A stretch of DNA of 46,910 bases from Ignavibacteria bacterium (GTDB lineage: Bacteria; Bacteroidota; Ignavibacteria; Ignavibacteriales; Melioribacteraceae), in assembly GCA_012719345.1 (NCBI GenBank), contig JAAYAN010000142.1, positions 1 through 46,910 of the forward strand, written 5' to 3'. Position 1 is the stretch's first letter. Every line of letters begins with the position of its first letter. The translations under genes and the position numbers were made by a program. Shown piece after piece: positions 1 through 46,910 of the stretch. The notes below the pieces were generated by a model, which had not been told where the DNA came from, made no database searches, and was given only the letters and a program-made list of their open reading frames with translations.

Positions 1-187
1 AACAAACTTAGAACTGGGAAAACAACTATTAAGCAATGGATGATCACTATAATTTTATCTGATCAGGCATACCACTTATTTGAATTATTTAAGAATAATG
101 CTGTTATTATTAGAACTTAGCCTTTTTTTGTTAACGTTAAATACAATATTTTCTTAATTTTATAAATCGCTATTTACATTTTTGGGG

Positions 188-230
188 TGGGGAATACTTC
201 TGGACCCCATGGGGAATATTTTTGGCCCGC
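188..230. repeat. imperfect tandem repeat, two units of about 22 bases
   Basis: Two adjacent copies beginning TGGGGAATA, at 188-209 and 210-230, continue as C/T-T-T-C/T-TGG followed by a C-rich end. They are a local GC-rich patch inside very AT-rich DNA. The function is unknown; it may be a remnant of a mobile or repeated element. Confidence 0.45.
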
Positions 231-478
231 GACATTCAAGCAGATTGGAATTGTCTTCTGTTTTAACGTTAAATCTGCCACACATAGTTTTCCTTTCTGT
301 TTTTTTCCTACAACAAATAAACAGCAGAAAAAAGTTCGGGTTAATCGTTCAAGTTCCGGTAAAATTTATTACAGCGTTGCGGTATTGCACCCATAGGCAC
401 TAACTTAAGTAGGAAACCGTGCGTCGGGTGCCGCATTAATAATTAAAACGGTTGATTATTACGCATTATTCTGTAAAT

Positions 479-498
479 CCCAGCGATAAATCGCTGGG
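479..498. repeat. perfect 20-base palindrome (hairpin)
   Basis: CCCAGCGAT and ATCGCTGGG form a 9-bp perfect stem around two bases. No U-run follows on either strand, so it is not a standard intrinsic terminator. It lies about 250 bases upstream of the first kinase gene. Confidence 0.5.
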
Positions 499-748
499 TT
501 AGTGTAATTAACGAAGTAGATATTAACCAACATTGGAATTGAAACCGTTCAAATCAGTTACACCCGCTTCAACGGTTTTATGAGATAAAGTTCTTAAGTT
601 GACACTTATGGTATTGCCCCTGGCATTAAAAGAAACTCTTTGGTACAAAAAATAATACTTTGTATAAATATTGATATAAACAATCCGATAATTGTTGAAG
701 CAAATGAATGTAACAATATTATCATTCAATTAAAAAAGACATTTTTAT

Positions 749-1942
749 ATGGAATTATCAAAACAAGAACTTATAGATCAGCTTGATGAAATAAAACAAA
801 AGTACACGGCTTTGGAAACAAAATATGCCGAAGAAACTGACAGTTATAAAAATACAGTAGAGGATTTAAAATATAAACTTATGTTTCTGGAGGGTATTGC
901 AAACTCGGCAATAGATGGTTTTCTGGTTGTTAATCCTTTTGGACAGAAAATCCTGCAAAACAAGCGGACAATAGATTTATGGAAAATTCCTGAAGAAATT
1001 GTTAATGATCCGGATGGCTTAAAACAAGTGCATCATGTAATGGGAATGACTGTTAATCCCCAGCAATTTGTTCAGGAAATAATTAACCTAAAGGAACATC
1101 CGGATGAGAAAAGCAGGGATGAACTCGAATTAGTTGATGGAACTGTACTTGACCGGTATTCTTCCCCTGTAATTGGACCCGATGGAAAAAACTACGGTCG
1201 TATCTGGACATTTCACGATATAACCGAGCGTAAAAAAATTGAAAAGCAATTGGTTCAGTTGAACAGAGATAAAGATAAATTTATTTCCATACTTGCACAC
1301 GATTTAAGAAATCCGTTTACAACAATCGAGGGTTTATCGGAATTACTGACTAAGGACTATCAAAACTATACTATTGACCAAATAAATGAAATGATTAATA
1401 TTATTTACGATTCGGTTAAAAAAACCAGAATACTGCTTGAAGATACACTTCAATGGGAGAATACTAAATCTTATAAAAACACTTTTGTCCCTTCTGTTGT
1501 AAAATTGTGCGGTGTGATAAACGAAGTAATCGAAATTCTGAAACCCAGCGCAAATCTGAAAAAAATAAAAACAAACTACACTTGCGCAGAAGATATGCAG
1601 GTTAACAGTGATATTTATATGCTTAAAGCAATTTTACGAAATCTTCTTTCCAATTCTATAAAATTTACTAATCCGGATGGTGAGATTATCATTTCAGCAA
1701 ATCAGGAAGGATCTGTTACAACAGTAAGCGTTGCGGACAATGGGATTGGAATAGAACCTGAATTTTTAGCAAACTTGTTCGATCTTTCATCGATTCACTC
1801 CACAAAAGGGACTGCAAATGAAACCGGCACCGGATTGGGATTATTATTATGCAAGGAATTTGTTGAAAAGCACAACGGTAAAATTTGGATTGACAGCATT
1901 GTAAACAAAGGCACCAAAGTTAGTTTTACACTTCCCGGGTAA
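749..1942 (+). CDS. PAS-domain sensor histidine kinase, soluble
   Basis: This is a cytoplasmic two-component sensor kinase that would autophosphorylate on histidine and pass phosphate to an unlinked response regulator. It has an N-terminal coiled coil (about 1-45), one PAS domain (about 46-160, ending in the usual FHDITERK), a HisKA domain with phospho-acceptor H184 in AHDLRNPF, and an ATPase domain with N-box Asn298/Asn302, G1 box DNGIGI (330-335) and G2 box TGLGL (361-365). No membrane segment or signal peptide is visible, so the signal should be internal. No response regulator is adjacent, making it an orphan. The start is the first ATG that gives the coiled coil; no strong ribosome site is seen. 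The family is certain, the ligand unknown. Confidence 0.93.
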   Translation: MELSKQELIDQLDEIKQKYTALETKYAEETDSYKNTVEDLKYKLMFLEGIANSAIDGFLVVNPFGQKILQNKRTIDLWKIPEEIVNDPDGLKQVHHVMGMTVNPQQFVQEIINLKEHPDEKSRDELELVDGTVLDRYSSPVIGPDGKNYGRIWTFHDITERKKIEKQLVQLNRDKDKFISILAHDLRNPFTTIEGLSELLTKDYQNYTIDQINEMINIIYDSVKKTRILLEDTLQWENTKSYKNTFVPSVVKLCGVINEVIEILKPSANLKKIKTNYTCAEDMQVNSDIYMLKAILRNLLSNSIKFTNPDGEIIISANQEGSVTTVSVADNGIGIEPEFLANLFDLSSIHSTKGTANETGTGLGLLLCKEFVEKHNGKIWIDSIVNKGTKVSFTLPG

Positions 1943-2057
1943 AAACCTTCGAGGTAACTACGCTGCTGCTCCGAGGGTCTAAAATTTGGGGCAAATCAAA
2001 CTTGCAGTTTAACATCAGCAAAAGAAACTCAACACTTTTTTATTTTTTATTTAAAAA

Positions 2058-2229
2058 AAAGTCAGTTACATTACCCGTGAAACTCTGTGCCTTACTCTGT
2101 GTTACTCTGTGGTTTATTCGCGCTTTTTTAACCACAGAGTTGCACGGAGTTAAGAAATTTAACTAACTTGAAGAATTACTTCTTGAATTTATAAATGTGA
2201 TTATGTATTTTTTACCTGCAGTAAATTTT
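2058..2229. repeat. dispersed repeat, copy A (CTCTGTG hairpin element)
   Basis: This copy shares most of its length with 3065-3258. Its core has three spaced ACTCTGTG units followed by a perfect 11-bp inverted repeat (ACTCTGTGGTT at 2104-2114, AACCACAGAGT at 2130-2140, 15-base loop), then a CACGGAGTT unit. A conserved right end runs from TTAACTAACTTG through ATGTGATTATGTATTTTTTAC to TAAATTTT. It fills the gap between the kinase and the toxin-antitoxin pair. No coding potential is seen. The rest of the 1943-2367 spacer holds only a weak hairpin at about 1946-1978 and AT-rich sequence. Confidence 0.85.
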
Positions 2230-2367
2230 GGTGATAAGGTTTGGACGAATGCTGAATGTTTAATTTTAAATTTTTAGTTGAAAGTAACTCTTTGTTATCT
2301 GAATACTTTTACTAACTTGAACAAAAACTTTTTAAAGACTATATTAAGTCCATAAAAAGGAGAAATA

Positions 2368-2646
2368 ATGAGATTAAGCGAATCAGTTAAATCGATTAGC
2401 TATTTAAAAGCCAATGCAGCCCAGCTTATAGAAGATGCAAATAAGAATCAAAAAACTTTTGTTATTACGCAGAATGGCGAAGCTAAAGTAATTGTTCAAG
2501 ATATAAAAGCTTATGAAAAAACTCAGGAAACATTAGCCTTGTTGAAAATTCTGGCAATGAGCAGCGAGAATGTTGAAAAAGGAAAAGCTAAAGGTATTAA
2601 AGAAACATTTACTGAGATCCGAAAGGAATTGGGAATAAAGAGATAA
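2368..2646 (+). CDS. Phd/YefM-family antitoxin
   Basis: This is a 92-residue antitoxin of a type II module. The N-terminal half matches the Phd/YefM DNA-binding fold: a start helix with SYLKANAAQLIEDA (11-24), then the beta hairpin FVITQNGEAKVIVQDIKAYE (31-50). The basic C-terminal tail would wrap the toxin. A good ribosome site (AAGGAG) sits 6-7 bases before the ATG. The toxin gene starts one base after the stop codon, so the two are co-transcribed. By family knowledge the antitoxin, alone or with toxin, represses its own promoter; no operator was identified. The pair lies between two copies of the dispersed repeat. Confidence 0.93.
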   Translation: MRLSESVKSISYLKANAAQLIEDANKNQKTFVITQNGEAKVIVQDIKAYEKTQETLALLKILAMSSENVEKGKAKGIKETFTEIRKELGIKR

Positions 2647-2647
2647 A

Positions 2648-2971
2648 ATGAATTTCAAATTACTCATTGATCCTTTAGCTAAACAAGATTTAATAGATAT
2701 TTATAATTACGTTGCCGCAAATGATTCAGAAGAAAATGCGGACAAATTGCTGGAAAATTTAGAAAATACCTGCCTCGATTTAGAAAAACTACCGACACGT
2801 GGTCATATACCTGAAGAATTACGAAACACCGGGATAAAACGGTTTTTGGAAATACATTACAAACCTTACAGAATAGTTTATGAAATAATAGACAGAGTTG
2901 TTTATGTTCATTTAGTTGCAGACGGAAGAAGAAATATGCAAGATCTGTTATCGGAAAGACTGCTAAGGTAA
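2648..2971 (+). CDS. RelE/ParE-family toxin
   Basis: This is a 107-residue plasmid-stabilisation type toxin (ParE/RelE fold). Recognisable parts are the N-terminal beta strand and helix (LLIDPLAKQDLIDIYNYVA), LPTRGHIPEEL (48-58), the central strand YKPYRIVYEI (71-80) and the C-terminal strand VYVHLVADGRRNMQDLL (85-101). The sequence cannot separate a ParE-like gyrase poison from a RelE-like ribosome-dependent mRNase, though the family's ParE branch is slightly favoured by the YRIVYEI and DGRR arrangement. It begins one base after the antitoxin stop codon. The length is normal and the reading frame intact, so the module is probably functional. Confidence 0.93.
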   Translation: MNFKLLIDPLAKQDLIDIYNYVAANDSEENADKLLENLENTCLDLEKLPTRGHIPEELRNTGIKRFLEIHYKPYRIVYEIIDRVVYVHLVADGRRNMQDLLSERLLR

Positions 2972-3039
2972 ATAGGTGACAAATTCACTAGAGAAAAATA
3001 AATTATATTAAAGTTTTAGAAGATTTTTGAAGAAAGAAT

Positions 3040-3258
3040 CGAGTGTAAAAAACCGGTAAGGACTAAAGTCAGTGATATTGCCTTTGAAACTCTGTGCCGT
3101 ACTCTGTGTAACTCTGTGGTTTATTCGCGCTTGTTTAACCACAGAGTTTCTCAGAGTTTTTCACGGAGTTGCATTGAGTTAAAATGATTAACTAACTTGG
3201 AGAATTAGTTCTTGAATTTAGAAATGTGATTATGTATTTTTTACGCGTATTAAATTTT
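3040..3258. repeat. dispersed repeat, copy B (longest copy)
   Basis: This is the fullest copy of the element. It starts with an A-run, CCGGTAAGGACTAAAGTC (shared with copy C), then carries the ACTCTGTG units, a perfect 11-bp inverted repeat (3111-3121 with 3137-3147, 15-base loop), CAGAG and CACGGAG units complementary to the left arm, and the conserved right end finishing at TAAATTTT near 3258. It lies between the toxin and the lipoprotein gene and fills most of the 348-base spacer. Confidence 0.85.
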
Positions 3259-3319
3259 ACAAAGTATTGTAAAATCAATATTTAACAGCATAATTAATAA
3301 TTAGAAATATGGGAAAGTT

Positions 3320-4138
3320 ATGAATTCAAGGTTATCAATCTTAATTTTGCTAATTGGTTTATCAGTTACAAGCTGCAGACAAGAAGTTACTAAATTAGAT
3401 CCTCTTCAACAAAACATATTGGAAAGTACAGTTTATGCTGATACTCGACAAATACAATCCGATAAAGAATCGTTGGTTTTAAGTGAAAATAAAGTAATGT
3501 CAATGTCGTTTGTAAAAGAATATTTTGATAGTAATAAAATTGATAGTCTTACATATTTAAGATTTAATAAAAATGGTCAACTTATCCAAAGAACAACAGA
3601 TGAGTTAACATCAGTTGGTTGTTTGCCACATACCTATGTGCAAATATTTAGATATGAGAACAATAAGATTAAAAGAGTTGAAAGCTATACTTTTAAGTAT
3701 AAAACAAAATCTGTATTTGAGAAATGGTTGGAAACAGATACTTCCCGTTTAAAAATATTTGAATGGGAAGATTATACTTATAGTGGTGATACAATTTTTA
3801 TTGAATCCGGATCAGGTAAATGGGAATATATAAAAAATAAAAATGGAAATTTGGAAGGAATTTTTCATAAGGTAAAAAGTACCAACGAATTTCGGGAGGA
3901 AAAGTATTCATTAACTCCATTTGGTGTAAAAAAGCAGTTTATCTATGATGGATCAACTCAAATAGATTATGATTATATAGTAGATGAAAACAAAGTTGAA
4001 ATTAAGTCCTTGAATTCTAAAGGTTATAATAGATCAGAAAACATTTATAATAGCAAAGGTCTATTGATGGAAATAATTTATTATGAAAACAACCAAAAAG
4101 TAGCTCGGACAAAAATTGATTATACTTATTACATGTAA
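3320..4138 (+). CDS. hypothetical lipoprotein
   Basis: This 272-residue protein is exported and lipidated: residues 1-18 form a lipoprotein signal ending in a VTSC lipobox with Cys19. The rest is rich in beta-strand-like segments of alternating polar and aromatic residues, with weak repeats of the pattern 'F-N-x-x-G-x-L' (for example FNKNGQLIQR, YNSKGLLMEI) that recall the YD/MORN-like repeats of Bacteroidetes surface proteins. It has no catalytic motif I can identify. The gene stands alone, flanked on both sides by the dispersed repeat. The ribosome site (GGGAAAG) is weak. Codon use is AT-rich, like the rest of the left end. Confidence 0.8.
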   Translation: MNSRLSILILLIGLSVTSCRQEVTKLDPLQQNILESTVYADTRQIQSDKESLVLSENKVMSMSFVKEYFDSNKIDSLTYLRFNKNGQLIQRTTDELTSVGCLPHTYVQIFRYENNKIKRVESYTFKYKTKSVFEKWLETDTSRLKIFEWEDYTYSGDTIFIESGSGKWEYIKNKNGNLEGIFHKVKSTNEFREEKYSLTPFGVKKQFIYDGSTQIDYDYIVDENKVEIKSLNSKGYNRSENIYNSKGLLMEIIYYENNQKVARTKIDYTYYM

Positions 4139-4200
4139 ACAAAGGAAACTAACCTTGTTAATTAGTAAAATACCGTTAAAACATAAGGATAAATTTTGTC

Positions 4201-4224
4201 CTGTCAGGAGTTTTCTCCTGACAG
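4201..4224. terminator. perfect 10-bp hairpin, possible terminator of the lipoprotein gene
   Basis: CTGTCAGGAG (4201-4210) and CTCCTGACAG (4215-4224) pair perfectly around a TTTT loop, 62 bases after the lipoprotein stop. Only a short T-run follows, so termination is plausible but not assured. It may be part of the nearby repeat element. Confidence 0.45.
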
Positions 4225-4239
4225 ATTTAGTAAAAGGTA

Positions 4240-4363
4240 TCGCGCGTAAAAAAACTGGCAAGGACGAAAGTCCTGCCGGGACAGGAAAAATTTAACAAAC
4301 TGGAAGAATTATTTCTTGAATTTAGAAATGTGTTTGTGTATTTTTTACTTGTATTAAATTTTA
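4240..4363. repeat. dispersed repeat, copy C (core deleted)
   Basis: The left end (A-run, CTGGCAAGGACGAAAGTCCTGCC, itself a small hairpin) matches copy B, and the right end (AACAAACTGGAAGAATT, TTTAGAAATGTG, TATTTTTTACTTGTATTAAATTTT) matches copies A and B. The CTCTGTG core is absent. The rest of the spacer to 4563 is AT-rich, with a short GGGACGCAGAT patch at about 4420-4431 and no gene that I can support. Confidence 0.7.
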
Positions 4364-4563
4364 CTGAAAATTGACTGAATAATGATTTTTGTGATTAAAT
4401 GATTTTGGAAAAGGAAACTGGGACGCAGATATGCAAAAGTTTACACGAAATCATTCTGGCTTTATATTTAATACTGTGTTAATTTATTTATGCTTAATAA
4501 GTTACAGTTATGAGCGGCGTGTTAAACGCAACATCATTATATTCAATAAGAAATGGGGTATTT

Positions 4564-4980
4564 ATGTTTGAAAGTGCTTTAGTTATTTTGACAGTATTAT
4601 ACGCAATTGTTTCAGTTAAAGTAGAGGAATGGATAACCATATCGGCACTTGGATTCAAAGGTGCAACTCCAATGATGTTTCTACAGAATCCTATCTTTTA
4701 TAAGGTTGTCCGCGGGGTTTTTTTTCTAGGTGCAGTGGCTTCCTGCTTTGGTCTTGTTGCTGTTCCTTGGTATGTTGGGCTTCTTGTTCTTGCTGTAGTG
4801 TGGCTGGCGGCAGGTGCATTAGGGAGAAAAAAGGCATTTGCCAAATATCGTCAAATACTTCAAGAAATGATGGCAAGTGCTGAAAGTTCTGAGGAACGGG
4901 CTAAGTATGAATCGGAATCACAGAAATCAAATCAAGAACTTATGGATAAGGTAAAATTCTCAATGAAGTATGGAATCTAA
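4564..4980 (+). CDS. small membrane protein, unknown function
   Basis: From this ATG the protein has 138 residues with an N-terminal hydrophobic segment (about 3-20), a central pair of hydrophobic stretches (about 48-85, rich in Val, Leu, Gly and Trp) and a charged helical C-terminal tail likely to be a coiled coil. The start at 4564 is chosen because a purine-rich GGGG lies just upstream and it places the hydrophobic segment at the N-terminus; an in-frame ATG at 4510 would add 18 residues. I recognise no family. It lies in the repeat-rich accessory region and has no close partner. Confidence 0.6.
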   Translation: MFESALVILTVLYAIVSVKVEEWITISALGFKGATPMMFLQNPIFYKVVRGVFFLGAVASCFGLVAVPWYVGLLVLAVVWLAAGALGRKKAFAKYRQILQEMMASAESSEERAKYESESQKSNQELMDKVKFSMKYGI

Positions 4981-5028
4981 AATGGCAATCTAACCAGCGT
5001 TGCCAGAAAAATATAGTTACGAATTCTC

Positions 5029-5103
5029 TAAACTAAAGGAACCAATATTGATTTCAGAGAAGGAAAAACTTTTGATGATTGGTACAAAAAATTAAACCCA
5101 TGA
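5029..5103 (+). pseudogene. possible C-terminal gene remnant
   Basis: After a stop at 5029-5031, an in-frame stretch to a TGA at 5101-5103 encodes a protein-like peptide ending DFREGKTFDDWYKKLNP. It has no start codon and no upstream partner, yet its composition is more protein-like than the other spacers. It could be the tail of a deleted gene. This is a weak call. Confidence 0.2.
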
Positions 5104-5130
5104 ATGAATGATGTTAATTAGGAGAACTAA

Positions 5131-5640
5131 ATGAAGAAAAAGGATAGAATTCACAGTATATATGAGAAAGCCCCAAAATTAGCAAAAACCGGTGATTATG
5201 TGGATTGGCGCAATATTGAATTTAAATTAAGATGTGAAGGATTGATCGAAGCCAAAGAATTTCTTGAAAAAGAAGGATTTAGAGAAGAACTAAATGACTT
5301 ATGTAATAAAGCAAGGTCAAAGGAAGAAATTCAAAATCGAGAGTCTTTTAATTTGTGGCTTATAAATTTTATCGAATCAAATCGAGAGAATATTTACACC
5401 AATTTCCCTAAAGTTAAAATCTACGTAAATCAAAGTCATAAATACTTTTCAATGTTTGCTGAAAAAAAAGGTTATGAAATTTCAAAAATGTTTTGCAGTA
5501 AAAAGTTAATCGGAGATGTAATTTTTGAAGAAGAAAATGGCAAAAAAATAAAATCATTCAACTCATACCAATCTTCCAAAAATTTTGATGATTTTACAAT
5601 AAAAGATTTAGAGGATTTAGCAAAGAATATATCTAATTAA
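5131..5640 (+). CDS. hypothetical protein, 169 residues
   Basis: This soluble, highly charged protein is predicted to be helical in the N-terminal two thirds (KAKEFLEKEGF, LNDLCNKARSKEEI, FNLWLINFIESN), with a mixed C-terminal part. It has no signal peptide, membrane segment or motif I recognise. A good ribosome site (AGGAGAA) precedes the ATG by about 6 bases, supporting a real gene. It is the last gene of the accessory region before conserved minus-strand genes begin. It may be a strain-specific cargo gene; no function is assigned. Confidence 0.65.
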   Translation: MKKKDRIHSIYEKAPKLAKTGDYVDWRNIEFKLRCEGLIEAKEFLEKEGFREELNDLCNKARSKEEIQNRESFNLWLINFIESNRENIYTNFPKVKIYVNQSHKYFSMFAEKKGYEISKMFCSKKLIGDVIFEEENGKKIKSFNSYQSSKNFDDFTIKDLEDLAKNISN

Positions 5641-5849
5641 AAATTTGCTTATCCTCTTTGCAATGTAATAATTTACGAGATTGTTATTCACAACCCAAAA
5701 GGCACTGATATAAGTATATTGTTTAAAAAACCAAAGCCTTTGCGTAACCAGAAAAACTGAATGAGGTGTATGTGTCCACTAACAGCTTTAAATTGTTCTG
5801 TGTAAGGCAAAATCTTTCAGATTATTTATAACTGAATTAATCCCGTTAT

Positions 5850-5880
5850 AAAAATCGGGCTGGTTTTGCCAGCCCTTTAA
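5850..5880 (-). terminator. intrinsic terminator of the sugar kinase
   Basis: Read on the minus strand, GGGCTGG and CCAGCCC form a 7-bp stem with a five-base loop (arms at 5869-5875 and 5857-5863), followed by GATTTTTATA. It begins just after the kinase stop codon. Confidence 0.85.
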
Positions 5881-5881
5881 A

Positions 5882-6961
5882 TTATCTTTTAACTCTCGCG
5901 TTTCCTTTCCAAATACTCCAAACCTGTTCTTCATCAGCTGGCTGGGCATAATCGGTTAAATGGGTTGTTGCCAAAGCTCCTGTTGCCCAGCCGAACTGCA
6001 TCCATTTTTCAGGTTGCCATCCTTTAAGAATTCCGTAAAGCATTCCGCCAACAAATCCATCGCCGCCGCCAATTCGGTCGAGCACTGTAATTTCACGCGG
6101 TTCGGCAACATACCAGTTTTCACCTTCAAGCATAATTGCGCCCCACAAGTGGCTGTTCGTGCTTACAACCTGGCGTAAAGTTGTTCCAAATACCGAAGCA
6201 TTGGGATAAGCTTTTTTCACTCTTTTAATCATTTCCTTAAAACTTTCAATTTTCGCTGCAATATCTTTCCCGCCTGCTTCGGGTCCTTCAATTCCAAGAC
6301 AAAGCTGAAAATCCTCTTCGTTACCGACAAGAATATCAGATAAGCTTGCAATTTCAGAAAAAATCTCGTGGAGTTCCTTTTCGCGTCCTTTCCAGAAAGT
6401 TGCACGGTAATTCAAATCGAAAGAAATCCGCGTGCCGTATTTTTTTGCGGCTCTTGCAAGTTCCAAACAAAACTGACTCGTTTCCGGTGATAATGCGCCA
6501 ATTAATCCCGAAAGATGAACTATCTGAACTCCTTCTTTCCCGAAAAGTCTTTCAAGATCAAAATCCTTAACATTCAAAGTTCTTCCCACTTCCCCAGCGC
6601 GGTCGTTCCAAACACGCGGTCCGCGCGAACCGCATCCGCTATCTGCTATATTTATTTGGTGACGGTAACCCCACGGGTCGCCCTGTTCAATTTCCCGCCC
6701 TTCGTAACTCATATGTCTTGCGGCTAAATTATCTTTTATCATTCGTGCAATCGGACTTCCTTTTACAAAAGTCGTTAAAACTTTAACAGGCAAACCAAGG
6801 TATGAAGAAATGCTCGCTACATTCGATTCCGCGCTTGAAACTTCCATCTTAAAAGTATTACTGCAATGTACCGGTTGTCCGTCTGCCGGCGTTAACCGTA
6901 TGCCCATACTTGTTGGTATTACAAGCGAATAGGCAAAATCTTTTTTTAATTCTATGCTCAT
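5882..6961 (-). CDS. PfkB-family sugar kinase (2-keto-3-deoxygluconate kinase-like)
   Basis: This kinase of the ribokinase/PfkB superfamily would transfer phosphate from ATP to a sugar hydroxyl in the cytosol. The FDLNYR motif (181-186), the preceding VWND and HLSG segments and the NEED motif (about 214-217) resemble bacterial 2-keto-3-deoxygluconate kinases. The C-terminal signature DRIGGGDGF (295-303) supplies the catalytic base Asp301 and the anion hole. The N-terminal region lacks the usual GE motif and instead reads TSMGIRLTPADG, so substrate specificity is uncertain. The length of 359 is at the long end for the family. A GAGGA ribosome site supports the start. It is monocistronic, with its own terminator, and no aldolase or uronate gene is adjacent. 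Confidence 0.88.
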   Translation of the reverse strand: MSIELKKDFAYSLVIPTSMGIRLTPADGQPVHCSNTFKMEVSSAESNVASISSYLGLPVKVLTTFVKGSPIARMIKDNLAARHMSYEGREIEQGDPWGYRHQINIADSGCGSRGPRVWNDRAGEVGRTLNVKDFDLERLFGKEGVQIVHLSGLIGALSPETSQFCLELARAAKKYGTRISFDLNYRATFWKGREKELHEIFSEIASLSDILVGNEEDFQLCLGIEGPEAGGKDIAAKIESFKEMIKRVKKAYPNASVFGTTLRQVVSTNSHLWGAIMLEGENWYVAEPREITVLDRIGGGDGFVGGMLYGILKGWQPEKWMQFGWATGALATTHLTDYAQPADEEQVWSIWKGNARVKR

Positions 6962-7053
6962 TTAAATCCTCGGAAAATTAATCTAAGTTACCGTTTACTG
7001 AAATGCAAATATAGTATTTTTTAATGAATATATTGACATTTTAAATGCTCTGT

Positions 7054-9453
7054 TTATTCAAAATTAATCTTGAATCCTATCGATGGAATTATAGGCCACA
7101 ATTCAACTTCTTCTATTTCCGGAAGACCGTAATTATCATATTCGTATTCGTATCCGTAAACATTTTTGAAGTTTGCAACATTGCTTATATCGAGATAAGC
7201 GGATGACAGCATTCCGAACATATTGAAGCTTTTTGAAATTTTGAAGTCAATTCTTTTATATGCAGGAAGCCGTCCGGAATTTGTTTCTTTATCTTGCCAC
7301 CTGTATTTATTTTCTTCGCTGTTATAAATGCTTTCGCGCGGAGTAAATGCAAAGCCGCTTCCGTAAGTAAATCTTAAATTCAAATTCCATTGTTTTCCTA
7401 TATCGAAATCATTTACGAAAGAAATTGTATGCCGCTGATCGGAATACCGCGGGAAATATCCGATGTTATCGTAAAGATTATCTTCTTTGGCAAATAAAAG
7501 TCCGTAACTTATCCAGCCCGAATACCAGTCGTATTTAAGCGAAGCGTACAAATCCATTCCTGCAGCATAAGCTTTCGAATCATTTTTCCGCGAATAAGTT
7601 AATCTGCCAAAGGCATCTCGTTTTGATGAAATAAGATCGGAATATTTTTTATAAAAGAAATCGGCTTTTAATTTAATGTTTCTTAGCGGATTATTTTCGT
7701 CTTGAATCAAATGCTCAATGCCGAGATTGTAATGAACCGCCATTTGCGACTGGGTATTGGTATCGGAAGCAGCGGCGTATGCAAGCTGGTTATAAATGGG
7801 CGACTGATAATAATGTCCCCAGGCTGCACGGATTGTTGTTGAGTTGCCAGCTTTATACGATGCGCTTAATCTTGGACTGCAAGTAAGGTCTCTGTTAATT
7901 TCAAAATATTCGGTTCTTATTCCGGCATTTACAAGAAAATCATCGCTTATCTGAAAAATATTTTCTGCAAATCCCGCAAGTTTATAAGATCCTGTGCGTA
8001 TGCTTTCTGTTTCGGGTCCTCCGTAGTTTATTGTATCAACTCTTACAGAAGGAAATGCCTGAATATTTTCGTTTATTATCTGGAATTCTTTGTCGATTCT
8101 GTCCTGCAGATAATCGATATGAATAAAACTGAAACCTGTTTTTATATCGTAATAAGGCGTTGCCTTTAAATCCAATACGGATTTCACCTCGGCGGTTTTG
8201 ATATTTAGCCGGTTTTCGTAATACTGCGAGTAATCTGAATTGTAGAAGAATTGGTCACTCCCTGTACCGGAAAGTCTGTACCATTCAAGATAAGTATCAG
8301 CTTCCTTGTCTTTTTGCTCGTAATACGATAATGTGGAATTTAAAAACGCATTGTGCGATAAAGCGACAGAGGCTTTCAAATCGAAAAGACTGCTGTAGTA
8401 ACTGGATTCGTTGTGATCGTAATCCCAAGATTTCTGAGTGAGATCAACAGTCTGATTATACCAGTTACGGGTAAAATTTACAGGATTCTTATATTCCCAA
8501 TCGGGATCGTATTTAAAATTATCGCCCGCGTGAATGAATTTGAATTGAAGTTTATCAACGGGTGAAAAACTGTAAGTAAGCACACCCTGCACGTCGTAGA
8601 AATCGGGTTTAATATATTCTTCAAAACTCATTATGTTCATAACATATTTGAGGTAGCTTTGCCGGAATCCCACAAGATAAGTAAGATTTTCAGTTATCGG
8701 TCCTTCTGCCAATCCGTCAATATTAAGCAGTGAAAAAGAAACCGTGCCTTTATGTTTTTCTTTATCACCATCGCGGTATTCAATGTTCAAAACCGAGCTA
8801 AGCCTGTCGCCGTATTCCGCGCTGAATCCGCCGGTTATTAAATTTACTTTTTTCATCAGATCAAGATTAAAAATGCCCACGCTTGCATTTTCGGCTTCTT
8901 TAAGGTGAAACGGTTCGTAAACCTGCGTGCTGTTTACAAGAACAAGATTCTCATCGTAATTTCCGCCGCGCACGTTAAATTTTGCGCTTAATTCGTTATT
9001 TACAGAAAGACCCGGCAAGGATTGTATTGAACGGAAAACATCGGGCAAAACACTCGAAGTTTTTTCAACATCCTTGCTTTGCATAGAAATATTGCTTGAT
9101 GCTTCGTTGTTATTGCTTCCGGCTGATGCATAAACTGCCACTTCCTGCAGAAGCACATCGGTTGACGTTAGATTAATTGCTTTACAAATGTCGGAATCGT
9201 AAATATCGATATTTATCTTTTCAGTTTTGTATCCGATATAAGTAACCAAAAAAGTATAACTGCCCGGCTTCAGTTTTATACTGAATTTTCCGCCGGCATC
9301 TGCAGAGGCGCCTTCGTCGTTATTAATGGACGAAATATTTGCATACGGAAGTCCGCTGCCGCTTGAAGCCTCTTTAATAATGCCTGTAAAATTGAAAGTC
9401 TGCGAAAATGAAACCGACGCAAAAAGAACTGATAATATAATTCTGCTAAGCAT
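7054..9453 (-). CDS. TonB-dependent receptor with carboxypeptidase-regulatory-like domain
   Basis: This is an outer-membrane active-transport receptor of 799 residues. I chose the ATG at 9453 because it follows AAAGG and gives a clean signal peptide (MLSRIILSVLFASVSFSQ); a longer frame adds 19 residues. Next comes a beta-sandwich CarboxypepD_reg-like domain (about 20-105, with the YANISS and TYIGYKT patterns), then a plug domain (about 135-240, with IQSLPGL, NVRGGNYDENLVLVN and the GFSAEYGDRLSSVLNI segment), then a 22-strand-type barrel ending in a Phe-rich strand near the C-terminus. It lacks an adjacent SusD-like partner, so it is not a SusCD pair. The substrate cannot be told. It lies about 90 bases from the sugar kinase on the same strand, but functional linkage is unproven. 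Confidence 0.92.
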   Translation of the reverse strand: MLSRIILSVLFASVSFSQTFNFTGIIKEASSGSGLPYANISSINNDEGASADAGGKFSIKLKPGSYTFLVTYIGYKTEKINIDIYDSDICKAINLTSTDVLLQEVAVYASAGSNNNEASSNISMQSKDVEKTSSVLPDVFRSIQSLPGLSVNNELSAKFNVRGGNYDENLVLVNSTQVYEPFHLKEAENASVGIFNLDLMKKVNLITGGFSAEYGDRLSSVLNIEYRDGDKEKHKGTVSFSLLNIDGLAEGPITENLTYLVGFRQSYLKYVMNIMSFEEYIKPDFYDVQGVLTYSFSPVDKLQFKFIHAGDNFKYDPDWEYKNPVNFTRNWYNQTVDLTQKSWDYDHNESSYYSSLFDLKASVALSHNAFLNSTLSYYEQKDKEADTYLEWYRLSGTGSDQFFYNSDYSQYYENRLNIKTAEVKSVLDLKATPYYDIKTGFSFIHIDYLQDRIDKEFQIINENIQAFPSVRVDTINYGGPETESIRTGSYKLAGFAENIFQISDDFLVNAGIRTEYFEINRDLTCSPRLSASYKAGNSTTIRAAWGHYYQSPIYNQLAYAAASDTNTQSQMAVHYNLGIEHLIQDENNPLRNIKLKADFFYKKYSDLISSKRDAFGRLTYSRKNDSKAYAAGMDLYASLKYDWYSGWISYGLLFAKEDNLYDNIGYFPRYSDQRHTISFVNDFDIGKQWNLNLRFTYGSGFAFTPRESIYNSEENKYRWQDKETNSGRLPAYKRIDFKISKSFNMFGMLSSAYLDISNVANFKNVYGYEYEYDNYGLPEIEEVELWPIIPSIGFKINFE

Positions 9454-9826
9454 CAAATTACCTTTATTGTTGGATTGAATTTTAATAAACTTTAAAACAT
9501 TCCGGGACAAATTGCAGCGGTTTATTTCCCAACAAATTTATCCGGTTATTTTAAAAAGAGAAGAACAAGCTGTTGATATTAGAAATAAGTAAGTTTCTTA
9601 TGTAAAGAGCCCAAAAATAATATACTGCCGTCAAAAATAAAAGAGAATATTAAATAGGTGAAAATTTTAAGGACTTTTGAATCCTTTTTATGCGGGTATC
9701 TGCTTTAAAAGTTAAAGAGATGATTTAATTCAAATCCGCCGTAACAAAAAAAACAACGGTGAATCCACTAACAAAACCAATTCATTATGGAAAAACACTG
9801 CTATGCAATATAAATGAAGAATTGTT
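9454..9826. other. intergenic stretch without a gene
   Basis: These 373 AT-rich bases separate the TonB receptor from the small membrane protein upstream of it on the same strand. The receptor promoter presumably lies here. I looked for a cobalamin or other riboswitch and saw none, nor any gene. Only short A/T runs and a short imperfect hairpin (CCGT / ACGG) near 9740-9763 are visible. Confidence 0.4.
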
Positions 9827-10009
9827 CTAACTTTTAATGTAAATTTTCGCAGTACTGTAGCCTAACAAAACCAATCCTGCTGCCAGAATGAAACCGGTTA
9901 TTCGGTGAATATTATCGGAAAACTGAACTGCAAACAAATTAATGCCCATTACGGCTAATGCTGCAATAATTATAGATAAACTCAGGATAAACATTTTTCT
10001 GTTTTTCAT
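9827..10009 (-). CDS. 60-residue two-helix membrane protein
   Basis: This very small protein has two hydrophobic helices (about 6-27 and 37-55) joined by a short polar loop, with basic residues at the N-terminus (MKNRK) and near the C-terminus. A GAGG ribosome site sits about 6 bases before the ATG, which supports a real gene. I recognise no family. It lies 92 bases downstream of the DUF2867 gene on the same strand and may belong to the same transcript. Confidence 0.6.
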   Translation of the reverse strand: MKNRKMFILSLSIIIAALAVMGINLFAVQFSDNIHRITGFILAAGLVLLGYSTAKIYIKS

Positions 10010-10101
10010 TTTTCCTCAGATATTTTAAATATATTCTATCCAATAAATATAAGTATTTTATTAAAAGGTTGAAAAATTTTTTTATGTTAAAACTGTAACT
10101 T

Positions 10102-10641
10102 TTATCTTACAGTGTTTACAGCTTTATATATAATATTTTTCAAAGTGCTTTTAACAATCAGCTTATGAATTGGTTTAACCGGCAGAAAATAAAGCCTTCC
10201 GAAAAAATTATGATATTTTACGCAGGTGGTAAGAGATAACTCTTTTTTATTCTCACGAGTAAAATTTAACAGAACAGAAACTCTGAAACTTAGGTGCTTG
10301 TCATTTTCGCCTAAAATAAGTTCGTTATCGGTTTTATCGAATAATTTAAAAATACCAAGCTGTTCGCCCGGTTCAAATTTTAAATTATCTGATTTATTTT
10401 GTTCCTCATTCAAATCTGCCGAAGTTTTCAGTCCAAACAATCCGGCTGCTTTATCCCGTATAGCCATCAAATTGTCAGCCCAGGCAGGTCCGCTGGAAAT
10501 GAATAATCTGCCGGCAGTAATAATATCAAATCCGGAATTACTGTTTGGAATTTCGCCTTTAAAACTGTCAGTATAATCAAAAGAAACTATGCTTTTTTTT
10601 AGAATTGATCCTTCAGGTATCACTATATTTTGTATTATCAT
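10102..10641 (-). CDS. DUF2867 domain protein
   Basis: The 179-residue protein matches the DUF2867 pattern: an aromatic WADNLMAIRDKAAGLFGLKT block (54-73), GENDKHLSFRVSVLL (about 115-129) and the closing HNFFGRLYFLPVKPIHKLIV (about 144-163). The family has no established biochemical role, but the domain also occurs at the C-terminus of NAD(P)-binding SDR-like proteins. An SDR gene lies about 0.9 kb upstream on the same strand. The start codon lies 29 bases inside the preceding gene, giving an overlap and probable translational coupling. No signal peptide is seen. The family call is confident, the function unknown. Confidence 0.82.
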   Translation of the reverse strand: MIIQNIVIPEGSILKKSIVSFDYTDSFKGEIPNSNSGFDIITAGRLFISSGPAWADNLMAIRDKAAGLFGLKTSADLNEEQNKSDNLKFEPGEQLGIFKLFDKTDNELILGENDKHLSFRVSVLLNFTRENKKELSLTTCVKYHNFFGRLYFLPVKPIHKLIVKSTLKNIIYKAVNTVR

Positions 10642-11452
10642 TTTTTAGGGAATTTTGATTTTTATTATTATTCTCGATGATTCTGTCAATATACTTGGGA
10701 GTGTAATTAGTTTTTCTTTCAGTAAATAACCGTCCTTCCAGTAAATTTTTAACCTTGCAGAATGTTATTGCGGGCGTCATATTGCATTTTTTGGGATTTA
10801 AAATATTATCAGTACTGATTTCGGCACTATTTGAAAAATTTATCTGTTCTAAAACACATAATGCTTCACTGCGGATTAAAAGTGATTCGTCATTTATAAA
10901 TTGTTCAATAAAGTTAATTTTTCTTTTATTAAAATCATCATTTCCGTTTACGCGGCTCAGTATATCAAGCGCACCCCATCGGCAGTATAATCCGCTGCTG
11001 CAAAGTTTGTTAAAAATTTCCCAATCTTTTTCCGCACCTTCAAGCCACCATATTTCTTCTGTAAGATATACTGCAGTTAACGGATCGTTTTTAAGAAGTT
11101 TTGTTAAAGAATATTTCATTACATCTGTGCTCTTACGGCTGCAAATTTTTGCCAGAGAATAAATTGCGGCTGTCCTTTTAAAATAGTTCTGCGATAAAAT
11201 TTCTTTTTCAAGCTTTCCAATCATCCCGGAACCGAAAAGCAGCCTGCAGAATTGTTTGTGATAATCAGTTTGCTCAGGCAGCAGAACAATATCGCGTATA
11301 AAAGCACAGACCTTTTGAAATGATTTACAACCTCTTTTGTTCAGATAATACAGAACCGTTTCAATTATATCTTGATGATTTTCGTTTTTTAATAAATCAT
11401 TGCAGCAAGCTTTGCTGTTGCAAAAATCTATATCAAGCGGTATAAGCTTCAT
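10613..11452 (-). CDS. helical-repeat (HEAT-like) protein
   Basis: This 279-residue soluble protein is made of paired helices spaced at about 30-40 residues (for example KRTAAIYSLAKIC, LTAVYLTEEIWWLEGAEKDW, CRWGALDILSRV, LLIRSEALCVLEQI), the pattern of HEAT or ARM solenoids, which bind proteins or nucleic acids. The N-terminal CNSKACCNDLL is Cys-rich. The last 40 residues are Asn/Lys-rich and probably disordered. It has no catalytic motif. It overlaps the DUF2867 gene by 29 bases and lies 89 bases after the SDR gene. The repeat class is an inference from the periodicity of small and hydrophobic residues. Confidence 0.6.
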   Translation of the reverse strand: MKLIPLDIDFCNSKACCNDLLKNENHQDIIETVLYYLNKRGCKSFQKVCAFIRDIVLLPEQTDYHKQFCRLLFGSGMIGKLEKEILSQNYFKRTAAIYSLAKICSRKSTDVMKYSLTKLLKNDPLTAVYLTEEIWWLEGAEKDWEIFNKLCSSGLYCRWGALDILSRVNGNDDFNKRKINFIEQFINDESLLIRSEALCVLEQINFSNSAEISTDNILNPKKCNMTPAITFCKVKNLLEGRLFTERKTNYTPKYIDRIIENNNKNQNSLKNDNTKYSDT

Positions 11453-11541
11453 AGCGTATTTAATCGAAAAAAAATAAAGTATAACTCAATTCTTAAAATG
11501 AAAAGAAAAATTGCGCTTTTGCCGCATTCATTCCGGAAATA

Positions 11542-12252
11542 TCAGATGTTGTGGTCTTTGGGCAGAATCATAAGTTTTGGTATACGTACATGTTCCGGCT
11601 GGTTCATAATAAACTTTACAGATTCAACTATATTTTCAACAGTAAGTGGTTCGGTAATACCCATACTTTCTTTCGGATGAACTTCCCAATTTTTATGCAA
11701 TTCGGTCATAACCAAACCTGGTTCAATGCAGCTTATTTTAATTGATGTTCCTGTTAATTCCATTCGTAAAGCTTCGGATAAAGCTTCCATAGCAAATTTT
11801 GTTGCGGCATATCCTCCTGCGGTTACCCGTACTTTTGTTCCGAGAACACTGGAAATATTAACAATATGACCGAATCCTTGTTTCTTAAAACGCTTAAGCA
11901 TTGCATAAGTAAGTCTGAATGTTGCTTCAACATTTAACCGAAGCATTGCCGAAAGTCTCTCAATATTTATATCTTCGATAGTTCCGGTTTCCAGCGTGCC
12001 GGCGCAATTAAAAAGATAATCGCATCTTCCGTATTTATTAAATGCAAAATCGATTAGAGAATCCTGAAGTTCCGGCTGGTTTAAATCACCTGCAAATAAA
12101 TTTTCGGGAGAAATATCAAGTTTAGTTAAATTTTCTTTTCGCCTTGCTGTTGCAATTACTATGTGGTTATCGCCAATTAGCGATTTTGCAATTCCAAAAC
12201 CAATTCCGCTGCTGGCGCCTGTAACTATGCATATTTTTTCTGAATTTTTCAT
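11542..12252 (-). CDS. short-chain dehydrogenase/reductase
   Basis: This classical SDR oxidoreductase of 236 residues has the cofactor-binding TGASSGIG (11-18) and the NCAG stabilising motif (82-85). The catalytic residues are Ser134/135, Tyr148 and Lys152 in the YAATK motif. The Arg37/Arg38 pair after the second strand suggests NADP(H) preference. The usual PG motif follows (EPGLVMTEL). The substrate is unknown. It is the first gene of a minus-strand cluster (SDR, HEAT-like, DUF2867, small membrane protein) and is divergent from the nucleoside-hydrolase-like gene, with 182 bases between them for promoters. Confidence 0.92.
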   Translation of the reverse strand: MKNSEKICIVTGASSGIGFGIAKSLIGDNHIVIATARRKENLTKLDISPENLFAGDLNQPELQDSLIDFAFNKYGRCDYLFNCAGTLETGTIEDINIERLSAMLRLNVEATFRLTYAMLKRFKKQGFGHIVNISSVLGTKVRVTAGGYAATKFAMEALSEALRMELTGTSIKISCIEPGLVMTELHKNWEVHPKESMGITEPLTVENIVESVKFIMNQPEHVRIPKLMILPKDHNI

Positions 12253-12434
12253 AAATTCATCTTAGGTTTGAATTTCTGGTTTCAACGGCAATAATAATAA
12301 TATAGAATAAAAATTCCAAATTAAGATTTTAATCTGCCGATTTGAAAATATAGAACATAATTCCTTTTAATAAAAATTTTTTTTTTGAAAAAAGTTAACT
12401 ATTATGCGTAACGTTTAATAATCAAGTTATTTAT

Positions 12435-13460
12435 ATGAAAATTAAAATTATTCTGCCGGCTGTTATATTTTTAACTTCTTTTTTGTTTGCACAGCAAAAG
12501 GATTTTTTTAGTGAAGAATTTCTTCAGCCGCGAATGAGGGTAATTGTTATTAACGATTTCGGAGGTGATCCCGACGGTCTCTTTCAACTCGTTCACCAGG
12601 TATTATCGCCGTCAGCGGAAATTAGGGCAATTATCGGTTCGCATATCTGTAATGCCGGCTTTTTCGGAGTTCCTGAAAATGCGGGATACGCCTGCAAAAA
12701 AGCGAATGAAGTTATAGAAATTATGGAATTGAAAGGTAAGTTTTCTGTTTTAAAAGGTTCTGATTTACCGCTTGAGGATGAAGAAAAACCCCGGATTTCG
12801 GAGGGTACTGAAGCAATTATTAATGAGGCGATGAGGCAGGATACTGATATTCCGCTTTATGTTGTTTGCGGCAGCGGACTTACAGATATTGCAAGCGCAT
12901 ATATTATAAATCCGGAAATTGCGCAAAAACTAACGCTTGTGTGGATTGGCGGTCCGGAATACAGCGGAATTGCATTTCCTCCTCCGGGTTGTACTTCGCT
13001 GGAATATAATACATCGATAGATATTAAAGCTGCACGGGTGATTTTTAATAAATCGGATATGCCGGTATGGCAGGTTCCGCGTAATTCATACAGGCAGATT
13101 CTTGTATCGTATGCCGAACTTTTAAAAAATGTAAAATGCCAAGGAAAAATTGGCAAATACCTTGCAACTTCAATTGAAGAAGTTTTGAAAATGGCAAACA
13201 GCTCGCTTGGCGAAACATATATTTTAGGAGATAATCCTTTAGTACTGCTAAGTGCTCTTCAATCGTGTTACAATCCCGATCCTTCATCAAGCAGTTATTC
13301 GCTTTTGCCGGCGCCAAAATTTAACGAACAGGGATTATACGAATTTCATCCGGACGGAAGAAATATCCGCGTTTATAATAATCTGGATATGCGCTTGCTG
13401 GTTGAAGATTTTTATACAAAACTCGAATTGTTTAACAAAAAGGAAAAGAAAGAGCAATGA
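12435..13460 (+). CDS. secreted inosine-uridine nucleoside hydrolase-like protein
   Basis: This 341-residue exported protein has a signal peptide (1-19, ending SFLFAQ). The mature part resembles the ribonucleoside hydrolase fold: the N-terminal strand VIVINDFGGDPDGLFQL (36-52) is a variant of the Ca-binding Asp cluster, with Asp41, Asp45 and Asp47 as likely ligands. LYVVCGSGLTDIASAY matches the ALGPLTN-like segment and LTLVWIGG the central strand. The C-terminal NPLVLLSAL supplies the last Asp (GDNP). Periplasmic or surface nucleoside hydrolases release bases and ribose for salvage. The Asp cluster differs from the canonical DTDPGIDD, so activity or substrate may differ. Its stop overlaps the start of the next gene by four bases. 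Confidence 0.82.
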   Translation: MKIKIILPAVIFLTSFLFAQQKDFFSEEFLQPRMRVIVINDFGGDPDGLFQLVHQVLSPSAEIRAIIGSHICNAGFFGVPENAGYACKKANEVIEIMELKGKFSVLKGSDLPLEDEEKPRISEGTEAIINEAMRQDTDIPLYVVCGSGLTDIASAYIINPEIAQKLTLVWIGGPEYSGIAFPPPGCTSLEYNTSIDIKAARVIFNKSDMPVWQVPRNSYRQILVSYAELLKNVKCQGKIGKYLATSIEEVLKMANSSLGETYILGDNPLVLLSALQSCYNPDPSSSSYSLLPAPKFNEQGLYEFHPDGRNIRVYNNLDMRLLVEDFYTKLELFNKKEKKEQ

Positions 13461-13906
13461 GAATAATTTCTGTCAGAGAAAACCCGGGTTATAAAGATAC
13501 AGCAATTGCATATTTCCAGAAGAATTGGAAAAGTGTTTACCCGGTTATTTACGAAGACTGTATAAATCATTGTATTAAAGCAGAAAATCCTCTTCCCCAG
13601 TGGTATTTACTTGAAAAAGAAAATGAAATTATCGGGTGCTCTGGATTGATTACAAATGATTTTATCAGCCGGATGGATTTATATCCCTGGGCTTGCGCTT
13701 TGTTTATAGAAGAAAAACACAGAGGAAATTCATACGGTTCGCTTCTTCTCGAAAAGGCAAAAGAAGATTCGCGCAATGCGGGATTCAAAAATCTTTATCT
13801 TTCAACCGATCACATCGGGTATTACGAAAAATACGGATTTGAATATATGGGGCAAGGTTATCATCCGTGGCAGGAAGAATCTCGAATTTACAGCATTAAA
13901 GTATAA
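13457..13906 (+). CDS. GNAT-family N-acetyltransferase
   Basis: This 149-residue acetyltransferase has the GNAT core. The acetyl-CoA-binding motif A is EEKHRGNSYGSLLLEKAKE (85-103, Arg89-Gly90-x-x-x-Gly94), preceded by the WACALFIEE strand. Motif B is GYYEKYGFEYMGQGYH (121-136). The acceptor is unknown. Its ATG overlaps the TGA of the nucleoside-hydrolase-like gene (ATGA), so the two are translated together. Because the partner is exported and this protein is cytosolic, the coupling may reflect shared expression rather than a joint reaction. Confidence 0.88.
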   Translation: MRIISVRENPGYKDTAIAYFQKNWKSVYPVIYEDCINHCIKAENPLPQWYLLEKENEIIGCSGLITNDFISRMDLYPWACALFIEEKHRGNSYGSLLLEKAKEDSRNAGFKNLYLSTDHIGYYEKYGFEYMGQGYHPWQEESRIYSIKV

Positions 13907-14043
13907 TTATCAAAACATTTTTGTTTAGTTTAATTACAGTTTTTTCTGAGTTTTTACATTGCACACATTATTTTTATTCATATTTTTGAAAATTGCTAAT
14001 TATGAGTTTGACTAATTGTTTATAATAAAATAAAGGAATAATT

Positions 14044-15339
14044 ATGGAAGAACACGTAAGCATATCTGAATTTAGCCTCATCCCCTTTGCATTAATGCTT
14101 GCATCAATTGCTGTTTTACCTTTGATGTTTCATCATTTCTGGGAAAACAATAAAAATAAACTTATTATATCAATAATACTCAGCATACCGATAATAATTT
14201 ATATGTTAAGCATAAACGAAGGTGGAGAGCTTTATCATATAATAATGTTCGATTATATTCCATTCATAATCCTGCTTAGTTCACTTTTTGTAATTACCGG
14301 CGGAATTTATCTTTCGGGCGATATCGAAGCTACACCTAAAACTAATACAGTTTTTCTTTTGATTGGCGCAATACTCGCTTCTTTCATTGGTACAACCGGC
14401 GCTGCGATGCTTCTTATCAGACCTGTAATTCAAACTATTAAAGAACGTAAATACAAAGAACATACAATATTATTTTTTATTGCAATTGTTGCAAACTGCG
14501 GCGGTCTGCTTACTCCGCTTGGCGACCCGCCGCTTTTTATGATGTATCTTCGCGGAACTCCGTTCTTCTGGTTTTTTAATCTCATTTGGTTTTGGGTTAT
14601 AACAAACGGAATTCTTCTTGCAATTTATTTCCTTGTTGATTTATATTTTTATAAAAAAGAAAAATATGCCGATATAAAAAGAGATAAAACCAATGTACGT
14701 CCTTTGAAACTTGAAGGAAAATTAAATTTTGTTTGGCTGTTAGGAATTATTCTTTCGGTAGCTTTTTTAAATGAACAATATCTGGAATTTATTAAGCAGA
14801 ATGCAAATTACAAATTTATCCGCGAGATAGTAATTATCGGACTTTCTGCATTATCATTGATTTTAACACCCCGCATGCTGAGGGTTTCAAACAATTTTAC
14901 TTGGGAGCCGATTAAAGAAGTTGCTTATCTGTTTCTTGGAATTTTTATAACAATGGTTCCCTGCCTGCTTTATCTGCAAATGCACGCAAAAGAATTAGGT
15001 GTGAATTCAGCAGCGCAGTTTTATTATTACACCGGAATTTTAAGCGCGTTTTTAGATAATACACCAACCGCTGTAACATTTTACACATTAGCTGCCGGTT
15101 TAGGACAAACATCTGCCCAGATGGTTGCCGGAATACCTGTCTTAATTATGGAAGCAATTTGCGTAGCTGCGGTATTTTTCGGGGCAATGACATATATTGG
15201 CAACGGACCTAACTTTATGGTTAAAGCGGTTGCCGAAGAAAATAATATCAAAATGCCGTCGTTTTTCGGATATATGTTCAAGTTTTCGATAATCGTACTT
15301 CTTCCGGTTTATATTTTAGTTGAATTATTTATATTGTGA
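14044..15339 (+). CDS. NhaD-like sodium:proton antiporter (IT superfamily)
   Basis: This inner-membrane transporter of 431 residues has about 11-12 hydrophobic segments. Two family landmarks of the ion-transporter superfamily (NhaD/ArsB/citrate carriers) are visible as inverted-repeat motifs: GTTGAAMLLIRPVI (about 119-132) in the first half and LDNTPTAVTFYTLAAG (about 338-353) in the second, plus GGLLTPLGDPPLFMMYLRGTP. These are the re-entrant ion-binding hairpins. The closest described group exports Na+ in exchange for H+, but related members move organic anions. A GGAATA site precedes the ATG. The gene is followed at 26 bases by a lipoprotein phosphoesterase. Confidence 0.85.
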   Translation: MEEHVSISEFSLIPFALMLASIAVLPLMFHHFWENNKNKLIISIILSIPIIIYMLSINEGGELYHIIMFDYIPFIILLSSLFVITGGIYLSGDIEATPKTNTVFLLIGAILASFIGTTGAAMLLIRPVIQTIKERKYKEHTILFFIAIVANCGGLLTPLGDPPLFMMYLRGTPFFWFFNLIWFWVITNGILLAIYFLVDLYFYKKEKYADIKRDKTNVRPLKLEGKLNFVWLLGIILSVAFLNEQYLEFIKQNANYKFIREIVIIGLSALSLILTPRMLRVSNNFTWEPIKEVAYLFLGIFITMVPCLLYLQMHAKELGVNSAAQFYYYTGILSAFLDNTPTAVTFYTLAAGLGQTSAQMVAGIPVLIMEAICVAAVFFGAMTYIGNGPNFMVKAVAEENNIKMPSFFGYMFKFSIIVLLPVYILVELFIL

Positions 15340-15365
15340 TAATAATTAAAAATTATAGGAATCAG

Positions 15366-16319
15366 ATGAAATATTTAATTCTGGTTTTACTTTTGTTATT
15401 AAATGGCTGTGTTAAGGAAAACTGCGAAAACGAGAAAATCAAGTCTTCTTTAAACAGCCATTTTCAAATATTTTCCGGTAACAGACCGATAATTCTTGCA
15501 GGAGACACACAAACAACAAGCGATTGGGAGTTTTGGCGTGAAAACAATGATGGAATCAGGAAAAAGATTTTTGCGCAAATTGCCGAACAAAACCCAGGAT
15601 GTTTTATTTTACTTGGCGATGCTGTTTTTGACGGCAGTTCAAAAAGCGAATGGGATTTTTTTGACGAAGACATTTTACCAATCCGTAAAAAAGGAATCCC
15701 TGTTTATTCTGTTCTGGGAAATCACGAATATTTTGGAGATAATAAGACAGCACTAAATAATTATTTTTCAGAATATCGTGAAATTAAAAAGTCAAAATAT
15801 TATTCGCTGACGTATGGAAAAAATGCTTTTTTAATGCTTAATTCGAATTTTGATGAAATGAGCAAATCCGATATCTCAATGCAAAACAGATGGTTTAAAG
15901 AAACTTTAGAAAAGTTCAACCTTGACGAAACGATTAAATCAGTTTTTGTAATAACGCATCATCCTCCTTTCACCAATAGTAAAGCTGTATCAGAAAATAA
16001 AGATGTTCAAAAGTATTTTCTGGATTCATATTTTTCTTCTCCAAAAACGAAAATGTTCTTTTCAGGTCATTGCCACAGTTTTGAACATTTTATAAAAGCC
16101 GGTAAGCATTTTATAGTATCGGGCGGAGGAGGAGGACCTCGGCAGGAAGTTGAAACCGATCCGGAGAAAATGAAGTTTAAGGATGAATTTAAGGGAACAA
16201 AAATAAGACCTTTCCATTATTGCAGATTGGTAAATCTTGATAAAGATGCATACTTGGAAATGGATTTGCTGGATGAAAAATCGGGAGAATGGAAAGCCGG
16301 ATATAAAATAATGCTATAA
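15366..16319 (+). CDS. calcineurin-like metallophosphoesterase, lipoprotein
   Basis: This protein of 317 residues is exported and lipid-anchored: the signal peptide ends in a LNGC lipobox with Cys15. All five metallophosphoesterase blocks are present: GDTQ (46-49), GDAVFDG (84-90), GNHE (118-121), THHPPF (197-202) and GHCH (234-237), giving the dinuclear metal site. The substrate could be a phosphomonoester or phosphodiester in the periplasm. I chose the ATG at 15366 with AGGA upstream; a GTG at 15336 would overlap the antiporter stop but spoils the signal peptide. It probably shares a transcript with the antiporter. Confidence 0.9.
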   Translation: MKYLILVLLLLLNGCVKENCENEKIKSSLNSHFQIFSGNRPIILAGDTQTTSDWEFWRENNDGIRKKIFAQIAEQNPGCFILLGDAVFDGSSKSEWDFFDEDILPIRKKGIPVYSVLGNHEYFGDNKTALNNYFSEYREIKKSKYYSLTYGKNAFLMLNSNFDEMSKSDISMQNRWFKETLEKFNLDETIKSVFVITHHPPFTNSKAVSENKDVQKYFLDSYFSSPKTKMFFSGHCHSFEHFIKAGKHFIVSGGGGGPRQEVETDPEKMKFKDEFKGTKIRPFHYCRLVNLDKDAYLEMDLLDEKSGEWKAGYKIML

Positions 16320-16442
16320 TCGGGATTGATATCTACAGGCGGATTTGTTTGAAAAGCTTTTGTGAATTCATTCATTTCTATATTTTTTCCCTTATATTTT
16401 TTTTAACTTCCGGCACTATTTTAAAATTTTAACGGTTCTAAT

Positions 16443-18551
16443 ATGAAAAAGATAATATTTATCTCAGCACTATTTATAATATCAATTTTGCCCGAAGGAA
16501 CTATGAAAGAAAACAACCCTCTGTTAAAGACTTTCGATCTTCCTCCGTTTGAGGAAATAAAAGAAGAGCATTTTATACCTGCTTATAAGTATGCTATTGA
16601 GCAGCATAACAATGAAATTAAGGAAATTGCGGAAAATAAAACACCTGCCGATTTTGTAAATACTGTTGAAGCGATTGATTACAGCGGAAGACTTTTAGTT
16701 CAGGTAAATTCAATTTTCAGTAATCTGACCTCTGCAAATACCAATGACGAAATGCAGAAAATTTCCAAGCAAGTTGCTCCGCTGCTTTCTGCTCACAGCG
16801 ATGATATTAACTTAAATAAAACGTTATTTGAAAGAATTAAAGCGGTTTATGAAGTAAAAGATAAACTTAATCTTACAGTCGAACAAAATATGCTGCTCGA
16901 TAAATACTATAAACAATTTGTCCGGGGTGGTGCAGCTCTCAGCGAAGCGGATAAAGCAGAGCTTAGGAAAATTAACGAAAGACTTTCTGTGCTGAGTGTT
17001 TCTTTTGGTGAAAATGTTCTTAAAGAAAACAATAGATTTGAACTTATTTTAGAAAATAAAGATGACCTTGCCGGATTGCCCGAATCCGTAATAGATGCAG
17101 CATTTAAATCTGCTCAGGCAAAAGGCTATGCCGGAAAATGGCTTTTCACTATTCAAAAACCAAGTCTTATTCCGTTTCTTCAGTATTCGCAAAAACGCAA
17201 TTTACGCGAAAAAATGTATAAAGCTTATATTATGAAAGGCGATTACGGTGATGAATTGGATAATAAAAAAATTATTTCCGAGATGGTTTCGCTGAGAATT
17301 AAAAAAGCAAACTTGCTCGGGTATAAAACTCACGCCGATTTTATTCTTGATGAAAATATGGCAAAAACTCCCGCAAGAGTTGCGGAATTTTTAGATAAGC
17401 TTTGGGTTCCGGCTGTTGAAATGGCAAAACTTGAATTATCGGAACTTCAGAAAATTGCCGATAAAGAAGGAAAAGGCATAAAAATTCAGCCTTGGGATTG
17501 GTGGTATTATTCCGAAAAGATACGCAAGGAAAAATATGATCTCGATGAGAATGAACTTCGTCCCTACTTTAAACTTGAAAATGTGCGTAAAGGCGCATTT
17601 CTTCTTGCAAAAGAACTTTTTGGAATAGAATTTAAGAAGTTGGAAGGCATTCAGATTTATGACCCCGAAGTGGAAGTGTTTGAAGTTACAGAAGAAAACG
17701 GAAATCATATAGGAGTATTTTATACAGATTTCTTCCCACGCAGCGGAAAAGGCGGCGGCGCTTGGATGAGTTCTTTCAGAAAGCAATATAAAACCAACGG
17801 AATTAATGTTTCGCCGGTAATTGTAAATGTCTGCAATTTTACCCGCCCTACCGAAAAACTTCCTTCTTTATTGAGTCTGGAAGAAGTTGAAACACTTTTT
17901 CACGAATTCGGGCATGCGCTTCACGGTTTGCTTTCAAATTCAAATTATCCCCGGCTTTCCGGTACAAGCGTTTCGCGCGATTTTGTTGAACTTCCTTCGC
18001 AGATAATGGAGAACTGGGTTTTTGAACCTGATTTTCTTAAACTTTATGCATTTCATTATGAAACAGGCGAAGTAATTCCGGAGGAACTTATCCTCAAGAT
18101 TAAAAATTCTTCAAAATTCAATCAGGGCTTTGCAACGCTTGAATATCTTGCAGCTTCATATCTCGATATGGATTGGCACACATTAACCGATACAACAGTT
18201 ACCGAGGTGAATGATTTCGAAAAAAAATCAATGGGCAAAATCGGACTTTTACCCGAAATCGAGCCTCGATATAGAAGTACATATTTCAGTCATATTTTCA
18301 GCGGCGGATATTCTTCCGGTTATTACAGCTACATTTGGGCTGAAGTTCTTGATGCAGATGCCTTTCAGGCTTTTAAGGAAGAGGGTTTGCTGGATAGAGA
18401 AACAGGAATGTCCTTCCGTAGAAACATTCTTGAAAAAGGCGGAACAGAAGAGCCGATGAAGCTTTATATTAAATTTCGCGGCAAAGAACCTTCTGTTGAA
18501 CCATTGCTTAAAAATCGGGGACTTGATAAATTAAAAAAAGGCAGAATTTGA
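16443..18551 (+). CDS. M3-family oligopeptidase (Dcp/OpdA type)
   Basis: This 702-residue zinc metallopeptidase is related to peptidyl-dipeptidase Dcp and oligopeptidase A. The metal site is HEFGH (His487, Glu488, His491) with the third ligand Glu516 in ELPSQIMENW, 25 residues on, as the family requires. The downstream GGYSSGYYSYIWAEVLDAD block is the characteristic M3 substrate-binding region. The first ATG gives a signal-peptide-like N-terminus (KKIIFISALFIISILP), suggesting a periplasmic form; an internal ATG after AAGGA at codon 22 would give a cytosolic form. It would trim short peptides. It stands alone. Confidence 0.93.
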   Translation: MKKIIFISALFIISILPEGTMKENNPLLKTFDLPPFEEIKEEHFIPAYKYAIEQHNNEIKEIAENKTPADFVNTVEAIDYSGRLLVQVNSIFSNLTSANTNDEMQKISKQVAPLLSAHSDDINLNKTLFERIKAVYEVKDKLNLTVEQNMLLDKYYKQFVRGGAALSEADKAELRKINERLSVLSVSFGENVLKENNRFELILENKDDLAGLPESVIDAAFKSAQAKGYAGKWLFTIQKPSLIPFLQYSQKRNLREKMYKAYIMKGDYGDELDNKKIISEMVSLRIKKANLLGYKTHADFILDENMAKTPARVAEFLDKLWVPAVEMAKLELSELQKIADKEGKGIKIQPWDWWYYSEKIRKEKYDLDENELRPYFKLENVRKGAFLLAKELFGIEFKKLEGIQIYDPEVEVFEVTEENGNHIGVFYTDFFPRSGKGGGAWMSSFRKQYKTNGINVSPVIVNVCNFTRPTEKLPSLLSLEEVETLFHEFGHALHGLLSNSNYPRLSGTSVSRDFVELPSQIMENWVFEPDFLKLYAFHYETGEVIPEELILKIKNSSKFNQGFATLEYLAASYLDMDWHTLTDTTVTEVNDFEKKSMGKIGLLPEIEPRYRSTYFSHIFSGGYSSGYYSYIWAEVLDADAFQAFKEEGLLDRETGMSFRRNILEKGGTEEPMKLYIKFRGKEPSVEPLLKNRGLDKLKKGRI

Positions 18552-18645
18552 TGTAAGCTTGATTAAAATCAAGTTAATAAATTTCTTATATGTTTTATCT
18601 CTTTAATTCGCTGATTATTATTCGATACTTACTAAGTAATTAAAA

Positions 18646-21600
18646 ATGGTCAGGATTATTTTGATAAAGCTTTTTATATACATATCAGGGTTTGTACTTT
18701 TCTTATATCCACAGGAAAACAACCTTAGATTTATCCACATTACTTCAAATGAGGGACTTTCGCAGTCGAATGTAAGGTCAATTTTACAGGATAAAAAAGG
18801 ATTTTTATGGTTCGGAACAGCAGACGGTCTCAATAAATTTGATGGAGCAGAATTTACAGTTTACAAACCGAATTATATCGATTCAGTTTATGTTATAGGT
18901 AATAATTTTTCATATTTATTCGAAGACAGCAAAGGAATTATCTGGCTGGGAACGGAAAGAGGAATTGGGTATTATGAACGGGAAATGAATAAATTTTCAT
19001 CTTTCTTGGATTCTACTAAGTATCCAAAAGCTGCGTACCTGGGAGAAATAGGTGCAATTGTTGAAGATGAAAATACAAATATTTGGTTTGCTACCAATTT
19101 CGGGTTAATTTTTTATAAAAGAGCTACAAAAGAATTTAAACAAATTTCTCATACTCCCCTTGAAACAGTTTTTATAGACAGCCGAAAGAATATCTGGCTG
19201 GGTACAACTTATGATGGTCTTCAACTGCTGGATAAAAAAAACTATAAAACCCTAAGATATTACATTAAACCCGAAGGTTCGCCGGAAATAAAAAATTATG
19301 AAGTGAGAGTTATTAAGGAAGATGCTGAAGGATTATTATGGGTGGGTACATACGGATACGGATTGGCAAAATTTGATTTAACCGATTCCTCAAAGCAGGC
19401 ATCGGAAGTTTATGTGAATGATTTGAAAGATGATAATTCAATTGGCGGTAATCTTGTTTTATCATTACTTTTGGAAGAAGAAGGGATTTGGGTTGGACTG
19501 GATAATGGGGGAATAAGTTATCTTCCTAAAAAAAGTAATCGATTTATCCGGTATATAAATAATCCGAATGATGTTTTAAGTATAAATAACAATTCAATTT
19601 ATTCAATGTTAAAAGATAACGCCGGGGATATTTGGTTTGGTACGTTTTCTGGCGGAGTTAACTACCTGAACAGAGCAAACCAGGTATTTAAATATTTCAG
19701 GAATATTCCTGGTAATAATAAAAGTCTGTCTTCAAATGTAGTTAGGGATTTTGCAGAGGAAAAATCCGGGAACATTTGGATAGCTACTGATGGCGGAGGA
19801 TTGGAATATTTTGATATAAATAAAAATGAATTTTTTCATCATAATACTGCCAATACTAATATTATTAATAATGCTGTTTTAACGGTGTTTATTGATAAAG
19901 AAGAAAATGTATGGATTGGTAACTGGAATGGCGGTTTAAGTCTTTTCAACAAGAAAAATAAATCGTTTACTGCATATACGCCCGAAAATTCTAATATAAC
20001 AAGCCGAAATATTTTTGATATAGACGAAGACAAAAACGGGAATCTGTGGCTGGCATCAACAAATGGCATAATTAAGTTCGATCCCAAAACAAAGTTATTT
20101 GAGAACTATTCTACTAATAACAGCGAAATTCTTAATAATCATTGCGAGGTGGTTAAAGTTGACAGTAAGGGATATATTCTCGCAGGAGCTTCCGACGGAT
20201 TAAGCATTATTGATCCTGTAACGAACAAAATAAAAAATTACAAAGCTGATGTAAACAAGAAAAATCTGCTTTCTGCAGGGTTTGTAATGTCAATTTATGA
20301 AGAAAGCCCGTCTGTTTTATGGATTGGCACTTCGCTTGGGATGAATAGAATTGACAGAAATACTGGTAAAATTAAGCGATATTTAGAAAGTGACGGATTA
20401 CCGCACAATTCAATCAGAAGCATTGTAGCAGATGATTACGGAAATTTATGGATAAGCACGACAAAAGGTATCTCGAAGTTTAACATTAAAAATGATACCT
20501 TTAAAAATTATTCAAAATCTGACGGTATTCAAGGGAATGAATATATTATCAATAGTCTGCTTAAAACCACAAAAGGTAAAATCTTGTTCGGCGGAGTTGA
20601 CGGCTTCGATTTTTTTGATCCGAAAGAGGTTGTGTATAATAAGTTTATTCCGCCTGTAGAAATAACTGATTTTAAAATATTCAACGAATCGGTAATTCCC
20701 GGAAAAAAAGGTTCGGTATTAAAGTTTGATATTGGCGAAACTACCAAAATTACTCTTTCTTATCAGCAGTCATTTTTTTCTTTCGAGTTTGCTGCGCTTA
20801 ATTTCAGGGTTGCCGACAGAAATCAGTATGCTTATATGTTGAAAGGTTTTGATGCTGACTGGAACAACATTGGGAATAGAAGAAATGCAACATACACAAA
20901 TTTAGATCCCGGGACATACGAATTTGTTGTAAAAGCGGCTAATAACGACGGGGTATGGAATGAAAAAGGTAAATCGGTAAAAATAATTATTACACCTCCT
21001 TTCTGGCAGACTTGGTGGTTTATTACAATTGTTGTTCTGATAATAGCTGCTATAATTTATATACTGATTCTGGATAAAATTCAAAAAAATGAAATCAAAC
21101 TTTTACAGAAATCCGAAAAACTTAAATCGGAGTTTTTTGCACAAATGTCTCACGAAATACGATCCCCGATTAATGTTATTTTCAGCTATTTAAGCATAAT
21201 AGAATCGGAGTACAATTCACTTACCGAAGAAGAACTGAAAAGCTTTTTTGCAAGTATCCACAGTTCCGGAACCAGAATAATAAGAACTATCGAACTTTTA
21301 TTGAATATGTCCGAAGTACAATCGCATACCTATAATTATCAACCGAAAGAAATGGACTTAGAAGAAGAGGTGTTAACTCCTATTTATAAAGAGTATTTAG
21401 CCTTGGCTAAGGGGAAAAATCTTGATCTGACAATTATAAAAGAAAGCCAGGTTCCAAAATTATTTCTTGATGAATATACGATAAAGCAAATTTTCTCAAA
21501 TTTGGTAGATAACGCAATAAAATACACTAAGAAAGGTTCTATTGAGATAGTTTACGGAATGAATGAGCATATGTATGTAAAGATTATTGATACAGGCATC

Positions 21601-21807
21601 GGAATTAAAGCTGAGTATATGAAAAGTATTTTTGAGCCGTTTACTCAGGAAGATCACGGTTATACAAGAAAATATGAAGGAAACGGACTTGGTTTGGCTT
21701 TGGTAAAAAGATATTGTGAGTTAAATGATGCCCAAATAAGTGTAAAAAGCGAAAAGGAAAAAGGATCGACTTTTGAAGTGATAATAAATAAAAGCAGGAT
21801 TGTTTGA
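18646..21807 (+). CDS. two-propeller sensor histidine kinase (HTCS-like, no regulator domains)
   Basis: This is a membrane-spanning sensor of 1053 residues. After a signal peptide (1-22) come fourteen repeats of the 'two-component regulator propeller' type, each with a strand like I-W-[FLI]-G-T-x-x-G-[LI]-x-x-[FY], enough for two seven-bladed propellers (about 25-700). Then follow a Y_Y_Y domain (about 705-785), a membrane helix (about 790-810), HisKA with His836 in QMSHEIRSP, and an ATPase domain with NLVDNAIKY, DTGIGI and GNGLGL. Hybrid HTCS proteins of Bacteroidetes sense polysaccharide fragments and continue into receiver and AraC-type DNA-binding domains; both are missing here, so the output regulator must be a separate, unlinked protein. 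No carbohydrate-use genes are adjacent. Confidence 0.93.
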   Translation: MVRIILIKLFIYISGFVLFLYPQENNLRFIHITSNEGLSQSNVRSILQDKKGFLWFGTADGLNKFDGAEFTVYKPNYIDSVYVIGNNFSYLFEDSKGIIWLGTERGIGYYEREMNKFSSFLDSTKYPKAAYLGEIGAIVEDENTNIWFATNFGLIFYKRATKEFKQISHTPLETVFIDSRKNIWLGTTYDGLQLLDKKNYKTLRYYIKPEGSPEIKNYEVRVIKEDAEGLLWVGTYGYGLAKFDLTDSSKQASEVYVNDLKDDNSIGGNLVLSLLLEEEGIWVGLDNGGISYLPKKSNRFIRYINNPNDVLSINNNSIYSMLKDNAGDIWFGTFSGGVNYLNRANQVFKYFRNIPGNNKSLSSNVVRDFAEEKSGNIWIATDGGGLEYFDINKNEFFHHNTANTNIINNAVLTVFIDKEENVWIGNWNGGLSLFNKKNKSFTAYTPENSNITSRNIFDIDEDKNGNLWLASTNGIIKFDPKTKLFENYSTNNSEILNNHCEVVKVDSKGYILAGASDGLSIIDPVTNKIKNYKADVNKKNLLSAGFVMSIYEESPSVLWIGTSLGMNRIDRNTGKIKRYLESDGLPHNSIRSIVADDYGNLWISTTKGISKFNIKNDTFKNYSKSDGIQGNEYIINSLLKTTKGKILFGGVDGFDFFDPKEVVYNKFIPPVEITDFKIFNESVIPGKKGSVLKFDIGETTKITLSYQQSFFSFEFAALNFRVADRNQYAYMLKGFDADWNNIGNRRNATYTNLDPGTYEFVVKAANNDGVWNEKGKSVKIIITPPFWQTWWFITIVVLIIAAIIYILILDKIQKNEIKLLQKSEKLKSEFFAQMSHEIRSPINVIFSYLSIIESEYNSLTEEELKSFFASIHSSGTRIIRTIELLLNMSEVQSHTYNYQPKEMDLEEEVLTPIYKEYLALAKGKNLDLTIIKESQVPKLFLDEYTIKQIFSNLVDNAIKYTKKGSIEIVYGMNEHMYVKIIDTGIGIKAEYMKSIFEPFTQEDHGYTRKYEGNGLGLALVKRYCELNDAQISVKSEKEKGSTFEVIINKSRIV

Positions 21808-21811
21808 TTGT

Positions 21812-21842
21812 GAAAAAAGCCCGGCTTTTACCGGGTTTTTCT
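21812..21842. terminator. bidirectional intrinsic terminator
   Basis: CCCGG (21820-21824) and CCGGG (21831-21835) pair around a six-base loop, flanked by an A-run on the left and a T-run on the right. It sits between two convergent genes and has U-runs for both strands. Confidence 0.88.
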
Positions 21843-22493
21843 TTAAATAAAATATTCGAAACAAAAAATTAGTGACGAGCTAAAACCTACGGGAGCTTTC
21901 GCTGACCCGCCGAATAAATAACCTCTTTTGTAACCAACAGAAATATTTCCGATATTATTAATTTCTTTTATAACACCAGCTCCCAATCCAATATAAAAAA
22001 ATGTTCCGTTTTTATTTTCAGCACTGCTGTGCATTATGGTTTTATCAATAAATCCATCAGGAGTATCCACATTTTTTATTTGATAATAATTGTATCGCAA
22101 AAAATTGATGCCTGTTTCTGTTTCTGCAAAAACATCAAACTGTTTTTGAAAGTCACTTACATACTTTATTCCCGCAAAAAAAGAAGTCATTTTATGGTCG
22201 GTTTCGTTATATAATACTTTATCAGTGTTTAAATATGAATAATGATGAAGATTATCAGGAATTATCAAATCGTAATGGACTTTATTCTTATCCCACTTGG
22301 AAACGGCAACGGAAAAAAACGAAGCCAGATTATTATTTAAGTACCAATTTCCTTTAACAAGCACAGTAATTCCCCCAGAGTAGTTTGCTGGATAAAATAA
22401 ACCGGTTCCTGCTTGAATTGAATACTTATTCTGCCCATTAATCAGGCAAATCAATAAAAATAACAATAAAGATATTGCTTTTACTTTTGACAT
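21843..22493 (-). CDS. outer-membrane beta-barrel-like protein
   Basis: This 216-residue protein has a signal peptide (MSKVKAISLLLFLLICLING) and a body of alternating hydrophobic and aromatic strands with glycine turns (YSIQAGTGLFYPAN, TSFFAGIKYVSDF, FFYIGLGAGVIKEI, NISVGYKRGYLFGG), ending in a terminal strand finishing FEYFI. This is the composition of small eight-stranded outer-membrane barrels. The ATG at 22493 is preferred because it follows GAGG and places the signal peptide correctly. It is convergent with the propeller kinase and shares its terminator. No enzyme motif is seen. Confidence 0.7.
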   Translation of the reverse strand: MSKVKAISLLLFLLICLINGQNKYSIQAGTGLFYPANYSGGITVLVKGNWYLNNNLASFFSVAVSKWDKNKVHYDLIIPDNLHHYSYLNTDKVLYNETDHKMTSFFAGIKYVSDFQKQFDVFAETETGINFLRYNYYQIKNVDTPDGFIDKTIMHSSAENKNGTFFYIGLGAGVIKEINNIGNISVGYKRGYLFGGSAKAPVGFSSSLIFCFEYFI

Positions 22494-22688
22494 TTCAACC
22501 TCATATTTAGTGATAAATGACAAAGTAAAAAAATTATATCAGCGCCTCCTAATTTTAAAAAAGAAAAATAAATACTAAGGGACAATAATTCAGTGCAAAA
22601 AATTATGCGTATATTTAATTTTTATCTGGTTATTTTTCCTTACGGTTATTTATATTTACTGAATGAATTTGTTAACTACGGATTTCAG

Positions 22689-24701
22689 ATGGCGGATTTT
22701 GAATTAGTATCAAATTATCAGCCTTCCGGCGATCAGCCGGCCGCAATTGAAGAACTAACTTCCGGAATTGAAAAAGGAGAAAAACATCAGGTGCTGCTCG
22801 GGGTTACCGGCAGCGGAAAAACATTCTCCATTTCAAACGTAATTAAAAATGTAAACAAGCCCACTCTTGTAATATCGCATAATAAAACACTTGCAGCCCA
22901 GCTTTATTCCGAGTTTAAATCCTTTTTTCCAAACAATGCCGTTGAATTTTTTATAAGCTATTACGATTACTATCAGCCTGAAGCTTATGTTGTAAAGAGC
23001 GATCTATATATAGAAAAAGATTTTTCGGTAAACGAGGAAATTGACCGTTTACGCTTAAAGGCTACAACGGCATTAATTGAAGGAAGGCGCGATGTTATAA
23101 TTGTTGCTAGTGTAAGCTGTATTTACGGTATTGGCGCGCCGGACGAATATGCCCGTCAGATATTATTTCTTAAAAAAGGTATGCAGCTCGAGCGGAAAAC
23201 GCTTATGCGTAAACTTATAGACATTTACTACAACCGGAACGATGCAGAATTTACCCGCGGAACATTCCGCGCGCGCGGTGATGTTGTTGAAATAATACCC
23301 GCTTATCAAAACGAGGAAGCTGTTAGAATTGAGTTCTGGAGTGATGAAATTGAAAGAATTTCGATTATAGATTCTCTTACCGGCAATGTTATTCAACAAA
23401 CCGATTCGGTTCCTATTTATCCTGCTAAATATTTTGTTACGACAAAAGAGCAGGCTTCGCGGGCAATTATAACAATAGAAGAAGAAATGAAAGAGAGGCT
23501 GAAAGAATTTTGGAAAGATGAAAAGTATTTAGAAGCACAGCGGCTTGAGCAGCGGACAAGGTACGATTTAGAAATGATTAAAGAAATCGGTTATTGTTCC
23601 GGCATCGAAAATTATTCGCGTCATATGGACGGGAGACCTCCCGGATCGCGTCCATCGTGTCTGTTTGATTATTTTCCGAAAGATTTTTTACTGATAATAG
23701 ACGAAAGCCATGTTACTGTTTCGCAGATACGAGGAATGTATAACGGGGACAGAGTAAGAAAAATGACGCTTGTTGAGCACGGTTTCAGGCTTCCTTCTGC
23801 TCTCGATAACCGTCCTTTGAAGTTTGATGAATTTGAAAATATTGTAAATCAGGTGATTTACGTTAGCGCCACACCTGGCGATTATGAGCTTAATAAAACC
23901 GGCGGAGCGTTTGTTGAACAAATAATACGTCCCACCGGACTGCTTGATCCGGAAATAGAAGTAAGACCGATAAAAGGACAGATTGACGACTTGCTTGGCG
24001 AAATAAAGAAAAGAGTTTCGAATAAAGAAAGAGTTTTGGTTACAACTTTAACAAAAAAAATGGCTGAAGATCTTTCGGACTATTTTGATAAGTTAGGAAT
24101 ACGTGTCCGCTATATTCACAGCGATATCGATTCTCTCGAAAGAGTGGAAATAATACGCGATTTGAGAATAGGCGATTTTGATGTTTTAGTGGGGGTTAAC
24201 CTTTTACGCGAAGGTCTTGATTTACCTGAAGTTTCGCTTGTAGCTATAATTGATGCCGATAAGGAAGGCTTTTTGCGCAGCGAAAGATCCTTGATGCAAA
24301 CAGCAGGGAGAACAGCGCGGAATGTTAACGGAAAAGTTATAATGTATGCTGATATTGTTACAAATTCGATGCGGTTAACAATAACTGAAACCAACCGCCG
24401 GCGGAAATTGCAGGCAGAATATAACAAGCAGAACAATATTTCGCCAACAACAGTGCTTAAATCTATCGAAGAAATACTTTCCTCAACATCCATTGCTGAT
24501 GTAAGGAAAAAAGACAAAGACAAAGAAGCTGCATTTACAAAAGTAGCAGAACCGGTTATAAAATATATGTCCAACGATCAAAAGCAGGAAATAATTGAGC
24601 AGATGACCGAAGAAATGATTTCGGCCGCAAAAGATCTGGAATTTGAAAGAGCTGCAGCTATCCGCGATGAAATTGAAAGGTTAAAAAAGACTTTAAAATA
24701 A
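22689..24701 (+). CDS. uvrB: excinuclease ABC subunit B
   Basis: This is the damage-verifying helicase-like subunit of nucleotide excision repair. The Walker A motif GVTGSGKT is at 38-45, the damage-probing beta hairpin [12 protein letters not shown] at 91-102 and the Walker B DESHV at 338-342. Helicase motifs follow ([31 protein letters not shown]), and the C-terminal UVR motif that binds UvrC is [18 protein letters not shown]. The ATG at 22689 gives 670 residues, normal for the family; an upstream in-frame GTG at 22593 would add 32 residues that look non-homologous. It is followed 44 bases later by the FIST gene, possibly in one transcript. Confidence 0.97.
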
Positions 24702-24745
24702 ATTATATTTATTTTTATTAAAGATTTTTTTGAGAGAGAGGAATT

Positions 24746-25867
24746 ATGATAGTTGAGTTTGAAAAATCCAGCAAAATAGAAGATTTTGCAAATCATCTTC
24801 AAGTATTTGAAGAAAATCCCGAAGTGCAAAGCATTTTTATCCTTTCGTGCGACGGAAATGATTATACGGCTGAAAATATCAATAAGGTACTTAGAAATTG
24901 CAAAAAACCTATTTTCGGAGGGGTTTTCCCTCAAATAATTTACGAAGATATGCAGTACGAAAAAGGAACTGTCTTCTGCGGATTATCTGAAAAAACTGAT
25001 GTTCACATAATCCCTAATTTAAGTCTTCCCGATGAAGATTACGACCGTCATTTGGAAAAAACAATTAACGGAAATGTTGAAGCAAAAACTATTTTTGTAT
25101 TTGTTGACGGATTTGCTAAAAGAATTGCTTCTTTTATTGAAAGTCTGTTTAATATTTTCGGACTCGAAACAAATTACATTGGCGGAGGCGCCGGTTCTTT
25201 AAGTATGAAGCAAAAATCTTGTCTTTTTTCCAATATGGGATTGATAAAAGACTCTGCCATCATTGTTCATTCATCGCTTGTAAGCGGAATAGGAGTTTCG
25301 CACGGCTGGGAAAAAATAAGCGGACCTTTAAAAGTTACCGAATCCGACAGGAACAGAGTTATTTCTTTAGATTGGGAATCCGCTTTTAATGTTTATAAAA
25401 ATATTGTTGAGTCTCATTCCGGGGAAAAATTTTCGGACAAGAATTTTTTCGAATTATCTAAAGGTTATCCTCTTGGAATTACAACTTTGTCGAACGAGGA
25501 AATAATACGCGATCCTGTATCGGCTGATAAAGACGGGAGTATGACCTGCATAGGCGAAGTTCCGCAGGATTCTTTTGTAAGTATTATGAACGGGAAAAAA
25601 AATTCGATAATCCGCGCTGCCGGAAATGCGCTTTTCAAAGCAAAAAACGAATTGCCCGAAGGAAAAAATATTGATTCAGTTTTTTTTATTGACTGCATTT
25701 CCAGAGTACTTTTTTTGGAAGGTGATTTTTCAAAAGAGCTGGCAATGGTCCAATATCCGGGTAAAAAAGTTTTCGGGGCTCTTACAATAGGTGAAATTGC
25801 CAACAACAAAAAAGATTATCTGGAATTTTACAACAAAACCAGTGTTATAGGGGTTTTTGCCGAATGA
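24746..25867 (+). CDS. FIST-domain sensory protein
   Basis: This 373-residue cytosolic protein carries the FIST N and FIST C domains, predicted ligand-sensing modules found in bacterial signal transduction. The N part (about 1-190) includes IFILSCDGNDYTAENI, KPIFGGVFPQIIYED and YIGGGAGSLSMKQKSCLFSN (conserved Gly-rich block); the C part (about 200-373) includes YPLGI, VFFIDCISRVLFL and VFGALTIGEI. The Asp-Cys-x-x-Arg in the C part is the family signature. The ATG is preceded by AGAGAGGAA. Its stop overlaps the start of the kinase gene by four bases (ATGA), so it is likely to feed the kinase with its signal. The ligand is unknown. Confidence 0.92.
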   Translation: MIVEFEKSSKIEDFANHLQVFEENPEVQSIFILSCDGNDYTAENINKVLRNCKKPIFGGVFPQIIYEDMQYEKGTVFCGLSEKTDVHIIPNLSLPDEDYDRHLEKTINGNVEAKTIFVFVDGFAKRIASFIESLFNIFGLETNYIGGGAGSLSMKQKSCLFSNMGLIKDSAIIVHSSLVSGIGVSHGWEKISGPLKVTESDRNRVISLDWESAFNVYKNIVESHSGEKFSDKNFFELSKGYPLGITTLSNEEIIRDPVSADKDGSMTCIGEVPQDSFVSIMNGKKNSIIRAAGNALFKAKNELPEGKNIDSVFFIDCISRVLFLEGDFSKELAMVQYPGKKVFGALTIGEIANNKKDYLEFYNKTSVIGVFAE

Positions 25868-27456
25868 CCGTAAGCGCTGCCGAACAAATACAACTGCTTT
25901 TCGAAATACTTATGTCTGTCGATTCTCATGCGGATATTAAAGTATCGGCAAAAAAAAGTCTCTCGCTTATATTGCGTAAATTAAATTGTTCTGCCGGAGG
26001 TATTTTTTTTGTTAATTTACTTTCGGATGAAAGTGATGTTGTTAAGGAAATAATAAGTATTCCGCAAATATCAATAAATAGTTTTTATCTCGATTCGCTC
26101 GAAACATTTAAAGACAAAATCAGAAAAACAGGCTGGGTTGATTTGCAGAAGTCTTTTCCTTTTTGTTATAATCACGAAAATGAAGGTTACTGCCATATTC
26201 TTAATCTTTCAGATTTCGGATTTATATTATTAATAAAGAACAACGGCTGTTTTCCTGATTCATTTATTAAATCGCTGCAGCCGGTGTTTAATAAAATCGG
26301 CAGTATTTATAATTCGATGCTTAAAAACGAGACACTTCTTTTAAATGAAGAAAGATTAAGGAGTATTTACGAAAACGTAAACATAGGACTTTTCCGTATT
26401 TCATCTGCAGGAAATATCTTGATGCTTAATCCTGCTGGACGAAAAATTCTCGGAATAAACAACGATTCTGATTTAGGGGAAATGATAATTACTGAATTTT
26501 ATAAAGATCCTTCGTTCCGCGATGAACTGATTGATGTTCTCGAAACAAAGAAAAATATAAAAGGAATCCGTACTAATTGGAAAAAGAAATCCGGCGAATT
26601 CTTTCCGGTAAACATAAATGTTACAGCATATTACGATGACAGCGGAAAAATCCGGTATTTCGAAGGTTCATTTGAGGATATAACTGAAAGGGTGAATTTC
26701 GAAAACAATCTTAAGGCAGCAAAAGAAAATGCCGAAAAATCGGAAAAATTGAAATCGGATTTTCTTGCTCAAATGTCCCACGAAATAAGAACTCCAGTAA
26801 ATACAATACTGAATTACACTTCTTTACTTACAATTGACAAAGGCACAGCCGGTAATCAGCAAAATGCTTTTATTTATGATTCAATAGAAAATGCCGTGAA
26901 CCGGCTTTTGCGTACGATTGATCTTGTGCTGAATATGTCGGATATCGAAAATAACACTTACAAAGCAATTTTTGAAGAGGTACATTTTGAGCGCGATGTT
27001 CTAAGACCGATTATTCAGGAATTTAAATCTGCCGCGGACAAAAAGAGACTCAACCTTGAACTTATTAGCACAGATGTTTCACAAAAAGTTTATGCCGATA
27101 AATATACTTTAGTCCAAATTATTGTAAATTTGCTTGATAATTCAATAAAATATACTAATAAAGGTAAAATCACTCTTTCTATAAAAGACAATAAGTTTTC
27201 AATATCGGATACAGGAATCGGTATTTCGGAAGAATATATACCTCAATTATTCCAGAAATTTTCGCAGGAAGAAACAGGTTATTCGCGTAAGTTTGAAGGC
27301 ACAGGATTAGGATTATCGCTCGTAAAAAAATACTGCGAAATAAATAATGCCGAAATATCGGTTGAAAGCCAAAAAGGAATTGGAACTACATTTAATATAA
27401 TTTTCAAACAAAAAAATCCGTTTATAAATGAGTATAAAAAACAAGTTTTACATTAA
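25864..27456 (+). CDS. PAS sensor histidine kinase coupled to FIST protein
   Basis: This is a cytosolic kinase of 530 residues. A GAF-like N-terminal domain (about 5-155) is followed by a PAS domain (about 165-285, ending FEDITERV), a HisKA domain with His306 in QMSHEIRTP and an ATPase domain with NLLDNSIKY, DTGIGI and GTGLGL. The kinase core, from EKLKS to the C-terminal TTFNII, is closely similar to that of the propeller kinase at 18646-21807, including the unusual QEETGYSRKFEG block. No membrane segment or response regulator is adjacent. Because the gene overlaps the FIST gene by four bases, the pair probably forms one sensing complex. Confidence 0.94.
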   Translation: MTVSAAEQIQLLFEILMSVDSHADIKVSAKKSLSLILRKLNCSAGGIFFVNLLSDESDVVKEIISIPQISINSFYLDSLETFKDKIRKTGWVDLQKSFPFCYNHENEGYCHILNLSDFGFILLIKNNGCFPDSFIKSLQPVFNKIGSIYNSMLKNETLLLNEERLRSIYENVNIGLFRISSAGNILMLNPAGRKILGINNDSDLGEMIITEFYKDPSFRDELIDVLETKKNIKGIRTNWKKKSGEFFPVNINVTAYYDDSGKIRYFEGSFEDITERVNFENNLKAAKENAEKSEKLKSDFLAQMSHEIRTPVNTILNYTSLLTIDKGTAGNQQNAFIYDSIENAVNRLLRTIDLVLNMSDIENNTYKAIFEEVHFERDVLRPIIQEFKSAADKKRLNLELISTDVSQKVYADKYTLVQIIVNLLDNSIKYTNKGKITLSIKDNKFSISDTGIGISEEYIPQLFQKFSQEETGYSRKFEGTGLGLSLVKKYCEINNAEISVESQKGIGTTFNIIFKQKNPFINEYKKQVLH

Positions 27457-28708
27457 CTTCGATTTCGAAAAGTTTAAAACCAGCGAGAGGAATGACGAAT
27501 ACAGAACTCCATTCCAGATTGACCGCGACAGAATAATTCATTCCTCGGAATTCAGAAGACTGCAGGGCAAAACGCAGGTATTTTTACCAGGTGAATATGA
27601 TTTTTACCGAACAAGGCTTACACATTCAATCGAAGTGGCGCAAATCGGGCGGTCGATATGCAATTATCTTCTTAAAAAAGAAAAAGACTTTTTTTCGGAA
27701 GAATATTATCCTGATAGCGACCTTGTTGAAGCAGCCTGTTTATCGCACGATCTTGGGCATCCGCCTTTCGGTCACGCAGGCGAAAGAACATTAAACAGGC
27801 TGATGAAAGAAACCGGCGGTTTTGAAGGAAATGCACAGACTTTAAGGCAGATAACAGAAATCTTTTATAAAGCCGGCAGCGAACGAAAAGGAATGAACCC
27901 GACACGGGCATTTCTCGACAGCATTTTGAAATATAAAAGCCTTTACACAAATTCAGGAATGCCCGAAAATCATTTTATCTACGATGAACAGAAGAAATAT
28001 ATCGATTTTACCTTTGGAGGTAGAGAAATTCCCAGCGGAATTAATTCTTTTGATAAATTAAATGCATTCAGGAGCATCGAATGCCAGATAATGGATTGGG
28101 CAGATGATACGGCTTATGCGATTAACGATTTGGTTGACAGTATTTCCGGCGGATTTCTTTCGATTGTAAAGCTGGAAAATTTTGGCAAAGAAAATTCTTC
28201 AAGATTTAATAATTACCAGAATAAATGTCTGCAAAATATTATTGAAAGTATTTTATCAGGAAACTATAAACGAAAGTTCGGTTCGGAAATAGGAGAATTT
28301 ATATCAGCTTGTACAATAAAAGAACGCGATACTTTTATGAATGATTTGACGAACCGTTATAAATACGAGCTTGTTATTTCGCAGGAAGCTATTGATAAAG
28401 CTGTTTTGTATAAACAAATTTCCGTCTATCTGGTTTTCCGGTCGCCGCAGCTGCACCAAATGGAATTTAAAGGCGATCTTATGATTGAGAGGATGTTTGA
28501 AGTTTTCCGGGAGAATTATACAATCGGAAAGAGTAATAAAAAACTTCTGCCGGATTTTTCGCATAATCTTATTAAAGATACATCCGATGATAATTTCCGG
28601 ACTCGTTTGATTTGCGATCAAATTGCCGGAATGACGGATTCGTATGCAATGAGGACTTACCGCCGGTTATTTGAACCCGATTTTGGATCAATTATAGATA
28701 TAGCATGA
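27428..28708 (+). CDS. dgt: deoxyguanosinetriphosphate triphosphohydrolase-like HD protein
   Basis: This HD-domain dNTPase would cleave dGTP (or other dNTPs) to deoxynucleoside and tripolyphosphate, helping to control dNTP pools. Features are RTPFQIDRDRIIHSSEFRRLQGKTQV (26-51), the metal-binding His66 in LTHSIEVAQIGR, the HD pair His107-Asp108 in SHDLGHPPFGHAGE and a later Asp in DWADDTAYAIND. The length of 426 is within the range for non-enterobacterial Dgt. It starts 29 bases inside the kinase gene and its stop overlaps arfB by four bases. The link to uvrB upstream is a nucleotide/DNA-repair theme, but the sensor genes in between are unexpected. Confidence 0.92.
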   Translation: MSIKNKFYINFDFEKFKTSERNDEYRTPFQIDRDRIIHSSEFRRLQGKTQVFLPGEYDFYRTRLTHSIEVAQIGRSICNYLLKKEKDFFSEEYYPDSDLVEAACLSHDLGHPPFGHAGERTLNRLMKETGGFEGNAQTLRQITEIFYKAGSERKGMNPTRAFLDSILKYKSLYTNSGMPENHFIYDEQKKYIDFTFGGREIPSGINSFDKLNAFRSIECQIMDWADDTAYAINDLVDSISGGFLSIVKLENFGKENSSRFNNYQNKCLQNIIESILSGNYKRKFGSEIGEFISACTIKERDTFMNDLTNRYKYELVISQEAIDKAVLYKQISVYLVFRSPQLHQMEFKGDLMIERMFEVFRENYTIGKSNKKLLPDFSHNLIKDTSDDNFRTRLICDQIAGMTDSYAMRTYRRLFEPDFGSIIDIA

Positions 28709-29118
28709 TGATAATTTCAGAAAGTATAAATATTCCCGAAAACGAAATTGAACTAAGCGCTATACGGTCGCAAGGCAAAGGCGGACAAAACGTAAATAAA
28801 GTTGCCACGGCAATTCATTTGAGATTTAATGTTGTTTTATCTTCGCTTTCCGAAGAAATTAAACACGATATTTTAAATCTTAAGGATAAAAGAATTACTT
28901 CCGAAGGCATAATTGTAATTAAGGCGCAAAAATACAGGACACAGGAAAAAAACAAAGAAGAAGCGCTTAAGCGGCTTGAGGAACTGATAAGAAAAGCTTT
29001 AATAAAACAGAAACCGCGAAAAAAAACAAAACCTACTGCTGCTGCAAAATTGAAAAGAATTGACGAAAAATGCAAAAGAAGCGAGATAAAAAAAACGCGT
29101 AAACAGGTAGATTACTGA
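28705..29118 (+). CDS. arfB: peptidyl-tRNA hydrolase ArfB (ribosome rescue)
   Basis: This 137-residue class I release-factor-like protein hydrolyses peptidyl-tRNA on ribosomes stalled without a stop codon. The catalytic GGQ is at 26-28 in RSQGKGGQNVNK. The basic C-terminal tail (KQKPRKKTKPTAAAKLKRIDEKCKR and onward, rich in Lys/Arg) enters the empty mRNA channel. The ATG overlaps the dgt stop codon, so translation is coupled. Its stop codon overlaps that of the convergent exporter gene. Confidence 0.95.
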   Translation: MMIISESINIPENEIELSAIRSQGKGGQNVNKVATAIHLRFNVVLSSLSEEIKHDILNLKDKRITSEGIIVIKAQKYRTQEKNKEEALKRLEELIRKALIKQKPRKKTKPTAAAKLKRIDEKCKRSEIKKTRKQVDY

Positions 29119-29618
29119 ATTATTTTTTTAAGTTTTTTTATGCTTAAATTTTTAACTGTCTGTCTGCGCGATATCAGCATAGGAAGTGATACACCGATAC
29201 TGATTGAAAATAAAATAAATATCATTTTCAATCCGTTATTAAAAACCGAAAACATTAAGTCGGCGTTTTCTGACAAAGATGAGGCAACGGTTAAATTAAA
29301 CAATCCTAAAATCATTTTATAAGCAAAGTACCCAGGTATCATCGGAATTATTGCCGGAATTGAAAAAACAAAAGGGGGTGTGTGAACCCGGTGAGCCAAA
29401 GGAACGCTTATAAAGCCGACAAATGTTGCAGCTGCTAATGAAGCAAGAATAATGTTTACTCCGCTCATAATCATCGGAAATTTAATCAGTCCGGCAAAAG
29501 CACCCAAAAGTCCTGCAGAAAACAACGACCTCGAAGGAACATTAAAAAGTATTCCGAATCCTGCAGCAGCAATGCCCGACCATATAAACCTTTCTGCTAA
29601 GTTATAAAATGTTTCCAT
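29112..29618 (-). CDS. ThrE-type threonine/serine exporter, small subunit
   Basis: This 168-residue integral membrane protein has four to five hydrophobic helices and matches the C-terminal half of ThrE (the DUF3815/ThrE_2 region), including VPSRSLFSAGLLGAF and RVHTPPFVFSIPAIIPMIPGYFAYK. Threonine/serine exporters of this type are split into two ORFs in many bacteria. Its ATG overlaps the stop of the large subunit by one base (TAATG). The last seven bases overlap the end of the convergent arfB gene. Confidence 0.9.
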   Translation of the reverse strand: METFYNLAERFIWSGIAAAGFGILFNVPSRSLFSAGLLGAFAGLIKFPMIMSGVNIILASLAAATFVGFISVPLAHRVHTPPFVFSIPAIIPMIPGYFAYKMILGLFNLTVASSLSENADLMFSVFNNGLKMIFILFSISIGVSLPMLISRRQTVKNLSIKKLKKIIQ

Positions 29619-30400
29619 TATACAGTCCTCAGCTGAAAAAGCATCATTGCAGAAAAAAGTCCTAATGCTATAGCAAGGACAATCATAGTGCCATGAGCAA
29701 ATCTTACTATTCCATTAATAAGGTTTCCGTCAATTGTGTCTGTAAACGAATTAATTAATGGAACTCCGGGAACCAGAAACAGGACTGATGTTGCAAGACT
29801 AAGTTCGGGTTTTAAACCGATATCGTACATAACCGAAAATGAAGCAACAATGGAAGCGGAAAAAGATCCTAAAAACACACATATATATTGATTGAATTTC
29901 ATTTTAACAGCTTCCTGGCGGACAAAAAGTCCCATAAAAGTTGCAATGAAAGCCATAAGCATATTTAGCCAATCTCCTCCAAAAATATTACAAAATCCCG
30001 ATCCTGCCAGACTTACTGAGATTAAAATTAAAATCCGGGGATAATGCGGAAGATTCCGAAGTCTGGTAACTTCAGCTTCAACCTGATCGACACTCCATTT
30101 TTCATTCAAAGCAGCCCAGCTGGCGCGGCTTAATCCTGAAATTATCCTGAAATTTACGCCATGCGGCGGTATACGTTTAACTTTTGTAAGACTTTCGTTA
30201 TTCAGTTCGTCTGTAATAGTCATTATTATAGCACGGTGAGTAATCAGTGCGTGAGCTTTATAACCAAGAGCTGCCGAAAAACGGTAAAGACTTAAAAATA
30301 TTCTTGTAGTGTTCGCCCCGGCAATCATAAGCATTGCGCTGATTTTAAGCAACAGTCCGGCGGCTCTTTCTATTTTTGAAATTTCTTTTTGCAAAATCAA
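29618..30400 (-). CDS. ThrE-type threonine/serine exporter, large subunit
   Basis: This 260-residue protein matches the DUF1212/ThrE N-terminal half: a cytosolic N-terminal segment with GANTTRIFLSLYRFSAALGY (about 28-47), HALITHRAIIMTITDE and PPHGVNF, followed by five hydrophobic helices. Together with the small subunit it would export threonine and serine. It has a GTGP-like loop replaced by VPGVPLINSFTDTIDG. It is divergent from the phosphate operon, with 382 bases between, and couples to the small subunit by a one-base overlap. Confidence 0.9.
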   Translation of the reverse strand: MILQKEISKIERAAGLLLKISAMLMIAGANTTRIFLSLYRFSAALGYKAHALITHRAIIMTITDELNNESLTKVKRIPPHGVNFRIISGLSRASWAALNEKWSVDQVEAEVTRLRNLPHYPRILILISVSLAGSGFCNIFGGDWLNMLMAFIATFMGLFVRQEAVKMKFNQYICVFLGSFSASIVASFSVMYDIGLKPELSLATSVLFLVPGVPLINSFTDTIDGNLINGIVRFAHGTMIVLAIALGLFSAMMLFQLRTV

Positions 30401-30673
30401 TATAAACTTAAATTAGGAAATCAATGCAGTTAATATTATGCGTTTTTTAATAATATACAATAATAACCGCAAAATAATTTTCGCAGAGCAATAATTCATT
30501 AAATATTTCAGAATAAATAATTCTTTAGAAATGTTACCCAAATATAATTAATTTTTATAAATGTTTCCCCTTAAGGATTGCAATACAAGTACAAAAAAAA
30601 ATATAAAATATTTTCGTCAAAAATAATAAGCCGAATACTGAGCCCGTAAACACAGGCAAAATAAAAATATTAC

Positions 30674-30708
30674 TTTGTAATTGATTTGTAATATTAGAAT
30701 TCTATTTT
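30674..30708 (+). promoter_or_regulatory. candidate Pho box and -10 element
   Basis: Two identical 7-base repeats TTTGTAA (30674-30680 and 30685-30691) are spaced by TTGA, giving the 11-base periodicity of PhoB boxes (7-4-7 architecture). A TATTTT lies 11 bases further, about the position expected of the -10 element in PhoB-activated promoters. The downstream operon encodes the phosphate transporter and a PhoB-like regulator. The binding itself is inferred. Confidence 0.55.
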
Positions 30709-30716
30709 AGCGTATA

Positions 30717-30747
30717 GTCAAATTTTTTATGAGAGAGAGAATTTGAC
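30717..30747 (+). promoter_or_regulatory. inverted repeat in the 5' leader
   Basis: GTCAAATT (30717-30724) and AATTTGAC (30740-30747) are perfect complements around a 15-base loop of GAGAGAG type, 35-65 bases before the porin ATG. It could be an operator or an mRNA leader hairpin. Confidence 0.4.
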
Positions 30748-30782
30748 CGAAAATTTGATTATTCAATAAAAAGGAGAGAGTT

Positions 30783-31775
30783 ATGAAAAACCTGTTACAG
30801 AAAACAGTTCTATTAACAATGATATTCGGCGCAGTGTTAACTGCACAGGATAAATCCGCCGAAAAAATAACCGGTCAGATATTTTTTGATTACACTAACA
30901 CTCTTAGTAAAGAGGCAGGAAAAACAAATCACGAGTTTGAATTTACAAGGATTTATTTCGGATATGAAAATGCTGTTTCAGATGAAATTAAATATTACTT
31001 TTTAATTGATGCCGACAGAACTGATGCTGATAACCAGAGACTTGAAGTGTTTATTAAAAATGCTAAGATTGATTGGATTACAAAATACGGAACAATTATG
31101 ATTGGTATGCAGGGAATGAATATGTTTACCCTTCAGGAAGCAAATTGGGGTTACAGATTTATTGAAAAATCTGTAATGGATGTTAAAGGATTCTCCTCAT
31201 CGGCTGATATAGGAATTGCATATGCCAACAAAATTACAAAAGAATTGGATGTTAAGTTTATGGTTACCAACGGCGGAGGTTTTAAAAAAGCAGAGGCAGA
31301 CAAATATAAAAAATATTCGCTTAACCTTGGATTCGGCGAAAATAAACTTGCATCAAAAGAAGGATATAACATTGGTACTTCTGTTTCTGTTGAACCTGTA
31401 AAGATTAACGATAACCTTGAATACACAACGGTTTACGGAGTTTTTGGCGGGTTCCAATTCGGAGGTTTCAGGATGGGTGCGGAATTCGACCAGAAGTTTT
31501 CGAAAACATCAGCAAATGTATCAAAAACCGAAATGATAATCTCGGCTTATGCAAATTATTCCATAATTGAGAATTTGGATGTTTTCGGCAGGGCAGATAT
31601 TTACGACCCTAACAGTAAAACTTATAACGATGGTGAAAACTACTTTATAGGCGGTTTCAATTACAACGCTTCAAAAGGTTTAAGCGTGGCTCCTAATATC
31701 CGGGTTAAACAATCGTGGAATGAAGGTTCGGACGCTCAAGTTGATTTCAAAGTAAATTTTTTATTTAAAATTTAA
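30783..31775 (+). CDS. porin-like outer-membrane protein of the phosphate operon
   Basis: This 330-residue protein has a signal peptide (1-20, ending AVLTAQ) and strand-rich body with alternating patterns (GQIFFDYTN, FEFTRIYFGYENAV, KYYFLIDADRTDADNQ, GIAYANKITKELDVKFMVTNGGGF) ending in a terminal strand VDFKVNFLFKI, typical of phosphate-selective (OprO/OprP-like) and other 14-18-stranded porins. Its position as first gene of the pst operon suggests that it moves phosphate or small anions across the outer membrane. A strong ribosome site (AAGGAGAG) precedes the ATG. No lysine ladder can be verified from sequence alone. pstS follows after 26 bases. Confidence 0.82.
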   Translation: MKNLLQKTVLLTMIFGAVLTAQDKSAEKITGQIFFDYTNTLSKEAGKTNHEFEFTRIYFGYENAVSDEIKYYFLIDADRTDADNQRLEVFIKNAKIDWITKYGTIMIGMQGMNMFTLQEANWGYRFIEKSVMDVKGFSSSADIGIAYANKITKELDVKFMVTNGGGFKKAEADKYKKYSLNLGFGENKLASKEGYNIGTSVSVEPVKINDNLEYTTVYGVFGGFQFGGFRMGAEFDQKFSKTSANVSKTEMIISAYANYSIIENLDVFGRADIYDPNSKTYNDGENYFIGGFNYNASKGLSVAPNIRVKQSWNEGSDAQVDFKVNFLFKI

Positions 31776-31801
31776 CAACAAATTAAAGGAGTATTCATTT
31801 T

Positions 31802-32779
31802 ATGAGTACATTAAAAAAAGCAGTGTTTTCGGCAATAATCATTTCAGTTTTATTTTCTGCAGCAAATTACGCTCAGCCCGTTCAGGTTGACGAAAGTCTG
31901 CCGCGCTACAAAAAAACCAAAGGTGTAAAAGGCACATTAAACAGCATCGGTTCCGATACAATTTTGAATATGATGACACTTTGGGCAGAAGGCTTTAAGG
32001 CTTTGTATCCCGATGTAAAAATTCAAATTGAAGGAAAAGGTTCTTCAACTGCTCCGCCTGCGCTTATTGAAGGAACGGCTCAGCTCGGACCTATGTCGCG
32101 TAAAATGAAATCGGAAGAGACTGATAAATTTGAAGATAAATACGGTTATTCACCAGCAGCAATAAGCATTGCGCTGGATGCCCTTGCAATTTATGTTCAC
32201 AAGGATAATCCAATATCCAAACTTACTTTCGAAGAAGCAGACGCAATATTTTCTTCAACTCGCAAACGAGGACATAAGGAAGATATTAAAACCTGGGATC
32301 AGCTTGGTCTTAAAGGCGAGTTTACAAACAAACCGGTAAGCGTTTTCGGAAGAAACTCAGCATCCGGCACATACGGCTACTTTAAAGACGATGTACTCAA
32401 AAAAGGAGATTACAAAAATATTGTTAAAGAACAGCCCGGTTCGGCATCTGTTGTTCAGGGTGTTTCCGAAGATAAATACGCAATAGGTTACAGCGGTATC
32501 GGTTACAAAACTTCGGGAGTGAAGGCTTTGGCTCTTGCCGAGAAAAACGGCGAACCTTATTACGATGCAAATTTCGAAAATGTTAAAGACGGCAACTATC
32601 CTCTTTCGCGCAACCTTTACATATACGTGGCAAAAAATCCTTCTAAAGAAATGGATTTGCTTGTTAAAGAATTTTTGAAATTTGTTCTCAGTTATGAAGG
32701 ACAGCAGATTGTTGTAAAAGACGGATATCTGCCACTTTCCAAAACAGAAGTTACAAAACAATTGAAAAAGATAGAATAA
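31802..32779 (+). CDS. pstS: phosphate-binding protein PstS
   Basis: This periplasmic phosphate receptor has 325 residues. After the signal peptide (1-24) come the anion-binding loops IGSDT (49-53), GKGSST (78-83) and a GRNSASGT loop (about 184-191), and the closing TNKPVSVFGRN and YVAKNPSKEMDLL segments. The PFAM-like PstS fold is complete. It hands phosphate to the PstC/PstA permease. The gene lies 26 bases after the porin, with AAAGGAG before the ATG; a terminator-like hairpin follows, which would make PstS more abundant than the permease. Confidence 0.97.
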   Translation: MSTLKKAVFSAIIISVLFSAANYAQPVQVDESLPRYKKTKGVKGTLNSIGSDTILNMMTLWAEGFKALYPDVKIQIEGKGSSTAPPALIEGTAQLGPMSRKMKSEETDKFEDKYGYSPAAISIALDALAIYVHKDNPISKLTFEEADAIFSSTRKRGHKEDIKTWDQLGLKGEFTNKPVSVFGRNSASGTYGYFKDDVLKKGDYKNIVKEQPGSASVVQGVSEDKYAIGYSGIGYKTSGVKALALAEKNGEPYYDANFENVKDGNYPLSRNLYIYVAKNPSKEMDLLVKEFLKFVLSYEGQQIVVKDGYLPLSKTEVTKQLKKIE

Positions 32780-32788
32780 ACATTTAAG

Positions 32789-32816
32789 TCCGGCTGTTTA
32801 ATGCAGCCGGATTTTT
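32789..32816 (+). terminator. attenuator-type hairpin between pstS and pstC
   Basis: TCCGGCTG (32789-32796) and CAGCCGGA (32804-32811) form an 8-bp perfect stem with a seven-base loop and are followed by TTTTT. It looks like an intrinsic terminator inside the operon, so read-through to pstC would be partial. Confidence 0.85.
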
Positions 32817-32832
32817 AATTTTACAGGTTTTT

Positions 32833-35034
32833 GTGAACAATCCCGAAAATATAAAACATAAAAAAAGAGTAACAAGAAACAATAAAATTGCTTCGTATGT
32901 AATTTCCGCAGGCGGTTTTGGAATTATTTTGAGTATTGCAGCAATTCTATTATTTCTTGTTTACAAATCGTACCCGCTTTCTTCGGATGCGAATCTCGAA
33001 AAAATATCAACAGCCTCTTCCGGTAAAAACAAAGTAATTTTGATGGGGATGGACAGGTTCCAGGAAATAAATTACTCGTTATCCGAAAACGGGGAAATCA
33101 GTTTTTCATCTAACAGCAGCCGGAAAGTTTTTTCTGTAAAAAACATTGATCTCGAAGAAAACGAAAGAATAATTTTTGCGGATAAAGGCAGTCTGCGGAA
33201 CGAGACTTTTGCTTTAATTACAAATTTAAATAGAATTATTACAGCCGAAATTAAAATGACGGCAAAATACCAAAACGATAAACGGCAGATTGTCCCTTCG
33301 CTGGAAATAATTGAGGAATTCAAGGCGGATTCTTCCGGCTTTTCAATAAAAAATTTTATTTTTACATTTAACGAAAACTCCGATAGAATTTACAGCTGGA
33401 CAGACAGCGGCAATAATTTAAACCTTAGAATATTCGGTTTTGACGACGAGGAAATATTTCAACATAATTTAAGCGGATTTATGAACAGCGATGAAATTAA
33501 ATCCTGCGCGGTAAATCACAGCGGCGAGATTTTAATATGCGGAACAAAAACCGGCGAACTTTTTTGGTTCGATATTTCCGATTTTGAAGAACCGGAGCTG
33601 ATTGATAACTGGAAAGCCGGCGAATCCGAAATAACGGCAATGGAATTTCTTCTGGGCGATAACAGTCTTGTTACGGGCGACGGCAAAGGTTTTGTAAGTG
33701 TTTGGTTTCCTGTAAGAAACAGTGAAGGCGTTCAAAAATTTAACAGAATTCACAAGTTCAAAAAACATCAGAGATCTGTGGAAAGGATTTTTGTTTCGTC
33801 GCGTAACAGAACTTTTATGACAATAGATGCCGGCGGCGAAATAATTCTGAATTACTCAACCACATGCCATACAAGTCTTAAATTCCGGCAATCGCAAAAG
33901 AAGGTTGTTTCTGCATCATTTTCACCTAAATCGGATGCAATTCTTGTAACCGATGAAGAGAACAGCACCGGAATTTACACTCTCGACGATAAACATCCCG
34001 AAGTAAGTTTTAAAACTCTTTTCAACAAAGTCTGGTACGAAGGTTACCCCGAACCTGATTTTGTGTGGCAATCGTCCGGCGGTTCCGATGAGTTTGAACC
34101 AAAGATGAGTTTAATTCCTTTGATTTTCGGAACGCTTAAAGGAACGTTTTATGCAATGATATTTTCGGTTCCGCTGGCAATTCTTGCAGCAATTTATGTT
34201 TCACAGTTTGCACCCAAGAAATTTGCTTTAATTGTTAAACCCACAGTAGAAATTATGGCGGCGCTCCCAAGCGTGGTAATAGGTTTTTTAGCAGGTTTAT
34301 ACTTTTCGCCTCTGTTTGAAAAAAACTTAATGTTCCTGTTCTTTTTCACGGCAATTCTTCCGGTTTTCTTCTTATTTGCAATAATCTCGTGGAAATATAT
34401 CCCCGAAGAAAAAAAAGTAAAACTGCCCGGCGGAAGCGAAATGCTTTACGTAATTCCCTTTGCTGTTATGGCTTTTATCGCTGCATCTTTCCTTTCTATT
34501 CCTATTGAAAATACTTTTTTTGGCGGAAATATAAACCAGTGGTTTTATGAAGTATTGGATACAAAATACGATCAGCGGAACAGTCTTGTTGTAGGATTTG
34601 CACTCGGGTTTGCGGTAATACCAATAATATTTACAATATCCGAAGACGCGCTGAGTAATGTGCCTAAATCGCTTACATCTGCAGCTTTGGCTTTGGGAGC
34701 TTCGCGGTGGCAGACTGTTAAAAGAATTGTTATTCCTGCAGCTGCCGGCGGAATATTTTCGGCTATAATGCTGGGGCTTGGCAGAGCAATCGGCGAAACA
34801 ATGATTGTGCTGATGGCAACAGGCAACACCCCGATATTGGAAATGAATCCTTTTAACGGATTCCGGGCAATGAGCGCAACCATTGCGGTTGAAATTCCCG
34901 AAGCGCCAGTTGACGGGTCTTTATACCGCGTTCTGTTTCTTACTGCGCTTCTGCTTTTTGTATTTACTTTTATTATCAATTCGCTTGCCGCCGTTATAGG
35001 CGATAAGCTGCGTAAAAAATATGCGAGATTTTAA
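32833..35034 (+). CDS. pstC: phosphate permease PstC with a long WD40-like periplasmic domain
   Basis: This inner-membrane permease subunit of 733 residues is more than twice the normal length of about 300. After a membrane helix (about 20-45) lies an inserted periplasmic region (about 50-410) with WD40-like strands (SGEILICGTKTGELFWFD, NSLVTGDGKGFVSVWF, RTFMTIDAGGEIILNY, SDAILVTDEENSTGIY). The PstC core starts near 425, with the EAA loop (about 603-640, SAALALGASRWQTVKRI) that contacts PstB. The start is GTG with a weak AGG; no better start was seen. It follows a terminator-like hairpin and overlaps pstA by one base (TAATG). Long PstC forms are known from some gammaproteobacteria, but the role of the propeller is unknown. 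Confidence 0.93.
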   Translation: MNNPENIKHKKRVTRNNKIASYVISAGGFGIILSIAAILLFLVYKSYPLSSDANLEKISTASSGKNKVILMGMDRFQEINYSLSENGEISFSSNSSRKVFSVKNIDLEENERIIFADKGSLRNETFALITNLNRIITAEIKMTAKYQNDKRQIVPSLEIIEEFKADSSGFSIKNFIFTFNENSDRIYSWTDSGNNLNLRIFGFDDEEIFQHNLSGFMNSDEIKSCAVNHSGEILICGTKTGELFWFDISDFEEPELIDNWKAGESEITAMEFLLGDNSLVTGDGKGFVSVWFPVRNSEGVQKFNRIHKFKKHQRSVERIFVSSRNRTFMTIDAGGEIILNYSTTCHTSLKFRQSQKKVVSASFSPKSDAILVTDEENSTGIYTLDDKHPEVSFKTLFNKVWYEGYPEPDFVWQSSGGSDEFEPKMSLIPLIFGTLKGTFYAMIFSVPLAILAAIYVSQFAPKKFALIVKPTVEIMAALPSVVIGFLAGLYFSPLFEKNLMFLFFFTAILPVFFLFAIISWKYIPEEKKVKLPGGSEMLYVIPFAVMAFIAASFLSIPIENTFFGGNINQWFYEVLDTKYDQRNSLVVGFALGFAVIPIIFTISEDALSNVPKSLTSAALALGASRWQTVKRIVIPAAAGGIFSAIMLGLGRAIGETMIVLMATGNTPILEMNPFNGFRAMSATIAVEIPEAPVDGSLYRVLFLTALLLFVFTFIINSLAAVIGDKLRKKYARF

Positions 35035-36536
35035 TGAATTCCCTTAAAGAATATTTCAGAAAAGGCGATCCTTATGTTTTACTTTCATCACTTGGACTGA
35101 TTCTTTCGCTGGTGATGGTTGTTTTTTTTGTAGGAATAATTCTTGTAAAAGGATTGTCAATATTCTGGCCTTCGGATGTTGAACTTGTTCAGCTTAAAGA
35201 CGGTACGAAATATTTAGGCGAACTATGGTCGTCTGAAGAAAATAAAATTACCAATCCCGATCATTCGATAAATGTGGTGCCCAAAGTTCAATATAAAACT
35301 GGCAACCGCGATATTTACGGGTTCGATTTTAAATGGATTGACAAAAGCGAAATCGTGAGTATTTCTAATCCTGCGGATGCAACTGTTTTTGAAAGAAAAG
35401 AATACGGCAATTTTTACGGTTTTATAAAAAAAGTAGCATTTAAAGGTAAAGAATATACAAAGAATAACGAGCTTTTCGATAAAGCAACAGAAGCGCTCGA
35501 TTATTCCGAAAATCTGGTTGAAAAGCAAGCAGACTTGATGAAAAGCGGAAATCCGGATGCCGAAGACAAAATTGAAAAGCTTAATGCAGAAATATCTTCC
35601 ATACAAATTTTAATTGAATCTGCGGACGGCTCACTAAACACTTTTTCTTTATCCAAGTTTGTTGGTTTTTATCAGCCCAACCAGATGAACTTATTCGAAA
35701 AGAGCATTCACTATTTATTAAATATCTGGACTTTCATATCCGGCGAGCCGCGCGAATCTAACACCGAAGGCGGAGTTTTTCCGGCAATTTTCGGAACTGT
35801 AATGATGGTGATTCTTATGTCTGTTCTTGTTGTACCCTTTGGCGTACTTGCAGCAGTTTATTTAAATGAATATGCAAAACAGGGTTTGCTTACGCGGATA
35901 ATCAGACTTTCTGTAAATAACCTTGCAGGAGTGCCGTCAATTGTTTACGGAATTTTCGGACTCGGTTTTTTCATTTATATGATTGGCGGTTCGATTGATA
36001 CATTTTTCTTCAGCGAAAAACTGCCTGAGCCGACATACGGAACCGGTGGAATTTTATGGGCTTCATTAACGCTCGCACTTCTTACCCTTCCTGTTGTTGT
36101 GGTTGCAACCGAAGAAGGAATTTTGGCCGTGCCCAAAGCAAATAAAGAAGGCGCGCTTGCTCTTGGCGCTACAAAATGGCAAATGATTCGTAAAATTGTT
36201 TTGCCAAATGCTGCCCCTGGAATTTTAACCGGACTGATACTTGCAATCAGCCGGGGTGCAGGGGAAGTTGCTCCTTTGATGATAACAGGAGTGGTGAAGC
36301 TTGCACCAGCTATGCCGCTGGACACGATATTCCCGTTTTTCCATCCCGACCGTAAGTTTATGCACCTCGGTTTCCATATTTATGATGTAGGATTTCAGTC
36401 GCCAAACGTAGAAGCGGCTGTCCCGATGGTATATTCAACAGCTTTATTACTTATTATTATTGTAGTATTTCTAAATTTGTTAGCTATCTTTCTACGCAAT
36501 AAAATGCGTAAAAAATATAAATCAGCTTCGTTTTAA
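35034..36536 (+). CDS. pstA: phosphate permease PstA with long periplasmic insertion
   Basis: This 500-residue permease subunit exceeds the usual length of about 280. After the first membrane helix (about 18-42) there is an insertion of some 200 residues (about 45-240) containing a predicted coiled coil (about 145-198, rich in Glu/Lys/Leu), then the permease core (247-500) with the EAA loop GALALGATKWQMIRKIVLP. The insertion resembles long PstA variants reported with the DUF3333-type region. It pairs with the long PstC and overlaps it by one base. PstB follows after 16 bases. Confidence 0.94.
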   Translation: MNSLKEYFRKGDPYVLLSSLGLILSLVMVVFFVGIILVKGLSIFWPSDVELVQLKDGTKYLGELWSSEENKITNPDHSINVVPKVQYKTGNRDIYGFDFKWIDKSEIVSISNPADATVFERKEYGNFYGFIKKVAFKGKEYTKNNELFDKATEALDYSENLVEKQADLMKSGNPDAEDKIEKLNAEISSIQILIESADGSLNTFSLSKFVGFYQPNQMNLFEKSIHYLLNIWTFISGEPRESNTEGGVFPAIFGTVMMVILMSVLVVPFGVLAAVYLNEYAKQGLLTRIIRLSVNNLAGVPSIVYGIFGLGFFIYMIGGSIDTFFFSEKLPEPTYGTGGILWASLTLALLTLPVVVVATEEGILAVPKANKEGALALGATKWQMIRKIVLPNAAPGILTGLILAISRGAGEVAPLMITGVVKLAPAMPLDTIFPFFHPDRKFMHLGFHIYDVGFQSPNVEAAVPMVYSTALLLIIIVVFLNLLAIFLRNKMRKKYKSASF

Positions 36537-36552
36537 TTAACTTAGGATCAAA

Positions 36553-37368
36553 ATGGTTGTAAACATTAAATCGTCACTATCAAATTTGCAGCAGAATGAT
36601 ATTCAGAATGAAAAAATAATTATTGAAACAAGAAATTTGGATTTCTATTATACTTCCGAAAAGAAATCCCTGATAAATGTAAATATCCAAATACCCGAAA
36701 AAAAAGTCACCGCGTTTATCGGGCCATCAGGCTGCGGCAAATCAACTTTGCTCCGTAACTTCAACAGAATGAACGATTTAATTCCGGGAATAAAACTTGA
36801 AGGGCAGATACTTATTGAAGGGCAGGATATTTTCGATAAATCTGTGAGACTGGAAGATTTAAGGAAGAAAGTCGGAATGGTATTCCAAAAATCAAATCCT
36901 TTTCCTATGAGTATTTGGGAAAATGTTGCATTCGGACCTAAAGTAAACGGTGAAACCAACAGCGGCACGCTTAACGAAATGGTAGAATCGGCATTAAAAC
37001 AAGCAGACTTGTGGAAAGAAGTTAAGGACAGACTTACAGATTCTGCTCTCGATCTTTCGGGCGGACAGCAGCAGCGGCTTTGCATTGCCCGGGCTCTTGC
37101 CAACAAACCGGATATTATCTTAATGGATGAACCTGCTTCAGCTCTCGATCCTATTTCAACCGGTAAAATTGAGGAGACAATTGAAGAGCTTAAAAGCAAT
37201 TACACCGTTGTAATTGTTACGCATAATATGCAGCAAGCTGCAAGAGTTTCGGATTACACCGCATTTATGATGGTGGGAGAACTGATTGAATTTAACGATA
37301 CAAAAACTTTATTTACAACACCCGAAAAAAAACTTACCGAAGAATATATTACAGGAAGATTCGGTTAA
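36553..37368 (+). CDS. pstB: phosphate ABC transporter ATPase PstB
   Basis: This ATPase energises phosphate import. Walker A is GPSGCGKST (57-65), the signature LSGGQQQR and Walker B ILMDEPAS are intact, and the H-loop is [13 protein letters not shown]. The length is 271, slightly longer than the usual 250 owing to about 20 extra residues at the N-terminus. The gene lies between pstA and phoU, the normal order. A low-complexity GATTAAG-rich spacer (about 37409-37440) follows before phoU. Confidence 0.97.
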
Positions 37369-37408
37369 TATTATTTTTTATTGTATTTTTTATCGCTTAA
37401 TGTAAAGC

Positions 37409-37444
37409 GGGATTAAGATTATGATTAAGAGCAAGATTAAAAAG
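37409..37444. repeat. low-complexity GATTAAG direct repeats
   Basis: The spacer between pstB and phoU contains GATTAAG, GATTATGATTAAG and AAGATTAAAAAG in close succession. These are imperfect repeats with a period of about 6-9 bases. They may be a neutral microsatellite-like element or affect phoU translation. Confidence 0.4.
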
Positions 37445-37455
37445 AGAGAAATAAG

Positions 37456-38127
37456 ATGAAAGAAAAACTTGAACATATGCTGGAAGATATTAAAAAAGAT
37501 ATTATCTTTATGGCAAACGAAGTTGAAGACGCAATGTACAATGCTCTTAAAGCATTGGAAAAGCAGGATAAATCCCTGGCAGAAAAAGTAAGCAAATCCG
37601 ATAAAAAAATAAATTACCGCGAAGTTGAAATAGAAAAAATGATTCTTTCCCTTATGGCGCTGCAACAGCCTGTAGCAGTGGATTTGCGGTTCATGGTAGT
37701 TGCGCTTAAAATGAACAACGACCTCGAACGGATAGGCGACCACTCGAAAGGAATTGCAAAAGTTGCAGCAAAACTTACAGGCGAGCCATATATTAAATCG
37801 TTCGAAAAAATTCCGGCACTGGGTAAACTTACACGAAATATGCTGCGCGATGCAGTTCAGGCTTTTATAAATATAAATACCGAACTGGCTTTGGAAGTAA
37901 GAAAACGCGATAAAGAAGTTGATGTTTTATTTTCCGAAATTTATAATTCGGTTCTTAATGAAATGACTGAAACTAAAAACAATATTCATCAAGGTGTTGA
38001 ACTTATAAGCGTATGCCGCCACCTCGAAAGAATTTCGGACCTTTCAAAAAATCTTTCTGAAGATGTTGTTTTTATGAAAGAAGCAAAAATAATCCGTTAC
38101 GGAATTGAGAAAAACAAGGTTAGCTGA
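37456..38127 (+). CDS. phoU: phosphate-signalling protein PhoU
   Basis: This 223-residue all-helical PhoU has two three-helix bundles with the metal-binding D/E-x-x-x-D motifs (for example NDLERIGDHSKGI and CRHLERISDLSKN). It links the Pst transporter to the PhoR kinase, holding it in its phosphatase state when phosphate is plentiful. It stands between pstB and the regulator, the conserved order. AGAGAG precedes the ATG. The regulator begins two bases after its stop. Confidence 0.96.
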   Translation: MKEKLEHMLEDIKKDIIFMANEVEDAMYNALKALEKQDKSLAEKVSKSDKKINYREVEIEKMILSLMALQQPVAVDLRFMVVALKMNNDLERIGDHSKGIAKVAAKLTGEPYIKSFEKIPALGKLTRNMLRDAVQAFININTELALEVRKRDKEVDVLFSEIYNSVLNEMTETKNNIHQGVELISVCRHLERISDLSKNLSEDVVFMKEAKIIRYGIEKNKVS

Positions 38128-38129
38128 AA

Positions 38130-38804
38130 TTGAAAACCCGTATTTATATTGTTGAAGACGATCCGGATATAGCCGAGCTGCTTGATTTTAATCTCCAAAG
38201 TTCAGGATATGAAACAAAGTCGGAACCAAACGGAAAAAAAGCTTACGATATGATTATGAAAGATCCGCCGGATTTGCTCATTCTGGATTTGAACCTTCCG
38301 GAACTTTCGGGTATCCAGATTTGCAAATTTTTAAGGGAAAACGCCCGTACAAAAAATCTTCCGGTAATTATGCTTACTGCCAAAGCTCAGGAAACCGATA
38401 AAGTTATAGGGCTTAATATCGGCGCGGACGATTACATTACTAAACCTTTCAGCGTTAAAGAACTTATTGCGCGGATTAAAGCTCTGTTAAGAAGAATTAA
38501 CCCGGTAAACAGCGATTCTTTTATTTATAAAGAACTCGAAGTGAATTTTGCCTTAAAACAAGTAAAAATAAAAAATAAAGAAATTGAAATTACACCCATA
38601 GAATTTAAACTTATAACGGCATTCATAAATTCGCGGGGACGTGCTCTTTCACGCGAAGATATTTTAAATATTGTGTGGGGAAACGATTACTCTGGCGAAA
38701 TAAGGACTGTTGATGTTAACATTAAAAGGCTTCGCGACAAGCTGAATCCATACGGCGAAATTATTCAAACTGTTAAAGGAACAGGTTACAGATTTAAAAC
38801 ATAA
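38130..38804 (+). CDS. PhoB/PhoP-family response regulator
   Basis: This 224-residue OmpR/PhoB-class regulator has a receiver domain (1-120) with acidic residues Glu9-Asp10-Asp11, phospho-acceptor Asp53 and the switch residues Thr81/Lys103-type in MLTAKAQETDK and ITKPFS, plus a C-terminal winged helix (about 130-224) ending TVDVNIKRLRDKLNPYG and GTGYRFK. It would activate pst transcription, possibly at the 11-base direct repeat upstream of the porin gene. It starts with TTG, two bases after phoU, with AAGG upstream inside phoU. The adjacent PhoR-like kinase is its likely partner. Confidence 0.93.
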   Translation: MKTRIYIVEDDPDIAELLDFNLQSSGYETKSEPNGKKAYDMIMKDPPDLLILDLNLPELSGIQICKFLRENARTKNLPVIMLTAKAQETDKVIGLNIGADDYITKPFSVKELIARIKALLRRINPVNSDSFIYKELEVNFALKQVKIKNKEIEITPIEFKLITAFINSRGRALSREDILNIVWGNDYSGEIRTVDVNIKRLRDKLNPYGEIIQTVKGTGYRFKT

Positions 38805-38819
38805 ACTGAAAATATAATT

Positions 38820-40589
38820 ATGAAATCACTTTCGAAAAAAGCTTTTTTATATACTTTAATTATTACTGTATTCTCAATAATTTTGCTCGACGTATTTTTT
38901 TATGTGAACACTAAGGATTTTCTTGCCGACGAAGTTAAAACGGAGCTGAACAAGCAGATTAAACTTGCGCGGAAAATTATTGATATAAACGCTTTTAACG
39001 AACGCGATTATAAAAAACTGAAATATTACAGTGATGAAATCCGCAGACTGACCGGCAGCCGGACAACCTTAATAGCTAAAGACGGAACAGTTCTGGCTGA
39101 TTCCGAGTTGGATTCGCTGGATCTTAAACGTACCGAAAACCATTTTAAACGTCCCGAAGTTAAGGAAGCTATGGAAAAAGGGATAGGTTTTTCGGAAAGA
39201 CACAGCGCTACAATCGAAAAAAATCTTTTCTATTATGCCGAAAATCTATACGAAGGCAAACGTATTTCAGGCTTCATCCGCTTTGCAGTTTTTTCCGCTA
39301 ATTTGGATTCGCGTCTCGAATTTTTAACAAATATGCTTATTATAATTGATATTTTCGTAATAGTCATCGTCTTTGGATTTTTAATTATATGGCAGAAAAA
39401 AGTTAAAAAGCAGAGAGAATCTTTAATAACCGAAATTTCACTGCGTTCCGATCAACCGGACTTTATTGATATTCCTTCGCAAAAATATGCCGAGTACGAC
39501 AAAATTGCATCCGGAGTGAATTCGATTGGAAAGAACTTGTTTAATCTTAAAGAAAGATACAAACAAAGTTTTACTGATCTTCTGGGTCTTTTTAATTCAC
39601 TTCACGAAGGAGTTGCGGCTTTTGATAAAAACGGTAGACTTCTTTTTTTTAACAAACCGTTCAGCCATATTTTTAATACCGAAAATGCGGTTGAAGGAAA
39701 ATCATTTTTTTATGATCTCATTCATTTCCCGCCGCTAATAAATGATATCCATAAATTTCTAAAATCTAATTTGTTTGTTACCAACCGTACAAAATTTTCC
39801 GGCAGCCGTTATATCGAATACCAGATTTCGCAGTTTAATCTTGAAGATATGCAAGCCGGGTTTATTATAACCGTTGAAGATGTTACAAATCTCCAGAACC
39901 TCGAAATTATCCGGCAGGATTTTGTTGCAAATGTAAGCCACGAATTTAAAACTCCGCTTACTTCCATACGCGGCTACGCCGAAACTCTTCTTTCCGATTC
40001 GGTAAACGACGAAGTGATGCAAAAAAAATTTCTCGAAAAGATAGAAAAACAAACACGTAAACTAGAAAACATTGTAACAGATCTTCTGCAGCTTACGCGT
40101 ATCGAAAACAGAGAAGTTGAAGAACTTACCGAAATTGATCCTGTCTCGACATTAAAAGAAATTGCCGATGATTTTTCATTCCGATGCAAGGCTAAAAAAA
40201 TAGATTTTACAACTGATTTTCTTGTAAATTCCGGAGAAGTAAAAATACTTGCAAACCCTCAGCTTCTTCAAACGCTCGTTTCAAATCTTCTTGCAAATGC
40301 TATTAATTACAATTCCGAAAAAGGCGGAGTGATTTTTAAATGCAGCGCTAACAATAAATATTTTATTGCGGAAGTAGCCGATACAGGAATAGGAATTCCA
40401 AAGGACGAAAAGCAAAGAATATTAGAAAGATTTTACCGTGTAGATTCATCGCGGGGTATTTATCCCGAAGGAAGCGGACTGGGGCTTTCAATTGTGAAAA
40501 ACATTACTGAACTGTTCAGGGGAAAAATAGAGCTCGAAAGCGAGTCCGGAAAAGGCAGCAGATTTATTGTTTATATCCCATTGGTTTAA
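38820..40589 (+). CDS. PhoR-like sensor histidine kinase
   Basis: This 589-residue membrane kinase has two membrane helices (about 8-28 and 171-191) flanking a periplasmic domain of about 140 residues. Then comes a linker, a PAS domain (about 250-360, ending ITVEDVTNLQ), HisKA with His374 in NVSHEFKTPLTSIRGYAE, and an ATPase domain with LLANAINY, DTGIGIP and GSGLGLSIV. It senses the PstSCAB-PhoU complex state rather than phosphate itself in known systems. Its long periplasmic domain is unlike E. coli PhoR and more like Gram-positive PhoR/ResE-type kinases. The ATG lies 15 bases after the regulator stop. It is the last gene of the operon. Confidence 0.93.
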   Translation: MKSLSKKAFLYTLIITVFSIILLDVFFYVNTKDFLADEVKTELNKQIKLARKIIDINAFNERDYKKLKYYSDEIRRLTGSRTTLIAKDGTVLADSELDSLDLKRTENHFKRPEVKEAMEKGIGFSERHSATIEKNLFYYAENLYEGKRISGFIRFAVFSANLDSRLEFLTNMLIIIDIFVIVIVFGFLIIWQKKVKKQRESLITEISLRSDQPDFIDIPSQKYAEYDKIASGVNSIGKNLFNLKERYKQSFTDLLGLFNSLHEGVAAFDKNGRLLFFNKPFSHIFNTENAVEGKSFFYDLIHFPPLINDIHKFLKSNLFVTNRTKFSGSRYIEYQISQFNLEDMQAGFIITVEDVTNLQNLEIIRQDFVANVSHEFKTPLTSIRGYAETLLSDSVNDEVMQKKFLEKIEKQTRKLENIVTDLLQLTRIENREVEELTEIDPVSTLKEIADDFSFRCKAKKIDFTTDFLVNSGEVKILANPQLLQTLVSNLLANAINYNSEKGGVIFKCSANNKYFIAEVADTGIGIPKDEKQRILERFYRVDSSRGIYPEGSGLGLSIVKNITELFRGKIELESESGKGSRFIVYIPLV

Positions 40590-40605
40590 CTTGCGCCGAA
40601 ATAAA

Positions 40606-40869
40606 TTATTTAATCAGATTCAATTCATCGGAAATAATTTTTGAAATCTCAATTTCCGAAATGTCTTTTAACTTCAACTTAGCGTTTTTCACAGAAATAA
40701 CAGGCGCATCACCTTCGCCGTTCATAAACTTAACAAGCATAAACGCAAGCCGGTTTCTGTCATTCGGTATCGGAATATATCCGTTAAGCGATTCAATTAT
40801 ATTATATACTTTTTTCTCAACTGAGTTTTCGGGAAAAGACTTAACCTGCGGTGCAGCCGAAGACGACAT
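40606..40869 (-). CDS. conserved small hypothetical protein
   Basis: This 87-residue soluble protein has a disordered Ser/Ala/Pro start and an alpha/beta body (KKVYNIIESLNGYIPIP, NRLAFMLVKFMNGEGD, KNAKLKLKDISEIEISKIISDEL). GGAG about 7 bases upstream of the ATG supports the frame. It is convergent with the phosphate operon and divergent from the glycosyltransferase. I recognise no family. Confidence 0.65.
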   Translation of the reverse strand: MSSSAAPQVKSFPENSVEKKVYNIIESLNGYIPIPNDRNRLAFMLVKFMNGEGDAPVISVKNAKLKLKDISEIEISKIISDELNLIK

Positions 40870-40912
40870 TTAATGCTCCGTATTTTAAATTGGTAAAAAT
40901 TGATTAACTTTA

Positions 40913-41929
40913 GTGATTAAAAATAAGAATATTTTCCCAATTTTGAATGAAATTAAAAAAAATAAGTGCTTGGTAATCCGTCTCAGTTCCCTTGGCGATG
41001 TAATTATTACAACCGCTTTTTTGCGATGCTTTAAAAATAAACATCCCGATTTGCAAGTGGATTTTTTGGTTAAAGAACAATACGCCGATGTTTTAAAATT
41101 TAATCCCAATATTAATCGAGTATTTATTTATCCGGCAGATAATAAGACCGAAAACCTGATTAAAAATCTTAAAAATGAAAACTACGGCGAGATAATTGAT
41201 CTTCAAAATAATTTCCGCAGCCGCTCATTAACAAGTAAACTTAATGCGCGGATTTACAGTTACAAAAAACCGTCGCTTAAAAAATTCCTTCTCGTTAATT
41301 TTAAAATCAATCTCTACACCGGAATTAAAACTGTTCTGCAAATGTATTGCGAAGCCCGCCCCGGAGTTAAATACGACGGCGCTCCGCCCGAAATCTATTG
41401 TGCCGGTACTGATATTATTAAACCTAAGAATAAACTGGTTGTTCTTTGCCCAGGTTCAAAACATTTTTCGAAGATGTGGCCTGAAAAATATTATTTAGAG
41501 CTTTCGAAAATGCTTACTTCAAACGGGTTTTCTGTTTTTGTTACCGGAGGAAGCAGCGATAAGCAAATTTGTAATTATATTTCGGAAAATAATCCCGAAG
41601 TAAAGGATTATTCAAACAACAATGTTCTTTCGGAAACTGCCGGTGTAATAAACATTGCCGATGCTGTTGTGTGCAACGATTCCGGTCTTATGCACATTGC
41701 TTCGGCGCTTGGCAGAAAAGGTTTTGCTGTTTTCGGTTCATCGGTTAGGGAATTCGGGTTTGCACCTGCCGGAAATTTGGAAATAGTGGAAAATGTGAAT
41801 CTTAAATGCAGACCTTGCTCGCATACCGGTAAATCTGCTTGTCCCAAAAAACATTTTAAATGTATGAAAGAAATTCTTCCGGAAATAATTTTTGAAAAAC
41901 TTAACAATCTTCTTAACGGAAAAAACTGA
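40913..41929 (+). CDS. glycosyltransferase family 9 (heptosyltransferase-like)
   Basis: This 338-residue enzyme of the GT9/GT-B fold matches ADP-heptose:LPS heptosyltransferases. Landmarks are the N-terminal RLSSLGDVIITTAFLR (23-38), the CPGSKHFSKMWPEKYY donor loop (about 181-196) and CNDSGLMHIASALG (about 253-266) near the C-terminus. It would add a heptose-like sugar to the inner core. It starts with GTG and no clear ribosome site, but the conserved start motif fixes the frame. Its stop overlaps the Kdo transferase ATG by one base, consistent with LPS core assembly. Confidence 0.92.
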   Translation: MIKNKNIFPILNEIKKNKCLVIRLSSLGDVIITTAFLRCFKNKHPDLQVDFLVKEQYADVLKFNPNINRVFIYPADNKTENLIKNLKNENYGEIIDLQNNFRSRSLTSKLNARIYSYKKPSLKKFLLVNFKINLYTGIKTVLQMYCEARPGVKYDGAPPEIYCAGTDIIKPKNKLVVLCPGSKHFSKMWPEKYYLELSKMLTSNGFSVFVTGGSSDKQICNYISENNPEVKDYSNNNVLSETAGVINIADAVVCNDSGLMHIASALGRKGFAVFGSSVREFGFAPAGNLEIVENVNLKCRPCSHTGKSACPKKHFKCMKEILPEIIFEKLNNLLNGKN

Positions 41930-43197
41930 TGTGGTATTTTGTTTACAATTACTTTCTTCTTCCGGCTCTCGATATTTTAATCCGGTTCGCTGCAATTTTC
42001 AACAAAAAAATTAAAGAGGGGATTTCCGGCAGGATAAATCTTTTTGAAAATTTAGAGAAAAATGTTGGAAAGCTTGATAACTCGTTAAAAACAATCTGGT
42101 TCCATTCATCATCAATGGGTGAGTTCGAGCAGGCAAAGCCCGTTATAGAAAAGCTTAAAAATGAAATGAAGATTAACATTGCCGTAACATTTTTTTCTCC
42201 TTCGGGATATAAAAATTCGCTTAAATATCCCTATGCCGATTTGATTTCATATCTTCCTTTCGACTATCCGGCGCCGATGGAAAAATTTATAAAAATTGTA
42301 AATCCTTCGCTTGTTGTTCTGATGCGCTACGATATCTGGCCTAATATGATCTGGCAGTTAAAAAAAATGAAAGTGCCGGTTCTTCTTATCGATGCAACAA
42401 TGCGGAGCGATTCGAAAAGGCTTTCACCAGTATTGAGAGATTTCCACAATAAAGTTTTTTCCGATATTTCGGCTTTTCTTACGGTTTCGCAAAACGATGC
42501 AGCTAATTTTTTAAAATTCAACGCGGTTAAGGAAAATGTTGAACCAGCCGGAGATACAAGGTTCGACCGTGTATTTCAGAAAAGTATTGCAGCAAAAGAT
42601 AAAAAGATTTTTAAGGACGGTATTTTTGAAAATAAAAAAGTAATTGTATTCGGCAGCTGCTGGGAGGAAGACGAAGAAGTTATGATTCCCGCTTTACTTA
42701 AACTTGCTGAAAACGATCCGGATTTTATTTTTATACTAGTTCCTCACGAGCCTACGGTTCAGCATATCGAACAGCTTGAACTTCAGCTCGAAAGAAAAAT
42801 TCCGTATATCCGTTTTTCGCTGCTTAATAATTATAAAAACGAAAAAGTAATAATAATCGATACAATAGGCATCCTTCTCACTTTGTATTATTATGCTGAT
42901 GCCGCTTACGTTGGCGGAAGTTTTAAACAAGGAATTCATAACGTTCTTGAACCGGCAGTTTACGGCATACCGGTAATTTTCGGACCAAAGATAGAAAACT
43001 CTCAGGAAGCAAAAAAAATGGTTTCGCTGGGCTGCGGATTTGTTGTAAATAATAAAAAGGAAGCCTACAAAACTTTGCGCAAACTTTTTACCGGTGAAGA
43101 AAACCTAAAACATATCGGGGAAATATCTCGCAAATATGTTATTGAGAATACCGGCGCAACAGAAAAAATAATCAGGGAAATCCAGAAATATTTATAA
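41929..43197 (+). CDS. waaA: 3-deoxy-D-manno-octulosonic-acid transferase
   Basis: This enzyme transfers Kdo from CMP-Kdo to lipid A precursor at the inner membrane. An N-terminal hydrophobic anchor (about 1-20) leads into conserved blocks: WFHSSSMGEFEQAKP (58-72), TFFSPSGY, LMRYDIWPNMIWQLKK, the GSCWEEDEEVMIPAL segment, VPHEPTVQHIEQLE and YVGGSFKQGIHNVLEPAVYG near the C-terminus. The length of 422 is normal. It is co-translated with the upstream GT9 gene, giving an LPS-core pair. Confidence 0.95.
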   Translation: MWYFVYNYFLLPALDILIRFAAIFNKKIKEGISGRINLFENLEKNVGKLDNSLKTIWFHSSSMGEFEQAKPVIEKLKNEMKINIAVTFFSPSGYKNSLKYPYADLISYLPFDYPAPMEKFIKIVNPSLVVLMRYDIWPNMIWQLKKMKVPVLLIDATMRSDSKRLSPVLRDFHNKVFSDISAFLTVSQNDAANFLKFNAVKENVEPAGDTRFDRVFQKSIAAKDKKIFKDGIFENKKVIVFGSCWEEDEEVMIPALLKLAENDPDFIFILVPHEPTVQHIEQLELQLERKIPYIRFSLLNNYKNEKVIIIDTIGILLTLYYYADAAYVGGSFKQGIHNVLEPAVYGIPVIFGPKIENSQEAKKMVSLGCGFVVNNKKEAYKTLRKLFTGEENLKHIGEISRKYVIENTGATEKIIREIQKYL

Positions 43198-43199
43198 AT

Positions 43200-43230
43200 A
43201 GCAGACGCAAGACTTGAGATTTGAGATGTT
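43200..43230. repeat. GACTTGAGATTTGAGAT low-complexity element
   Basis: Directly after waaA a run with the units GACGCAAGACTTGAGA and TTTGAGATG occurs. Such GA-rich direct repeats look like a dispersed intergenic element rather than gene sequence; no second copy was seen in the window. Confidence 0.3.
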
Positions 43231-43258
43231 AGTCTTTGAAAATTACAGAGGTTGGAAT

Positions 43259-43768
43259 TTGAGAAAAGCTGTTTTTTTGTTGTGTATTTTGGTATTGACA
43301 AGTAAAGCTTTTGCACAAGAAAGTGATAGCACTAATAGTTATTGGATGACACTTGGATTTTTTATTAATCCGGTTGATAATTCGGAGTTAACAGGTAATT
43401 TTGATTTAAACTATAAAATCAAGGATTTTTTTTATAAAGTTGGCTTCTTTGCACAAGGTGGTGTTTTAAAACAGTTTGGAGAAAGCGGATATTCATTTAG
43501 AAAAATAGATATTTCAATAGGTAAAAGAATACTTTCGGAATGGTTCCATTCATCATTATTCATTGGACCAACTTTTATCTATGGAGAAAAAGAGCAAACG
43601 ATGACTAATTACACAACTTTCAATACAGTAGGTCTTGAAGCGAATTTGCAATTATTATTGAGAATAGCTAATGAAGTTGGTATTGGTTTTGGAATATATG
43701 GTAACATTAATTATGAGCATAGCTTTGCTGGTGCAAGCCTATATATAACAATAGGAAACGGCAAATAA
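43259..43768 (+). CDS. outer-membrane-barrel-like exported protein
   Basis: This exported protein of about 169 residues has a signal peptide (RKAVFLLCILVLTSKAFAQ) and a strand-rich body (TGNFDLNYKIKDFFYKVGFFAQGG, HSSLFIGPTFIYGE, GLEANLQLLLRIANEVGIGFGIYG) ending in ASLYITIGNGK, suggesting a small beta-barrel. The start is unclear: TTG at 43259 follows GAGG at the right distance and puts the signal peptide at the N-terminus, but an in-frame ATG lies at 43226. It is followed 61 bases later by a lipoprotein gene, likely one transcript. Confidence 0.6.
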   Translation: MRKAVFLLCILVLTSKAFAQESDSTNSYWMTLGFFINPVDNSELTGNFDLNYKIKDFFYKVGFFAQGGVLKQFGESGYSFRKIDISIGKRILSEWFHSSLFIGPTFIYGEKEQTMTNYTTFNTVGLEANLQLLLRIANEVGIGFGIYGNINYEHSFAGASLYITIGNGK

Positions 43769-43829
43769 TATGGATACTTATTACTTTTTTTACGAAGTCA
43801 GAAATTACGTCTTCCAAAAAAGTAGGAAT

Positions 43830-45134
43830 ATGAAGGCAGCACCATTTCTTTTAATATTTTTGTTTTTCTTAACTGCCTGCACAACCACCGAGCCGGAAAC
43901 ACACCCTGAAATAGAAATAGAACTGACAGAAATAGATGCCGGAGTTACAGAGACATATTTTAATGTTAAAATTAATAACTGCTCAAGCGATGAAACAGTT
44001 CAAGTTATACGGGATGGAAATGTAATCAGTACATTCGGGGCAGTAAACGGAAATAGAGTAATAACCGATAGTTTGCTGGTTGAAAAAACAAAATATAAAT
44101 ATACCGTTCAAATATTAAAACAGGACAAAGAGTATAGCAAAGGAGACTCGATAGAAATAACTACGCTTGAGCCTGACGACCGACCGATAGAATGGGAAAT
44201 ATTTGAATTCGGAAATTTTAATATGAGCAGTTTCCGCGAAATAGCCATAACAAATACAGATGAAATATGGGCTGTGGGCGAAGTTTATTATAACGATAAT
44301 GACACCTCTTATGGCGCAGCACACTGGAATGGAAATAAATGGGAATTGATAAGAGTACCGAGAAGTGATTATGGAAATCCGAGACCTGATCCTAGACCAT
44401 TATACTTAAATTCAATTTTTGTAAATAATGAGAATGTATATGTTACCTCATATGCATCTATTATGAAAAAAGTTGACACTCTGTGGACAGAATTAGCTTT
44501 TGTAATGGAAAATTTAGATTTTGACGGACAAATATGTGCAACTTGGGCAAATGATAAAGGTGAAATATTCTGCTCTGGTTCAGGCGGAGCTCTCTATTAT
44601 ATTGATGCGGCAAATTGGCCAAATGGCAGCAATTGGAAGAAAATACAGACCGGCAGTAAAAACGACTTCCTTGATATATGGGGTTATACTGATCCGGTTG
44701 ACCAAAAAGAAAAGAAGTTGTTTGTAACCGGTAATTTGAACATACAAGAAGAAGTAAAGGTTTATAAATTAGATGATAATCAAAAAATTGAAGAAACAAA
44801 AACGGGAATCAGTAACTACAATTTTTCTTCAATCTGGTCAAATAAAGGATTTCCAATATATATCGCCGGAGATTATTTTGCTGAAAATAAAAACGGTAAT
44901 TATAAATTTACTGATTGCGAGCAGTTCATTTTAAGCATAAGAGGAACCGGCTTAAACGATATATTTTTTGTCGGCTTGAATGCCTATATAGTGCACAATA
45001 ACGGTAAAGGAAATAAAAGGATTTATCTCGGTGTTGATAACCTTGACTTTTCGCAAGTATGTGTAACAAATAACTTAATTGCAATAGCCGGTCGCCATAA
45101 CAGTAAAGCTGTTGTAGTAATAGGACGGCGATAA
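43830..45134 (+). CDS. lipoprotein with propeller-like domain
   Basis: This 434-residue protein has a lipoprotein signal with lipobox LTAC (Cys17). After a Thr/Glu-rich linker comes a fibronectin-III-like beta domain (about 28-118), then a region with repeated WAVGEVY, AAHWNGNKWELI and EIFCSGSGG patterns resembling a beta-propeller of the kind in Ignavibacteria and Bacteroidetes surface proteins. No enzyme motif is seen. I chose the ATG at 43830 for the signal peptide; the frame from 43770 adds 20 residues that are not signal-like. It follows a small barrel-like protein gene, so the two may form one envelope complex. Confidence 0.75.
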   Translation: MKAAPFLLIFLFFLTACTTTEPETHPEIEIELTEIDAGVTETYFNVKINNCSSDETVQVIRDGNVISTFGAVNGNRVITDSLLVEKTKYKYTVQILKQDKEYSKGDSIEITTLEPDDRPIEWEIFEFGNFNMSSFREIAITNTDEIWAVGEVYYNDNDTSYGAAHWNGNKWELIRVPRSDYGNPRPDPRPLYLNSIFVNNENVYVTSYASIMKKVDTLWTELAFVMENLDFDGQICATWANDKGEIFCSGSGGALYYIDAANWPNGSNWKKIQTGSKNDFLDIWGYTDPVDQKEKKLFVTGNLNIQEEVKVYKLDDNQKIEETKTGISNYNFSSIWSNKGFPIYIAGDYFAENKNGNYKFTDCEQFILSIRGTGLNDIFFVGLNAYIVHNNGKGNKRIYLGVDNLDFSQVCVTNNLIAIAGRHNSKAVVVIGRR

Positions 45135-45145
45135 AAATTTTTCAG

Positions 45146-45170
45146 ACTTCCCCGGTCATCCGGGAAAATT
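45146..45170. terminator. weak hairpin between convergent genes
   Basis: CCCGG (45151-45155) and CCGGG (45160-45164) pair around TCAT, with short A/T runs on either side. It could terminate either convergent gene, but the U-tracts are poor. Confidence 0.45.
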
Positions 45171-45177
45171 TGAAACC

Positions 45178-46047
45178 TTAGAAAGAAATTCCCAATTCAG
45201 CAAAAGTATCGCCTTGCCGCACATCTCCGGTTGAATATCCTTTCTTAAACCAGTACATTCTCTGCTGCGAAGTTCCGTGAGTAAACGAATCGGGCACGAC
45301 ATAACCGCGCGATTTTTTCTGTATCTGGTCATCGCCTACTGCGCTTGCTGCGCTTAATGCCTCTTCAAGATCGCCTGCCTCTAAAACATTTTTTTGTTTT
45401 TGAGTATGATACGCCCAAACGCCAGCGTAAAAATCTGCCTGTAATTCAAGCGCAACTGAAAGACGGTTTGCCTGAGCTTCCGATAATCTTCCTTTTGCCG
45501 AATGAACTTTATCCAAATCTCCCAATAAATACTGAACGTGATGCCCAATTTCGTGAGCAAGCACATAAGCAATGGCAAAATCGCCGTTCGAGGCTCCGAA
45601 TTTTGAATGCAGCTCGTCAAAAAAACCGAGATCGATATACACTTTTTCATCGGCGGAACAATAAAAAGGACCAATCGCTGCAGAAGCTTGTCCGCATCCC
45701 GAATATGTTCCGTCCCTGTAAAGAACAAGTTTCGGTTCTTTATATCTCATTCCGCTTTGCTCGAATATTGCATTCCAAACATCCTCATTATCTGCCAAAG
45801 CTACCGAAATAAACTTTGCAAGTTCATCTTCTTCCGGGTCAATTTCGGCATTGGATGTCTGCTCGGTCGGCACAGCCTGCTGCTGCACTGTTTCCAGAAT
45901 CTGAAGAAGGTCTCCGCCTCCGGCAAACTGGATAATTAAAACGATTATAATACCCAGTATTCCGCCGCCGAATACTGTTTTTTTGCCGCCGGACATTCTT
46001 CTTCGGTCTTCAACATTCGAACTTTCTCTTCTCCCGAAATATCTCAT
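45178..46047 (-). CDS. neutral zinc metallopeptidase (YpfJ family)
   Basis: This 289-residue membrane-anchored protein has a short basic N-terminus, a membrane helix (about 27-42) and an exported domain with the zinc motif HEIGHH (His165, Glu166, His169) in YVLAHEIGHHVQYLLGD. Preceding segments GCGQASAAIGPFYCSADEKVYIDLGFFDEL match the YpfJ/neutral zinc metallopeptidase family, whose substrates are unknown. A third ligand is probably a Glu in LQADFYAGVWAY, typical of the family. The gene stands alone on the minus strand. Confidence 0.94.
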   Translation of the reverse strand: MRYFGRRESSNVEDRRRMSGGKKTVFGGGILGIIIVLIIQFAGGGDLLQILETVQQQAVPTEQTSNAEIDPEEDELAKFISVALADNEDVWNAIFEQSGMRYKEPKLVLYRDGTYSGCGQASAAIGPFYCSADEKVYIDLGFFDELHSKFGASNGDFAIAYVLAHEIGHHVQYLLGDLDKVHSAKGRLSEAQANRLSVALELQADFYAGVWAYHTQKQKNVLEAGDLEEALSAASAVGDDQIQKKSRGYVVPDSFTHGTSQQRMYWFKKGYSTGDVRQGDTFAELGISF

Positions 46048-46097
46048 ATTGTTCTTCCTATTAGATAAACAAAATTATTTTATAAAGCAGGTAAAAG

Positions 46098-46376
46098 TCA
46101 ATCAAAATATGCCGGAAGACTTTTATCTTTTAAATGCTCCTGAACGACATTCAAATGCGTTTCATCCGGCTGCATTTTTGTTAATATTTCTTTAAGTTCT
46201 TCTACGAAATTACAGCTTATATAAATCCAGTTATAATCGCTTTTGGCTTTAGCGTAAACCGAGTTTTTAAATTTAATTAAATATTCGGGCGGGTAGTTTT
46301 TAATAAAGCCTAAAATATTGCAGTTTTTCACAATATCTTTTTTTAGGTGTTCAATTATATCTTTGTTTCCTTGCAT
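46098..46376 (-). CDS. small hypothetical protein
   Basis: This soluble protein of 92 residues is mixed alpha/beta and rich in Lys and Asn, with the segments NYPPEYLIKFKNSVYAKA and NWIYISCNFVEELKEILTKM. I chose the ATG at 46376 because AGG lies upstream; a TTG at 46391 would add five residues. It is 50 bases upstream of the metallopeptidase gene on the same strand and may be co-transcribed. No family is recognised. Confidence 0.55.
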   Translation of the reverse strand: MQGNKDIIEHLKKDIVKNCNILGFIKNYPPEYLIKFKNSVYAKAKSDYNWIYISCNFVEELKEILTKMQPDETHLNVVQEHLKDKSLPAYFD

Positions 46377-46620
46377 AAAAACCTGCTTCAAGAATGAATA
46401 AAAGCTTTGCTTAATTTTCAGCGTTAATTTACATAATTTTTATAAAACTATATTAAGCCCCTGTATAATTATTATTATTAATTTATTGTTAATATAAATA
46501 TTTCACTTGCGCTAAAAATATTTTATTTATAAGTTAAGATTAGTCTTTTAGAGTTGGAGCAAAATAAAATTACAGGTAATCAATAGTAAATCATCAATAA
46601 TAATTTTATTGTGGAATGAA

Positions 46621-46910
46621 ATGAAAACGGGAAAAATATTTTATTTAGCACTTATATTATTCATTACAACAATCAATTCTCAAACAATCAACGTAAGCGG
46701 CAATATTTCAACACCAGATTCAGTAGTAAAAAATGCGCTGATAACTTTTATTGATGATAGTGATACATCCAAAAGTTATACTTCATTAACTGATAGTAAT
46801 GGCAATTACAATATAGGGCTTGTTACAAGTATTGGTGAATATGAAACCGAGATACCAGAAGATTTTCAACTCGGGCAGAACTATCCAAACCCGTTTGCCA
46901 ATGAAACTGT
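46621..46910 (+). CDS. secreted protein with regulatory-like domain and PNPF motif (partial, runs off the edge)
   Basis: The ATG at 46621 opens a frame that remains open to the end of the window. It gives a signal peptide (MKTGKIFYLALILFITTINSQ), then a carboxypeptidase-regulatory-like beta domain (about 22-72: INVSGNISTPDSVVKNALIT, SDSNGNYNIG-like turn), then FQLGQNYPNPFANET (about 82-96). The YPNPF block is the start of the type A sorting domain common in Ignavibacteria, so the protein is probably exported by a type IX route. Either the mature protein is only about 170 residues, or the motif lies internally. The 3' end is missing. Confidence 0.8.
   Translation, partial: MKTGKIFYLALILFITTINSQTINVSGNISTPDSVVKNALITFIDDSDTSKSYTSLTDSNGNYNIGLVTSIGEYETEIPEDFQLGQNYPNPFANET

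Follow-up and report, generated by a model that had tools for sequence, protein, structure and literature searches.

A WD40-type propeller in PstC marks a long form of the PstSCAB phosphate importer with its own PstA domain and PstS type

The mechanisms of phosphate uptake and PhoR signaling have been drawn largely from the short transporter of Escherichia coli, PstSCAB (PDB 9k3s, 9k3x, and 9k3y), in which PstC comprises 319 aa and PstA 296 aa, the former having no propeller and the latter no additional domain of the kind described below. Two arginines in this permease, PstC R237 and PstA R220, are required for transport, and PstC Glu240 has also been named in the E. coli work, according to PMC5775613. 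In the maltose transporter, the MalF-P2 domain contacts the binding protein MalE (PMC3150292 and PMC8134467).

Here, we examined a long form of PstSCAB in the genome of an Ignavibacteria bacterium. Long PstC proteins are already in public records, for example as an "ABC transporter permease subunit" of 677 aa. Among openly licensed PMC papers we found no description of a PstC propeller, which is no proof of absence.

The operon and its long permease subunits

The window, that is, the whole stretch of 46,910 nucleotides analyzed (contig JAAYAN010000142.1), contained a phosphate operon in which all genes were on the plus strand, in the order porin-like, pstS, pstC, pstA, pstB, phoU, and a phoB/phoR-like pair. 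The pstC gene (32833..35034) is a single open frame with a GTG start that encodes 733 aa and scored 218.6 bits against the NCBIfam equivalog TIGR02138 (cutoff 196.45); genes for PstS, PstA, PstB, and PhoU were all present, placing it as PstC by operon context as well. It is preceded by pstS (31802..32779; TIGR02136 above cutoff), which profile comparison assigns to the PstS type found with long PstC, and followed by a long-form pstA (35034..36536; 500 aa, TIGR00974 above cutoff). Further downstream, pstB (36553-37368) and phoU (37456-38127) were recognized from their translations, which as phmmer queries matched the annotated pstB and phoU of a Pseudomonas aeruginosa record. The phoB-like response regulator (38130-38804) was read from the sequence, and the phoR-like kinase (38820-40589) encodes a periplasmic sCache-like domain at residues 36-154 (Pfam, E 6e-6). 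The gene for an outer-membrane porin-like protein located 5′ of pstS (30783..31775) was likewise read from the sequence, with only a sub-threshold Pfam match. A terminator-like hairpin, with 12 pairs followed by a T run, was located between pstS and pstC (32786..32814; -20.1 kcal/mol, z -4.9) and may raise PstS output above that of the permease.

Approximately 350 extra residues lie between the first transmembrane helix of PstC (TM1, residues 27-46, 32911..32970, from family hydropathy; model helix 4-50) and the second (TM2, residues ~434-452). We modeled the protein with AlphaFold2 using its own sequence and those from 68 of 80 loci retrieved in the genome scan described below, the others being cut by contig ends, frame-broken, near-duplicate, or simply unchosen. 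The resulting model from these 69 aligned sequences had a pLDDT of 88.5 overall and ~94 in the insert, with a pTM of 0.79. It contained 28 strands across residues 54-385 (32992..33987), which we assigned to seven blades of four strands each, and the outer strand of blade 7 is contributed by residues 54-62, directly after TM1, closing the ring. The best solved WD40 match in VIA-align was AIP1 (Z 29.0, rmsd 2.9, 291 residues aligned, model residues 53-386), WDR61 had a Z of 28.1, and Foldseek matched the PstC model to G-beta and other WD40 proteins. Many WD40 and other propeller families in Pfam matched residues ~165-390 (best E 4.7e-10, residues 219-340). The insert did not reach the gathering score of any of these families (39.7 bits versus 90 for the best propeller family, and 12.2 versus 27 for PF00400), and we therefore refer to a WD40-type fold rather than to a Pfam WD40 member. 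Such families were also matched at E ≤ 0.01 in eight of nine long relatives scanned, and the long PstC of P. aeruginosa had no WD40 or propeller match at this threshold.

Residues 54-385 almost certainly adopt a propeller fold. The sequence-only reading had proposed a WD40-like domain within PstC at 32980-34100, and the strand count, the blade number, and Z scores of up to 29.0 to solved WD40 proteins bear this out; that span fits well, corresponding to residues 50-423, with the propeller proper at 32992-33987. Its assignment of the domain to the periplasmic side also gains support, in that the domain's place after TM1 and before TM2, together with hydropathy and the basic N-terminus, predicts a periplasmic location.

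The propeller leads to TM2 through an exit linker (residues 386-427, 33988..34113) that carried invariant columns across the 69 sequences (H388 P389 ... WYEGY ... VWQ ... E422 K424), mean column identity being 0.78 for residues 401-425 versus 0.42 for the insert. Additionally, we noted a second insertion in PstC that had gone unmentioned before, an extra TM hairpin at residues 499-563 (34327..34521; model helices 499-521 and 535-563), and the PstC profile matched the protein in two overlapping pieces, consistent with this insertion. The permease core (34543..35031) could be aligned with E. coli PstC, in which residue 71 corresponds to residue 426 of the 733-aa protein. R651 aligned with E. coli PstC R237 and was invariant in the 69 sequences; in PstA, R407 aligned with E. 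coli R220 and was invariant in 60 sequences. E655 fell at E. coli PstC position 241 in our alignment, versus the Glu240 named in PMC5775613. Judged by alignment, the permease core keeps the arginines needed for transport in E. coli.

In the case of PstA, the model and alignment were built from its own sequence and those of 59 loci. The model contained a periplasmic beta domain with a coiled coil at residues 45-216 (35166..35681; defined by model strands, pLDDT mostly 80-95), and within this a coiled-coil hairpin at residues 144-189 (35463..35600). PDB comparisons with the PstA model were dominated by permease matches. The 500-aa PstA was the shortest of the 60 aligned, the others having 529-560 aa, and its hairpin was some 46 aa shorter than in close relatives. 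Thus, of the extra coiled-coil insertion claimed earlier for PstA, the extra domain is real, and the coiled coil is just a part of it, the remainder being beta-rich. The coiled coil is also disfavored as the key element, since no other part of PstA is so poorly conserved (0.32 versus 0.81 in the core) and since it is shortened here.

Spread and inheritance of the long form

A survey of the Melioribacteraceae recovered a PstC match in 60 of 79 genomes and, by open-frame length, a long PstC (599-760 aa) in nine of the 79, each with a long PstA (506-556 aa). Scanning genomes with the long PstC alignment returned at least 524 relatives, of which the best 80 were kept. The long form was present in 80/80 of these best relatives, which spanned at least ten phylum-level groups, including Ignavibacteria, Calditrichota, KSB1, Desulfuromonadales, other deltaproteobacteria, Brocadiaceae, Planctomycetota, Nitrospinota, Nitrospira, Dadabacteria, Rokubacteria, Latescibacterota, and Gemmatimonadota. 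Eight genomes from the scan loci had the long protein as their sole PstC above the PstC cutoff. In the class to which Malonomonas rubra belongs, a long open frame was present in about 33 of 58 genomes, a count made by frame length, with the propeller not checked in each. The family survey, the best-80 scan, and the M. rubra class together rule out an insert unique to the source genome. Among the matches listed, a second family of this phylum (f26, genera g94 and g99) had PstA frames of mostly 450-500 aa, an additional size class. Phage records matched in the core alone, with none of the 20 matches listed extending into the insert.

Records from Aeromonas caviae and P. aeruginosa also matched, and here the alignment ran over the whole length of PstC, including TM1, the propeller, the linker, and the TM hairpin. 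The insert alone matched with E-values of 7e-14 to P. aeruginosa and 3e-11 to A. caviae, at 24-28% identity in the matched stretches only, and the PstA proteins of P. aeruginosa and Aeromonas (558 and 549 aa, respectively) had the same extra domain as the 500-aa PstA. The possibility that the gammaproteobacterial long forms, which the sequence-only reading had mentioned, carry unrelated inserts is ruled out by the insert matches and the whole-length alignment. Rather, insert, linker, and TM hairpin are homologous, and the proteins fall on a single branch of the core tree. We also observed that the annotated 677-aa PstC of P. aeruginosa (WP_003123734.1; NZ_CP070468.1, locus L106:1468-3801) begins at residue 101 of its open frame, which leaves out TM1 and the first strand of the propeller, both of which are in frame upstream and conserved in the family. 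The true start probably lies further upstream than annotated, and the likely truncation in this record may mislead cloning and structural work.

We reconstructed a PstC tree from core columns only, for 70 rows, leaving out L034 and L103 (long, without the trim motif) and many further long loci. The 36 long and 34 short proteins were separated by one branch, with a single change between forms (SH-aLRT 100, branch length 1.10, quick method). Repeats of places already fetched (L017-L024) and pieces of counted places or unused loci (L001-L004, L107-L126) were excluded from the locus counts. The propeller HMM scored at least 174.7 in 87/87 long PstC, while none of the 48 short PstC exceeded -2.2 (0/48), the former count being partly a product of selection, since long loci were picked by PstC similarity; the PstA and PstS counts are free of this. 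The extra TM hairpin followed the same pattern, with HMM scores of 67-109 in the 87 long PstC versus at most 21.7 in the 48 short ones. A survey of which PstC and PstA forms occur together had been suggested from the sequence; it showed the PstA domain in 84/84 long loci (HMM score ≥138.5) and in 0/47 short loci in which PstA was found (≤0.4).

PstS followed the same division. PstS of one type was located upstream in 77 of 83 long loci (263-591 bits; 73 of the 77 sequences entered the PstS profile, those of ≤250 aa being left out). Of the six loci without it, five begin at the edge of a contig or close to it, and the sixth is Aeromonas (L105), in which we recognized no PstS gene beside PstC. 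PstS adjoining short PstC scored at most 145, and in many short loci no PstS was found by the profile. Five genomes had both kinds of operon, and in each the PstS type matched the PstC type. Specifically, in G479, G500, G502, and G512, PstS of the long operon scored 544-568 and that of the short operon 10-73, while in G051 the short operon's PstS scored 145 and the long operon (L020/L025) was within the long-type PstS set. All four features, namely the propeller, the extra TM hairpin, the PstA domain, and the distinct PstS type, are thus inherited together.

A few loci departed from this layout. One long pstC (L070:8239-10075) had no adjoining pstA and was followed by what we read as a gatA-like gene on the opposite strand, and two loci (L046 and L047) end at a contig edge. 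In Haloferax mediterranei (L149), a 540-aa PstA was present beside a 377-aa PstC; its PstA-domain HMM score was ≤0.4, below the range of the long loci, which suggests more than one origin of long PstA.

Propeller conservation and candidate partners

The loops of the propeller differed in conservation between its two faces, membrane-side loops averaging 0.441 versus 0.311 JS for far-side loops, or 0.438 versus 0.288 without glycine. This contrast had a p of 0.004 in 5000 shuffles of the loop labels (69 sequences, effective 57), as an exploratory single test on a predicted model. The conserved face is taken as the membrane side because the chain ends lie there. Conservation was strongest in loops 74-78, 273-278, 322-326, 342-345, and 364-368, and was higher still in the exit linker (388-424).

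WD40 propellers commonly bind peptides on their top face. The invariant polar positions present in the PstC propeller could suit a domain that binds a ligand of its own, such as a peptide, a sugar, or a metal, and thereby regulates uptake. However, the face usually used for binding is the less conserved one here, and we consider this role very improbable. A propeller that reaches toward the outer-membrane porin or the cell wall and passes phosphate from porin to PstS would draw on the variable, membrane-distal face. Such a link is suggested by the porin-like gene 5′ of pstS, an arrangement seen here and in a few relatives, yet our search recovered a porin gene at only 11 of the 83 long loci. 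On this count, porin partnership, one of the roles that the sequence-only reading had offered, was rejected as a general role, a judgment with which the variability of the distal face agrees, and we regard the link itself as extremely improbable.

The regulatory genes bear on another role, in which the propeller would be a platform for signal output, informing PhoR of the transporter's state by way of the kinase's periplasmic sCache-like domain. The operon's PhoR-like kinase has this domain, whereas E. coli PhoR has no periplasmic domain according to PMC5775613. Against this, PhoB-like and PhoR-like matches shared the strand of the long operon in just 31 and 29 of 83 loci, respectively, and the E. 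coli signaling model, as given in that paper, runs via PstB and PhoU without a propeller. We therefore find a signaling platform distinctly improbable.

Next, we compared distances between parts of the importer across 52 loci. With both cores removed, the residual correlation between the propeller and the PstA beta domain was the top of seven pairs (0.535); for the propeller it was 0.456 with the PstA coiled coil, 0.409 with the TM hairpin, and 0.273 with PstS, and the remaining part pairs were also positive (0.22-0.39). Because all seven pairs were positive, those with the TM hairpin included, the value of 0.535 is a hint only, and residual distance correlation was rejected as proof of contact. 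It does accord with a role in assembly or stability, in which the propeller would brace PstC on PstA and on its own extra TM helices without touching PstS. The conserved membrane-side face and linker are in keeping with such bracing, as is the fast evolution of the insert (mean identity 0.29 versus 0.60 in the core). Bracing alone, however, leaves the distinct PstS type unexplained, even within single genomes, unless linkage accounts for it, and we think this role unlikely.

A possible docking collar and its relation to known systems

We favor a role in which the propeller and the PstA domain of the long PstSCAB importer dock or position PstS, a proposal for and against which we are evenly divided. 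The propeller would be seated on the permease mouth via its conserved membrane-side face, formed by blades 5, 6, 7, and 1 and the exit linker, with the PstA beta/coiled-coil domain adjoining it. Together, the two would constitute a collar that keeps PstS in place and controls when it delivers phosphate. That the two periplasmic domains form a joint cap, as first suggested from the sequence, is plausible; we infer contact with PstA, contact with PstS, and gating. PstS docking is indirectly favored, because the distinct PstS type cosegregates with the long permease and conservation lies on the membrane-side face. Cosegregation of genes within one operon is also expected from linkage, which alone suffices to produce it.

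Natural variants indicate what such a cap may dispense with. Four Desulfuromonadia genomes (L168-L171) encode a PstC of 640-641 aa that is missing ~105 residues where the propeller begins, a loss of about two blades that includes the conserved blade 1 loop; TM1, the remainder of the protein, and the accompanying PstA domain and PstS type are kept. This is possibly a five-bladed version, and a complete seven-blade cap is therefore not essential. At the other extreme, PstC reached 871 aa at two loci (L172 and L173), where both the propeller region and the second insertion were longer and the neighboring PstA comprised 600-605 aa. The domain boundaries permit a clean deletion test, with the naturally shorter versions offering a comparison.

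Extended to the whole importer branch, with its at least ten phylum-level groups and P. aeruginosa among them, the proposal becomes that a permanent collar captures a coevolved PstS and gates delivery, which we put forward tentatively, as somewhat less probable than docking itself. If a propeller-capped form is in use in many bacteria, a major pathogen among them, the E. coli model may not transfer to these.

Compared with known systems, the PstC propeller has the same fold as the WD40 propellers WDR61, Ski8, and AIP1, including closure by an N-terminal strand (Z 27-29), at ~12-13% identity, and differs from them in that it is predicted to be periplasmic and is anchored to the membrane at both ends. 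The long importer shares with E. coli PstSCAB the permease core and the equivalents of R237 and R220. MalF-P2 resembles the PstC propeller in being a large periplasmic domain carried by one of the permease subunits in a type I importer. To our knowledge, MalF-P2 is not a propeller, and we have no evidence of common descent between the two domains. MalF-P2, at MalF residues 91-271, contacts its binding protein, according to the papers cited above, while docking by the PstC propeller is proposed from conservation and cosegregation. In operation, the collar would resemble MalF-P2, which retains MalE at the maltose transporter, while differing from it in fold and origin. If the collar exists, the problem addressed by MalF-P2 would have been solved a second time, independently, and in a manner unlike the E. 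coli mechanism that underlies current models of phosphate sensing.
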